From assembly GCA_002049455.2 (NCBI GenBank), contig KV918829.1:1-64000 (forward strand): a stretch of DNA of 64,000 bases. Direction: 5' to 3'. Source of the stretch: Porphyra umbilicalis (Eukaryota > Rhodophyta > Bangiophyceae > Bangiales > Bangiaceae). Made by a program: the position numbers and the translations under genes. The notes beneath the pieces were generated by a model. The model ran no database searches. It was not told the origin of the DNA and saw nothing but the letters and a program-made list of their open reading frames with translations. This document shows, piece by piece, positions 1 to 64,000 of this stretch; the stretch's first letter is position 1, and each line of letters begins with the position of its first letter.

Positions 1-7
1 GGCCACT

Positions 8-460
8 ATGCTCGTTGCGACTGCGCAGGAGTGGAAGATTAAGCGCAAGTACGGGCAGTCTGATGGCGGGCGCGTGGGCGTCATCGCCGCCTCCAAGCGG
101 ATGTTCAAGCACCTGGGCGCCCGCTACCGCGTTAAGGAGCCTACGACGGAGGGTGACGTTGTGGTCGTGCACGAGACCCTTGGCCACTACGCTCTTGTTT
201 GCACGATGGTGGCCGAGGCGCTCGACACAATTATCACGGGGTCCAGCAGCGGTGGGCCGGACGGGGACCGCTTCAAGCGCTACGTGGACGAGGCCGTCAG
301 CCTGGGCTCGTACCTTCCTAAGCACAACCGCCCGCAAAACGGGCTCTCCATTGTTGATGGCGCCGACCCGAACCGTGCAGTCTTCCCGGATGAGTACATG
401 CCAGCGCCGGTGGACGACGAGGGCATCGGCGCGGCGCCGCCGCCGGTGGCTGAGGTCTAG
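8..460 (+). CDS. hypothetical protein, 3' end of a gene
   Basis: The frame is open from the window edge to a TAG at 458-460, so this is probably the last exon or 3' part of a longer gene; the ATG at 8 may be internal. The visible 150 residues begin basic (KIKRKYGQ), have a mixed globular-looking middle (GDVVVVHETLGHYALVCTMVAEALDTI is the most hydrophobic stretch) and end in a Pro/Ala/acidic tail. I do not recognise a family. Amino-acid usage is balanced, unlike the Arg/Ala/Pro-rich shadow ORFs around it, and that is the main reason to accept it. It could be a host gene or the end of a mobile-element gene. Confidence 0.45.
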   Translation: MLVATAQEWKIKRKYGQSDGGRVGVIAASKRMFKHLGARYRVKEPTTEGDVVVVHETLGHYALVCTMVAEALDTIITGSSSGGPDGDRFKRYVDEAVSLGSYLPKHNRPQNGLSIVDGADPNRAVFPDEYMPAPVDDEGIGAAPPPVAEV

Positions 461-880
461 CTGGTGCTTTCAGTGCGTCTGTGTCTTTGTGGGGCTGGTT
501 CCTCGGCCGCTACCACCGCGGACACTGTCGCCGCTGACCTGCTGCGCAAGTGTGCTCGAGCTGGTTGTTAGGTTGCATCTTTTTTTGTGCCTTGCCGTGT
601 GATGCGCCCAATGTACGGCGCATGCACGATGGAGTGCTCGCTGTCATAGCGTTTGACTGAAGAGCATGCCTCTTGCACGGGTACGATCGTAGCGCCTCCC
701 GTTATGGGCCGGGGCGTGGAGCCCTACGCGTCGAGGCGCGCGGAGGCGCGCGAGCGCCGGCCGGGAGCACGGACAAGCAGGTATCAGGAAGGGTGGGCAC
801 GAGAGAGGGCGCGGGGGTGAGTGCACGCGTCGGAGCCGAGTTGCCCCTGCGCGTCAGTGCGCCGGCGCGCGTGAAGATGC

Positions 881-1480
881 GGGGGCGCGGGGTCGCCGAC
901 GCGCCCCGCCGTACCGGCGCGCGCGAGACGTGGTGGAGCGCGCGGCGGGGCGGGCGCCGGCGTGGGCGGGCGGGCGACAGGGTAGGCGGGCAGGCAACGG
1001 GGAGAGGAGGTATGCGCCGCGATGGGCGGGTACGGGGGCGTGGGGTCGCCAACGCGCCCCGCCGTACCGGCGCGCGCGAGGCGTGGTGGAGCGCGCGGCG
1101 CGGCGGGCGCCGGCGTGGGCGGGCGGGCGACAGGGTAGGCGGGCAGGCACCGGGGCGAGGAGGCGGCATGCGCCGCGACGGGCGGGTACGGGGGCGCGGG
1201 GTCGCCGACGCGCCCCGCCGCACCGGCGCGCGCGAGGCGTGGTGGAGCGCGCGGCGCGGCGGGCGCCGGCGTGGGCGGGCGGGCGACAGGGTAGGCGGGC
1301 AGGCACCGGGGCGAGGAGGCGGCATGCGCCGCGACGGGCGGGTACGGGGGCGCGGGGTCGCCGACGCGCCCCGCCGCACCGGCGCGCGCGAGGCGTGGTG
1401 GAGCGAGCGACGGGGCGGGCGCCGGCGTGGGCGGGCGGGCGACAGGGTAGGCGGGCAGGCGTCGGGGTCGGCGAGAAGGC
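881..1480. repeat. minisatellite, about 4 x 153-156 bp
   Basis: The same GC-rich unit starts at 881, 1034, 1190 and 1346, so the period is 153 then 156 bp; one unit is shortened by three bases. Copies are nearly identical. All six frames are open because the unit length is a multiple of three and few stops occur, which explains the long Arg/Gly and Pro/Ala-rich ORFs on both strands. I see no sign that it is translated. Confidence 0.9.
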
Positions 1481-1869
1481 GCCGAGGCGCATGAGCGACA
1501 GGGTGGGCGAGCGTGCGGCGGCGCCGAGGCGCGGGCCGCGGCAGTGGCGCTACGCGGGGGCGCGCGGGGGTGTGCCGGGGCGCCGGTGCGACAGGTCACG
1601 GGATCCCGGGACGTCGCGTCGCAACCTGATCCGCGCTAAAAAAAAACAATTCTTTGAAGTATTATGTTTGGACAGATTCTTTCCGTTGTGGGTCAGAGCT
1701 GATGAGGATCTTTTGAGTATCCTCCGGATGGTCGGTGATCGTTGATCGGTTTCATCTTCATCGAACTACCGAATGGATGGACTGTTCCTAGCTGTTTTTC
1801 TTGCATCGGATGATGGCCCTCGATGAGCCAAGATGACCGCCGATGCAACTGATTGTCCAAGGAAACGAT

Positions 1870-1914
1870 GTAGTATCTGGGGCTCCCGATCACAATGCAA
1901 AATTTTGCATGGGG
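1870..1914 (+). repeat. inverted-repeat arm, left
   Basis: A block containing GTAGTAT, then CCGATCACAATGCAAAA, then GCATGGGG matches the reverse complement of 5307-5352. The core CCGATCACAATGCAAAA is identical in both arms and the rest is diverged. The two arms could be old terminal inverted repeats of a 3.5-kb element or two opposed copies of a short repeat. No target duplication is visible. Confidence 0.45.
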
Positions 1915-4231
1915 TGGTCCCCGAGGAGCTCTGAGAGCGCTCGCTGCTCGTGGCTGGCACTGCGCGTCAAGGACGTGGCCCAGAAGCCACGCGGGAATGC
2001 CTTGACCATTGCATTTACTGCATGGCTGGTGCAATACCATGTCCTGGCGTGTGGTGTCGGTGGTCATAACGACATGCATGGTCGACCCCCCCCTGTGGGG
2101 TGCCGTGCGGCACCTCCTCCACAGAGCGGCCCACGCTCCCCCCCTGCACATTGCTGTGATCCACGCCTTCCGACCGCCGTATCGGCCGTGATGCCCGTAT
2201 CTGCGACCGTTTCACCCACCGCCTGGCCCGCCCGCCCCCCCACCCCGCCCGACCCCTCCCCCCACCCGCCCCCCCCCCCGCCCGCCCCCCCCCGCCGCCC
2301 GCCCCCCCCATCTGCTCCCTCTGCTCCCCCGCTCCCGCCTTCCTGCTCTTCTCTCTTTTGCTGGCGCTTTCCGACCAGCGGGGGCCGGCGGTGCGGGCGG
2401 CCCCCACCCCTCTCCCCGCTGCGTCGCGCCGCGCCACCCGCGCCGCTGCGACAGCCGCCCCCGCTTTCCCTCCCCCCTGCTCTACCACTACCGTTCACCG
2501 CTTCCCCGGTCCTAGCTCCCCCTGCGCCCTTCCTCCGCACTCCGGGTGGGGGACGTTGCCAGCAGGCACCGGCCCCCGCCCCGCCGGGCCGCGGCGTGCT
2601 CCTCACTAGCCTCCCCTCGCTGTGGGGTTGGGCGCCCCTCGCCGGAGGCAGGCGGTCTCTGGCGGGTCGGGCTGGCGGTGGCGGTGCTTGGCGGTGAGGT
2701 GCAGGCGCCGGCGTCGGGTGCCAGCAAGCAGGGGGGGGTGCGGCAGCGGGGGCGCTCCCGGTCTCGGCTGTTGGCGTGGGGGCTCCGGCGAGTAGGCTGG
2801 CAAGCGGCGGCGGTTACGCGTCGGCGGTTGGCGGGAGTACCGGTTGTAGGTAACGGCTGGTGGTGGCGGGTTTTGGCCCGGGTGGTCAGAGGCCATCGAT
2901 CGTGGATGGGGCGGCTGGTGGTGGTGGCTGGTGGTGGGGGCGGCCGGCGGCGGTAGGGGCCGGCGGCGGGGTCGGTCGGCGAGCAGCGGCTCTATGAAGG
3001 CCAAGCTGTTGATCAAAAGCATGACTGTTGTTGTGTCTTCTGCAAAGCATAGGCGGGCAGGGGTAGCTGGTGTGGAGAGTAGGTAGGGGTGAGAGGGGGT
3101 CACGCAAGGGGGGGGGTATGCGTCATCTGTTTTCGGCTGTTGCTGGCTGCTACGGTGCTTGTGAAGCCATGCACATAGCAGTGTGTGTCCACTGTGTCCC
3201 CACAGACCACTGTACACAACAAAGTGGGCCGTTAGAGGCCTCCTGTTACCAGTGGGTGCCAGAGTACATTGGTGATACAACCGCCCGTAACGAGTGATGG
3301 GCCACGGATAAGTGTGCGTGAGGCTCTCATGGGACTGTTAGGGAGGGCCCAGAGTGCTTTGGCGGCATACCACCTCCGCAGGGGGCTCGTACGCTCGCTA
3401 TTGGGGTGGCTGGGAAGGCTGAAAGCACGTTACGCGCAGTGGGCATCCTATGACAGTACTGGTGTGGCTTTTCAGGCTCTATCAGGAGTACGCCATGTAG
3501 CACAGCTAATGCACACAGAAAGTTGGCCGGCAGATGGGCCGGGCGTCGTGGGGGGGTAGCGGTGTATCTCGCCGCTGTGAACTTGGACGGGCGAAAAGAG
3601 AAGGAAAAAATCGTTTGTGCGCTTAGCGACTCACTATTTCCTTCCCAGGACCCTTCAGAGCATCAGAAACGAGTCTCTCTGAAAAAGTGATGTTTTGGTC
3701 GAGTTCGGCCCCGACATGCCGTATGCTCCCCCTTCTTGGACCATATGGCAGCGGGGAACGCGGCGGTGACAAGACCATACCGATCCCCACCGAAGTTGAA
3801 AAAAATGGGGACATGGTACTGTAGGAGACATGAAACATTGTTTTCTTTGCAAAAAAAGATGCAGAACTGTTGTAGGCCGCAAGAGAAGCGCAGGGTCACA
3901 ACCCACTGGATGGAACAGTGTCAGAGAAAACAAGTGATCCACTGGATTGGGCAGTGTCCGTGTCGATCTGCCGAATACACTGGATCTGAGATGCTGTCAG
4001 CGGGGGTCCATTCACACTGCTTGGTGAAGTCATCTCCAGCCTGATCTGCCGCCAGGCCCCCCTCAGTTGGTTGCCACGACGGTCACGACTGCCGTCGTCA
4101 GTGCCTTTCTTTCCGTTGTGTTGGTTCTGACGTGCTGATAAAAGGTTCCACCTCCCTCCTGCCCCCGTCTCCCATCTCTTCTCCCCAGCAGTGATGCTTC
4201 TTCGCTCACTTCCCCCTGCAGTCGCTGTTCC

Positions 4232-4400
4232 CCCCGCCCGCTGCTGCCTCCCCCGCCCGCTGCTGCCTCCCTCGCCCGCTGCTGCCTCCCCCGCCCGCTG
4301 CTACCTCCTCCGCCCGCTGCTGCCTCCCCCATACGATGCTGCCTCCCCCGTCCTCTGCTGCCTCCCCCGCCGCTACTGTCGCCCCCCCCGCTGCTGCATC
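4232..4400. repeat. 21-bp tandem repeat, C-rich
   Basis: Degenerate 21-bp units of the type CCCGCTGCTGCCTCCCCCGCC are repeated about eight times. The strand asymmetry (pyrimidine-rich on plus) continues to about 4,450. Confidence 0.8.
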
Positions 4401-4658
4401 TCCCCCGCTGCTGCACCCTCCCCCGCTGCTGCCCCCCCCCATCTTTATTACTTTCCCCCGACCGTGGCTGGTCCCCCTCACCGCCGCTGTCCCGCCTCAC
4501 CGCCGATGAGTCCCCTACCGCCGCTGATCCCCCCGATCGCCACTGCTTCCCCTCTTCGCCGCGGCTCTCATGCCGACCGCCCACACGTCGGGGTCACCGC
4601 CACCGACCGCCAGCGGGGGCGGTCGCCAGCGGCGGGGGCGGCGGCCAGGGGCAGCAGC

Positions 4659-4950
4659 GGCAGTCAACAGCGCGGGCAGTGGCCAAGGGCGGGGGCGGCG
4701 GAAAGCGGCGGGGGAGGTGGCTGGCAGCGCGGGCGGCCGCCAAGTGCGGGGGCGGCGACGAGAGGCTGGGGCGGTGGCCGGCAGCGCGGGCGGCCGCCGA
4801 GGGCGGGGGGATCGTCCATAGGCGGGATTGGTGGCTGGCCGCGCGGTCGGCTGCCGGCAGCAAGGATGCCGCCCGGCTGTGGGGCGGTGGCTAGCGGCGG
4901 GGGCGGCGCCAGCAGAGGGAGCGACAGCCAGTGGCGTGGCCAAAAGCTCG
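4659..4950. repeat. 57-bp minisatellite, G-rich
   Basis: Units beginning GGTGGC recur at 4716, 4773, 4830 and 4886, a 57-bp period with one 56-bp step. On the minus strand the unit would encode a 19-residue Pro/Arg/Ala repeat, but the 56-bp step and the lack of any domain argue against coding. Confidence 0.75.
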
Positions 4951-5306
4951 GGGGGGGTGGTCAGCGACAGAAGCGAGCGCGCAAAACCTGCGGCTACCAA
5001 GGGGGGGGGGGAGACAGCCAGGAAGGGGGGGGAGGCGGTCGGCAGGGAGGGGGCTGCGACCAGCAGCGATGGCCGCTGCCAGCAGCTGAGGAGGGGGATA
5101 CAGCAACAGCGTTGGACGCGCTGGAGCAAACCGAGGCAGACGGTCATACACAGACACGAGTACAAGGGGTACAAGGAGTGTACTGAAGTACCATTCCTCT
5201 CACGTGGCATCATCCTCGCTCGAACCCCCCCCCCCCAGAAGCCCCGAAATCCCCTCCCCCACCCCCCCACGTGGCGGCACGACAGGCGTTCCCCCCCCCC
5301 CCACCA

Positions 5307-5352
5307 CCCCATGCGGATTTTTTGCATTGTGATCGGCGTTCTCAAATACTAC
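5307..5352 (-). repeat. inverted-repeat arm, right
   Basis: This is the partner of the arm at 1870-1914 in opposite orientation, sharing a 17-bp identical core. See that entry. Confidence 0.45.
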
Positions 5353-5600
5353 CTCATTAGGGCCCAGTACAGCCATTTCAGACGTACTGCGAGCAATCTG
5401 AAAGCTGCCGGGGTAAGTTCCCAAGTAGCGTGGTACCGCTTCGCGACGATGTTGCCACCGTTTTCACCGGTCCACGAATGCGAGAATATCATTGGCCAAG
5501 CGTCGCGCACGTTTGTTGACAGCACGTTTTCCCCCGCCGTATCGGGAAAACGAAAAGGGCCCATTTTTTAGGGATCTGCCATATCAGCACGACAGCGCGG

Positions 5601-5775
5601 GTGGTCCGTCTGGTCGGCGACGCCTGGCGAGTTTGCGTCGCGCAAACTGGGGGGTGGCCCGTCTGGTCGGCCACGCCTGGCGAGCTTGCGTCGTGCATAC
5701 TGGCGGGTGGTCCGTCTGGTAGGCGACGCCTGGCTAGTTTGCGTCGCGCAAACTGGGGGGTGGTCCGTCTGGTCG
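5601..5775. repeat. 53-bp tandem repeat, 3.3 copies
   Basis: The motif CCGTCTGGT recurs at 5606, 5659, 5712 and 5765, a regular 53-bp period. Because 53 is not a multiple of three the frame changes from unit to unit, so this is unlikely to be coding. Confidence 0.9.
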
Positions 5776-6148
5776 ATGCGAGAGGGGTCTTCCTGGTCGG
5801 ACAAAACACCCACTGTTAACTGGGCGTGGGTTGCCGCGACCACGCGTTGGCACCTGTGCTATTTCTTTCCAGTGGAGACGGGTTTCTCGCGCAAACCGAC
5901 CGGCGCACAGGGCTTTCCGTGGTCGGCCCGTTTAGGGGCAGCATCCCCCTTGTCAGAGCCACGCGGCGGTGCGCGTCGGCCGGAGTGGCGCGTCGCGGGG
6001 AAAGCAGGGGTGTGCGGCGGCGCACCACGACGAGCGCGTGGACGCACGTGCGAGCTGCGGCCGTCAGCTCGAGTGTGGGAGAGGTCCGTGCAGCGGGGCT
6101 CCCGCGTGCGCTTCCGCGCGTGACGTGTTGGAGCTGAAACGGGTCGCG

Positions 6149-9100
6149 ATGGGTGGCTCTTTTGCAGCTTGCTTTGGCTGCGGCACCGGCGGTGTTAGCG
6201 GCGACCGGCCCGCGGTGACCCCGACCGGTCGGACGTGCGGCGGTGCACGGCCTTCGCCCTCTGTCCGTGGCAAGGACGTCGCTCCCGTGACTGCCGATGC
6301 GTCGGCGGGGGGAGTTTCCGCCCCCCCACCGCGGCCGCCGTCTGTGCCTGTCCACGTACGGGATTCCCCCACAGAGGATGTTTCGACCGTGGCATCGCCC
6401 TCCTCCGCTATCGTGAGCCCCCCGTCATCAGCTGACATCCCCGCGACCGGCTGCACATCCGGGGGTCGCACGCAACCGTCCGCGGTGGTTGGCCGCACGG
6501 GCGACAGCGACGGCGCCGCCGGCAGCGACAGTAATTCGGGCTCCCCTGCGTTGGTGCTCACCGGCGGGGGTGACGGTGGGAGTGGCTTTGAGGGGCGGAC
6601 GGGCCGAGGTGACGCGGGGGTCCAGGGCACGAGCAACGACGCACCCGAGCGGGGGTTTCCGCTGGTCACTTTCCGCGCGTGGCCACGTGCGTCCGACGCG
6701 CGCAAGGTGTGCGGCACGCGCAAGGTGGATCCGGGCATGGAGGTGCACGCCAGCCTCGGCCGCAATCTCTACCTGCTGTGGAGAACCTCACGCCGCCCTA
6801 CAGGAACAGAACCGCAATAAAACCGCGATCCTGGATGCCCGCGCAGGGACCGTGGGCCGAGGTCCAAACCGCGATAAAACCGCAATCTGCCGGACTTTGA
6901 TTGGCCCACAATCGCCCTCAGCTGGGCCCAGCGAAGATGAGGAGGAGGTCTGTCGACCATGCTTACAGCCCACAAGTGCGGACTACTATTCGTATCGCTG
7001 CCTATTTCTCTGTTCCTTCGTATTAATATTTTATTTTATTTCTGTTCTATTACTCTAGCTGGCGAAGACAATCAAGCTGCTGCTGCGCCAGCTCCTGCTC
7101 CCGCGTCGCCTGTGCCGGAGCGTCGCCGTTGCTGGCCGTCGACGAGGCAGCAGCGTCCGCGGGGAGGGCGGCGGCAGCGGGCGGACCCCGCCGATGTAAA
7201 CCCCCCCCCGCCCAGTGTGCCCGGACAACGGGGGCGGGGGGGAAGGCGGGGAGGAAGGCGGGGGGGGAAGGGGGGCAGCCGCCCGGAGCGTCGGCAAAGG
7301 AGGAGGCGGAGGGGGAGGGGGGGGGGGCGCCGACGCCGGTGCAGGAGACGCGATCACCGGTGGGGGGGGGGGATAGGGGGGGCAGGTACTGCCAGCTGTG
7401 CGGCTCAAAGCAGCGGCCATCTGAGAGGCAGCCAGCAGACCACCCACATCTGAGTAAGGGACACGGGAAAAAGACGGATGCGACAACTACAACAAAGATG
7501 TCAGCAGCCACGAGCGATGTGAAAAAAAAAGCCACAAAGCCCGCACGGCGACCAAGACCGAGCCGTACCCCCTCATCAAAAGCGCACGACAAAGATCCTC
7601 CGGTGTGCGTACCTGCCCGGCTCGTCAGCGGCCGTCGAAAGGCGCAGAGCGCAGGCGAGAGCTCCGACGTGGTGGCATGGCGGTCGGAATTGAAGGGGGA
7701 GGGTGCAGAGAACGCGGGAAAAAAACGCGTCCGCGTGGGGCAACTCGACGATGAAGGCAGTTGACGGGTGGTCGACGACGCTGGGGACAGCCAGGCGTCA
7801 AAGCCCAAGGCTTGCCGCTGCGCTGCAATGAGGTCTTGGTAATGGAGCCACACGGCCGAACGCTGATCATGAAAGGGTGCACGACTCCTTATTGGATGGC
7901 ACTAGATGTTTAAGGAGGCTTCTGGAACATGATTGGATGCTTCAAGTCGCTTCGAGAAGCCATCAGAACAGGAGCTGCGAACTTTGTGGAAAGCCAATCA
8001 GAACTCATGAAGGCATCCGAGAAGCCATCTTGCACTGTCAGGACCCAGCGATCCGACCAAGACTCGTCCAGACCCCTGTTGGCCCGTGGGAAAACCGCGA
8101 TATCGCGGTTTTATCGCGCATCTGTTCCCGTAGGGCCGCGGGGCGCCTACTTCAGTGGAGGCCTTCCGAAAGGCTGGCCCGACGTGGGTACGCATCGAGC
8201 GGGGCGTCGGCATCCTGCGGGCGGCCACCGAGGAAGAGACGGCGGCCGCCGACGTGCCCTACACCGACCGCCTGTTGTTTGTGCGCGGCACCGAGCTCAG
8301 CTCCGCCCCCGGCGGTGGAGACCTACACGTCGTGGAGATGATTCTACAGGCCCCTTCGGCAGACGTACGAGCGAGATGGGCCGCAACGAGACCCTCCCTC
8401 ATCACCCCGCGGGAGGATATGCTTGTCGCCGGATTTGGTCGGGAGGACAACGCCGCTCGTGTGCGTGAGCTGCTACGGTCGGTGCTGGTGCCCCTTCCCG
8501 CGACCGCGGGCACTCAGCAAGGGGCTGTGTCGCGCGTGCTCCCTTGTCGAGCACGACGCTGGGTGCTCAACGCTCACTACTAGCTGGCTCCCACGGCGCC
8601 CGTGACGCAAGCTGTCGGCAACGTCATTAAAAAGGGGGCTGATTCCCTCGACTCGGCGACCGGCGTGCCGTTGGTCGGGCTTGCGGTGCGGCTCGGCCTC
8701 TTTTGTATCCAAGTTGGGGCAATGGCGGTGTTGGCGGAGGGTTACGACGCACGGAGCAGAGATGTGGTGAAGCAGTGCGAGGGCGTTGCGTCTGACGTGC
8801 TGGGTCGCATGATGGAGGAGCTGCAGCTGGACAGGACCAAGAACGGGGATGCCTACGTGGAGCTACTGTGCGCGCAGATGGAGCCCGTCGAGACTGTGCT
8901 CGACGATGTCGAAAGGACGTTCTTCATGGCGCCCGGCAAGACGCCGCTGACAGACCCGGTCGTGCGCAGGTGGGAGCAACAGCTCAAGGTGATCGACCTG
9001 CAGCAGATCAACTCGCACGTCAGCGGCGCACAAGGCCGCGGGATCGACCGGGTGGCGAGGAAGGTGTCCGATTTGTGCAGCCAGGTCGTAGCTGCACGCT

Positions 9101-11520
9101 CCCCCAAGGACATGGACCTGGTCAAGTTGCGGGACGGCTGGCGGCCGACCCCCCTGGGGGAGGACTACGTGGCTGGCGTCGACAGCCCGGACCGCGCGGA
9201 GTACGAGATCGTGACAATGCTCGAGCAGTATGCCAACAGGCAAAGCGGCGACAGGGACACCAAGGCCCCTCGCGTGGGCATCTGTGCGATTGGCGGCAGC
9301 GGCAAGTCGACGGCCTGTGCGGGGGTGGCGGCGAGCGAGCGGGTGCGGGACCTGTTCCCGCGACGCACAGTGTGGGTGCAGCTCAACGCCTCCTCGTCGA
9401 TGCAGACCGTCGCGGACGCGGCGTTGGCGCTTGCCGTCCGCTATTGCGGAGACGCTACCGCCCAGAACTTGATGCGGCAACAGAAGCGCGACGACTTTGT
9501 GGAGGTGGCTGCACGGCAATTGCGTGATGTCGACCGGGCGGTTGCGGCCGAGTTGCTCGTGGTGATTGACGACGTGCTCGACAGCCAGCAGGACCTTCTG
9601 CGGTGGCTGCTACATGTCGTGCCGCAGGCGGCCCCTTTGCTGTTCACCACTCGGGCCGAGGCGGTCGTGGACGCGGTGGCTGGGGCGAAGCTGGTCACCA
9701 TCGAATCTCTGCCGGACGCCGATGCCCGAATGTTGATTGCAGCGGCGATCGGCAAGAGGTCGGTCATAGGTCTGCCCGTCTTCTCGGACAAAGAAGAGCT
9801 TGAGTTGGTGCAGCCGGTTCTCGAGAAGACGGAGTGTCATGCATTGTCGCTGAGCATCGTCGCGGCTCTCATCGCGCACCGCAGCAGAAAGTGGCAGCAG
9901 GTGGTTGTGGCGTTGAAGAAGCAGTGGATGGACGTGTCCTTTGCGCGCCCTCGGTGCGAGCTGGATCCGCAGCTGTCAGTGCGAGGAACGCTGGACGCGA
10001 GCTTGACTTTGCTCCCCGACGACGCGTGCCGCGCGGCGTTTGAGGCCATTGGCGTCCTGCCGGCCAACGAGCTCGTCGGTATAGATGTGTTGCAGCGGCT
10101 GTGGCGGACACTTCTCGGTACGGGTGGCGGCATCTTCGAGGGTGTGGCCTCCTGTCCCCCGAAGACCGTCGCAGCATGCGACGGGTTGGTGCATCTCACT
10201 GTGGAGCTGCTAGTCGACGCCCTCGCGCGAACGGGTCTCCTCCACCAAGAAGTCGCCAACGGGGATTTAACGGGCGTGGTCGTGCACCCTGTCATCTGCG
10301 GCTACGCACGCAGCCTGCTCGGCGACGAGTACTGTGCCACCCACCGGCGGCTGTTGGGCGACTACGTGGGCGGGTCTCCCACTGTCGGCGAGGATATGCA
10401 CGGGTGGAGGACGTACAAGTTTTGGGGGACACCCGACGACGGGTAATGGTACAACAATGTGGCACGTCACGCGGCCGCGTGCAGTAACCTCTGTGCGCTA
10501 GTGTCATTGACGTCCGACGAGTGGCGTAGTGCTCGCGTGCGGAAAGGGTCGCCTCTAGCCTACCAGGCCGACATCAAGCGGGTGATTGTTGCGCTGCGGG
10601 CGGTGGTGCACGGCAATGGGCGCGACGCCAACGTCACCCCGGTGCTCCTGGGCATCTTGCACCGAGGGCTGGCTCAGGCCTACTTGGACCGCGTTGATGG
10701 CAGCCGTGCGGACAACGCAGAGAAAGCCATCGCCCTGTTGCTAGAGGCACGAAAGCTCGTCCCGCGTGCCCAGGCGGCACAACATTGGGCGGGGATCCAG
10801 AACAAGTTGGGCCTCGCTTACACCGACCGTGTGGGCGGGGACCGTGCCGCCAACGTCGAGAAGGCGGTGGCCTGTTATCGCCTCGCGCTGGAGGTGCGCA
10901 CGCGCGAGGCGGCGCCGCTGGACTGGGCGGCGACCCAAAACAACTTGGGCCTCGCGTACATCGACCGCGTGGGCGGGGATAGTGCCGCCAACCTCGAGGC
11001 GGCGGTGGCGTGCTACCACCTCGCGCTGGAGGTGTACACGCGGGTGGCGGCGCCGCTGGAATGGGCGACGACCCAAAACAACTTGGGCCTCGCGTACACG
11101 GACCGCGTGGGCGGGGACCGCGCCGCCAACCTCGAGGCGGCGGTGGCGTGCTACCACCTCGCGCTGGAGGTGTGCACGCGCGAGGCGGCGCCGCTGGACT
11201 GGGCCGCAACCCAACACAACTTGGGCCTCGCGTACACAGATCGCGTGGGCGGGGACCGCGCCGCCAACCTCGAGGCGGCGGTGGCGTGCTACCGCCTCGC
11301 GCTGGAGGTGCGCACGCGGGAGGCGGCGCCTCAAGGTTGGGCCGACACGACGTGGCATCTGTTTTTTGTCTTGCAGGAAAGCGAGCTGTGGGTGGAGGCG
11401 TTGGCGGCGGCGCGCTCCGTACATGCGTTTGGCAGCGAGTGGGCGTCTTGGAACGAGGAGCAGGTATATCTCGCTTCTCGAATAGTATCGTTGGAGGGCA
11501 AGGTAGGAGTGAGTTCGTAA
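6149..11520 (+). CDS. STAND/NLR-like NTPase with TPR-type repeats (NB-ARC + TPR), transposon-interrupted
   Basis: Likely signal-transducing or immune-type ATPase switch. Proposed exons are 6149-6795, 8139-8526, 8584-10442 and 10485-11520 (about 1,309 residues). The start is an ATG with G at +4 giving MGGSFAACFGCG, a possible acylated N-terminus. A Ser/Gly/Thr-rich linker follows, then a helical region and the NTPase: Walker A GICAIGGSGKST (9277-9312), Walker B LLVVIDDVLD (9553-9582), sensor FTTR (9643-9654), and an MHD-like VVHPVI (10279-10296). Four 46-residue repeats (WAATQNNLGLAY type) follow, close to repeats of cyanobacterial CHAT/TPR proteins. The joins at 8527-8583 (57 nt) and 10443-10484 (42 nt) are my inference: each is GT...AG, frame-neutral and removes the only stop between conserved parts. 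They are unusually short, so real stops remain possible. A TIR transposon occupies 6796-8135. Confidence 0.7.
6796..8135. mobile_element. TIR DNA transposon, 1,340 bp, 3-bp TSD (Harbinger-like or unknown)
   Basis: The left end begins CCCTACAGGAACAG and the right end is its inverse, CTGTTCCCGTAGGG; similarity extends about 35 bp. The flanking triplets are CCG at 6793-6795 and CCG at 8136-8138, a 3-bp target duplication as made by PIF/Harbinger elements, although that group prefers TWA. Subterminal blocks built from AAACCGCGATAAAACCGC occur at both ends, and a perfect 22-bp palindrome lies at 8091-8112. The interior is partly AT-rich (about 6,990-7,070) and partly G-run DNA. One ORF (7129-7764) is Lys/Ala-rich with a lone CxxC; I see no transposase, so the element is probably non-autonomous. 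It interrupts the NLR-like gene. Confidence 0.8.
10786..11337 (+). repeat. 138-bp tandem repeat encoding TPR-type units
   Basis: Four units start at 10786, 10924, 11062 and 11200, each exactly 138 bp (46 residues, WAxTQNNLGLAYxDRVGGDxAANLEAAVACYxLALEVxTRxAAP). The units are nearly identical in DNA as well as protein, so the array was expanded or homogenised recently. Variation in this array would change the ligand-sensing part of the protein in whole-repeat steps. Confidence 0.95.
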
Positions 11521-14500
11521 TGTACGGGGGCAGCACACCTCTCTAAATAGTGCTGTAGAACGAGAATTGGTGCTTACCGGGAGGTTGCCCAATGACTGAC
11601 CGGGTGCCTAAAGACTGATCCGGCTGTAAGCAGTCGATTGCAGCTCCCTGAGCCACCTTCCTGCCTGCTTCTGACCTAGTCAACGGCAAGAAGGGGCAGA
11701 AATCTAGAGTCTGCGCCGTCCAGACGACTGAGTAAAACAGACCTGGCATCTAGGGCTGAGCATAGGCCAAGCAGGGGCATATTCCAGTCCTGTGTGAAGG
11801 TATGAGATGATTGGCCTGAAGGACCAAGAAACTACACGTCCTTCACTCTGCATCATCGGGGGGCAATCCCACCAGGAGAGCGGCAACTGGTGTCGATATC
11901 GAGTCCCTGGAGCCAGGTGAATTGTGCCTTTGTCAAGGGGAGATCTTCTTTGACAGTGGAGGGTGTCTGCGCACCCTCAGTGGCCCCCAAAAAACAGGGA
12001 GACACCATCTTTTTGTCGATGGGCGGTGGAGGGGGGGGGGGAGGCGGGCGGTGTGGGGCCGGTAGACGGACTACTGAAAATAAAGCATCCACTCAAGATA
12101 CCGTTTACAAGCGCAGCGAGCCGTCTGCCACTTTGTGGTTGTTTTTTTGGTAGCAGGAAGGTCACCACGCGCTACGATGGGCGCAACCCTGCAGGCTGTA
12201 TGGCCTCAAGCAGTCGAATGAGGTTGGGGAGGAGGCGCAAAGATGATGATCCGCACAAGAAAATGTGCCCTGACGGGGTCAGAAACGGGTGCTTACAGAT
12301 CAGGTGTTGGGCACCGATCCGCCCGATTTTGGGCATATATGGGAGACACAATGCCGCAATAAAAGAAAAAAACAGAGAGGCCAGGCAACGCTTTTCTTAA
12401 CAGAACATATTCTGCTACGTCATCAGCGTAATAAAAATACATCTTTTCCGCTACGGCTCGCCCACGCTCTATTTCTCTGTGTTTGTTTGTTCATAAAAAG
12501 TCAGATGATAGGCAACCTCCCAGTACATCTCTATTGGTGGATGGCAGGGCGTGGTGCTCATCCACGTTCGGGTTGGCATCCAGTCCCCAGTTGAAGTTTG
12601 CAGCGGCGCCTCCACGACAACGACACGACCGCACGGACCGCAAAACACACACGCTCTGAGGGCTCGCATACACCCCTTTCGCCAAAAAAAAACAGAAGTC
12701 GGAGACCACACTGTGCTCGACTGGTACCAGAATCTGGGGAGACGAGGAGATGCGGCAGGGCGTCTCGACCTCTTACGCCGCCCGGCGGGAGATGCCGGCG
12801 GCCGCCGCCCCACGCCGCATCGTCGGCACGGAAATGAGTCTGCATGGCAGCTGCGGCGAACCGCGCGACAGTCGGAGCGGCGCGGCGTGGACGCTGCTCG
12901 GCCGCGTCGCACGCGGTGCGGCGCGGCGCGGGGCTGCGGGGTGGCCGGCCCCCCCACCGTGCGGGGGGTGCCGCCGGGGCATGCCACCGCCGCACGCGGC
13001 GGCACCGCCCAAAGCCGCGGGCGGGGCGTCCACGCATGGATGCAGCATGTGGGCGCGCCGTGTGGTCACGGCCGCTCGGAGTGCCGGTCGGGGGGTGCGC
13101 GGGGCGTGCCTCGCGCCACGGGGCTCACAGACGGCATGGGCGCGTGGCGGCCGGCCACGCCGATGCGGCGTCGGCCCTGGCGGCGAGCACACCCAGTGGC
13201 CACGGTGCGGCACGTGAGCGGTGCAACACCTCCGTCTGCGGGCGGCCGGCAGCACCGCATGGCGGCGTGCCGCGCGGCGGCCGCACGCGCCGGCCACGAC
13301 CGCACCGACGCGCCCGCCCAATGTGGCCACACCGCGCCGGCGCCGCGCCCGAAACACAAATATCAATCAGTGGCACGGTGCCGGGCATGGCGGCCCCTAC
13401 CCATCCCACCCTCCTCGGTGAGTGTGGACACGTTCGCAGCGGCGGCTGATGTGGGGTTGACGCTGGATGCGCAAGCGCCAGATGCCAGCGCCACTGGTGC
13501 CGAGACGTCGCGCTGTCTGAGGCGGCCATGGTGGCCACCGTGTCGTCGTTTGGCCGCCTGCCGACCCTGACTGACCTCGCGGTGCAGCTGCCCGGTGCCC
13601 TAGTCTAGCTGCCGTTGGTCTGGCCGAGTGGCCGATGGGCTGCCTCACCCACCTGCTCGTGCGTGGAGTGGGCGCGCCGAAGTGCCCGACCTCCTCGAAG
13701 CTGTTTGGCAGCTGGCCGTCTCTAGGTGACAGCCGCTACACCCTGCCCTGTCCGTACTTGTCGGAGACACCGGTGTCCGAGGCGCCGGCGACAGCTCCTC
13801 TCGCCGCCTTGTCGGTGCAGTTGCCGCCTTTCCGCGCCCTGTCCGGCGGGCAGCGCAGCTACCAGCAGATGAAGGCGCGGGTGCAGGGGATGAAGAAGTG
13901 GATGTCCGGCCCGGTGTCCCACCTGGTCCTGTCATAGCCCGATTGGGTTTCACTAGACGCACGTGTGGTTCTTTGGGTCGTTTCGCTCCATGGACAGAAT
14001 GGACGGGACCCCGTGGAGTTTCTTCGTGTCGGCGCGACAGCAACAACGGCCTTTGCTCTGCAAAAAACAAAGTGCGCAACTCCACCGACGTAGCCGCCAC
14101 ACGACAGCGGCGTCCGCCCGCCCGCACCTCTCTCCCCGCCCATGCGCGGGCTCCCCCCACCGACTCTGGCCTCCCCCTCCCCCTCCCGTCCCCTCCCAAT
14201 CTGCCGCCAGAGCGCCTCCATGGCATGCCCTGCGTCGTCCGCGTCCCCCTGCCGCCGCGCCGTCCACCGCCGCCCCCTCGAGGCGGCACCCTGCAAGCGC
14301 CGCCGGATCCACCCCGTCGCGCCGCGGGGCACGCTCACGGCGGTCCCACCCCCCCGGCACCAGACCGGGCGGCGCCGTCGGCCGTCGCATCGGCGGCCGA
14401 GCCACGGACCGGGCGGTCACCCTTCAACAGCGCGCGGCAGAGTGCCGTCCCTCCACTGGCGCGCCGCGTGGGGGACACGCGGGAGGGGTCACACACACGC

Positions 14501-14957
14501 GGCCGCGCGCGCCGCGCGTCCACGCTGGCGCGCGTGCACCCCCGATCCCAACCCCTGTTGATCCACAGCCCCCCCACTCCCGCCCGCGGAAGCAGTTTGG
14601 CAGTCAGGAGCGACACTGCGAATGTCCCCCGCGCTGCCAATGGTGGTCGCGCGGCGCGCGTCCCCAACCGTGCCCCTTCCAGCGCGCCCCCCCGCCCCCC
14701 CGCCCCGACGTTGCCCGGTCGTCGCCCCCCCCCCCCCCCCCCCCCACCCCTCCGGTGGCCACGCAATGCCCCCTTGCCCTCTGGCGTTTGTTCCACGCCT
14801 GGTTTTGGGCGGCGGCCCCTTTTGCCCGTTCGCCCGCCCCCACGGCGGCGGGTGCCGACCCGCCCGCGCATCGCCGCGGGCGTACGGGCCGACGCGGCGG
14901 GTGGCGACATCCCCCCCCCCCCCCCCCCCCCCCCCCCCCACCCCCCTCTGGGCCACC
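11521..14957. other. intergenic, no supported gene
   Basis: The part to about 12,480 has lower GC and carries no long plausible ORF. From about 12,550 to 14,900 the DNA is very GC-rich with open frames on both strands (for example 339 residues on plus at 12551-13570). Their Arg/Pro/Ala-rich composition and mutual overlap mark them as shadows. Long C runs at about 14,728-14,746 and 14,909-14,940 precede the NAXD start. Confidence 0.5.
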
Positions 14958-16033
14958 ATGGCCGGCCGCCCGACGTCGCCCGCCCCCCCCCTGACGGCGT
15001 CCTCCCCCCGCGGGGCCATCCTCGACCACTTTCGGTCGCGGGTCGTCCCCCCCCTCGCCGCCTCTGCGCACAAGGGCAGCCACGGGCGCCTGGCGGTGCT
15101 TGGCGGCTGCGCCTCCTACGCGGGCGCGCCCGCGCTGGCGGGCCTCGCGGCGCTGCGCTTTGGCGTCGACCTCGTCACGGTCGTGACGCCGTCGGCGTCT
15201 GCCGCGCCGTCCATCCAATCCTTTTCCCCCGAGCTCATGGTGCAGCACGCGCCGTCGGCGGGGGCGGTGCTCGACCTCCTCCCCCGCATGCACGGGCTGC
15301 TCGTCGGGCCCGGGTTGGGGCGCTCCGAGGAGGGCCTCGACTTGGCGGCGGCGGTCTTGACCGACGTCTTCAAGGGCGGGCCCGCCGCGCGGGGGGGGCA
15401 CCGGGGGGACATCCCGGTCGTCCTCGATGCGGACGCGCTGTACCTCCTCGCCGCCCGGTCGGGGGTGTGGGAAGCCGCCCGCGCGTACCGCGGGCGGCTG
15501 CTGCTGACGCCCAACGCGGCCGAGGCGACGCGCCTCGGGGCGGCGGCGGCCAAACTCGGGCTCTGCGCGCCGGGCGCGGGGGGGCCAGAGCTGGCGGCGC
15601 TCCTCGGACCGCGGGGGGTGCTCGTTGCCAAGGGCGCCGCCGACGTCCTCAGCTGGCGCGCCCCCGCGGGGGGGTGGGGGGGAAGAGCCCCGACGGGGGG
15701 GGCAGCGGCGGCGGCGGCAACGGCTCCCCCGCGCCCGGCAGCCAGTGGCGGGTGGAGGGGGGTGGGAGCCCCCGGCGAGCCGGCGGGCAGGGCGACGTGC
15801 TCGCCGGCTGCCTCGCCGCGGCGGCGGTGTGGGAGGGCCTCGCCGCGCCCCCCGTGGGCGGCGCCGACGGCGGGGCGGGGCCGCCGCCGGCGCCTCCTGC
15901 CGCCGCCTTTGCCGCGTGCGTCGTGGCGCGCCACGCGCAGGCGGCGGCGTTTGCCAAGCGCAAGCGCGCCATGGGCGCCACGGACGTGTTGGCCGAGGTC
16001 GGCGCGGCGTTTGAGGAGCTGTTTCCGTGCTGA
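14958..16033 (+). CDS. NAXD: ADP/ATP-dependent NAD(P)H-hydrate dehydratase
   Basis: This enzyme repairs hydrated NADH and NADPH by nucleotide-driven dehydration, usually together with the NAXE epimerase. The ATG at 14958 has a strong context (GCCACCATGG). Family motifs appear in order: HKGSHGRLAVLGG...YAGAPALAG at the N-terminus, GPGLGR, VLDADALYLLA, LTPNAAEATRLGA, VLVAKGAADVL and the signature GGQGDVLAGCLAA. The first part, to about 15,670, reads in one frame and the GGQGDVLAG part, ending at the TGA at 16031-16033, in another. The switch lies in a G-run/GC-rich stretch between about 15,665 and 15,745. A small intron or a homopolymer length error would both explain it; the conserved flanks argue that the gene is functional. 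No transit peptide is obvious. Confidence 0.9.
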
Positions 16034-16758
16034 CGGCGCTGGGGGGGGGGGGGGGGGGGGGGGGGGCGCGCACGCCCCGCCGTTTGCCCGCGCGGGGCTG
16101 TGCGCGAGGGTGGGGCACGTCCTTGGTTTTTTCTTTTTCTTTTTCTGACCGCTTGCGTCGGGCGCGGGTGGCGCGGGCGGGGGGCCCCACGCGTGCCTCT
16201 CGGCGGGCGCCCCGTGCGGGGCGGGGCGGACGGCCTCCCCCGTCGTCCTTGCGGCGTGGCACCACGTGCCCACGAGATTGTTTGTTCCTTTGCGTGTCGA
16301 CCACTTTGTTGCTTGGTGCTTTCGCCGCGGGCCCGCGGGGGGGGCACGGCCGCACGCGCGGCAACACGAGTCGGGCGCGGCGACGCTGCGATGGGCAGCG
16401 TCGCGCAAGCACGCGGACCCCCTGCTCACCGCACGGAGGCTGCATCCAGAGCGCGGCAGGCCCAGTGCGCTCGCCCACCAACTCCCATTCCGTCGCACCA
16501 CCGCCCGAGATGGTGGCGCGGCGACCACGTCGGGCGCGTCGTGGCGTACACGCCGCCTCGAGGGGGTAGGCCGCCGCACCGCCACCCCGCGCATGCGGTC
16601 CGTCATAACATGCACACACACCGCCAGAGCAGGCAGGTGCCCGTCCGGGGTGCCGAGCGGCGCGCCACAGACAGGGGGCCTCCCCCGCCGACGGGCGCGG
16701 GGTCAAGGCGTCGCGTGGCGAGCGCAGCGTTTCAGCCAGTCTCGGCCGCCGCGCCGCC
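16034..16758. other. intergenic with long G-run
   Basis: A G homopolymer of more than 20 bases lies at about 16,041-16,064, just after the NAXD stop. The rest is GC-rich with a T-rich patch at about 16,125-16,146. This is convergent spacer between NAXD and the next gene on the minus strand; I see no gene. Confidence 0.6.
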
Positions 16759-18600
16759 TCAGCCTGCCCCACCAGACGACGCCGGCGCGCCGTCCCCACC
16801 GTCGTCACGGCCCGCGCCTGCCGTGGCGCCCACGCCGCCGTTGCGGCTGGCCCCACCGCCGCTGCGGCCGTCCCCTTGCGCCACCGCCGCCGGCACGGAC
16901 GGGTCCACCGGCGACGGGGCGATGGCGGTCGCCCCCTCCCGCGGGCCGTCGCCCCCCCCCAGAGCCCGCGCCGCCTGCCGCCGCGCGCGGCGCACCTCGT
17001 TGCTCTGCGCCGCCGACAGGCGGTTTCGTAAAATGCGGCGGAGGCGCCGCTCATCGTGGATCGAATCGAGGTCCACGGGGCGGCGGCGGCGGCGGCGGCG
17101 GGTTGCGGTCGTGCCTCCGTCATGGGCGGCAGCGGCCGCGTCGCCGCCGTCATCGTCGCCACCTGCGGCGCTGGCGGGTGCGTGGCCGCTGCCCCCATGG
17201 TCGCCGTCCATGACACTAGAGGCGATGGGCGGCAGAGGCGCGCACAGCGCCAGTGGCGCGCGCGCGCCCCCATCCCCCCCCCCAGGCGGGCGCCACGCGG
17301 TGGCGGCGGCCGGCGACGCTGCCACCGCCGCCGCTGCCGCACGCAAGACGGCCACGCGGGACGCGCCGACGGTCAGCCGCGCGGGCACAATCGGGGTGGC
17401 GGAGAGGGCCATCTGCTGTAGCCGCGCAACGAGGCACATACTCGTCGGCTGGGAGGAAAAAACCGACGAGATGACAACGGTACGATCGTCGGTGGTGGGG
17501 GCAGCCGCCGCCGCCGCGGCAGCTTCGGCAGGGGTGGTGGGGCCCTGAAGGGTGGGAACGGGGGCAGTGGCGGCAGCGGACACGCCGATGGGCGACGTCG
17601 CCATCGCGGCGTCGGCCGCCGGCGAAGAGGAGAAAATGACGGCCGCCGCCGCATCCATCGACGCAGACGTGTCATCGTCGTCCGGTTCCGAGACGGCGGC
17701 GTAGGCAACGGCAGCCAGGGCAGCGTCGACCGCCACGTCGTCGGCATCAAACAACAAGACGCCCTCCGCGGCGTCGGCGTTGATGCCGTCAAGCATTGAA
17801 CCAGCCGCAAGGTCCACATACGGCTGCGGGGCGGCGCTCGTGGCCTTGTCCCCCTCTGCCGCTGCCGCCACGGGCGGCTCCAATACCGACGCCGCCCCAA
17901 ACGCGCCCAAGCTCTCCATACAAAAACGAAAGGCCACAAACGGGGGGAGCCCCTGCGGCAGGTCGTGCAGGTTGGACCACGGCGACGTGCGCGCGAGGAT
18001 GGCTGACGTCCGCAGCAGGAGCGTCGGGGTGCCTCCCGGCGCGTCGGGCCGCCGTGTGACGGATGAAAACCAGCTCATCTCGTTGGGCCCCGTGCGCGCA
18101 AAGCGCTCCGCCTCGACGACCCGCCCGTCAGTGGAGGCGGACCAGAGCAGGTACTCCATCGTCGACGTGTCAAACGCAAAGAGGGAGATGGAGAGGAACG
18201 GCAAGTCAGGGTTGAGGGAGCGCCGCACCCGGTCAACCACCACATCGTCGCAGATGGTGACGCCAAAGACGACGGGCCCCGACGCGCGCAGCGGAATGTG
18301 GAGGGACGACGTGAGCATCATGGTCCGCTCCCCGTGCGTGGCCACCTCTGCGTGCGAATAGTCCATGGCGAACGAAGCCGCCAAGTCGGCGGGCGCAAAG
18401 GGCGGCACGGGGGGCCGCGCGGCCGCCTGCGCCACGGTCAAGAGCGGGGAGAAGGGAGCGAGCCACTCGGCCGCGTCGGGGCAGCGGAGGAGGAGGGCAT
18501 GCTCGGGGAGGCCTGCCAAGGTGGCAGGCGCGATGGGTGTCGGACGCACAGAGGAGAGGAGGCGGTCAAAGGGCGACGCCTCGGGGGGGCTGGCGTCCAT
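16759..18600 (-). CDS. low-complexity protein with bZIP-like basic region, possible transcription factor
   Basis: The ATG at 18600 (GTCGCCATGG context) gives MDASPPEASPFDRLL and 613 residues; the frame stays open upstream to 18741. The N-terminal half (roughly residues 1-250) is globular, including MDYSHAEVATHGERTMMLTSSLHIPL and SLFAFDTSTMEYLLWSASTDG, and matches no family I can name. The middle is Ala/Pro/Asp-rich linker. Near residues 507-545 lies RRILRNRLSAAQSNEVRRARRQ, which matches a bZIP basic region (NRxSAxxS) except that Asn replaces the usual second Arg. The tail is Gly/Ala-rich and no leucine heptads follow. Either the zipper is degenerate, it sits in an unseen exon, or this is another DNA- or RNA-binding basic patch. 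Nuclear location is inferred. Confidence 0.65.
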   Translation of the reverse strand: MDASPPEASPFDRLLSSVRPTPIAPATLAGLPEHALLLRCPDAAEWLAPFSPLLTVAQAAARPPVPPFAPADLAASFAMDYSHAEVATHGERTMMLTSSLHIPLRASGPVVFGVTICDDVVVDRVRRSLNPDLPFLSISLFAFDTSTMEYLLWSASTDGRVVEAERFARTGPNEMSWFSSVTRRPDAPGGTPTLLLRTSAILARTSPWSNLHDLPQGLPPFVAFRFCMESLGAFGAASVLEPPVAAAAEGDKATSAAPQPYVDLAAGSMLDGINADAAEGVLLFDADDVAVDAALAAVAYAAVSEPDDDDTSASMDAAAAVIFSSSPAADAAMATSPIGVSAAATAPVPTLQGPTTPAEAAAAAAAAPTTDDRTVVISSVFSSQPTSMCLVARLQQMALSATPIVPARLTVGASRVAVLRAAAAAVAASPAAATAWRPPGGGDGGARAPLALCAPLPPIASSVMDGDHGGSGHAPASAAGGDDDGGDAAAAAHDGGTTATRRRRRRRPVDLDSIHDERRLRRILRNRLSAAQSNEVRRARRQAARALGGGDGPREGATAIAPSPVDPSVPAAVAQGDGRSGGGASRNGGVGATAGAGRDDGGDGAPASSGGAG

Positions 18601-18945
18601 GGCGACGGCGGCGCAGGGAGGCCGACGCGGCGGGGCGCATAGGGGTCGCAGGGGGGGGTGGGCAATGACAGGAACGCAGAAGAGTCGCGGCGGGGAAAGA
18701 CGCCAGGGGCCTGTGGGGGACGGAGGAAAAGGAACAAACACACGGGCAGAGTCAGGCAGGCGTGTCGCTCCAATCTCCAGACGCCGGCGTCGGGCGCGGG
18801 GACGTGGCCGCCTGTCACGGGCGCTCGCACGGTAGGTGTCAGGGCGCTTTTGACGTCCAGGGCACGCGCCACCGTGTTTGATGAACGTTGCTCCGACGCC
18901 ACCCAGATCCCGGTCAACAACCGGCCATTGGAATGTCAGACTACT

Positions 18946-19122
18946 GTATTTCTGTCTGCTAAGCTGTTAGCGAAGTGAATCCAAGTCACGACAGGATCTG
19001 GTTGACCCAGGTCAACTGTCCATTGGTCGATCCTTCTTCTCCGGCTGAGTGGATGGTCGAGACACCATTGGTGACCCCTCTTGAAGTCGACAGGACCGGC
19101 AAATTTTGGGACACCAGCAATC
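18946..19122 (-). mobile_element. MITE, 177 bp, family copy 2
   Basis: Read on the minus strand this begins ATTGCTGGTGTCCCAAAATT and aligns along its whole length with the element at 24180-24356, including the shared words TCAAGA(A/G)GGGT, CCATCCA and GGACCAATGG or GACCAATGG. Both copies are 177 bp. Its own inverted ends are more eroded than those of the other copy. It is an AT-richer island in GC-rich DNA. Confidence 0.7.
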
Positions 19123-19372
19123 CAGTATTCACATCTCCAAGTATTAGTGGCCGACACGTCTGCCTGCCGCTCTTGCAGTGCGGAACGGTTGTGGATACCC
19201 CCCCCGCGTTTCCCCCCCCTACCCGCTGTCCCGCCCCTCTGGCCCCGTTCTTTCCCCTACCATCATGACGTCGGCGGCTGCCCTCTCCCTCGGCCGACTC
19301 CCTCCTGACTGACGTGGGCGCGCCCTCCCACTTATTGCGCGGGAGCGGTACCACCTCCGCCTCTGCTCCGCG

Positions 19373-20569
19373 ATGCCCGTGGCGGACGTGCGGACGGCGG
19401 TCGCGGCGGCGCCAGTGACCGCCTGGGCCTCGCCTGCAGCGGACGGGGCGGCAGAGGGGGGCGCCCCCAACTGGGAGCGCGACTCGAGGCTGCTTCCGTG
19501 TGAGGAACAGAGGTGGTGCTGGGTGCGGCCGCAGCTGCGGAGGGGTGTGGGCAGCTCGCTCTGTGTGAGCGGGCCGTGGTGGGCGCGACGGTCGAGGGGT
19601 TTTGGCACGAGGAGGTGCGGGTGCGCCAGGCATGTGTGTTGCGGCGTCTAGGAGGGAGGTGGGAGGTGGGGGGTGCGGTGCTGCGGCAGACGGAAGGCGT
19701 CGCTTCCTTGCGATTCCCAGAGGTGTGTGTGGACGCCACACCTGCCCTTGTGCGCGCGTGGATGGTCTGCATCGACGCGGTTGTCGTATGTCTTTTGTGT
19801 CCCGCACCTGACCTTTTCCTCCCACCCCAGGCGGCGGGTGCCGCGCTCGGCGCGCTCGCCCAACAGTGGGGCCCGCGGGTGGCGACGGCCGCCGCCCCCG
19901 CGGTGCGTGCCAGCGGGCAGAAGAAGGCGGCGCTGGACGCGTCGCGGCGTCGCGGCTTGCCCGACAGACGCTCGCGGGTGCTGCCGCGGCAGTGCCGCCG
20001 CCGCCACCGCCGCCGGCCCATCGGCGGGACCACGAGACGACCGCCGCGGTCGTGGTCGGTGGTGCGGCCCGAGCGCCCACTCCCCCCGCCCGCCGACGGG
20101 GCGGCGGGCGACACGGCGCGAGGGCGGTGCCGCCGGGCGGTGCACGGGACGGAGGGGTGGAGCGGCTTGGCAACGCCCCTGTCCGCCCTGGCCCAAGTAC
20201 TGGCGGGCGCCGGCACGCCGGTGCTGGCGGCCGCCATTGCAGCCGCGGGGGGGAGCCGACGGCACACCCGCACGTGGCCGCCGTGTGGCGTTGATGGTGG
20301 CGCTCCCCGCGCACGCCAGCCGGTTCGTGCGGGCGACCGACCTCACGGTGCGGACCGCGCTGCGGACGGCGGCGGCACGGGCAGACGGAACACTCCTGCC
20401 TGCCGCTTCCGGCGCCGGCAGTCGCTCCCCCACGGCGGGCGCCTCCGTCCCGGCCGCCGCCCATTGCCGACGCCCTGCGCGTGGGTGCGGGCCGCGTGCA
20501 GCGGGGGGTGGAGGGTGGCCGCAGGGCGTGCGGGTGCGCAGCGCCATCGCCGCATTGCTACCTTGTTAG
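19373..20569 (+). CDS. possible spliced hypothetical gene
   Basis: I do not recognise the product. An ATG at 19373 opens MPVADVRTAVAAAPVTAW. Another frame, from about 19,504 to 19,722, gives a natural-looking stretch (CERAVVGATVEGFWHEEVRV, then VLRQTEGVASLRFPE). A good intron candidate of 108 nt (19723-19830) follows: it starts GTGTGT, ends in a pyrimidine tract plus CCCCAG, and is phase 0. Downstream, pieces such as VALPAHASRFVRATDLTVRTALRTAAARADG (frame ending at 20569) also look like protein. The exon chain between these pieces is not resolved, and GC bias could create some of it. Treat the limits as approximate. Confidence 0.3.
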
Positions 20570-21169
20570 TCCCCATCGGTGCTCTTTGAGCAGACTGGCA
20601 CGGAGACACGGCGACGCAGGAACCGTCGATACCACCGAGAGCCGTCGGTGTTTCACCCGTCACTTGCAACGACACCGCCCAGACCAGGAGCCGTCGGGGG
20701 AGTGCACGCGCACAACCCGCTCTCTTTGCGTGCTCCCGCTGCTACATTTCGGGCTGTCCGAGTGCACCCGCTGCGTGTAGGCTGCGAGCTGGAACCGCTG
20801 TCGCGTGCCGCTGACACACGGTGTAGCGCGTCGACGCCGCGTCTGGCGGCGTGGTAGGGGCGGACCGTAGCGTGGCAGCCGCGGTCAACCACCGGGTGGG
20901 TTTGGAGGACTCCCGCGGCGAGCACGCCGGCCGGTCCAGTCTACTGGCCGAGGCTGTTGGAAAGGCGATGTGGCACTACCCGTAGACAGAGCGCCACCGC
21001 GAGAGTGTGCCTCGGCGGTGCCGCGGTCGAGCCCATATCAAAGCAACTAAAATTTAGGCCCACGCAAACTACACACGGCCGACACGAGCGGTCGCCGCGT
21101 GCAAGAGATACAGAGGAAAAGTCACTGCCGCCCGCCGCCCACCAACTCCCGCGCAGGCGACGGGCACGG
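20570..21169. other. intergenic, no supported gene
   Basis: GC-rich spacer downstream of both the hypothetical plus-strand gene and the minus-strand flotillin gene. I see no convincing ORF, repeat or RNA gene. Confidence 0.5.
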
Positions 21170-23006
21170 TTACGCCACGGGCGCGACGGGGGGCTTGGGC
21201 CCCCCCCGTCCCTTGCCCACCCCCCCTGCGGTGCTGCCCGCCGTCGGTCCCTCGGCCCGCGCCTTGATCGCCGCCGCCCCGCGGGAGGTGGCGGCGGCGA
21301 CGCTCACATCGTCCACGGCCGCCAAGCTCCCCGTGTACCGGTGCATGGCGGCGGTGATGTCGAGGCCCGTGAGCGCCTTGACGGTTTCAGGAACCTCGGC
21401 AATCATTTTTTCCACGTCCCGGCTCAGGCGTGACGGCCCCGACCCGCCGCCGCCCCCGTCGCCGCCACCGACAAAGACGATGCGCTCCGTCTGAGTGAGC
21501 GGCGCCGTCACCGCCGCGGCGACTTCGGGGAGGCGGTCGAGCGCGTGGGTGACGAGGGCGGCTTCCCCAAACTCGCGGAACGCCGCCGCCTTCCACCGCA
21601 TGCCGTCCGCCTCGGCCTTGGCCATTAACTCCCGCTCCTTGGCGCGGGCGTTGGCCAGTTGGATGATGCCCTCCGATTCCTTTCGGCTCTTGTACAGCTC
21701 CGCGTCGGCGCGGGCTTGGATGGTCTTTTCGAGCACGAGGCGCTCCTTCTTAATCTTGCGCCGTTCGACCTCGAGTTCCGCTTCCGTACGCTCGGCGTCG
21801 GCGCGCGCCGTCTCCACGTACAGCTTGCTGCGCTCCTTGGCGTCTTGGATGCTCTGCGCGAGGGCGGTGGTGGCCGCGGCGGCGTTGACGCGCGAGTCAT
21901 ATTCGGCGGCGAGGAGCCGTGAGGAGCAGTCAGACTCTTGCATCTTGGTTTGGTTCAAGTTGACCCTGAGGTGCCGCGCCATCTTCTCATCCGACTCCTT
22001 GATGCGCGCTTGGTTTTGGTGCAGGGCCGCGCCCTCGGCGGCCTCCCGCTTGATAATCTCCGTCTGGCGGATGCCAAGGCTCTCAATGTACTCCCGCTCG
22101 TCGGTGATGACAGAGATGGTGTACGACACAATCTCGAGACCCATCCGCCGCATGTCGTCGGAGGCAATTTCCCGCACCTGCTCCGCAAAGGTGCGCCGGT
22201 CGCCGATGAGCGACTCGACGGTGAGCGTACCGAGGATGGCCCGCTGATGCCCTTCCAATGAAGAGCAGATGGCCACCTCAATCTCCCTGTAGCGGGCCAA
22301 GCGGGGCGACAGTGGAAAAGAGTGGCAGGGAGAGATGCGACCAGGACACAACAGCGTAGCAACCGAAAAAAGAACGAGCAGGGAAACACAAGGTTAGTCA
22401 ACTAAAATACGACCGCCGCGCCATCACTGAAAGGGCGGACACAGAGGGACAGCATGAAACCAGAACGCCGACGCGTCGCGCACCAGGCCCGTCAAACGTA
22501 CTTGTCAGATGAGCCCAGGAAATGCTGCGCCGCCAAGCGAATGGCGTTGATGTCGGTGGTGAGGACTTGAGTGTCGCTCTCCCTGTTGTGGCACCAAGTG
22601 GAACATGCAGAACAGAGCAGGAAGGGTTTGCAGCGCCACGGTAAAAGCAAAAGACCATCCCGAGTCAGCGCACAGTCCACCCCTGGCACATCTCCGAACA
22701 AAAAAAAAAAAATGAGAGCAGCGCGGGAGGCACGACCCGCACACACAAGGACACACGTGATGGGTGAGCCACGTACGAATAACCTGACACCTTGACCTGC
22801 GCAATCCCCTCCACACAGATGCGTACGCCCTGCAGGGTGGTGGCATTGACGGAGCGCACGTTGAGCGTGCGCAGCTCCAAACTCAGCCGGTCGACCCGCT
22901 GGATGCACGGGAACACAACCGCCCGCCCGCCAATGCGAATCGTGCTCTCCCGCCCGCCGCTGACGACGAGGGCGGTGTTGGGGCCACAGGTGACGACGTT
23001 GCCCAT
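21170..23006 (-). CDS. flotillin (SPFH/band-7 family), three exons
   Basis: Flotillins are acylated scaffold proteins on the inner face of membrane microdomains. Exons on the minus strand are 23006-22777, 22582-22502 and 22286-21170, giving 475 residues, close to animal flotillin-1 (about 427). The start is MGNVVTCGPNTALVVSGG, matching the canonical N-terminus with its Cys-Gly-Pro-Asn and a possible myristoylation Gly2. The SPFH part continues VFPCIQRVDRLSLELRTLNV and GIAQVKVSG. Splicing restores AAQHFLGSSDKEIEVAICSSLEGHQRAI, the conserved flotillin core, which proves both introns (194 and 215 nt, GT-AG). The C-terminal half is a charged Ala/Glu coiled coil, then LPEVAAAVTAPLTQTERIVFV and a Gly/Ala-rich tail. 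No breaks are seen. Confidence 0.96.
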
Positions 23007-23842
23007 GGTGGCGGCGCGGGGAGACGAGCAGCCGCGGGTGTTGGCCGCGTGATAGGAGGGGGAGGGGAGGCGACGCACCGGCCCTGGTGGTCGCGACGAG
23101 GGTGATGGTCTCCGGGTGACGACGCGCGCAGCGGCACCGCCGTCCTACCCCTTGGGCGGCGAAAGGCTCCACGCAACCGTCGGAGCGGCAGCGCACGGGC
23201 GGGTGAGCGGCGGGCGCGACGGGGCGGTGTGCTCCCCCCGGCGGCACGCTTATGTAGGCGCGCCACCAAACACACGCAGCGAGGGATGACGGCGGCCGTT
23301 GCGGCAGAGCCACCAACGGAGCGCGGCAGCGTCGACCGCCGCTGGCCCGGCCGACCCCCCACCACCTCGCGGCCATGGCGCCGCGCAGGCCGCCCGCCAT
23401 GCGCTCCCGCCGAGTATCGCGCCCCCACTCCCGGCGCCGCGGCCAACCCCACCGCGCGGCCGGTCAACTCGCAAGCCACCCGCCGCGTCGCAGCAGCCAC
23501 ACCCACAAGGTCGGCGGTCGGCACGCGCGGAAAAAATCCCCCAAACCCCAACCCCGCCGCCCCCCCACGCGGCGCCCCGACGCGACAGCCGCGCACGCCC
23601 CCCCCCCCCCCACGCTCATCCACCAAGGAGGGGACCGTGCCGCCGTTTCGGGCTGCCGCTGCCGACGCCACCGCTGGTGGCAGCGACCACCGGCACCGCC
23701 CCCCGTCGGCAGCGCCGGTCGCGGGCGGGCTTGCCGACCGCCACCCCACCGGTGCACCGCGGCGACAGAGGCGCGCGCCCGCTGGCCGGCCGCAGCGAAC
23801 GGCGCGGCGCGCGCCGACGCGCCACGCCGGCCGCGCTCGTCC

Positions 23843-23912
23843 GCCCTTGTCAGGAGGCCCTTGTCAGGAGGCCCTTGTCAGCGGGCCCTTGTAAGGAGGT
23901 CCTTGTCATTGC
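23843..23912. repeat. 14-bp tandem repeat, 5 copies
   Basis: The unit GCCCTTGTCAGGAG repeats with an exact 14-bp step (TTGT at 23847, 23861, 23875, 23889 and 23903); the last two copies are diverged. There are no spacers, so this is a simple tandem array. Confidence 0.9.
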
Positions 23913-24179
23913 GGCGTGGGGGTGCGGCCGCGGGGGCGCGGCCGCGGGGCCCCGGTGGACCTCGTCACCGCGCGGGTGGGCAAAGGGTGGCGGGGGGGCG
24001 GGCGTGCGCGCGCAGAGCCTCGGTGCCCGTTGCCAACTGGCAGCCGTAATGTCGAGGGTGCTGGCGAGCGCCGCCTCGGTGCATGACGAGGACGGGGTCT
24101 TTGTGGGCCGTCGAGGCACCAGAAACGCGCCCGCGGGCGCCCGCGCGTGCTCGACGCCCCTTTTTGTTTTGGGGGACTG

Positions 24180-24356
24180 TATTGCTGTGTTCCCAATTTT
24201 TCGCCGATCTCGTCGATGTCAAGAAGGGTGATCAACAGTGCGAAACTGTGTCTCAGCCATCCATTCAGCCGGATAAAGCGCATGGACCAATGGGCAGTTG
24301 ACCCTGACCCTGCCTTGACTTGAACCACATCGGTTAAAATTGGGAAGACAGCAATA
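24180..24356 (+). mobile_element. MITE, 177 bp, family copy 1
   Basis: The ends are inverted: TATTGCTGTGTTCCCAATTT on the left and its inverse, with one mismatch over 21 bp, on the right; weaker symmetry extends to about 45 bp. It contains no ORF. It is homologous over its full length to the element at 18946-19122 in the opposite orientation. No clear target duplication is visible, so the superfamily is uncertain. Confidence 0.75.
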
Positions 24357-26703
24357 GTTGATCCGAGTGACAGGCCAATCGGGTCGCGGTCGACAGGACC
24401 ATTGTCATCCAAAGACACGCGCCGCTCCGCGCCCCGCCCGCACCGCCGCGCCGCGCCGTGCGCGGCGCCGAGCGCGCGGCCCCGCCGCGCCGCGCGGGGC
24501 GGCCCCGGCCGCCGCCGTTGCCACCAGTCGGGGGCATGGCACGGCGCGGCGACGGGGAGGGGGGGGGGGCACCCCACCCGCTCTGCGTATCCCGACGTGG
24601 CCGCCGCGGAGGGGCCCCACGACGGCGCGCCGCGGGGACCGACGCGGCCGCATCGCGCGCCGACGCGGCGCCGCCGCCGCCGCGGTCGTCGTGTCACGGC
24701 GGCGGTGGCGGACGCCCGCCCGCCCGCCCCCCCGCCCGCCCGCCCGCCCGCCCGCCCACCCGCCCGCGGGCGCCCGCCCCCCCGCCTGCGATGCGCCGCG
24801 CGCGGTGCGGCCGCGTGGGCGGGGCGACGCAAAACCGACGCGGGGGGCGGACAGAGGCGACCGCACGCGGGGGGGGGGGTGACGGCGGGAGCGACGCGCG
24901 CCCGCGCCGGGGGTCCTCGACGTGCCGCCCAAAGGGGTGGAGGCGGTGGCCGCCCGCCCAACGCTGCGGGATCGAGCGCGCCCGGCAACCAGCAGCGCGC
25001 AGCGGTGGCGCTCGCGCGCCGACGACGTGGCGCTGTGTGCCATCATCCCGCTTCTCAGCGACGATGCCGGGGACACGTGGCGGGGGCCTCACCCCAACGT
25101 CGGCCACCCGACGGCCCCGGCGCCGACGGCCGCGGCGGGCGCCGCTGCTGCCGCCGCCGCGTCTGCCGGCACCCCCCTCCACGTGTGCGAGGCGGGAGTC
25201 CTCTTGTCCCACGCCGGCGCTACACAAAAGGGCCTTGCCATCCTGCGCGCGCCGACAATCGCCTGTGAGGGCGCGTCGGAGAGCCTCCGCTCCTCGTCCG
25301 CCATCCGCCACATGGCCAGCAGCCACCCCAATGGGCAACCGCGCGTCGGTTCGTGCCCGCACGTGCACCGGGTAGCGCGCTCCCGCTCCGCCGCATGGTC
25401 GCTGTGTGGCATCCCCGCCGCTTGGTCGCTCTTTGGCATCCCCGCCGCGTGGGCGTCGCGCCATTTACGAGTGCGGTGTGAGTCGCCGCCGTTTTGGTGC
25501 CCGCACCTCACCGGGCGGGGGGGGCGGATGGCGTGCTGTTTGACGGTGGACCGTTTGGTATGGGCTGCGTCGCCGTGAACCTGCGCGCGCGCGCCAAAGC
25601 GGCCGCGCAAGAAGAGGTGGCGGCAGCGTCTGCGGCCGACGATCACGCGTCGACCGTCGAGCGGCTTTTTGCCGAGCGCGTTGCAGGCGGGGGGCGCGAC
25701 GGCGGCGGCGGGGTCAGCAGCGTTGGTATCAGTCGCGGCGGTCGCGGCGGTCGCGGCGGCGGCGGCGGCAGTGCGGCTACCGCGGCCGCGCGCCCGCCGC
25801 ACCCGACTTGCGCCCACTGGATCCGCGAGGGTGCCCTGCGATGCCGCGCCGGCCTCGCCGCCGCAACGAGTGGGTCGACGCGGGCGTCCGAGGCGGCGGC
25901 AGCAGGGGTGCTCGCCATCTAGGACGGCCTCGAAGCGGACCTCCACGCCGACGGTGACGGGAGCACCCGCCCCTCGTGGCGGGTGGCGGCGACGACGCGC
26001 ACGTGGGCGGCGCAGGGGGCGGTCATGGCCAAGCCGCCGCGCGTGGACGTTGCCGCCACGATGGCGGCACTCTCGCGGCGGCGGGCGCGCTCAACCTGGG
26101 CCGGGCCCTGCCGGTGCTGCCACACGGGTGCTGGACGCGCGTGCGGCGTGGGGGCCGCGTAGGTGTTTTCCCTCGGGGCCGCGTGGGTGTTTGCCCTCGG
26201 CGTGGGTGGGTCGTCGCCACACGGTGGCCGTGGCTCGCGGCGTGATCCTGCCCGTGAAATCTGTATTTTTACAAAAGTTCCCTGATCATCCATCAGAATC
26301 GCCGTCTGCACCAATCAATCGGCGATCAATCACCGGCACGATACCGATCCCGCCAGTGGTCTTTTGCATGGCCAACACCGTCACCGTGCTGGACGGCATC
26401 GGTCTGTCTCGTCTGCGGTCGATGCCGCGCCTGCCATCCCCTCGGCAAACTGGGGGAAGCCCCAGCTGCATGTGTGGCTGCTTGCGGGGTCGTGTGCCTG
26501 CAGGTGGCCGGTGCCGTCCCGTCCGTCCCGGTCGCGGGCGGGCCCCAGAGGCGCGCAGCGCGCTCCCCCCGCTGCCACGGCGCGCCGCCGCCAGTGCCGC
26601 CGCTTTGGGGCGACGCGAAACCGGCAGGTACCGCCGTGCCTACGCAACGGGTGCTCCAAGGGCCGCGCCTGGGTGACGGCCCTGTGATGGTGGCACCGGC
26701 CGG

Positions 26704-26738
<35 letters not shown>

Positions 26739-27031
26739 AACGGCGGGGGCCTACGGCGGCGGCGGCGGCAGCGGCGCCCCTGGGCGTACGCGCCGCGCCC
26801 CCAGCCGCTGCCGCCGCCGCCGCTATTGGCCTACAAAAGGCCGCCGGCGGTGGCCACCCCCATCTCACTCCCACTCCCCATTCAAAGGCCTCACCAGCGC
26901 GCCTCTCCACACCCTACCAGCCACGACCGCAGCCGCCCATCTACCTCCTCGTGCGCCAGTTGTTTGGTTTATCCACTCCTCCTGCCCCCCCTCCGCCCCC
27001 CCCGCCGCCCCCCCCCGCACTTCCTGCTACC

Positions 27032-28537
27032 ATGGCACGCCTCGCGTGCGTGGTGGCTGTCACGGCGGTCGCCGTCGTGGCCACCGCCACCCCCGCCGCC
27101 GCCGCGTCGGGCGCCGTCTCCCGCGCCTTTTTTGGAGCCGCCGCGCCAGCGGTGGCCGCAGCGCACCACGCCAAGAGCAAGGTCTTCAAGGTCATTGCCG
27201 GCCACGGGGCGCACGACGGGACGGGCATGCACGGCGGGGCGGGCGTGTATGGCGGAGCGGGTGTGCACGGCGGAGCGGACGTGCACGGCGGAGCGGGCGT
27301 CCACGGCGGAGCGGGCGTGCACGGCGGAGCGGGCGTGCACGGCGGAGCGGGCGTGCACGGCGGAGCGGGCGGGCACGGCCTGCCCGTCGTCGTGCTGCCG
27401 GCCGAGTCGGTCGTCCCCGTTGTGGTCCTCCCAGATGCGTCAGACGACTCTGCCATTGTCCTCCCAGACGTATCGGGCGACGGCGCCGTCGTCCTGCCCG
27501 CCGAGTCGGAGGTGACAGCCACCGTTCTGCCCGCCAAGTCGGCGCCCCCCGTCGTTGTCCTCCCCGACAAGTCGGCCGCGCCCGTGCCGTCGGCCGCCCC
27601 CACGCCGACGGCGGCGGCGACCGACGCCGAGGCGCTCCCCGACGAGACGGCCGCCCCCCGCCCGACCGCCTGCATCCCCGCCGTGCGGAACGGCGTCCTG
27701 TGCCCGTGCGCCGGCGGGCGCCTCAACTGCGCCGCCGCCACCGCCGCCCCCGAGGTGATTGACATTGACACGATCGACGTGTCGGACGGGTCGGGCGCCG
27801 CGGACAAGGGCAACGCGGCGCCGGCCGTGCCGCGGCCGACCGCGTGCATCCCCGCCATGCGGAACGGCGTGCTGTGCCCGTGCGCCGGCGGGCGCCTCAA
27901 CTGCGCGGCGGGCGTGCCGGTCGACGAGGGTGTGCCCGACGAGACGGGCGCGCCCGCCCTCCCGCGGCCGACCGCGTGCATCCCCGCCATGCGGAACGGC
28001 GTGCTGTGCCCGTGCGCCGGCGGGCGCCTCAACTGCGCGGCGGGCGTGCCGGTCGACGAGGGTGTGCCCGACGAGACGGGCGCGCCCGCCCTCCCGCGGC
28101 CGACCGCGTGCATCCCCGCCGTGCGTGACGGCGTCCTGTGCCCGTGCGCCGGCGGGCGCCTCAACTGTGCGGCTGCCAGCGCGGCGCCGACCGCCACGGC
28201 CGTGGCGTCGGCCACGGCCAGCCCCGTGGCGTCGGCCACCGCCGCGCCGACGGCCACGTCAACGGTCGTCGTTGTGCCCGCCGCGTCGCCGGCGGCGTGC
28301 AAGGCGTGCGCCGCGCCGCGGCTCATCGTCACCCACGTGCCGTGCCTCCAAAAGGAGCAGCACTGGGTGCTCGGCTGCGCCACGTCGCGCCTGTCGATTG
28401 CGCACGCGGCGCCGGTGGGCGTCGCGCACGACGGGTCGTGCCGCCGGCTGGTGGAGGTGACCGTCAAGACGACCTGCCCCAAGAAGCAGCTGGTCAAGGA
28501 GTGTCACGCGGTGCCGTGCCCGGCCAAGGAGTGGTAG
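27032..28537 (+). CDS. secreted Gly/His-repeat and Cys-module protein, probable extracellular matrix protein
   Basis: The 501-residue product starts with a classical signal peptide (MARLACVVAVTAVAVVATATPAAAA) at an ATG in the context CTACCATGG. Next comes a run of about nine GGAGVH hexapeptides (residues ~68-115), then acidic/Val-rich repeats of the type VVLPDxSxD. Four Cys modules follow: RPTACIPAxRNGVLCPCAGG then RLNCAA, four cysteines each, separated by Asp/Glu/Pro/Ala linkers. An Ala/Thr/Ser-rich stretch likely to be glycosylated precedes a C-terminal Cys-rich domain (ACKACAAPRLIVTHVPC ... ECHAVPCPAKEW). There is no transmembrane segment after the signal. The architecture fits a cell-wall or matrix protein; a metal-binding role for the His repeats is only a guess. 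I know no named family with this module. Confidence 0.85.
   Translation: MARLACVVAVTAVAVVATATPAAAASGAVSRAFFGAAAPAVAAAHHAKSKVFKVIAGHGAHDGTGMHGGAGVYGGAGVHGGADVHGGAGVHGGAGVHGGAGVHGGAGVHGGAGGHGLPVVVLPAESVVPVVVLPDASDDSAIVLPDVSGDGAVVLPAESEVTATVLPAKSAPPVVVLPDKSAAPVPSAAPTPTAAATDAEALPDETAAPRPTACIPAVRNGVLCPCAGGRLNCAAATAAPEVIDIDTIDVSDGSGAADKGNAAPAVPRPTACIPAMRNGVLCPCAGGRLNCAAGVPVDEGVPDETGAPALPRPTACIPAMRNGVLCPCAGGRLNCAAGVPVDEGVPDETGAPALPRPTACIPAVRDGVLCPCAGGRLNCAAASAAPTATAVASATASPVASATAAPTATSTVVVVPAASPAACKACAAPRLIVTHVPCLQKEQHWVLGCATSRLSIAHAAPVGVAHDGSCRRLVEVTVKTTCPKKQLVKECHAVPCPAKEW
27223..27375 (+). repeat. 18-bp coding repeat (GGAGVH)
   Basis: The unit GGCGGAGCGGGCGTGCAC is repeated about nine times with small changes (TAT for CAC, GAC for GGC). 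It is in frame with the secreted protein, so copy number can vary without breaking the gene. Confidence 0.9.
27652..28180 (+). repeat. Cys-module coding repeats; three units spaced 132 bp
   Basis: Modules 2, 3 and 4 start at 27830, 27962 and 28094, an exact 132-bp step, and are almost identical in DNA. Module 1, at about 27,655, has a longer, diverged linker after it. This shows recent tandem duplication of a 44-residue unit. Confidence 0.9.
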
Positions 28538-30150
28538 TGTGGGACGACGGGTGTGCTGCTCCCTTGTTTCTTGGTGCCTTTTTTTTGGGTACTGTAACAC
28601 ACCAGGCACCGGCAGGCACTGTTTCCACTGTTTTGGTTTCTGGTGTGGGTGCCCGCGCTCGGCGCGCTGGCAAGAAGCCACGATACCACGTCTGTCAAAA
28701 GACATTGCCCCGCTGCGGGTCCCCAACGTGAGGGGTTGCCAAGAGCGGCGGCGGTGGCAGCAGTGGGGGGGGGCCCGTGTCGGCCCCGCCCGACGCAGCG
28801 CCGCCACGCCCGGGCGCCGCGCCGACCCCCGAGCGAGCGGCCACGGCGCGTGACACACGCCGCCCCGCCCGACCGCCGACGCGACCGCGCGCCACCGCCG
28901 ACGCGGCCGCGCGCCACCGCCGCCACGTGACCCGACCGGCCGCCGCCCGTGGCCGCCGCCGCCGACGCGTGCGTCGAGGGGGGCGCCGCCCCCCGACGCC
29001 CACCGCCGCCCCTGCGGGGCGCGACCCGGCCGGGGGGGGTGCCCGCCCCCGCCCCCGCGGTCGCCGCACGCGGCAGCAGCGCAACGGTTGGGGGGTTGGC
29101 GCGCCCCCCCCCCCCCCAAACACGCAACGAAAGCCACCGCCGACGCCGCAGACCCCCCCCCCCCGACGCGCCACTGCCGCCACGCGGCGCGCCCGACCGC
29201 GGCGCGCCCACCCCCCACCCACCGTCGCCGCCGCGGCGGGCCATACGGGCGGCGGAGGCGCCGACAGACCCCCCCGTGACACCCCCCCCCCCCCCCCACC
29301 GGCGTACCCCTCCCCCCCCCCCCGCCGTCAGCGCGCCGCCACGGCCTCGGCGGGTGCACCACCGGGGGCGCCCCCCCGCCACGGCGGCGGCGGTGACGGC
29401 GGCGGCGGCGGCGGCGGCTGCCGGCGCGGCGGGTGCGGCGCCCGCCACCCGCCGCGCCCCCGCCCGCGGGCGCCGGCCGCGGGCAAGCCCCCCCGGCGGC
29501 CGCCCGCAGTCGTGGACGCTGCGGCTCCGGGTGGCCGCCGCCGCGCCGCGTCGTCGGGCGTCGGCACCGCCGCCGGTTGGCGCGCGGACGGTGGTTCGCC
29601 TCCTCCCCCCCCCCCCCCCACCCCCCCCCCCCTCGCCGCCTGAAGGGCGCCCCCCCCCGCCGTCTCGCCTACCCCCCCCCCCGGAGGCATCGGCGCCGGC
29701 GGGACGGCGCCGAGGCGCCCGCCGCGCCGCGCCTGCGCCCGCCGCCCGCGGGCGCCCCCGCCGTCGGGTGCCCGCCGCCGACGCGTCGGCGGTGGCGGCG
29801 GCGGCGACGGCGGCCGCCCCCCGCGTGGCGCGTACCGCACCAGGCGGCTGGCAGCGGCGGGGGGGGGGGGGGGGGGGGGGGGGGCGGGCATGCCCGACGT
29901 GCGCCCGCCGGGCGGCCGACGGCCGAGGGGGACGGGCGGTCGGTGGGGGGGGGAGCGGCGCCGCCCGTGCGTCGAGCCGATGGGGGGGAGGGGGGGTGGG
30001 TGCCGGCGTGTGGGGGGGTCGGCGGGGGGGCGCGGCACCGCGCGGGGAACGGTTGGGGCATTGCTTCCAAGGCGGGGGGCTCCTTGACCGTGGGGCGGGG
30101 CGGGGGGTGGACGCGCGGGCTGCGGGCGTCTCGATCGTCAGAAGTATGGT
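28538..30150. other. low-complexity GC-rich spacer
   Basis: After about 28,750 this is a patchwork of C runs (for example around 29,103-29,115, 29,278-29,297 and 29,610-29,630), CGG/CCG triplets and a long G run at about 29,860-29,884. Long ORFs exist on both strands, all Pro/Arg/Gly/Ala-rich. I see no gene. Confidence 0.6.
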
Positions 30151-30153
30151 CAT

Positions 30154-30262
30154 CCTGAACGGGAGGAAATCCCGTTCAGGCCCCTGTTCCGGCACGGCGC
30201 CTGAACAACGGAACTCCTGTTACAAACGTTGTTCAGGTGCACGGACCTGATCTCGAGGTCAG
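30154..30262. repeat. cluster of three hairpins
   Basis: Hairpin 1 at 30154-30180 has an 11-bp perfect stem (CCTGAACGGGA / TCCCGTTCAGG) and a 5-nt loop. Hairpin 2 pairs 30200-30210 with 30227-30237 (CCTGAACAACG / CGTTGTTCAGG) across a 16-nt loop. Hairpin 3 at 30247-30262 is a near-palindrome around CTCGAG. The first two stems share CCTGAAC. The cluster marks a sharp change from GC-rich to AT-richer DNA and may be a transposon end or a structured RNA. Confidence 0.6.
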
Positions 30263-30349
30263 ATGTTAGGAGATCGCGAGACACACACTTAATGCTCCTG
30301 TTAACCATGGTCGATTATTATTGCGCTAATTCAGCCGAGTCATCGGCTG

Positions 30350-30981
30350 TATGGTGCGTGTCCCAAAAATGAGACATCGCGGTTTTTTCTTTTTTTCTCG
30401 GCCCACTGGCCTTCTGCAACGGTCCGATAATGTAATGTGACCCACTCGGTCCCACTGTGCTTCCAGAACGGCCCCTGACAGTGATAGCAGAGGCGGCACC
30501 TCCTGACGTGTCATGGGGGAAAGTGTCATTCATTGCAGCTTCGACAGGTGACGATCACGCGCCCCAATCAAATGCACGGATACTAGAGCAGGCATGTGTT
30601 GACAGTTCGTGTACGAAGAAAAGGGCACGACCTTACCAATAAAAACGTGAAAAAGACCCCCATGTAGCCCCCTGTGAAGAAAACACGATTTGGGACACCC
30701 CTCATCGAAGCTCCAGTTCGCACATGAGCTTTGGCGTTCCAAACCTGTAACCCCAAGAACCTGAAAAAGACTGGCTCCAAGATCGGGGCTATCTGAGAGG
30801 TCCACAGAACAGGGCCCACAGGCGGGTATTAAGGAGTTGTCAGCCACGCACGCGTCGGGAGAGGCTCTTTCCATGGAGGCCAGTAGAGAATTTTCTCGTA
30901 CCCCACGCCGCCTGCCCCCGTGCAGTGATGTGTCAGTCCTTCAGAAAACGCGCATGTCTCATTTTTGGGACACGCACCATA
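30350..30981. mobile_element. TIR element, 632 bp, non-autonomous, 3-bp TSD
   Basis: The left end is TATGGTGCGTGTCCCAAAAA followed by TGAGACAT, and the right end is its perfect inverse over 28 bp. The flanking triplets are CTG on both sides (30347-30349 and 30982-30984), a 3-bp target duplication. There is no ORF with transposase features; short frames beginning MSHFWDTHHT at each end are just the TIR read outwards. The 3-bp duplication resembles the element in the NLR-like gene, but the ends are unrelated. Confidence 0.8.
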
Positions 30982-31215
30982 CTGGTCACAATGGCCAAAA
31001 TCGCCTGTGTGCACCCTCACCTGTATGATGACTTTCAAAGATTGAGCCCTTCTTTGGATGATTGCGTCAAGTGCTGATTAACTCTGTTACTCTGTCAGAA
31101 GTCTGTTACAAGTATGTTTTGCTTTTCGTTGTTGTTTCCAGTGTGTGATGATGATTCATGACAGTGCTGTTTGCAATCGTCGAGGAGTGCAGCATACGCA
31201 AAGGCAGACAAGAGC

Positions 31216-31248
31216 CATATGTGGCGCCTTACGATAAGATCCTCATTG
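31216..31248 (+). repeat. left TIR of the 6.3-kb transposon
   Basis: The sequence starts CATATGTGGCGCCTTACGAT and ends CCTCATTG. It differs from the inverse of 37460-37492 at one base. Confidence 0.85.
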
Positions 31249-31968
31249 TTTGCGCGAACGTCTTTTTCGAGATAGGACCGCCACCAGATGCGCCGAGTCG
31301 TGATCTCTCCGTTGGCGCCCCTTCTGCAAGCGAGGGTGATCCGCATTGGCAATTACAGAGGCATAAGTCGAATTTTCACATTTCAGTGACTTTAGGCAAA
31401 GCCCAGAAAAGTGCACGGATTATAGAGTTCATTGGCGGGCTACATCTCGGACGACACACCGCGATGCAGCAGCTCAACTCGCGCCACCCCTGCTGTTTGG
31501 CGGGATCCGCACTTGGCGGGCTCACGCGCGCGGTTGCCGGAGACTCCCGTGAGTCGGGGGCTCGTTGCCATTTGCCCCGCTGCTTTTGAGACGTGCGCCG
31601 GGTTGCCTACGCCGCGCTCCTCCGTGCACCGCCACGCTCCACGGGGCACTGCCGCTCGTGGCGCTACGCTCGCCCTTGAGGCGTGCGCCCCATCGTCCAC
31701 GCCGCGCTCCGCCGTGCACTGCCGCACGTGCCGCTCTGCGCTGCGAGTATCGACTTCACGATTGTTCTCTGTACGTCGCCATCGCTATAAGGGTGCTAGG
31801 ACTAGGAGAGAGCTGACACGGACCACAGCTGGCTACCTTCATGTTTCTTTTTTGGTCGACGCTCTGTGCGCGGTTGGGCAGCGGTGTCTGACAGCGATAT
31901 CAGTGCCATGCGTTCTTTCCTTTCTATTTTCTTCCCCTCTTGGTGCCTCACATGCCTTCACAGACGAC

Positions 31969-34004
31969 ATGGAGGACGCGTCCGCGGGCGTTGGGGGCGC
32001 CACCCCCGCTGCCTCCCCAAGCGGCAGTCACCGTACGCGTGGCAGCGACGGTCTTCTTATGCTGTATGCGGCTGGCGTGGGCCTCCCTGTGCGGGGCCCT
32101 GGCTCCAGGGCGTCCAACTTGTCTGCAGCGGACGCTCGTAGGCCTGGTTGCAACGGCACCCTGCCCCTGGTGGCGATCGGTGGCCCCGCCAGTGGCGCTC
32201 CCTCGCTCCCCCTCGGTGCCTCTGGCCGGGCGACCGATGAGCTCCGCCGAAGAGGCGTCGGCCCGGCGGCGGCCACTCTCTGGCTCGACGATGGCGGCGC
32301 CTTCGGCGTAGCTGAGGACAGTGGGGCTGCCGGCGGCGCCCGCTCCCCCCCCCCTGCGGATTTTGAAGGCGCGTCCCATGCTCCACGCGTAGGCGGCGAC
32401 GGCTCGGCGACAGCCCCTCTCCGGCTCCACAACGGCGGCGCCCTCGACGTGGCCGCAGACGGTGAAGCGACTGGCGGCGCTCGCCCCCGGCCCAAAGCGG
32501 GTTTCTTCGGGGCGACCGATGCGCTCCGCCTAGGCGGCGCTGCGGCTGCCGCCCACCGGCTCCACGACGGCGGCACCCTCGACTTGGCGGTGGACGGTGA
32601 AGCGGCTGGTGACGCCAGCGGTCTTCCTCATGGAGATGTTGGGGAATCGGCCGATGCGCGGCGCAGCGGCGCCGTCTCCAACGACGCTCCTGCGAATGTT
32701 GACGCTGGTGCACGGGGAGGTCGGGCAGACGGTGAGCAACCTGGTGCGCTCGGCGCCACCCAGCGCTCAAGGGTCCCGCTTCCCTTCGTACGGAAGCTTC
32801 GACTGCACATGGATTCATGTCCGGGCACGAACAAGTCCCAGTTCTTTTTTGGGGGCCTGGGCTTGCTGCTAGCGTGCGGCGTTGCCGACTGCGCGCAGGT
32901 CCTGTACATGGTCGTGGGCCATACCAAGTTTGGCCCAGACCTGGTGGCACGGTCCTTGGCGGGTATCTTTAACCGGTCGGACGTGTACAACCACGGGCAG
33001 CTGGTGCGCCTCTTCCGCGCGTACGCGACTGCGGGCGCCTACAACGAGACGCTCCTGCGGACATGGAAGCAGGGCACCCCAACGGTTTTCACGCCCATTC
33101 AACACATCATGTCCTACCGATGCATCTTGCTCCTGGCCGACGACGGACATGTGGACCTTGGGAGCCCCGTCGCCTCCCCCCCCCCAATTTTGAGGCGTTC
33201 CCTGACCCTGGACCACTATTTTTGGACCATGTCCTCATGCGAGAATGCACCAAGGCGGCTGGTCGCGGGCTCCGGTCGAGCGTCTTCCCCGCGCTCCGCC
33301 GGGGTGCCTATCGGGGTATTGGGCGGGACGCGGTGGGGGGCCTCAACGACGCCCCAAAGCAGACGATGCTGCTACCTCCAGCGGTGCTGTCCTACCGACG
33401 GGTGCGACTCTTCACTCGCCGGTCCACCGCTGACCCAGTCTGGCGTGAGCAGCGGGGATGGATGTCCGCGACGACGGTTGAGCAGGTCAACGCGGCCATC
33501 GACGCGATCAAGCCGTACGGGCTGGAGCAGAGCAAGGTGCCATATGGAGCAAAGGCCGAGTCGATCGCCAAGATGTACGAGAAGTACGTGCCCCGCCGGT
33601 TTGTACCCGACGACTACGCCGTCTCCGAAACCGGTGCGAGCGGCATGGCACGCGCCGTGTGGAGACAGACGTCCATTTCGCCCGCCACCACGGAGCAATC
33701 GACCACGCCGGGCGTTGCGACAGCCGGGACGGGAGCCAAAGACGCTGAAGGATGCGGCGGTACCGCGATCTGCCCTGCTCCGGGGCGCTCAAGGAAGATG
33801 CAATGGGTCAAGCTCCAACACGCAAAGCCGCTTGCAGACCTGCTTCTTTGTGCTCCGTACAACGGACAATTGCCGCGAGCGCTCAAGGACTGGGCGGTCA
33901 TTGCGACCAGAATGCCACAGGAGGACGGCCAGGAGTGGGAGCCTGCCACGATCAAGCGGCACGCCAGGGTGATGGCCAAGTCGAGGGATGACTTGCATGA
34001 ATAA
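31969..34004 (+). CDS. DUF7869-like transposase, C-terminal half
   Basis: The chosen start is the ATG at 31969 (MEDASAGVGGATP); the frame is open further upstream to about 31,430, and a CTTCACAG just before could be a splice acceptor. The first ~240 residues are a low-complexity region with three degenerate ~50-residue repeats (ATDELRRRGV / APRVGGDGSA / ATDALRLGGA followed by LxDGGxxxVAxDGEAxGxA). The conserved part is RKLRLHMDSCPGTNKSQFFF, then LYMVVGHTKFGPD and a DVYNHGQLVRLF stretch, which match DUF7869 proteins thought to be RNase H-fold transposases; MDSCPG would carry a catalytic Asp. After a C-run near 33,175-33,187 the protein-like sequence continues in another frame (NFEAFPDPG ... 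KSRDDLHE) to the stop at 34004. That indicates one indel or a homopolymer error. Confidence 0.65.
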
Positions 34005-34148
34005 ATTCTATGTTCTCTGTCGAGAGCCGAGGTTATTTTCCGCGACAACAAAAAGGGAAAACGAAGCACTAGTATCAGAGCTACCAAAGAGATGTATCAA
34101 ACAAGATGCACACGGAAGGTGATAACGGCGCCACGTCAAGAGAAGGAG

Positions 34149-36377
34149 CTAGTGCTCGGGGCCGTATCCTGTCCGGTACACAGGTGGGTCATCGACACCG
34201 ATGTTCAGCGAGCCCAGTAGAAGGTCGCATAGCGTCGACAGGGTGTCATCCGATGACTTGGCGCCGCCCACCATCTCGCTGCGCGTGTACACGTTGTTCC
34301 GGGAGAAGCGGGTGCGACCGTTGGCGGACCCACAGCTCTCGGCACAAAAGATGTGCACGTAGTGGGTGTGGCCCGACATGAAGTAGGTGGGTCCAGGCTG
34401 CGGAGACTGGTTCCACACCGGCACGGACTTGTCCTGCTGGTAGTCTGAAGACAAATCAAACCAATCATCACTGGCTGCGCACACGAGCGCCTCCAGCTTA
34501 GCCTCGTCCACGTCCACAGGCAGCTGCATGTCCGTCGCGTCTGCAGGAAACAGCTTGTAGAACAGCACCGACAGGCGCTCGTACCGCTTCGCGGCGTTGA
34601 CCACGCATTGGCGGTGGTGCTGCACGGCGCAGGCCGCCTCATCCTCGTGCGCTTCGTGTGCCGCCTCCAGGTCTGCGATCGTTTGCTTCACCTCCGCGAT
34701 GGCCTGCTGCCGGATCAGAGAGCCCTTGTCGCCCTGCTGCTCATGACGCTTCATCGCCTGGCGGGCTGACCGCAAGTCGGCTCGCAGGCACTCGCAAGTT
34801 GAGCACGCGTCTGTCTTGTGCGGGTACAGGGTTGTGTGCTCCTCTGACGGGACCGCCTTGCCGTCGACGCGGAGCGTGGACCCAAAGTACTCTTTCAGCC
34901 AGCGTAGGGGCACCTCGCCGTTGACCTTAGCACGCCCTGACGCCACGAGCGCCTCTATAAAGCCGGCCGAGAAGGAGAGTCGGGCACAGTCGCCGCTTAC
35001 CTTGTCCGCCGCCATTCGCAACACCTTTCACTTGGCGTCCAAGTAGTAGGCAGCCCCGTGGTAGCGCCCATTCTTGTCGGGTGTCCTGCCCGTTGGCGTC
35101 CTGTGTGCCCGCACAAAGACAACAAACAGCTCGCGCTCCGCCGACTTCATGCGGTTGGATGGTCGCCCCGAGAGGGCGTGGTCGGAGTAGACGGCCACTA
35201 CCTTGAAGCGCCAGTTTTCCGAGCTGCTTGTGCAGAACTGCGAAACGGAGAGCAGGCAGGTGTCCGGTCTGATGATGCGCTTGATGAGGCCCTCCGAGTT
35301 TGGGCTGGACGCAATCTCGGACTTGGTCATGAGGATAACCGGGGCCTTGGCCGCCTGCACAGCCTGCTTGTGGCGTTGGGCGAGCCAGGCGTTGGAGACC
35401 CCGAGGAACTCGAGCGCGCACTTTTCGTGCACGACCATGTTGCCCTGCCCATCGAACAGCAGTTCCATGACGATCGACCCCAGGCGCGCGTAGTTGTACA
35501 CCGACTGGGCGCCCTTGCAGTCCCCGTCTTTTTCCGCTTTACGCCGCTCTCGTGCTGTACGCCGAGCCGGCGTAAGCCGGTCCGCAAAGGAATTCATCAC
35601 GGATTGGCAGCTGCAGCGGCCGTTCGCGTCGAAGAATACGCGGCTTGCTGGCGCCGAGGATGCCGCCTCGAAAGAGGTGGGCACCGTGCCGTTACTGTAC
35701 GTGCGTGGAAGATGCCGCCGCGCCCGCCCCTCCGCCAACACCGAGGCGTGGTTCAGGCGCCGAGCCGGCCCCGGCACATACTTGCGCCTCTTTCGAGGCC
35801 GCCTGGTCGAGTTGATGTCCGTCGAGTCGGTGCCGCTGCTCTCGTCCTCGGGGTCGATCTGGAAGTCGGAACCGTCGCTGCTACCGTCGTCTTGGGTGGC
35901 GTCCTCTGGCACATCCGCCCGCCTGCCGATCCTCGACGGCGACTCGGTGTTTCGGGCGGGTCTTTTGGTGGAGTCACCGCCCTTGTCCATCTGCAGGTCG
36001 TTGGTCGTCTGCCCGCCCGAAACGGCAGCGCCAGCGTTGACGATGGACATCCCCATCGGTGGGGCCCATGGGCGACTTACAGCAGGTGCCGCGGGAAGAG
36101 GGGAGACCACGAGCAGTGCCGCCTCAGGTGAAGCGGGAAGAGCGGGGAGCATGCCTTGGGCCGTCCGCGGTGCGGCGGGAAGAGACGTCTGCACAGACTG
36201 AGCAGAGACGAGCCGCTGAAACCGCCGACGCTGCACTGGCATGACGCCGAGTTGCTCAAGGTCGCCCGCGGTGACGAACTCCAAGTCTGAAACCGTCTGC
36301 ACCCCCATCTCCTCTTCAAAGGCAACCAGGTATTTCTCAAACCTGTTGGTCGTCATCCAGTCCCGAAGAGACGACAT
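34149..36377 (-). CDS. SAM-domain protein with DUF7869-like N-terminal half
   Basis: One reading frame runs from 36377 to 34149 with a single TGA at 35030-35028. The codon context (AYYLDAK-TGA-KVLRMAADK) suggests a TGG-to-TGA change; alternatively these are two genes. Residues ~4-57 (LRDWMTTNRFEKYLVAFEEE ... GVMPVQRRRFQRLV) form a sterile alpha motif domain, usually a protein-protein interaction module. Then come an acidic Ser/Asp-rich linker, a basic PRKRRK motif, a Cys pair in RCSCQSVMNSFADR, and a globular region. The C-terminal third has HKTDACSTCECL, a charged coiled coil, and GPTYFMSGHTHYVHIFCAES, which is the region that precedes the DxCxGxNK motif in DUF7869 proteins. The catalytic half is absent here and lies on the opposite strand. 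Confidence 0.6.
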
Positions 36378-37459
36378 AGTCGGGCACCCAATTGCAGGGG
36401 CACCAGGACAGCTGTGGAGCGGGATAGATAGAGGTAAGGTGAGTTGGAAAGATCCCGCAGAGAGGCCAGCAGCAGAGCAGCCCTTGTGTCCCCACAGGTC
36501 TTAAGTAGAGGCATCCCACGTGGAGCACGCATGCACACGTACCCATAAGCCGTGATATCGCCGGCAACCTGCTATTGGAGGGCTCGCGAGCGCCGACGAC
36601 CCGACAGGCACGCGGCGCGCACGGCGGGAGCCTGGGCTCGGGCAGGTACCGGTGCAAAAGCGAAACTGTCCGACAAGTACGCAGGCCCATCGACAAGAAA
36701 CGGCTGGAGGGGAAGACCCAGCAACAGAGCCGACGGCGGCAGCTCCAGCTCGAGCTGCAGTCGACGCAGGCACCTGCCAGCTCAAATCGAAGCAGAAGGG
36801 TCGACGCGCCAGCCAACCGACATGAAACGGTTGTCGGGAGCGGTGAGGCAGTGGAGGGGGCCCTGACAGGCGTCAGTACCAGACCCAGTCCGCTAATCTC
36901 AGGACGCCACCACCGCCTCAGAGCCCTGCGGTGGGCGCCGGGAGGCTGCTGCTCACCCAGCAAGACAACAGGAGACGTCCAAAGAGACTGCTCGCCGAGT
37001 GCCTACCAACTCCAGGAGCCATGAGACAGCGGACAGCGGCTGGTCACCAGTGCCAGCCGCGAGACCCCTCTCCCATCGTACCTGACTGAAGGTGCGTCGT
37101 GTGCCGTTCGATGAATGAACGTGAACAGTCCGCGGCAGAGCGAGAAGGTACACCCCAGCTGTCGGTGCAGTCACGTAGATGCGGTGCACCTGTGGCCGCG
37201 CTCTCCCAGGTGTCCCAGCAATAACGGAAAGGCTGACAACGCCGGACTCGGCCGCGTGTCGGTCGAGACGTGACTGTCACAGCAGTGCGCTCGATGGCGA
37301 GGTGGAGCGGCACGCGCACACTGGCGTGGGGCCTGGATCACGCGGCTCAACTGACTGCTGCGTGGAACCCCCTCGTCGGGCACTGAGGGGGTCGCTCCGG
37401 AAGACTTTTGGATGCACAATCTTCAAAGGCCCGTATCTCAGCTCGACCGATCTCAATTG

Positions 37460-37492
37460 CAATGAGGATCTTATCGTAAGACGCCACATATG
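37460..37492 (-). repeat. right TIR of the 6.3-kb transposon
   Basis: Inverse partner of 31216-31248; the terminal bases form CATATG at 37487-37492. Confidence 0.85.
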
Positions 37493-39706
37493 CATTCAAT
37501 ACGGATGAGTTTGGTGCGGCCAGCGGGGTTCGGCACCTACGTGGTAGTGTCTCCACCCTGACCGCTACCTCCGCACAAGGGCAAATCAGTTTATACTACA
37601 TATCATACATATACATACATATCAACGGCAAAAGCAGTTCACGTCGCGGTAGCGTCGGTGAAGTGAGGATGTGGAGCGGGTCTTGCGAGGGCGCTTTGCT
37701 TTTTTGAAGCTACCTGTGGTCGACGGAGGCGCAGTTGTAGGCGTGACCGGCTTGGATGAGGCGTCGGTTTACTTGGCGTGGGTGGCAGGTCACTTGTTGA
37801 GCGGAGCGAGCTCGTCTTGCGTGCAACCCGGCAAGCCTTCCCAGATGTTCATGGCGGTTGTACAAGCCTCCTCGTCGCTCTCGGTCATCGGCATGCCGCA
37901 GGTCGTGGGCACGGGGAGCGACAAGGGAGAAGGTAGTTGGCGATGATGCAACGGGGCAGGGTGCGGTTGGATGGAGCTCGAGTTGCGGGTGGGCTGGGGC
38001 GAAGACGATGACGGTAGTAGTGGTACTTTTTTCTCGAGTAGATTGTTCTTGGTGTTGACGAGGTTGTCATGGGGAGGTAGTGGGAAGTGGCGCGGTGACG
38101 CGGGAGCAGGGCGTGTGGCGGCCGTTAAATTTTGGGGCGGGAGGGGTGCCGGTGGTAGCGATGTGCACGCCACAGGCTTTGCGTCTTGAACTGGAGGCGA
38201 CGACTCCTCCGCCTCAGGAGGTGTTGTACATGATGTGGCGGAGCTCTCGTCAGCTGTCGATTGCGCGCTGCAAGCGCGGAGCGGCGCGGCGGTTGTTGTG
38301 GTTGTCACCGGTCCAGGAGATCGGGAAGCCGCGCGTCGGCCGTTGTTGTCGTCTACCCGCGGTTGGTGTAAGAGCAGGTCGCCTTGGGGCATATAGGGGA
38401 GAGGTGCCGCGTGCGGCTCAGCGGGATCCGTCGGCGGGGGAGACGGCGAGGAGGCGACGGCACGGCTGTGAGGCGGTGTAGAGCTCATTGCGAGTGATGG
38501 TGGGGCCGGTAAGGTTGGCGGAAGATGGGATGGGGTGCACTGGTCGTGGCTGTAGATGGAACTCTGGGGGTGGTGGTGCAGTCGAGGTGTCTTTATGGTG
38601 TCAGTTGTGTAAGGAGCACAGACACGGTTGTTGGGAAGAGAGTTCGTTGGGCGAGCGAGTTGGCGGGCGATGGGCCAGAGCGCACTCGTGGTCACCCGTT
38701 GGGGTTAGAACGCCTTGCGTGGTGCGCGGGTCGCGCTCTGCTTGTGTGGTTCCTCACGCGGGATGAGGGAGGTGCGTTGTCGCACGCCGGTTGGCGGGGT
38801 GCGCCTTTTCATACTGTCATCGTGACACTCCGCGCAATGTTCCGCGTGAAAAAATCGTTTGCGAGAACCACGCGAGACTTCAGGAGAACAACGATTGGGT
38901 AAGATGACGGGCCGTCTCGAGAGGCGTCGATTGACTGTTGGTTCCGGGCACCGTGTGTGAGTACAGTGCTCAAAGTAGCCTGTATACGGATTCAGTCGTG
39001 GGCGCATGTCAACGCTGGGACGACTCGGCGATCTCTGGCTTCGTTGCGTGCCGCGTGGAAGTCGAGCCGAGTGCGTTCGTTGACGACTGGCACGATGTCT
39101 GCGCTCTTGGCGGGAGCGAGTGCGCTGGGCCGTTTGCTTTGGCGGTCGTCCGGGGAATGAACCGTCTGGCCTGAAGCATGACTCTACGCGGTGCGGGCTC
39201 GAGGGGTGGGCCGGTGGGCATCTCCTCTCGGAGTTTCCGCCAGCGCCGCTTGGTGGTGCTTTGTACGGCACGTACGGAGGGGTGGGGAGCCGGGTAGAGC
39301 GGTCAGATGAGTTGTTTTCGTTCTCATGGTGTGAGGCTGCTCCGTCTGCCCGTCGGTGGTCACGTCTTTCCCCTGGGACGTGGACATATGGCGGGGTGGA
39401 GCACACCTGTGCGTTTCCTTGGCCGCTCGGCGGTGGGTGCGATGGGTCCTCAGGTCTTCGTTGGTCGCTGTGTGCTACGGCCGTTCGTTGCGTGCACGCG
39501 ATCAGTTTGGGATGGCGTCGTCAGAAGCGAGGTCGGAGAGCGATGCTGGCATTGGTCGCGCCGTACGGGCGGCGGCGGCGTTGGTTGGTGTTCCCAGCGG
39601 GTCGCTATCCACTGAAGCGGGCATTCAATGAGCTGTTCTTGCATCCAGCGTTTTATTTGGGACAGGGGCTGGGTCATCATCGACGGATGGCGGCGCCAAG
39701 CAAGCT
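37493..39706. other. spacer between transposons, no supported gene
   Basis: A short CATA-type microsatellite lies at about 37,600-37,622. A minus-strand frame at 37790-38695 is Pro/Ser/Thr-rich (301 residues) and another at 38705-39406 is Arg/Ser/Pro-rich (233 residues). Neither shows a domain, and both could be linker exons of the adjoining Helitron or chance. GC is lower than in the GC-rich spacers. Confidence 0.45.
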
Positions 39707-42700
39707 GTGGCCGCAGCGACGGCGTTGTTTCACCCCGCGGAGGGGGCGAGCTTGAGCTCTGGCCCTGACGGGACTCAGCCACGTGGGGCGGCGTCATCGA
39801 CAGACGCGGTTGTCGGCCGTGCCGTAGCAGCTGCAGCTGCTTTGGTGTGTGGAGGTAGCGGTGCAGCGGGACGCCCGGGGGTTGTGAGAGGATGTGTGGG
39901 GCGTGGCGCCGTGTCCGCCGGCTCCACAGGCACGACGCTATCGACAGATCATAGCATCGGCGACGCGGTGGAGGCCGCTGACGAGCTGGTAGCGCGCCAC
40001 GCTGCGGCTCTCGAGGCCGCCGGTGATGCGCGTGCGCAGCAGAAGAAGCAGTGGCTCCGCCTCCGACAACAGCAGCTTTCCCCTGCTGAGCGCGAGGCCG
40101 CGCGTGTCGCCAACCGCGACCGCCTACGCAAGAAGCGCGCCAGAGAGTCCGCTTCGTCATCATTGGAGGAGGCCGTCGAGTAGGCGGCGGCGGCAGGCGC
40201 TAGGAGGGCGGCTGCAAAACGAAAGAGTGACCGCAAGCTTCGTGCATCCATGACTGAAGCAGAGCGGGAGTTCCAGCGTGTGCGGAAGCGGGAGCATATG
40301 CGCGTCAAGCGGGCAGCGGCATGAGCTGAGGCGTTGGCAGCAAGAGCGAAAGATTCATCGGACGGCGGGTCGTCGTTAAGTGGGACTTTCGAGCCGGGGC
40401 GGGGTGGGCCACGGAGACCCACTGTGCGCCGGTCGACGAACATGGAGTCGGGGCTGATGTCTGATGATGCGGGGGACGACCTGGATGCTGGTTTGCAGCT
40501 ATCGTACATGTCGGCAGAGCGGGCGGAGGAGCTATACGCTCGTTGCCGCGATGCCTTGGGGTACCACGGCGACACTGGGGAGGTCGTCTGTTTCGTTTGT
40601 CAGCAGCTGTCGCAGGTCAGCCGATCAAGTGTGCTTCGTCTTCAAGAACTGCCGTTGGCTAACATGCGTGAACGGTTGGCGCCTGCAGCGGATCTCCCTG
40701 CCGGTCTTGTTGACGAGTACGACTTTTCTGGGGTGTCTCCTTCGCTCGGTGGCATGACATTTTCTGAATTGGGCGTCATCACGTGCGCCAAAGCGGTGGA
40801 GCGGCTGGACGGCCGGTCGCCCAGCTTGGCGGCGGGGTCCTTGTCTTCCAACGTTACCGACGAAGTGAAGCAGACGGGGTCCATCGAGCCGCGGTTTGCA
40901 ATGTGCAAAACGTGCTTGCGGAGCTTGCGGCGGCCTGGGAAGAATATTCCGCGGATGTCATTGGCCAACGGCAACGCCACCGGGACGCTTTCATCTGAGT
41001 TGGCTTCGGCAACCAAGGTGGAGCTCAACCTTGTCGCGCTCGTTGCCGTCAAGGCAGGCATCTCGGTGTTGTCGGGCGGCGGGAGACGTGCGCTCAAGGG
41101 CCACACCTACTACTACGACGTCGGTCGGTTGCCCCCGGCTTCTCATCTCCCTCGGAGGGTGAAGGGCGTTGGGGAGGACGGAATTCTTCGGGTGGTCTTT
41201 GCGGGGATGCAGACGCCTGCGGCAGAGATTGCGACGCGGCAGCAGTTTGGCTGTCGACGGCGTATCGTGTCGGGCTTGCTGAGCTTCCTCAAGACAAACA
41301 ACCATTTGTACTCCCAAGTGGCGACGGACGAGGTGGCGCTTCACGCTTTGTCGCAAGAGGAGGATGGTGCGATTCCTGATGGGGTCCTCGTTGGTCAGGG
41401 TGCAGCGCCTGGCCCTCACGTCGACGCAAATGTCGCTCGAGCTCGTACGGATGTAGCTGGGGCGACCCACGTGGCTGAAGCGCCGGCCGGAGGCAATGCG
41501 AGTGCAGCATTTGTGATGTCTTCATCCGCGATGATCAGTATGGCGCCCGCTCCTGAGGGTGCCCGGGAGCAGTGTGCGTTCGAGGAGACGTTTGTGGTGT
41601 GGCGTGGGGGCCCAGTCCGAGCGGAGCGGGCCGCCGGTACCATTGCCGGGTGTGTGCCAGAGTTGATGCTGTTCGGTCGTGGCGGTCCTGACGAGAAGCG
41701 TGCTGTGCCGATGTCGCTTCGTGCGTGGTTTCGGCAGATGCTGTTAGACGGACGACGTGCCTTCGCGCAGCATGCGCTGTTCACATTGCTCGCTTTTGAT
41801 GCTGTCGGTCGGGCGACGATGATGTCCCATGGGTCCCTTCATGTGCGCATGCGGACGATGCTGCATGGACCGATCGCGGGGTTGACAGTTGGGGAGCTGA
41901 AGACGCACTTGGACCGGAAGGAGCAGGAGCGCGAGGCGCGTCGCCGGGGTGGGGCCGGCGAGCCCCGCGGGGGCGGGACGGCGGCGCAATTGCTGGACAA
42001 TGCCGTCTTCGCGACGTTGAGTCGATTTTCTGGCTCCAATGAGCAGCGGTCTGTTTGGAGGCAGGAGGCTTACGCGTTGTGCTCCAAGTATGGATTCCCC
42101 AATGTGTTCTTCACGGTGACACCGGACGACGTCAACTCTGTCACGGTGATGTACTACGCCGGAGCTGTAGGTGCTGAAGTCTTCTTCGACGACGATGTGT
42201 CGAGCGTTCCTGCCCGCTCCGAGCGTTTTCGCATTGTCAGTACGGATCCCGTTGCAGACGCTCGTTTTTGCGATCGTATGTTGCGCGTCCTCGTGCGGGA
42301 GGTGTTCGGGTGGCACGAGGAGGCGGGTCGAGCTGTGACGGGAGGTGGCGTATTCGGGGTGGTCTAGGCCTTCTTTGGTGTCATCGAGACGCAAGGGCGG
42401 GGCGCTCTTCACGCTCACAATCTTGTGTGGGTGCGCGGGATGCCACCTACTGTCGAGCGAGTCGTCGAGGCGTTTCGAACCGACCCCGAGTTTTGCCAGC
42501 GCTTTTCGGTTTGGGCCGCGTCGGTCTCAACCGCAGCGCTTCCGTTGTCGGACGAGCCGTGTCGTTGCCATCTTTGCGGCGGGCTGATGGAGGCCATGCC
42601 GCTATCAGATCGTGCGCGCAGGAAGCAGACGAAGGACGGCAAGGAGCCGTACGTTGCGTCGTGTACTGTTGCGAGCTGCATCGGGCGCCAGCGCTCATCC

Positions 42701-42760
42701 GAAATATTGGAGCAGCAGGTGTTGAGTTACCGGGCGCGGGGGTCCTCCGACTTGTGGGCA
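39707..42760 (+). pseudogene. Helitron Rep/helicase protein, N-terminal part, decayed
   Basis: One frame runs through this whole region and carries Helitron features in order. First is a basic helical leader (LSPAEREAARVANRDRLRKKRAR). Next is a DUF6570-like zone with CKTCLRS and PRMSLANGN (about 40,905-40,980). Then comes the Helitron-like N domain (YALCSKYGFPNVFFTVTPDD, about 42,070-42,140), and finally the HUH motif in GRGALHAHNLVWVRGMP (42,395-42,445), which would hold the metal in the rolling-circle nuclease. In-frame stops lie at 40181-40183, 40322-40324 and 42365-42367. The tyrosine motif and the Pif1-like helicase that should follow are not seen; the frame loses protein character after about 42,755. 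This is a 5' fragment of a dead Helitron. Confidence 0.8.
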
Positions 42761-42960
42761 GCACGAAGCCGGTGCCCCCAGCGGGGAAGGCCACCTCCTC
42801 ACCAGACCCACTGTATTTGGTCCGTCTGTCGTTGCCGGCGCCGGTCCAATCGCTCGCTCCCACCCGAACGCCACCTCCACCTGCCTTCTAACCCGCGCTG
42901 GGCGCCATCGACTGGTGCGAGAAGCGCGAGCGTGCCGCGAGTGAGGCGTGGTGGAGCGGC

Positions 42961-43795
42961 ATGCGGGGGAGCGTTGGGTCACTGTTGCCACCGCCTGGGT
43001 CGTCACCGAGCCCACGTGGATTGGCGCCGCTCTCGGCAGCCACCGCCGGCAGCCAACTGCCGCCGCCATACTCTTCCTCGCCGGTTTGGGCGTCACATCG
43101 CTCTCCTAGAGACGTTCCACAGTCACAGTCGGCGGCGACCGAAGGCGACCGCGCCGTCAACACGATTGAAGTCGGCGTGGGGTCAACGGAGCCACGCCAG
43201 CCGACTCGCGGCGGCGTCTGTACGCGGCCTGCCGGCACCCGGCGTCGGGCGCGCGCCTCTGCGGCGGGCGGCTCGCCCAGCCGGTCACCGCCGACTCGAC
43301 CACGGCTTGCGCACGAATTTGGGCCTCGAGCCGTCTCGGCAGGTGCTGGGGACACGCCGCGCGGTGAGCAGGGCGGCGGCATCGGCCTTTCCCCTGCTGT
43401 CCCGGCGCAGGTGGCGCAGCTGCAGAGTGCGCTGACGTCGGGATTGTCTGGCGTGCGGCGGGAGATCACTGCCGTCCGAAACGAGCTTGCAGTGACAAAC
43501 AGCAGCGTGCGGCTGCTCACGAAGAAGATGGACGACATTGCTGTGGCGACGGACGCCATGGTTGCCTCGGTCGTCATGATGCGGCAGGCGATTTCCAAGA
43601 TTGGAGACGCCTTGTCAGAGGGTTTGGCTCCGGCCGCCTCTGCGCGTCGAGAGGCGGCGCGGGCGCCTCCGGGTGATGATGTCCATGCGGCCGGTGCGGA
43701 TCCGCCCGTTGCGGGGTCAGATGGTGCGGCGCAGCCGCAGACGGAGGACGAAATGGAGATCCAAGATGAGAAGTGGGTTCTAACCTTGGAGGTAC
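42961..43795 (+). CDS. unknown coiled-coil ORF interrupted by a copia element
   Basis: A frame of about 279 residues starts MRGSVGSLLPPPGSSPSP. The first ~130 residues are Pro/Ser/Arg-rich. Residues ~145-215 (VAQLQSALTSGLSGVRREITAVRNELAV, then LLTKKMDDIAVATDAMVASVVMMRQ) form a likely coiled coil, and the end is acidic. The frame is open right up to the 5-bp target duplication of the copia element, and open sequence with similar character resumes beyond the right LTR (to 49881). It could be Helitron cargo, an accessory ORF of another element, or a host gene. I know no homologous family. Confidence 0.5.
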
Positions 43796-44167
43796 TGTGA
43801 AGTCGGTGTGGTCAAGTGGGTGCGTTGTTTTACTATGGCAGAGGTCCTGGGCCGTGTCCAGCCACCTAATGTACCCCAGGCGGCCCCAGGACAGGTCGTC
43901 GGGCAGCCCGCTCTCGGAGCACACCCACGTGCCTCAGTTCTCAGTGCGCGCGGGCCGCGGCGCACCTCCCAGAACGGGGCATGCACCTCCCCACACAAGT
44001 CCCCCCCCCGAGCTCACCCCAGCAGAGAGTGCCCACTACGAGACCAACAAATCAAGTACACACAAGTACAAAACATACAACAAGTGCATAGGTAAATACC
44101 CAAAACTGAGTCCCAATGCTCAACCGGGTAAGTATAGACAAATGGAATTGCTGAGCCATGCTCAACA
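43796..44167 (-). repeat. copia 3' LTR (left)
   Basis: The 372-bp LTR has TG...CA ends on both strands. The adjoining G-run on the minus strand is the polypurine tract, and the target duplication GGTAC lies immediately to the left. Confidence 0.95.
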
Positions 44168-44177
44168 CTCCCCCCAA
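44168..44177 (-). promoter_or_regulatory. copia polypurine tract
   Basis: On the minus strand the sequence TTGGGGGGAG abuts the 3' LTR, the expected place and composition for the plus-strand DNA primer. Confidence 0.75.
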
Positions 44178-44270
44178 TTACATTGTGACGGTTCCGGAGT
44201 CCGGATGCAAGGTAGCCCGGCTTCCGGCTTACAGCTTGATTTGGCTTCCCGATCGCCGCTGCTCGGGCCC

Positions 44271-44946
44271 GGGCTGTAGCAGTACAGCCCTCCTCGGGAA
44301 GCCATATCAGTTTTGGGCTGTACTGATACAGAACTCCCCCTCCCCGACTTGGCCGCAAAACGCGATGTGGGCCAAAAAACCGCCCACCGCCAAGTCGACA
44401 ACCGCTGACTCGGACAGCATCAGAGCACCCGCCAGCCGACCGCCAGGCCGCCGCAAGCCGGCCAACCGCCGCAAAGTCGACGCAAACCGCCGACTTGGGA
44501 GAGACGCATGAAGCTGGGCTGTATCAGTACAGCCCTCCCCCCGCCACTTAAAACAGAAAAAAACGATGTCCGCCAAGTCCGCCTCGGTCGACGCGGACAG
44601 CATCGGAGAAGCCCTTAGCCGACCGCCCGACCGCCGCAGGCCACCCAGTCGGCGTAAAGGCGACGCAAGCCGCTGCCTTCGTAGCGATGCAAGGGCCTGG
44701 AGCTGTATCAGTACAGCCGTAACGGCTACCGCCCAGCCGAAAATCGAATTGACGCGGTCGTCCAATGTTGATCGGATCGTCCGACGAAACGATCGGTAGA
44801 CATCGATTCGACCGGCCGCCCCCGACTCGATCGGCGAAACGTCGACTTGATCGACGAATTTCGGCACGAATCCGACTCGGGCTGTATCAGTACAGCCCGC
44901 CGACAATCGGATCCCGATTCCGAGGAGGGCTGTACTGATACAGCCC
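44271..44946. repeat. six 20-bp near-palindromes inside the copia 3' untranslated region
   Basis: The motif GGGCTGTATCAGTACAGCCC or its inverse occurs at 44271-44290, 44315-44332 (one arm eroded), 44516-44535, 44701-44718, 44879-44898 and 44927-44946. Arms GGGCTGTA/TACAGCCC are conserved and only the four central bases vary in orientation. Copies 3 and 4 are linked to a diverged duplication of about 185 bp (about 44,340-44,530 against 44,527-44,718). The region lies between the RNase H part and the 3' LTR and carries no ORF. Confidence 0.85.
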
Positions 44947-47900
44947 AGCCCCCGACTTCGCCGTAAACCGCCCAGTCGACCCGAAGCCGTTCCGGGCCGC
45001 CGACACCGCCACTCCGCCGCCAACCGCCGCCCCCCCCGAGGGGGTTCAGCACTGCGGCGCAGGACGTAGGGCCCGCGTGCCGCTACTCCCCGAAGTGCCC
45101 AGATCCGAGCCAACGCCGATGACGCCCCGGAATGTGGTGAAGGCCGGGGCCGGCAGTGGCTTCGTCATACCATCTGCGGGCATGTCGGCGCTGGGAAGAA
45201 AGTAGAAGGCAACCTCCCCACGCGCGACGTAGTCGCGCACCATGTGGTACGCAACGTCTACGTGCTTGGTACGCCCGGTGGCTTCGGGATTGTTGACCAA
45301 AGCGAGGCACGCCTGGTTGTCCTCCCCCATGAGCACGGCGTCCCCGTCGACGCCCAGCTCCGACAGAAGTTTGCGCAGCCACAGCGCCTCCTTGGTCGCC
45401 ATAGCGGCGGCGACGTACTCGGCCTCGGCCGTTGACGTCGCCACGGTCGACTGGCGCTTGCTCGTCCACGATATCGGCCCGCCATTGAGGGTGAAGAAAG
45501 CCCGTCGTCGACCGACGAGCGTCAATATCGCCTGCCCAGTCTGCGTCAACGTACCCTTGGAGAGGCTTGTCGTCGCCGTACACGACCCCTAGTCGCGTAG
45601 CCCCGCGAAGATATCGGAGCACCCCCTTGGCCGCGCGCATGTGGTCCTCCTCGGGGCATGACATGTAGCGGGAGAGTACGCCCACGGCAAAGGCAATGTC
45701 CGGCCTCGTCGTCGTGGAGAGGTACAGCAACGAGCCAACAAGCTCGGCGTACCGGTTGCCCTCGGGCAGTAGATTCTCCCCCGTCTTGCAAAGCTTGGCA
45801 CCTGACGACATGGGCGTCTTGTTAGGCGCAGACTTGTCCATCTGGAAAGCCTCAAGCAGGGAACTGACATGCCCCGGATTGCTCAGGGTGATCACCTTGG
45901 CAGCCCGATCTCGCATGACCTTCATGCCAATGAAGTCCTTGACCTCACCCATGTCGCGCACGTCGAAAGACGCCGACACCGAGGCCTTGACCATCTGGAC
46001 CCCTTCGAGGCTTTTTCCAGCCACAATGAGATCGTCCACGTAGACGAGGATGTAGACAAGCCCGTGCACAGGGTGGCTCCACGTGTAGAGGCACGGGTCC
46101 ACCTTGGACCGGACCGCTCCGATGGCATTGAGCTCTTTGTTAAGCTTGATGCCCCACACTCGTCCCGTCTGTTTGGTCCCATAGAGAGCCAGGTTCAGAC
46201 GGCGGACATCACCTTCCTACCCCGGCTCGGCTCCGACCGGAAGCTTGATGTACATCTCCTTGTCCATCTTTGCGTTGAGGAAGGCCGTCTTCACATCCAC
46301 GTGGTGAACTTCCCAGTCCTTGGCCGCCGCCACCGCGAAGAGCGCGCGTGTCGTGGCCGAGCTCGGCACTGGTGCCCATGTCTCATCAAAGTCGCGCCCC
46401 GGCACTTGGTTGAAGCCCTGCGCCACCAGTCGCGCCTTGTACCGAGTCATGTTGCCCTCAGCATCGTGCTTGATGTCGTACACGTACCGCGTTTTGACAG
46501 CCTTACGCTTGTTGCTGCTCCTGGTATTGGACCAGGTACCAAGCTTCTTGTGTGCGAGGTACTCTTCTTTCTCAGCCGCCTTCCAACGCGGCCAGTCCGA
46601 TCGCGCACGCGCCTCCTTCGCATTGGCTGGCGCCTTGGTCAGGTCCCATCCCGACGGATCTCCGCCCTTGGGTCCTTCTGCAGCGTATGCCTTTGGGTTA
46701 CGCTCCCACCAGGTAACCTTGGGTGCCGGCTTGCGCTTCGACCGCCGGAGTGCTTGCACCCCGTCGTCACCACTCTCTGTGGTGGATCCAGACAGCACGT
46801 CGTGTCCATCATGATCCGCCGCGTCCTCGCCGGCGTCATTGTCATCTCCGTCTTCTGCGTCGAGTCCGGAAGCCTCGTCCGGCTCAACGTCGCTCTCTGA
46901 CGACTGCTGCGAGGCATACTCGTCCCCGCTTGCGGCTTCCGCTTCCAGCATGTCCATGGCGCCGTCCTCCTTGTCACCATCCGTCTGACTGGTCAGGAAA
47001 GGGGTGGAAGCAGGGCCAGGGACAGAGGTCATCTTGATGGCTTTGCTTGAGGTCTCCTCCATGAGCACATCTCGGCGCTCAAAGACCTTGTTTGAGCCAT
47101 CCTCTAGGATGCGGTAGGCCTTGCCACCAACAGTGTAGCCGACAAAACGGCCGACGTCGGTCCTGGGTTCCAGCTTTCGCTGCTGCTGCTTGGGCTTCAG
47201 AGCCCATGCCCGGCTCCCCCAGACCCGAAATCCCTTCACGTCGGGGCGTCTCCCCGTGAGGGCTTCCAGCGGGGTCACATCTTGACCCGCCTTGGGGGAT
47301 CGGTTGAGCACGTGGATGACGGATGACAAAGCCTCCGCCCACAGCTCCTCTTCCGCTCCGGCGTCCAGAAGAGCCGCACGGACGCGCTCCATGATGTACC
47401 GGTTGGCGCGCTCTGCCTTCCCGTTCTGCTGCGAAGAGTACGGCGCCGTCTTCTCAGACGTAATGCCTTTGTCTTCATACCAGGCTTGGAGGTCGCGGCT
47501 CACGTACTCCTTGGCGCCATCGTGACGAACCCGCTTCACCTTAAGCCCAGTTAGGGTCTCTAGCTGCTTGATGCGGGCCTTGAGGACATCCGGAACCATG
47601 CCCTTGGACTTGATGGGCGTCGCCGTGATGAACCCAGTGGAGTCTTCCATCAGAGTCACGAAGTAGACAGAGCCGCCCAGCGACGCCGTCAACGGCCCAT
47701 CAACGTCCGTGTGAACCAACTCGCACTTGGTGGTGGTCGTTGTCGAGCGATGATGCGGAGAACGCGCCATCTTTCCGGCGACACAAGGCACGCATACCGT
47801 ACCAGGAACGCGCTTGGCGTCGGCTACCGTCGATGGAATCCCATCGACCATCCCAACCACACGCTTGAGGTTCTCGAAACCCAAGTGGTTGAACCGGCGG

Positions 47901-49370
47901 TGCCACAGCTCTGCCTCGCCGTCCATGTGCGTGGAGGCGGCTCTGGCCGATGCCGTGACCGGAGTCACCCTGAGCACGTAGTTCTCCGACTCGTTGACCG
48001 AGCCGACGACAGACGCGTTGCTCAAAACTCCGCTCGCGAGCACCGCTTCCCCATTACTGAGGATATAGCAGGCGTCGCCAACGAACACCACGGCACCGCC
48101 ACAGCGGTCGACCGCTCGGACCGACAGAAGGTTGTCTGTCAGATCCGGCACAAGCATGGCCTCATCGAGGACCATGCGAGCCGTGGTGATTCCCTTCCCC
48201 ACGTCCATGGACGCGTATCCGTGCCCCTTGATGGGCACCTTGTGGCCGTCAGCTAGAGTGACCTTAGCCCCGCTCCCCGTCGTCTTGACGGTGAAACCCG
48301 CGTCCTGGGCGGCCATATGGTTGGTCGCACCCGAGTCCAACACCCAGGTCGAGGACCCGCTGGTGCTCCCGGAAGAGTTGAGCTTCCCGGCCTGGCCTGC
48401 CGACGCAGCGTAGGCCAATGCGGCGCGGGGAGGTGCACCACCTCCACCGCCACCCTCACGACGCCCGCCATTTGGCTACTTGTTGCCCTTGGCGTCGTCG
48501 GCCTTCTTCTTGAGACAGCCGCGCTTCATGTGCCCCTTTTTGTCGCAGTAGTAGCACACGACCGCGCTCTTGTCCCACGGCTTCTTAGAAGCCGTTGCCG
48601 CAAACGCTTGCGACTTGACGCCGGTCGCCGAGGACAACCGCCCATGGCTCCCCCGCTGCTCCACAGTGAGCAGCTTGGCGCTCACGTCAGCGAGGTTGCG
48701 CTTCCCGTCCATGTTCTCCAGAACGGTCTTGATCATGTCATACTCGGCCGGAAGGCCCGACAGGATCTGCAGGACAAGCGTGTTCTCGTCCACCTGATTT
48801 CCCAGCATGGAGAGCTCTTGACGGATGCCCTCGGCGCGCGACGTGTACTTGATGATGTTCTCGTCGCTGCCCTTCTTGAGTTTGCTCAGCTCATGCATGA
48901 GCTGCAGCAGGCGTGCGTTGTCCCGCGCCTCAAAGATGTCCTTGAGCGCATCCCACGCCTCCTTGGCCGTACGCACCGCCGTCACCGAATAAAGATGAAC
49001 CGGCTTGACCGACATCTGGATAGTCGCCAGGGCCGACTCGTTCATGAGGTCCCACGCCTCAGCTGCAACGTCGCTCTTGGCACCGCTCCCAGACGCGGGG
49101 CGGTCCGTCACAACCGCAGCCCAAACCTTCTCCTTGATCATCTGTGCACGGCAGTACACAGCCCAGACCTTGTAGTCGTCGTCCAGCTGCGCGAAGCGAG
49201 GGCCAGCGTAGCGGCCGTACTCCGACATGACGATGACAACCACGCCAGCAGGCGCGGCACTGACGACGTGGGAGGCTATACCCACCTGCCCGACGCCGGA
49301 ACACACGGCAACCCAACCAAGGTCGTCCCGCCAACAACGGCACGGAAGACGACGATGACCACCAGCGACA

Positions 49371-49384
49371 CTGGGCCCATAACC
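49371..49384 (-). promoter_or_regulatory. copia primer-binding site, initiator tRNA-Met anticodon arm
   Basis: The plus strand reads CTGGGCCCATAACC immediately next to the 5' LTR. That equals the anticodon stem-loop of eukaryotic initiator tRNA-Met (CAU anticodon), so the site pairs with the 3' end of a tRNA half-molecule. Drosophila copia is known to use such a cleaved half-tRNA primer. Confidence 0.85.
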
Positions 49385-49757
49385 TGTGAAGTCGGTGTGG
49401 TCAAGTGGGTGCGTTGTTTTACTATGGCAGAGGTCCTGGGCCGTGTCCAGCCACCTAATGTACCCCAGGCGGCCCCAGGACAGGTCGTCGGGCAGCCCGC
49501 TCTCGGAGCACACCCACGTGCCTCAGTTCTCAGTGCGCGCGGGCCGCGGCGCACTTCCCAGAACGGGGCATGCACCTCCCCACACAAGTCCCCCCCCCCG
49601 AGCTCACCCCAGCAGAGAGTGCCCACTACGAGACCAACAAATCAAGTACACACAAGTACAAAACATACAACAAGTGCATAGGTAAATACCCAAAACTGAG
49701 TCCCAATGCTCAACCGGGTAAGTATAGACAAATGGAAGTGCTGAGCCACGCTCAACA
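49385..49757 (-). repeat. copia 5' LTR (right)
   Basis: The 373-bp partner of the left LTR. The primer-binding site adjoins it on the inner side and GGTAC follows it on the outer side. Confidence 0.95.
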
Positions 49758-50079
49758 GGTACGTGCCGCCGACGTGCCAGAAGAGTGCGCGGCTGGGGCG
49801 CCCGCCTCGTGGAGGATTGTTGACTGGGCTTTCTGTCTTGACTGGGAGTTGTTTGGTGTGCTCCTTTGGCACTGCCCCTGACCTTCGCGATGCCATGTTC
49901 CTCCGTGCGCTTGTCCACCTCATTCTTCCTGACCTTGGTGCGCATGTTCTGCCCTTGCCCTTATCCGTTACCTCTGACGTCGCCAGCCCTTTCTGTACAC
50001 GAGGCTGCTCCGTCGTTTTCTCGCCCGTCCGGGCGGCCCCCGCGGCGCCTTCGTCGACAGGAAGGAGGTCAACCTGATC

Positions 50080-51208
50080 ATGCCCGACTGGATCGTTGTC
50101 AACATGGGCGTCGACCCAAAGGTGGCCCTACGGATGCTCGAGAAGAAGTGGCGCCTCCCCGTGCGTGCGAAGCGCCCGGCTGCAGTCGTCGCCGGCGCGA
50201 CACGCGGCAGCGTTCTATTGAGCAAGAAGCGGACCATGGCGTACAGGTACCTGCATCGCGTCGTCTACCACTTCTATGAGCGCATTGGCAACACGGCCGT
50301 TTCGACCTTCGCCTCGTACGTGAACGAGGAGGAGGGCAGGGGCACCCTCCGCCGCGTTCGCGGCACGCAGACCCAAGTACGAGGTGGTCTTCGAGCCAGC
50401 CGAGGCGGCAGCCTTCCTCGATGGCGACGCCTTCATTACCAAGGCCGTGCCCCGTGCCGGGCTGCTGCTCGCAATGGCGGCCGTCTTCCAATCGTTTCAT
50501 GCTCTCCACCTTTTCACCGAGGTAGGAAACACTGCGGCGTGGCCGCGGGTTCTGGTGTGCCCGTTGGGGCACCTTGCGGTCGTGACGATGAAGGTGCGCC
50601 AGCACCTGAAGAAGTGCAGTGGTGCGGCGGTGTCGCTTCGCAACGACCCGGAAGCAGCCGAGACCACGGCCGTGGCGGGAGCGGCTGCGAGGGCGACGGC
50701 GAGAGCGAAAGGCGCCAGTGCGGCGGCGCAGCATGAGGCGGCTAGGGTGGCGTCGGCCATCGCCACGGAGGCTGAGATTGAGGCGACGCCCGGCCTGAAC
50801 TCGGGCCACCGCGCCGAGTGGGTTGAGGAGCTCCCGTTGTTGTCCAGCTTGCTCGCGGCTCAACGTGCCCGCGCAAGCAACGGCCTGCGTCTGTCGGACG
50901 GCGCCGAACCACGCCGCGCCGACCCGACGCACATGCCGGGGGCGGCCTTCAACGTACTTGAAGCTGGCGGCGCGCTCCCTGGAGCCTCCTCGGGCACCCC
51001 TCCCCCCTTCGCCCCGCCCCCCGCGAGTGACGAGGAGGGCGTCGACGAAGACGACGAAGGCGATATGACTCAGGATGACGAGGAGGAGGCACCAGTCAGT
51101 CGTCCTGCTCACGGGAGTGACGAGCCACGCCGCGCACGCGATGAGGACGGGCGAGAGGAGGCCGCGCGCGCGGCGGCGGCGCAAGTGCTGTTGGATGAGC
51201 ACCACTGA
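50080..51208 (+). CDS. hypothetical protein with acidic tail
   Basis: The ATG at 50080 opens MPDWIVVNMGVDPKVALRMLEKKWRLP, followed by a basic region and TMAYRYLHRVVYHFYERIGN. At about 50,330-50,380 the protein-like sequence moves to another frame (KYEVVFEPAEAAAFLDGDAFITKAVPRAGLLL ... LVCPLGHLAVVTMKVRQHLKKCSG), which runs to the TGA ending at 51208. A small intron or an indel there would explain it. The rest is an Ala-rich helical segment, a Pro-rich linker and a strongly acidic stretch (DEEGVDEDDEGDMTQDDEEEA). I do not recognise a domain. It lies 320 bp downstream of the copia element and of the ORF that element interrupts, in the same direction, so it may be another part of the same locus. 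Confidence 0.5.
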
Positions 51209-52457
51209 CGAGGGGGTTCTCACGAGCACGTTGCGACGGTGTCTTTGGGTGCATGTCCAGTAGGGACACTTTGTGCTGATAGGTGCGGTTCCGTTGACTC
51301 TTCCGGTATCAGTGCTGTTGTTTGCGTGGGATTTCCTTCTTCTTGCTCGTCGTTGAGGGTCCAGGACAGCAGTCCCCTCTAACCTTGTACATGGGTGGTC
51401 TGGCGGGCTGTCTGCCACTGTCTGCTCCTTTCTTTGTTTTTATCTCCTCGGCCGTTTGTCAAGTGGCAACCGTGCCCCCCATGGGAGCTGATGGAAGCAC
51501 TGAGCTTGTCTCGCTTTCTACTCTGGGAGGGCGCTACCAGTCTACGCACCAATCTAAAGCGACCACCAGATGCGTCCGAAAGCACCATCGACGGTGAAAC
51601 AAATGTGTACAGCGTCCGCGTCGTGGCGATGCCCTACGGGGCCGCCAGGGAAAAAAAAAAAAAAAAAAGGGCCGTACGGCGGCGGTATGCAGCCTGCCTG
51701 GCTGCAACCTCGACCAGCAATTTAAAAAAAAATGGCACAATTGCTCACGGACCTGAGTCGGCCCTTACCACCTCCTCGATGGCAAAAGTTAGCACTACAG
51801 CCGACACATCATATTGTCATCCAGCTGATAGACCCTGCACCCCCCTGCAGCCATCCCCTCCCCTCCCATCCGCCCCCCTTTCTTTCCCACGCGTTCACCC
51901 TACATTCTATCGGCTGTCCTCGGCCTACAGTCTTCCTCCCCCCCCCCTCCCTCCTGCTCTGTCATGACCCCCTGCTCAAATGCTGGTTTTCAGCAACACT
52001 CTGTGTCTCCTGACGCTACCAGAGGTACTCCAACAACTCATGTGCCCCTCTTCTGCGAAGCGTCCTATGCTGCACAGGCTCCTTGCGCGGTCCACAGGCA
52101 CCTTCGTGTGGTGGAAGTCGACACCAGGATGGGAGTCGGGGCTCCCAGATGGCCAAACACTCCGTTCTCAAATAAGCTTAGTTGTTGTAATGTGCGATTC
52201 CGACCCGTTACCAAGAGAGAGAGAGCCCGCGTGTGCCATGTGACGTTTCTATTTATTAGTCGAGCTGCAGACGAAAAAATGAACAAAACCAGTTCGGAAG
52301 AGAAAATGACCCACTCAAGAGAGGCCCCCTCGAAAATGAGAATAACAGTGGTCGGGCACGGAGTGCGGGCGCCAAGGTGGGACGGTGGGCAGCGGAAAAA
52401 CAGCGGATGTGGGGAGCCGGGGGGCCAGGAGGGAGCCGCGGGCGGCGGCTCCTTAAG
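51209..52457. other. spacer, no supported gene
   Basis: Lower-GC DNA with an A run of about 18 at 51,650-51,668 and an A stretch at 51,723-51,731. No ORF looks like a protein. The A runs may be remnants of retrotransposed tails, but no matching body was identified. Confidence 0.5.
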
Positions 52458-52582
52458 GGTGCTGGGGACGGACCGGGACGGCGTGTCTGTGTGGCTGCAG
52501 AGCGCGCTGCGGCTCGGAGCCGCGGGTGCCGCCGGTGAAATGATCCCCGGCGGGATCCGAATCCTCGCAGACTTCCCCCGGT
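52458..52582. repeat. direct repeat flanking the LINE, left copy
   Basis: This 125-bp segment matches 60519-60642 in the same orientation with about five substitutions and one indel (about 96%). It contains a strong hairpin, GCGGCTCGGAGCCGC, and GGATCCGAATCC. Confidence 0.9.
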
Positions 52583-52641
52583 GTTGCTTTTAATCGGTCC
52601 CGGACCCAAAGCCCGCCGACTACACTCTAGGAGTCAGCCCC

Positions 52642-55600
52642 TTAATGCGAAAGGTGAGCTACCAGTGGTGGAGCCGCCAGTGGAACCCCCCCCATCCGAA
52701 AAGAATTCGCAACCCCGGCCAAAACAATTCGCGCATTCCACCGCCACAACCTCAGCGACACATCGGCCTGGACCCCGGTTAGGGCCTCCCTGTGTTTCTC
52801 CTCCCCCAGAGCTGAGGCGAGAAAAGACGCCGTGGCCGGGCCGACCCGCTCGCGCGCCTCCCACACCAGCGGTGTGAAGGTGTGGGGCGGGTCACCAGCG
52901 TGAAGGTACGGCGTGTACTCGCCAACCTTCTCCGCCTCGCGCACCCGGGCAGCCCCGGGCACGCGGGGAGAGCCCTTCGTGCGGGAGACGTGGATGGCCG
53001 CCGTAGCGGCGACTACCGACACTTCCCCCCACAGCGGCGCTCCCGACGACACGCGCGTCGCCCGCAGGTCTGGGCGCAGCGCGGTCGACTGCTCCCCAGT
53101 GGGGGGAGGCGGCTCGGCCACGACCCCCGTCCACCTTGGGTCTGCGCGCAGCACCGTTGCGACCCGCTGCAGCACCTCCGTGTGGCGGAAGGTGCGCAGC
53201 GGGACGCTCCGCGGGCACCCGCCCAACCAGTGGGAGCCAAGCGGATCTACGAGCACGCCGCAGCGGCACTCACGGGCGGAAGCTTGTGGCACGGGGGCGA
53301 TCCCAACCCACAGCCGCACGGCCGCCACCATCTCAGCGCCCTTCATGGCGCCGCCCAGCGGGCCGCCGAGTGGCAGCCGGTTCAGCCACAGCCCGGAGCC
53401 TTGGCCACCGCAGGCGGCCCAGCGCGCGCGTGCCGCGAGCGACTGCGGCGCCTACATGCAGCGCGCCGCCGCCAGGTGTGCCGCCGTCGCCAGCTGCCGC
53501 TGCGTGAGCCGCGTCGGTGCCGCGAGCATTGACCCCCATCTGTCCAGCACGCCCCCCAAGGGCACTGTGTAGGCCAGCGGCCGGTATTCTGGCCGTTTCC
53601 AGTGGGGGCGGCAAGGACATGAGGAGGTCTATGCTCGGCGGCGCGACAGACTCAAAGGCGGAGCCGCCGAGCGACCCAGTTGTGGCAAGGGTTGCCTTGG
53701 CGACGCACGCCACCAGGCACGCCTGCAGGCGCGGCAGAAGCGGACCCCACAAGCCCCCCTCGGCTGCGAAAGCGGCGAGGGAAGCGGGCGAGGCCGCACC
53801 CACAGGGGCGGCCGCAAGAGGTAGTTCCAGTGTGGGGGGGGCGGCAGCAGCAGCGTTCCCGGCCGGCGCCGGCCACGCACTTGTGCCCCCCCACTGGGCA
53901 GGAGGCGCCACGCCTCCCCCACCCGCGGCCGTCGGAGGCGCGGCACCGACCGCCGGTCGGCCAGGCGCAGTGACCGCCGGCAGCGCCTACAGCGCCCGCA
54001 CGAGCTCCCGCAGCACCGGCGCTGGCAGGTCCTGCGCCCGCAACGTAGTCAACCACGACGCCAGGTGGGCGGTGGACGCGACGACAGAGCGGTCGCCGAG
54101 CACAAGCCCCCCCATGCGGACAGGAAGGGCGGCGCGGACCAAAAGCGCCTGCCGTGTCCCCCGCCGGTCGTCCTCGGCGCGTAGGAGGCGTAGCAGCGCC
54201 CGCCGGACCGTCGTGTTCACGGCCTTCGCCAGCGCCGTCGCCGCCGCCACCGGCAGGCACCGCAGCGCATACGTGACGAGAGGCGCGGCGCACATGCGCA
54301 GCAGCAGCAGCTGCGCCTGCACGGCGTCGGGTGGGAGGGAGGCGACGGCGTCCACTACCTGTGTGTTCGCCGCCGCAGTCTTGTAGACCTCCGCGGAGAC
54401 AATCTCGGCCCCCCCGACGGGGATCCCAAAATAGGTGAGCCCCGCCGGCCGCCACTGGTCGGCGAGGTCGGCGGGCGGCGCGCGCGGCGTCGGCGACCAG
54501 GCCGCGCACTTGGCCGGAGCCAGATGGGCGTCGACCTTGGCGCCCAGCTCCGCTGCGGAGCGAATGAACGCTGCCAGCTCTTCCACCGGGCCGATGACCG
54601 ACACGTCGTCGTGCAGACCGAGCACAGTGCAGCGCCGGGGGCGCGCCGCGAGGGCCACAACGGCGGGGTGCATCGCGAGCGCGTGGATGAGCGGTCCGAA
54701 CACGTCGCCCCGCTGGGTGCCGCGCTCGACCCGCCACAACAGCCGTGCCGGTAGCCCCCCGTCCCCGTCGTCCACCCCCCAGCCGTACACAGGCCGCAGC
54801 ATACCGAAGTAGATGCACCGCAGGTACGGCACCAGCTCCGGGAAGGCCGCAGCCGCCACTGCCAACGCCACCTGAATGGAGATCTTGTTGATGGCGTTCT
54901 TAAAATCCAGCTGCAGCACCCCCCAGGTGGGCTCCAGAGCCAGCCGCGCATCCGCCTCGTGCACGAGGTCCTCGCAGGCGCCGGACACACCGACCGCCCG
55001 CTGCAGCGGCATAAAGTAGCGCCACGCGTCGGGCAGCACCTCCGGCATCAGCGCCTTGCCGACCAGCTTGCGGACGGTCTCCGGCATGCCAATCGGCTGC
55101 AGGCCAGGCACGTCCGCCGCGTCGACCCCGCCTGGCTTGACCAGCAACAGGAGGTTGGCCGCACCGAGTGCGCGCCGGGCCACTAGCGGCACCTGGTCGA
55201 CGCCGTCGGCTGACGACAGCAGCAGGACGACGCGCACGAGGGCGTCGCGACCGGCCGACGTCAGGGCCCGAAGATGCTCCATCCTGATCCCTGCCGGGCC
55301 GGGCGCCTTGCCCCGTGCCGCCGACCGAATGGTGGCGACCACTGATTGCGCCGCAAGCCGTCGCGGCACAGTCCCGGCACGCACCGCCCCGAACGCCTTG
55401 GCCGCCTCCAGCTCGGCGGGGAAGGCGGCGGCCAGCGAGTCGGCTGTCGCAAGCTCGGGTTTGGCCGCGGGGAAGAGGGTGCCCGTCTTGGCGCGCACCT
55501 CGTCGGTCCCCGCGGCCACGGGCTGCCCGGTGAGCGTCGGCACGCACCCCCGCAGCTGCCCGTGGGCGAGGCGACGCAGCGCCCGGCGCTGCCGCTTTGT

Positions 55601-57031
55601 GGGGCGCGCCCCCCCCCCCGCCACCGCCTCCCCCGCCGCCGGCGCGTCGGCCGCCCGGGAGTCGTGCGCAGTAGCACGACCACCCGGCGGCTGGCGCCAC
55701 ACCCCCGCGTCCCGATCCGCGAGCGCATCAGCAAAGCGGCCGTCGAGGAGGAAGTCGAGGCGCGCCGCCCGCGAGAGAGGCTTGGGGCCTGGGGCGCGCC
55801 CGACGCCCCGAGCGGGGACGTGGAAAAGCACGGAGGGAAGGAGAATGAGCCAGAACCAGGCGTGGGCGTGCTCTGGCGCGCGGAGCACCCACCGGAACAA
55901 GTCCGCGCCCAGCGTGCCCCATCCCTCCGCAAACACACGCGCCACAGTACCCAGCGTCCGTGCGCACGACGCCACGAGCGGCGCCCAGTTGGCCTCCGCC
56001 GGCGCGGTTTCCTGTAGGAACTCGCCGCGCCGGCGGGCCCACTTCCCGTTGTCCGCCGTGAAGAGAGGCGGCGGTGGAGCATCGGGGTCCACTGGTGGCG
56101 AGGAGGCAGGCTACGGAGACGTCGGCGGCGGTGGCAACGTAGACGACGGCAACGGTGTGGACGGCGGTTTCGGGGTACGCGACGGCGAGGACGGAGGTGG
56201 CGGCGAGGTGCCGCCGGCCAGGGCAGTCCCCGCGGCCGGTGCGGTCGTCACGTCCGCCGGCGCGCCGGACGCCGAGGGCGGTGGGGCCGGCGGCGGCGGC
56301 GGCGCGGCAGCGGCCACCGGCACGGCGTCGCCCGCCTTGCACTTGCGCACGTGCACGGCGAGCGGTGACGAGCCGGAGCGGGGCTTTTGGGCCCGGTATG
56401 GCTGCCTGCACCGCGGGCACGGCGCGAGCTTCATCTCCCGCACCGTCGCGGCGGGCACCTCGGAGAAGAGGTGGGACCGCGCGAGATGCAGCGCCAGCGG
56501 CGCCTTGTCGGCCGCTTTCTTCACGCGGCGGGCGCACTCGGCCACCGGGCACGCAGTCGGCACGTTGCCGGCCGCGTACTCGGCGGCCAGCACCGGCGGC
56601 GCCGCGCACCGCGCCACGTAGGCGGAGAACGGCTGCCGCCCCGCGGCCGTCTTGAAGAGGGTGTACAGGCCCGCACAGGTCGGGCACGTGCCGAGGCGGT
56701 GCGCCGTCAGCACCGCTGCCGGCACTTCGGTGCCCGAGTGCACGCGGCGGAGGTGCTCCTCCACCGTCGCGCCGACGTGCACCACCCCGCAGGCGACGAT
56801 GGGGCAGAGCAGAGTCCTAACCTCCCCCTCGACCACGGCGTCCCCGTCACCCGCAAGGGGCTGCACAGCGGCCGCAGCCGCCGCAACACCCCTAGCCGGC
56901 GCTCCCGCAGCGGCCGAGGTCGCCGCCATCGGTGCACCGGTCACGGGTGCACCGGTCGTTGGCGCCGAGGAGGTTGGGTCGGGTGAGCCCCCGCTCCCCC
57001 CTGCCGCCCCGGCGACACCCCCTCTAATCAT
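52642..57031 (-). pseudogene. LINE ORF2: zinc fingers, reverse transcriptase, restriction-like endonuclease
   Basis: The ATG at 57031 overlaps the ORF1 stop (ATGATTAG). Residues ~60-250 hold C2H2-like fingers (CPIVACGVVHVG...HLRRVH, CPVAECARRV...HLARSH, CPRCRQPYRA...HVRKC). The reverse transcriptase shows GKAPGPAGIRMEHL, motif A LQLDFKNAINKI, motif B GTQRGDVFGPLIHALA and motif C LHDD, where His replaces the usual Ala before the two catalytic Asp. A third part (53346-52642) has CRCGVLVDPLGSHWLGGC followed by RHTEVL and RPDLRA...GEVSVV, a CCHC knuckle and PD-(D/E)xK-type endonuclease as in R2. One frame covers 57031-53333 with TAG codons at 56113-56111 and 53989-53987; the endonuclease part is in a different frame, so at least one indel lies near 53.4-53.6 kb. 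Confidence 0.8.
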
Positions 57032-60000
57032 TGGCGGGGGCGTCGCTGACGGTGTTGGGGGCGGTGCCGACGTCGGGCGCTGCTGCCGCGGTTGGCACCG
57101 CGGCGCCAGCCGGCGGGACCGGCGACAACGGTGCGGGCGGCGTCGCCGCCGGGTCAACCGTGGCCGCCCGGGCGGGGGGGCAAGGTCCATGCATGTGCCC
57201 CCCCCCCCCCGCGTTACCCACTCCGTCCCGCGCCGCGCTCGGCCTAGCCGCGGCCGACGCTGACGTCATGTGCAGCGGCCGCGCCGCCGCCCGCTGCGGG
57301 GTGCGCAGCACCTTGCGGGCTCCGGCCGGCGACGTCGTCGGCGACGGCCGCGCCTTGCGTCGCGACTCCACCGGCGCTGCGGCGAGGACGAAGGTCGCGG
57401 TCGACCTTGACGGCGCCGCTCCGACGGCCGCGACAGTCAAGGAGCCACGGACGCGGGCGGCGCTCGCCACCTGCATAGCTGCCGCCGCCGCCATGGCGAC
57501 AACGCCCGGATGGTGGCCGAGCGCGGCGGCTGGGGCCTGCAGCGAGGCCTGGGGTGAAGGGGGTGTGGCGTCTTCCAAATCGTCCGAGTCGGACGCCACC
57601 CCCTCCAGCCCCCACCCCTCGCCGCAGTCAAACCCCCCCCATTCGCCGCCCTCTAGCGCTCCCGACTCGCCGCTCGCCTGCGCCGCCGAGCCCCGCTCGC
57701 CGACCAGCGGCCCGAGCTGGACCTGTGCTGTCGCCGCAGGTGTCATCACCACCGCCGCAGACGCCCCCCGCTGCAGGCGGGAGTCCGCGTTCGCGGCGAC
57801 GCAGGCGCACGAGCCACTCTGTCTGCCCTGGCCGGCGGCGGTCGGCGCCCCACGTCTCGTCGTCTCTCGGCGGCGACAGGCGCCCCGACAGCAAAGGCGG
57901 GCGGCTGCACCGTCGCCGCCGGCCCGGCCGTCGGCCTCGCCACGTGGCGGCCACGCGCAGCAGCCGGCGCGGCCGGCCCCATTGCCGCCGCCGCCGCCAC
58001 CGAAGCGCGACTGCCCGACTGTGGTCCAACGGCCGTATCCGGCCCTGCGCGTGCCACCCGCCGGCTGCGCGGCGATGCCGGCGACGCCGCTGCGCCCGAT
58101 GGCGCGGCGGACCGGCCACGAGCCGCCGCACCCGACGGCACTGCCGACCGGCCCCGCGCCGACGCCGGTGTCGCCGACGCACCCGGCGGCCGCCAAGTCG
58201 ACCTCCCCTCCCCCCCCGCGGCGTCCGTGCCCGACGCCGCGGCGGTCTTGGCCGTCTTGGTCGTCGCCACGGCGGCCTTGTCCGTCTTGCCCGCCGTCGC
58301 CACGGCCGCCACCTTGCTCTTGTTGTCGACCCGCGTGACGACTCCCTTGACCTTCGCCTTGGACTGCGTCGGATTGGCCGACGCCGACAACTGCATCACC
58401 GTCGATGACGCAACGGGCGCGGCCTGCGTTGCCCCGTCCATCTCGTTAACGTCGGTGATGACATCGGCGGCGTCGAAGTCGTTGGGCGCGGGCGTCGTCA
58501 TCGACGGCGTCGGCGGCCGAGCAGACGGTGGCACACCTGCTGCGGTCGTCGACGTCGGCGGCGTTGCCATCGACGACGGCGGCAAAGCGACTGCCGACGT
58601 CGATGGCGGCGCGGCGGCGGCGGCGCCCGCCGCCCGGGTGTTGACCGAAGACGCCCAGGTCAACAGCCCCGCCCCGTCGGCGGGGACCACCCCCGCCATG
58701 GCGTCGACGTCGGCGTCGCCGTCTGCGCTGGAACCACCGGCGGCGGTAACACTCGGCGGCGGCGCGGGCACCGGGTTGCGGTTGGGGGGTGGGGGCGCGC
58801 CCTGGGGCGGAAGCGCGTCCAGCGGGGATGGGGGGGCACGTGGCAAATCGCCATGTGGTGGCGGACGGACCATCGTCGTCACGCCCACCTCCGTCGGCGA
58901 ACGGGATCCGCCCGCCGCCTCCTCGTACAGGGCGTGCCCACCGCGCGCGGATTCCCCCCCCCCAGTTGTACTGACCACGGCCGCGGCGGCGGCAGCCTGG
59001 CCAATCACGGAGGGGGAGCGTACAGTATGATTTGGCTTTTGGCCACCCTTGCGGCGGCGGCGGCGGCGGTTGGAACGGCCGCCGCCGGGTCCGTCCGCCG
59101 CCTGGCAGCCGGGAGCCGCGGCAGCAGCGGCCGGCTCGTCTGCCGCCGCGGCCGCCGCCGCGTCTGCCGTCCCCGCTGCCTGCGGGGGTCCCACCTGGGA
59201 GGGTTCCCGCCGGCGGCGGTTTCCAGCCACCACCGCGTCGGGCGGAGCGGGGGCGGGCGCCCCCCCCCCACCCCAGAGGGAATCCGCCAGGGGCGCCAGC
59301 TGGGCCGCGAGGTGGCGCCGAAGCGCCTCCCGCAGCCAGGGGGGCATGCCCGTCCGGCGCGTCATCTGCTGCAGCTTGGAAGCCAGGCGGCGCGCAAAAA
59401 AACTCGCGCGCCGCCGCGTCCGCCGCTGCCGGTGACAGGCCGCGGCGGCGCCTGGCGCTAAAGAAGGAGGCCGACGCGGGGTCGGCGTCTGCCAGGTGCG
59501 TCAGCACAGCCGCCGCCGACAGCTTCCGCAGAGCCGCCAAGAAGGCGGGCCCCGCGTCCACCAGAAGCGTGATGGCCGCGACGTCGCCGCACCGGTCGTC
59601 GTCGACGACCGTCTGGCGGGGAAGGCCGAAGAGGTCAGCAACGAGGCGCCGCAGAAGGTGAGCACCCGTCTCGCGGGGGACCCCGCGCACAAAAAGGGTG
59701 ACCAAGTCTACCCCCCCCGCCCGGCAGTGGGTGGCGTCCGCCAGCAGCGTCTCGGTGGCGGAGGAGGCGCGAGACACACGGGCGGCCGTGTGCGCCGCGC
59801 CTCGGGCGCCGCCGCGCCACGCGGCGGGCAGCGAAAGAGGTGAGCCGAGGGTGGGGGCGGGACCGGCGCCGGCAGCCGCAGTGCCGCCATGGAGGACAGC
59901 CGCGCAGACCCCACCGGCACCGCCGGCCGGGGCTGGCGGCGGGGGAGCACGAGCAGCCGGCGGGAGCCGACGCACTCCACCGCGACCATCTGCCACCCGC

Positions 60001-60062
60001 CTCCCGTCGTCGCCCGGCGGGGCGGGCGGCGGCGGGGACGAAGGAGGAAGATCGTGCTCCAC
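57024..60062 (-). pseudogene. LINE ORF1, RRM-like, frameshifted
   Basis: The N-terminal part (58446-60062 frame, MEHDLPPSSPPPP) contains VDLVTLFVRGVPRETGAHLL ... ITLLVDAGPAFLAALRKL, which has the beta-alpha-beta rhythm of an RRM-like fold as found in other LINE ORF1 proteins. Protein character then moves to the 57746-59365 frame (MTRRTGMPPWLREALRRHLA, Ala/Thr/Pro-rich, basic KAKVKGVVTRVDNKSKVAAV) and finally to the 57024-58196 frame (SDSDDLEDATPPSPQ ... TVSDAPAND). At least two frame changes are therefore present. The role would be RNA binding in the retrotransposition particle. The RRM assignment is tentative. Confidence 0.55.
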
Positions 60063-60518
60063 AGGCGGGGGGGGGCACGAGCGGGCGCCGGCAGGGGCGG
60101 AAGCGGCGGCGATGGAGGGGGGGGGGGGAAGGAGGGCGAGGAGGGGGAGGGGAAGAGCTCCGTCGCAGCAAGGTCATGGGCGCCGCGTCATCAGCGGGCA
60201 CCATAGGGCCAGGCGCAACGCCTTTGGCCAACGTACCGTCATCCTGCGCCCGACGCGCGGGCGTCGCGCGGATCGCCGGCGGCGAAACCGCCGCAGCCGA
60301 CCGCAGAAAGTCCAAAACAAGTCTAATCAAGTCCACTCGATCGGACGCGGTCGCGCCGCCGGCGACGGCGACGACGACGGCGTCGACCGCCGCCGCTGCC
60401 CGCGCAACAACGGCCGGCGAGAACGCCCCCCCCCGCCTCCGCCCACCCCCCCCGCCGTGGGGAGCGGGACTCCCCCGGCAAAAGGGGACGGAGAAAAAGA
60501 TGCCGTCCCCGAAGGACA

Positions 60519-60642
60519 GGTGCGGGGACGGATCGGGACGGCGCGTCTGTGTGGCTACAGAGCGCGCTGCGGCTCGGAGCCGCGGGTGCCGCCGGTGAAA
60601 TGATCTCCGGCGGGATCCGAATCCTCGCAGACTTCCCCCGGT
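60519..60642. repeat. direct repeat flanking the LINE, right copy
   Basis: Partner of 52458-52582 in the same orientation, lying at the 5' end of the minus-strand LINE. Confidence 0.9.
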
Positions 60643-63600
60643 CGGGAATGGAAACAGGCCCATTCACCGAAAACGCCGAAAGTGGCTTCGCCCCAACCCC
60701 CCTAAATCGCCGCCCAAGGTACAATAACCGACGGCCAAGCTATACGGAGGGGTTCTTGTATAAGAAATCATTGTGTCAAGAACTGGTACAGACAGTTTTC
60801 TTGCGTGCATGGAAAACGGGAGCGTCCCAGCGGAAAAGGACAAGACCCCGACGCCGCGAGACTCTCCTGAGACGAGTCGTTTTTTTCTTTTCCGGTGGGG
60901 ATGAGAATAAGCCTTCATCAGAGGCCAGTTTTTAAGAATTGGGGTCAGACGGTTAAGTTGAGAAAGCGAGCAGCGCGGCCGGGTGACAGCAGCGGCTGCA
61001 GCAGGCCCACTGTCTGCCCTTACGTGCTGGTCGAAGACGTGAAGCTTGCCCTACTGGATGAGAATCGCCACACACACCCTGCCGACGAGTTTATAAAACT
61101 AATAACTACTTACATACTGAAAAAGAACTTTGCCTGCTGTTAAATCAAGTCTGCCCCTGTCTTCCCCGATATTTTGGATGGACCTTTCCGCACCGAAACT
61201 ATTCGTCCACATTTTTGAACTGATCAAAAGCATTATATATATTCTAAAAACCAATCGGGTTAAATTGCGATAAAAAGTAATGCTAGGAGTAAATGGGGCT
61301 ACTACTATATTGACTTTTGTTCCGACCACATGTGGCCCCTTCGTGGGCCATTCGAGGCTCTATTCAAAGCTTTTCTGGGTCTTATTTAAACAGCTTTTTG
61401 CGTCCCCAACACATGGGGAGGGGGCGGGGTGGGGCTCGCGGCATTGCGTGGCGGTGGTCCGTGGTTTGAATGGCGGGGGGGGGGAGTACAGGAAAAGGCC
61501 TGCTTGCTGACGGTGCTCCCCTTGGGCTCGCGCGCCAGGCGGGGTTGATGGCGGGGGCGGCGGGCGCCACGCGGTCGTCAAGGCCCGTCACGGCCACGCG
61601 CGCACCGCGGCGCAGCCCGCCTCGGGCGTGACCGCCTGGTGCCCAGCCAGTGGGCTGGGGACGTCCGCAGCGGGGGGTGGCGAGGGTTGGGTGGTAGGGG
61701 AATGATAGAGGCGGGCAAGGAGCGACAGGGGGTGCGGCTGTGTGGCGATATTGGGCGGGAAAACAGAACGGAACAGAACCACTAAGAGCGGTACCAACAA
61801 CGTCCGCATCGCGCCAGTTCCGCATAAATTAAGAGCGCCACGTACGTCGCCGTGTGCGCCTGTGATTGGGTGTCGAGCCGCGGCGAACTCTTTACGAAAG
61901 GGTTCCACGAAGGTTCTGGCAGACCTAATGTATTTGATGGAAAACGGGGGCTACTGTATAAATCGGTTTGCGGAATGCGAAGGCGACGTTGGTGGTTGCG
62001 ACCTTCCGAACTCACGCAACCAGACATCTCGCGTCCCCGTTAGAGGGGCGCTGCGTGTCCCACGGCAGACGTCATCATTTGAGCGGCCGATCGTCCTTCA
62101 ATCGTCCTTAACTGGATGACATGGATCAGGTTTATTTGTCCATTCTAGCGTGAATATGCAGTCGTTCCGGCGATCAACCGTCATGAGACAGACACGTTTC
62201 GGGTCACCACGTGTCTCTGAGCTCGAAGCGCCGTCATCTGATCAGACTTCTGTTTCCTTCGGGTCGACTGGTCTCCGAAGGCGACGGCGACACCTACGTT
62301 GTGGGGCCAGCCGTGGCGCGATGGACGAGCCAGAGAACGTCACTCCAGCATCAACTGAGGGCAGGGCACGTGCACCGCAGTTGACGGTGATGGCCACGCC
62401 ACACAAAGTCTGTTTGAGCGCCCGAAAAACTAGTCCAGAATGGCCACTTCTGTCCCGCATGGCCTGCGGCCGGTGGCGTCGAGTGCGGTGGCTGTGGCGA
62501 ACCCGCGGCCGCCGATGTGTGGCGGCGCCGTGCAACGGCGGCGTGACGGTTAGCGGCGGTGGTGTCGTTTTCGGTGGCGGCCGTCGGCGCCGTCGTCAGT
62601 GCGACTGTGAATCGTCAGTTGGGAGGGGGGAGGTCGGGTGATGTGGCACTCTGCCCACGGCTGTGGATAGCAACCCACGCCGCCCTTCTGGGCGACGTAT
62701 GTCGCATCGTGCTAGCAACGGCGGCCTGTAGGCAGCACCACTGGCAACACACTCACTATTTCTATAAAGAGTATCACCGTGCTCTGGCGCACTGCTGCTC
62801 ATCAGTTCTTCACAAGCTCTGCGCGCCGTAGCTCGACGACTATAGAACTCTGCTACTTGGTCCCCTGACCTTTCTGTCCAGTCATTGTGTTGGTGGGGGA
62901 GGGGGAGAGGCTTACCAATGTACGCGCACCACGCTGAGAGTCAAGCATAAAGACAACGGGGGCTGGTTCTCTTTCTCTGCCTCTCCCTCCCCCGCACATC
63001 CCTGGCTCACCTCATGCCACTATGCTTGCTCGACTCCTGGCAGCCTTCCCGCTCGCCTCACCCTCTCCCAGCGGGGCCCTTTGCTCGGTCGCACGCCCCC
63101 GTCGCCTGGCTCTGTTCACAGCACTCACCGCGCACCGCGCGCATCGCGCGGCATGCTCACCCTTCGAGGTGTCCCTAGCAGGTGCTGTTTGCCTCTAACT
63201 CAGGGGCGCTAGCGCACGCGGCGGCGGCCGCGCTTCCTTTTGGCGGCCAAGCCGTGCCTGGCCTTCGCGCCATCAGGCGCCCCGAGCTGGGCGCCAACAG
63301 CGGCACCGCCACTGGACGCCTTCTTGGAGCCCGTGGCCCGCGTGTAGGTCACCCGCTGTATTCGGCCGCCTGTGAAGTGACTACCGTACCGCGCCGCGAC
63401 TCCCCTAACCGTCCCGCGCGTCAACCAATGCGCTGTCCGGCGCTTCAGTCGCCCCGCCGTCCGGAGCGTGAACCGCCCCGCCGTCCAGCGTGTTGGCCAC
63501 ACCGCTGTCCGGACCGTCCGCCGCACGGCCGCCCTGCCCGTCTAATATTCCGCAGGCCAGCCCATCGGCAATCGCGCCGGCCTCGGGACTGTTCAACCCT

Positions 63601-64000
63601 GTCGACGCTACAGAGACATGGGGAGCGGCCAGGGGATTGAAGGGAAGACACTGTTGGCAGTCCCCCGAGTAGGCCACTGCGATAAAAGGGATAATGACCA
63701 TGCCCAAAGAGAAGAGAGTCGACTAGAGGGGGGAAAAACATTGCTTCACAGCTCTGCTTGGTCATCGACAACTACGCCCCGAACAAAGCTCACTCTCTGC
63801 CCCAGTCTAGCACCGCATAGCATGCTTCAAAGAGTGCACGTGCGCCCAGAACCTCCGCAAGCTCGTCCCTGACATCACCCACCCCGTCTCTCATGGCTTT
63901 CCGGCCAAGCCGTGGCCAGAGAGAATACACCGTAGAAGACACGCCCCACAACAGTAGCACGCGAGAATGGGCACAACGTCGGTTGGCGGGCTGCCGTGGG
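60643..64000. other. mixed-composition region, no supported gene
   Basis: From 60,650 to 61,400 the DNA is the most AT-rich of the window (TATATATA at about 61,233). From 61,500 onward it is mixed. ORFs at 62150-62641 (plus), 63209-63526 (minus, Lys/Arg-rich end SKKASSGG...AAKRKRGRRRVR) and 63405-63707 (minus, Asp/Gly/Ala-rich) are short, overlap other frames and show no domain. The minus-strand pair around 63.2-63.7 kb is the best candidate for a small gene but I cannot support it. Confidence 0.4.
63431..63526. repeat. 24-bp tandem repeat, 4 copies
   Basis: Units of the form CGCYGTCCRG start at 63431, 63455, 63479 and 63503, an exact 24-bp step with diverged second halves. On the minus strand each unit would encode an 8-residue DGG/DSG-type repeat. 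Confidence 0.8.

Follow-up and report, generated by a model that had tools for sequence, protein, structure and literature searches.

A red-algal TIR transposon with two convergent genes that probably divide a DUF7869-type transposase

The window, a stretch of 64,000 nucleotides from Porphyra umbilicalis (contig KV918829.1, positions 1 to 64,000), contained a TIR transposon of 6.27 kb with two convergent genes. Its inverted arms at 31216-31248 and 37460-37492 were genuine (33 nt, 97% identity). They confirmed the 33-bp TIRs of the initial annotation as inverted arms, and comparison of copies assigned part of this length to the target duplication. The element itself extended from about 31221 to 37487 (GTGGCG...CGCCAC), with 28-bp TIRs at 31221-31248 on the plus strand (GTGGCGCC...) and 37460-37487 on the minus strand. 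In a 4-bp reading, the target site duplication is ATAT at 31217-31220 and again, identically, at 37488-37491; ATAT happens to be a palindrome. Alternative ends are TGTGG...CCACA. Counting the outer T and A to the element adds one base at each end and leaves a duplication of 2 bp.

The left terminal 65 bp had 35 matches across the genome, right ends included. Both ends were located for 20 elements from the 25 sources examined. Identical 4-bp duplications flanked 19 of the 20, in 18 of these 19 with the form ANNT. C3 and C290 likewise showed identical 4-bp duplications. In C132, the 4 bp contained one mismatch, and in C151 the duplication was out of register, comprising 3 bp (GAT) if the ends are TGTGG...CCACA. 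Element ends were looked for in C198 and not found. Judged from these flanks, the target duplication would be 4 bp (ANNT), or 2 bp with the terminal T...A inside the element, a reading that fits nearly as well. Terminal repeats shared by dispersed copies and a target duplication of fixed length (4 or 2 bp, according to the reading) placed the family in the class of TIR cut-and-paste DNA transposons. The same ends were found on 18 short derivatives of 310-311 bp, with a median pairwise identity of 0.945 and a minimum of 0.743.

The two genes were convergent, as initially annotated. The plus gene (31969-34004) comprised a low-complexity N-terminus, the C-terminal part of DUF7869 and a conserved C-terminal region, and carried the expected motifs MDSCPGTNKSQF and VVGHTKFGPD. 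Its Pfam match to DUF7869 (PF25273) covered model positions 59-138 at 32791-33027 on the plus strand, including LHMDSC and VVGHTKFGPD. The stretch preceding this match was low-complexity when read by eye and contained internal repeats. The minus gene (36377-34149) encoded a SAM domain, a linker, a conserved region and a zinc-like CxxC/HHxxC region, followed by a segment that resembles DUF7869 in its N-terminal part. The SAM domain occupied residues 1 to about 55 (36213-36377, minus strand). The DUF7869-like segment, aligned with hhalign, lay at 34197-34466 on the minus strand (WFDLSSDYQQD...QPGPTYF...SDDTLSTLCDLLLG). With CSTC and PGPTYF, the CxxC/PTYF region was present on this gene, as had been proposed.

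Both genes of the window copy were interrupted, an observation absent from the initial annotation. The plus gene was broken by a change of frame in or near a run of ten C at 33176-33185; intact relatives encode 678 aa in C132 and 612 aa in C3. In the minus gene, TGA at 35028-35030 interrupted the frame at a codon that reads Trp in C132 and C151; the uninterrupted relative in C151 encodes 729 aa. Stops and frame changes were scattered over the copies, and none of the assembled copies had both genes intact. A TGA common to C290 and C484 was considered as a selenocysteine codon and rejected as a probable coincidence of decay. Four loci searched with a limit of E 10 gave seven matches, none of them a SECIS element, and there was no tRNA-Sec above cut-off among the 53 of 8857 candidates that were scored; four weaker matches all lay on the plastid contig. 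The selenocysteine machinery is reported as absent from Bangiophyceae and Florideophyceae (PMC6627142).

Searches of the same assembly with the minus gene and with the plus gene returned an identical set of nine contigs (C69, C132, C151, C290, C198, C3, C484, C28 and C16). Both genes were present and convergent at 9/9 loci bearing either gene. C28 and C16 were fragments, in which the plus-gene search matched only the C-terminal part. A collinear, unsplit DUF7869 gene was not found in the assembly among six Pfam matches or nine plus-gene loci. The lowest pairwise protein identity among seven copies was 42-43%. C69 and C132 were 97.9% identical across 6276 bp, and their similarity ended at the TIRs (query flank 116 and 109 bp). 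The split form has thus moved, since this near-identical pair occupies unrelated sites. Together with the short derivatives, the pair points to past mobility of the family.

The window plus protein scored 25.4 bits against DUF7869 in the Pfam hmmscan (E 1.2e-5, cut-off 26), and its score was 28 bits when the whole genome was searched. In the latter search, all six matching loci exceeded the curated cut-off, which assigns the family to this Pfam entry. Among single plus proteins analysed by hmmscan, C290 reached 29.9 bits, above 26, and C69, C132 and C3 lay just below with 24.7-25.4 bits. In 6/6 loci the match left out the start of the 192-position model, beginning only at 59 or 60, and the whole model was not found in one chain in the red-algal family.

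The SAM domain of the minus gene was supported by Pfam SAM_TNK and by the PDB structure ARAP2. SAM_TNK scored 20.6 bits in the window protein and 20.6-24.2 bits across six copies including it, all under the cut-off of 25. Only the relic C16 passed the Pfam cut-offs, with 29.4 bits for SAM_TNK (cut-off 25) and 26.5 bits for SAM_1 (cut-off 23). The minus protein of C151 matched the ARAP2 chain with E 0.0026. The Pfam scan of the C198 minus protein gave no SAM match. The annotated SAM domain was therefore upheld by weak scores in the window and five further copies and by the relic above cut-off.

A collinear relative, L080, was found on contig MHBB01000045.1 of the Legionellales MAG RIFCSPHIGHO2_12_FULL_35_11. 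It lay in a bacterial MAG contig, and its end overlapped the frame of a Schlafen/AlbA_2 gene. Its single frame of 640 aa contained S-D-x-C-x-x-C, then DFAQ...QQVGPIYF, then ADNC...VVGHTKFSPD, which is the order expected for the minus protein (A) followed by the plus protein (B). It covered DUF7869 model positions 14-186. L080 and the red-algal element shared DUF7869, TIRs starting with G-N-GGC, the motifs S-D-x-C-x-x-C, QxGPxYF and GHTKFxPD, and a duplication of the form ANNT, in L080 AATT. In contrast to the red-algal element, L080 had one gene and one chain within 2.1 kb, and no SAM match at E <= 1. The plus family profile aligned to residues 430-565 of this protein with an hhalign score of 78, against a shuffle maximum of 27 (n = 200). 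L080, the only real collinear protein found, does have these motifs in one chain, as the initial annotation stated for DUF7869 proteins. A collinear, TIR-flanked gene also supports DUF7869 as a TIR-transposase domain.

Among further prokaryotes, 369 genomes from the class yielded 2 with a match to the family model at E <= 0.001, one of them, the L080 genome itself, above cut-off; from the order, 1 of 143 genomes matched. No relative was confirmed in IMG/VR with both halves, three DNA patterns, typed probes and the L080 protein as queries. The first two DNA patterns gave nine stretches, which were translated, L078 being followed further, and the third pattern gave seven stretches. Phages and plasmids gave no match. 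No paper in the collection searched contained DUF7869, and among the matches listed there was nothing comparable on split transposase genes, SAM domains combined with transposases or red-algal transposons.

The resemblance of the minus C-terminus to the N-terminal half of DUF7869 was assessed against the real collinear protein L080 and against two collinear DUF7869 probes, t1 and t2, typed after the window had been read. Against the two typed probes together, the minus segment reached an hhalign score of 33.4 (shuffle maximum 24.5, n = 200). Subsets were each tested twice, with 60 shuffles per test. Scores were 29.8 and 28.3 for t2 alone, with no shuffle as high in either test, and 22.4 and 21.0 for t1 alone, with none and at least one as high. 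L080 with t1 gave 21.8 and 20.6 (at least one and one as high), and the L080 N-half alone 18.0 and 17.3 (two and one as high). Compared with L080, the segment aligned at the expected place but not significantly, with a score of 18.3; the top five of 200 shuffles scored 21.5-26.4. A separate alignment test of the two was not significant, with 69/150 shuffles as high. For the whole minus gene against L080, 183/400 shuffles were as high with strict gaps and 21/400 with loose gaps. The loose-gap test was regarded as unspecific because the plus gene gave 4/400 against the same region. DUF7869 was not found in the minus protein by hmmscan, which also missed the typed N-half alone.

Motif order provided a further line of comparison. 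Q.GP.YF occurred at the corresponding place in 7/7 minus copies, and when the C151 sequence was shuffled 50,000 times it appeared in 7 of the shuffles. The D.C..C motif was present in 5/7 minus copies. The CxxC region was followed by D[FY].Q...Q.GP.YF, the same order as upstream of the shared part in L080, and the end of the minus protein fell near the start of the plus part. The case for the minus C-terminus as a homologue of the DUF7869 N-half is no more than suggestive against L080 and becomes clear only with the typed probes, mainly t2. The minus gene probably carries DUF7869 sequence. Of the two halves to which the initial annotation had attributed DUF7869 similarity, the plus half was confirmed by its Pfam match and the minus half is probable only.

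The dN/dS ratio was below 0.46 in all computable comparisons (79/84; five were saturated). It ranged from 0.06 to 0.25 in the DUF7869 part of the plus gene, 0.18 to 0.44 in the plus C-terminus, 0.14 to 0.38 in the C part and 0.27 to 0.45 in the N part of the minus gene, and pairs with dS >= 0.5 likewise had low values for either gene. Divergence of one gene tracked that of the other (r 0.97), a correlation at least equalled in 3 of 5040 permutations. The Asp was conserved in H.DSC in 6/6 copies covering the motif and in FGPD in 7/7; the proposed first catalytic Asp was Asn in C198. The profiles of proteins A and B had no match to an RNase H-like PDB sequence. Single-sequence AlphaFold models were poor and uninformative, with pLDDT 41.3 for the window minus C part and 36.5 for the plus DUF7869 part.

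The two-gene arrangement at each of the loci found, the short target duplications, the near-identical dispersed copies and the low dN/dS form the observed base of our interpretation. Probably, a DUF7869-type transposase gene was split ancestrally and has since been kept as two convergent genes, whose chains probably co-assemble. The simplest way to such a split would be an ancestral inversion of the 3' part. The choice initially offered, internal inversion or a true two-protein family, would thus resolve with both options partly true: an inversion is probable but ancestral, and not a rearrangement of one copy (9/9 loci convergent, dN/dS < 0.46). The catalytic domain would begin in protein A, behind the N-terminal SAM domain and the CxxC/HHxxC region, and would continue in protein B, between a low-complexity leader and the C-terminal region. 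The two may bind each other, possibly with the help of SAM, to restore a single RNase H-like core with the first acidic residue from A and the second and third from B. This core would cut the TIRs and insert the element, and the 310-311-bp derivatives with the same ends may have been moved in trans. In its strictest form, the proposal is of an obligate two-subunit transposase: a single core assembled in trans from opposite-strand polypeptides, stable for long, with the SAM domain recruited for assembly and expression of both strands needed. We advance this form tentatively, as about evenly poised between right and wrong.

Other explanations were weighed against an ancestral split. The minus protein might be an independent accessory factor, like mudrB in MuDR or the Myb-like protein of Harbinger. 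Transposase function would then lie with the plus protein alone, its N-terminal half having been replaced or having degenerated. Two-gene elements are known, among them the convergent MuDR as described in PMC3440606, and PIF/Harbinger needs both ORF1 and a TPase according to the account in PMC2836001. The failure of hmmscan to detect DUF7869 in the minus protein, and its similarity to L080 that is not significant alone, agree with such a role. Against it stand the ordered CxxC and D[FY].Q...Q.GP.YF motifs, which precede the shared part in L080, the minus protein ending near the plus start and the low-complexity sequence ahead of the DUF7869 part in the plus protein. We consider an accessory factor rather unlikely.

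A relic family with a functionless split, mobilised in trans by an unsplit transposase now lost or missing from the assembly, would suit the stops and frame changes scattered over the copies, none of which has both genes intact. Low dN/dS in both genes, also at dS >= 0.5, and the lack of an unsplit DUF7869 gene among the six Pfam matches and nine plus-gene loci make it improbable. Trans-splicing of the halves into a single chain would account for conserved halves on opposite strands; it is very improbable, as each gene has a long open frame complete with start and stop (729 aa in the minus gene of C151, 678 aa in the plus gene of C132). Finally, the window copy alone could have been rearranged in an otherwise collinear family, as would be indicated if all other copies were collinear. 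The convergent genes at all nine loci of the assembly, the fragments C28 and C16 included, refute this, and we rejected it as almost certainly wrong.

If the ancestral split holds, the family would be a natural split recombinase, in which a gene-breaking inversion was fixed by selection. It could serve as a model for a trans-assembled active site that limits transposition, with both strands needing transcription. The split-gene family further adds to the case that DUF7869, whose function is not assigned, is a domain of TIR transposases, and a bacterial MAG holds a relative. Two-protein transposons are known; to our knowledge, in those named here the catalytic domain lies entirely within one of the two proteins, and we know of no DUF7869 in MuDR. 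In the red-algal family, it is this domain that seems to be distributed over two convergent genes and to have stayed so. Among the family proteins scanned, DUF7869 was the only transposase model of Pfam to match, MULE and Harbinger transposases giving none, so that no homologous transposase links it to either group.

Maize MuDR/Mutator resembles the red-algal element in that its TIRs enclose two convergent genes, mudrA and mudrB, of which one encodes the transposase. It differs in that mudrA is described as a transposase rather than as part of one, and mudrB as being of unknown function (PMC3440606). The barley MuDR relative Abermu is listed with 9-bp TSDs and TIRs of 138-145 bp (PMC9168764). 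PIF/Harbinger (Ping/Pong), in the account of PMC2836001, is similar in requiring two element-encoded proteins, as the red-algal family may, and in mobilising MITEs. There, in contrast, transposase and second protein are distinct, the latter being a Myb/SANT DNA-binding protein in the Nuwa families, and the canonical TSD is given as 3 bp (both from PMC12730594). The same paper describes 2-bp TSDs and ends of 5'-TGT..ACA-3' for the PlavakaA lineage of fungal CMCT transposons. With the outer T and A taken as part of the element, the red-algal ends TGTGG...CCACA with their 2-bp duplication are PlavakaA-like, in the ends only.

Two convergent genes were found in the window element from reading frames and Pfam matches, as the initial annotation had described. 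The plus gene (31969-34004, plus strand) matched DUF7869 (PF25273) from model position 59 onward, and the minus gene (36377-34149, minus strand) held the SAM domain and the CxxC region. Both were broken in this copy, the minus gene by a TGA at 35028-35030 and the plus gene by a frame change in or near a C10 run at 33176-33185. The plus gene of a second copy, C151, changed frame at about the same C-rich place (stretch L056, near 2840-2870). Shared slippage, independent decay or homopolymer sequencing error may account for this. The annotated inverted arms at 31216-31248 and 37460-37492 were real in an inverted-repeat check of the window; their length of 33 bp takes in the ATAT palindrome of the target site on a 4-bp reading.

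Family copies were searched for in an assembly of 83.8 Mb on 665 contigs, in which contig C69 begins with the 64 kb of the window. The genome is that of a red alga, as indicated by phycobilisome genes on a plastid-like contig of 185 kb, where the phycocyanin subunits came closest to red-algal PDB chains. From 25 sources examined, 20 elements with both ends were obtained; 18 measured 310-311 bp and the other two 6.3 kb, with the common ends GTGGCG...CGCCAC. Four bp were repeated on either side, identically in 19 of the 20 and with one mismatch in copy C132; 18 of the 19 identical repeats had the form ANNT. The target duplication can be 4 bp with an ANNT preference, or 2 bp with a terminal T...A as part of the element. 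TGAT, seen in a single diverged derivative, is mild evidence for 4 bp, and C151, with 3 bp GAT beside TGTGG...CCACA, favours 2 bp. If the duplication is 4 bp, the window copy runs from 31221 to 37487 and is flanked on each side by ATAT.

The annotation had left open an internal inversion that split the gene or a family that truly works with two proteins. The minus protein, searched as two pieces, detected nine loci between them, and the plus protein detected the same nine and no other (C69, the window copy, and C132, C151, C290, C198, C3, C484, C28 and C16). The genes faced each other at all nine, which contradicts a single rearranged copy with collinear relatives. No collinear DUF7869 gene was found in the genome by a search that was intron-blind and scored only the best candidates. 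C28 and C16 were fragments, matched by the plus-gene search in the C-terminal part only, and C16 retained only the SAM part of its minus gene. C484 was cut by the contig end. Pairwise identity among the seven larger copies fell to 0.42 (minus) and 0.43 (plus). Pfam matches to DUF7869 occurred at six loci, each starting at model position 59 or 60. The two-gene arrangement is a family trait and not an accident of one copy.

No assembled copy had both genes intact. The plus gene was intact in C132 (678 aa; minus gene with a single TAG) and C3 (612 aa; minus gene broken), and the minus gene in C151 (729 aa; plus gene broken). In C198 a TGA interrupted the plus gene, and no counterpart of the first 174 positions, with SAM among them, was found in the 600-aa minus frame; C290 and C484 had stops in both genes. 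Pairwise identity in one gene was correlated with that in the other (r 0.97, a value reached by 3 of 5040 permutations). dN/dS was calculated by NG86 for four segments of seven copies, with 79 of 84 pairwise comparisons unsaturated. The unsaturated ratios, descriptive values from non-independent pairs in which many dS exceeded 1 and are rough, were 0.06-0.25 for the DUF7869 part and 0.18-0.44 for the C-terminus of the plus gene, and 0.14-0.38 and 0.27-0.45 for the C and N parts of the minus gene. For C69 and C151 (dS 0.57-0.78) the corresponding values were 0.07, 0.18, 0.16 and 0.31.

Over the full element, TIRs included, C69 and C132 shared 97.9% identity, and the query's flanks of 116 and 109 bp had no match at the other site. 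Movement of the element, by its own transposase or a different one, therefore came later than the split. The 310-311-bp derivatives are a MITE population of this family: their consensus matched the full element over the left 55 bp (93%) and right 75 bp (87%), and the 18 had a median pairwise identity of 0.945 (minimum 0.743). At least 18 derivatives had the same ends and duplications, for example in stretches L010, L012, L013 and L068.

A collinear relative was found with hand-typed DUF7869 probe sequences. L080, a Legionellales MAG contig (MHBB01000045.1), carried a TIR element at 998-3115 with 40-nt inverted repeats (98%), a length that takes in the target site, and AATT on either side; its left end overlapped the frame of a Schlafen/AlbA_2 gene. 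The single 640-aa frame matched DUF7869 with 88.9 bits (model positions 14-186) and held in one chain S-D-x-C-x-x-C, then DFAQ...QQVGPIYF, then ADNC...VVGHTKFSPD. DUF7869 is apparently a transposase domain, and one that has apparently entered bacteria too. The contig measures only 3566 bp and may be contamination.

The plus-gene profile aligned to L080 residues 430-565 with an hhalign score of 78 (shuffle maximum 27, n=200), and blastp of the C132 plus protein gave 5.5e-9. The minus C-terminus aligned at the expected place, residues 351-389, with a score of 18.3, below the five best of 200 shuffles (21.5-26.4). Against the N-half alone it scored 18.0 and 17.3 (2/60 and 1/60 shuffles as high), and two further alignment tests with L080 were negative or unspecific. 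Against two of the hand-typed probes it scored 33.4 (shuffle maximum 24.5, n=200), and the probes' two halves matched the two genes selectively. One probe alone was clear (29.8 and 28.3; 0/60 shuffles as high in both tests), the other borderline (22.4 and 21.0; 0/60 and at least 1/60). Q.GP.YF, a motif picked after being seen, stood at the corresponding place in 7/7 minus copies; among shuffles of the C151 sequence it occurred in 7 of 50,000. D.C..C was present in five of seven; the diverged C290 and C484 had TGA at the second Cys codon (S-D-A-C-P-L-TGA; L057 5500-5502, plus strand, and L060 1903-1901, minus strand). Synonymous differences surrounded this common TGA, and neither SECIS nor tRNA-Sec support for selenocysteine was found.

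The SAM_TNK match reached 20.6-24.2 bits in six copies, below the Pfam cut-off of 25. The strongest was the C16 relic (L062 4600-4770, minus strand, near and convergent with the plus-gene relic), with 29.4 bits for SAM_TNK and 26.5 for SAM_1 (cut-off 23). The Pfam scan found no SAM domain in C198. The C151 N-terminus matched ARAP2 in PDB entry 1x40 (E 0.0026), a chain that we take to be a SAM domain.

The data show that the two convergent genes have stayed together, that the element has TIRs and makes a short target duplication, and that it moved after the split. Assigned by eye, the break would lie between helix-like DDTLSTLCDLLL on the minus gene and strand-like RKLRLHMDSC on the plus gene. 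In an RNase H fold such a break would separate helix A from strand 4, leaving one chain with the first catalytic acid and its partner with the remaining two; the chains would then have to assemble. C198 has Asn where the first catalytic Asp is proposed, and structure prediction of both halves gave poor single-sequence folds and no structural support for a split RNase H core. By analogy, the SAM domain could plausibly serve in assembly. Of the two original options, a family that works with two proteins is to be preferred; its arrangement is observed, its joint action we infer. The two-gene state likely arose by an ancestral inversion. A TIR transposon as such is already known; as far as the literature searched shows, the divided, inverted catalytic gene is new.
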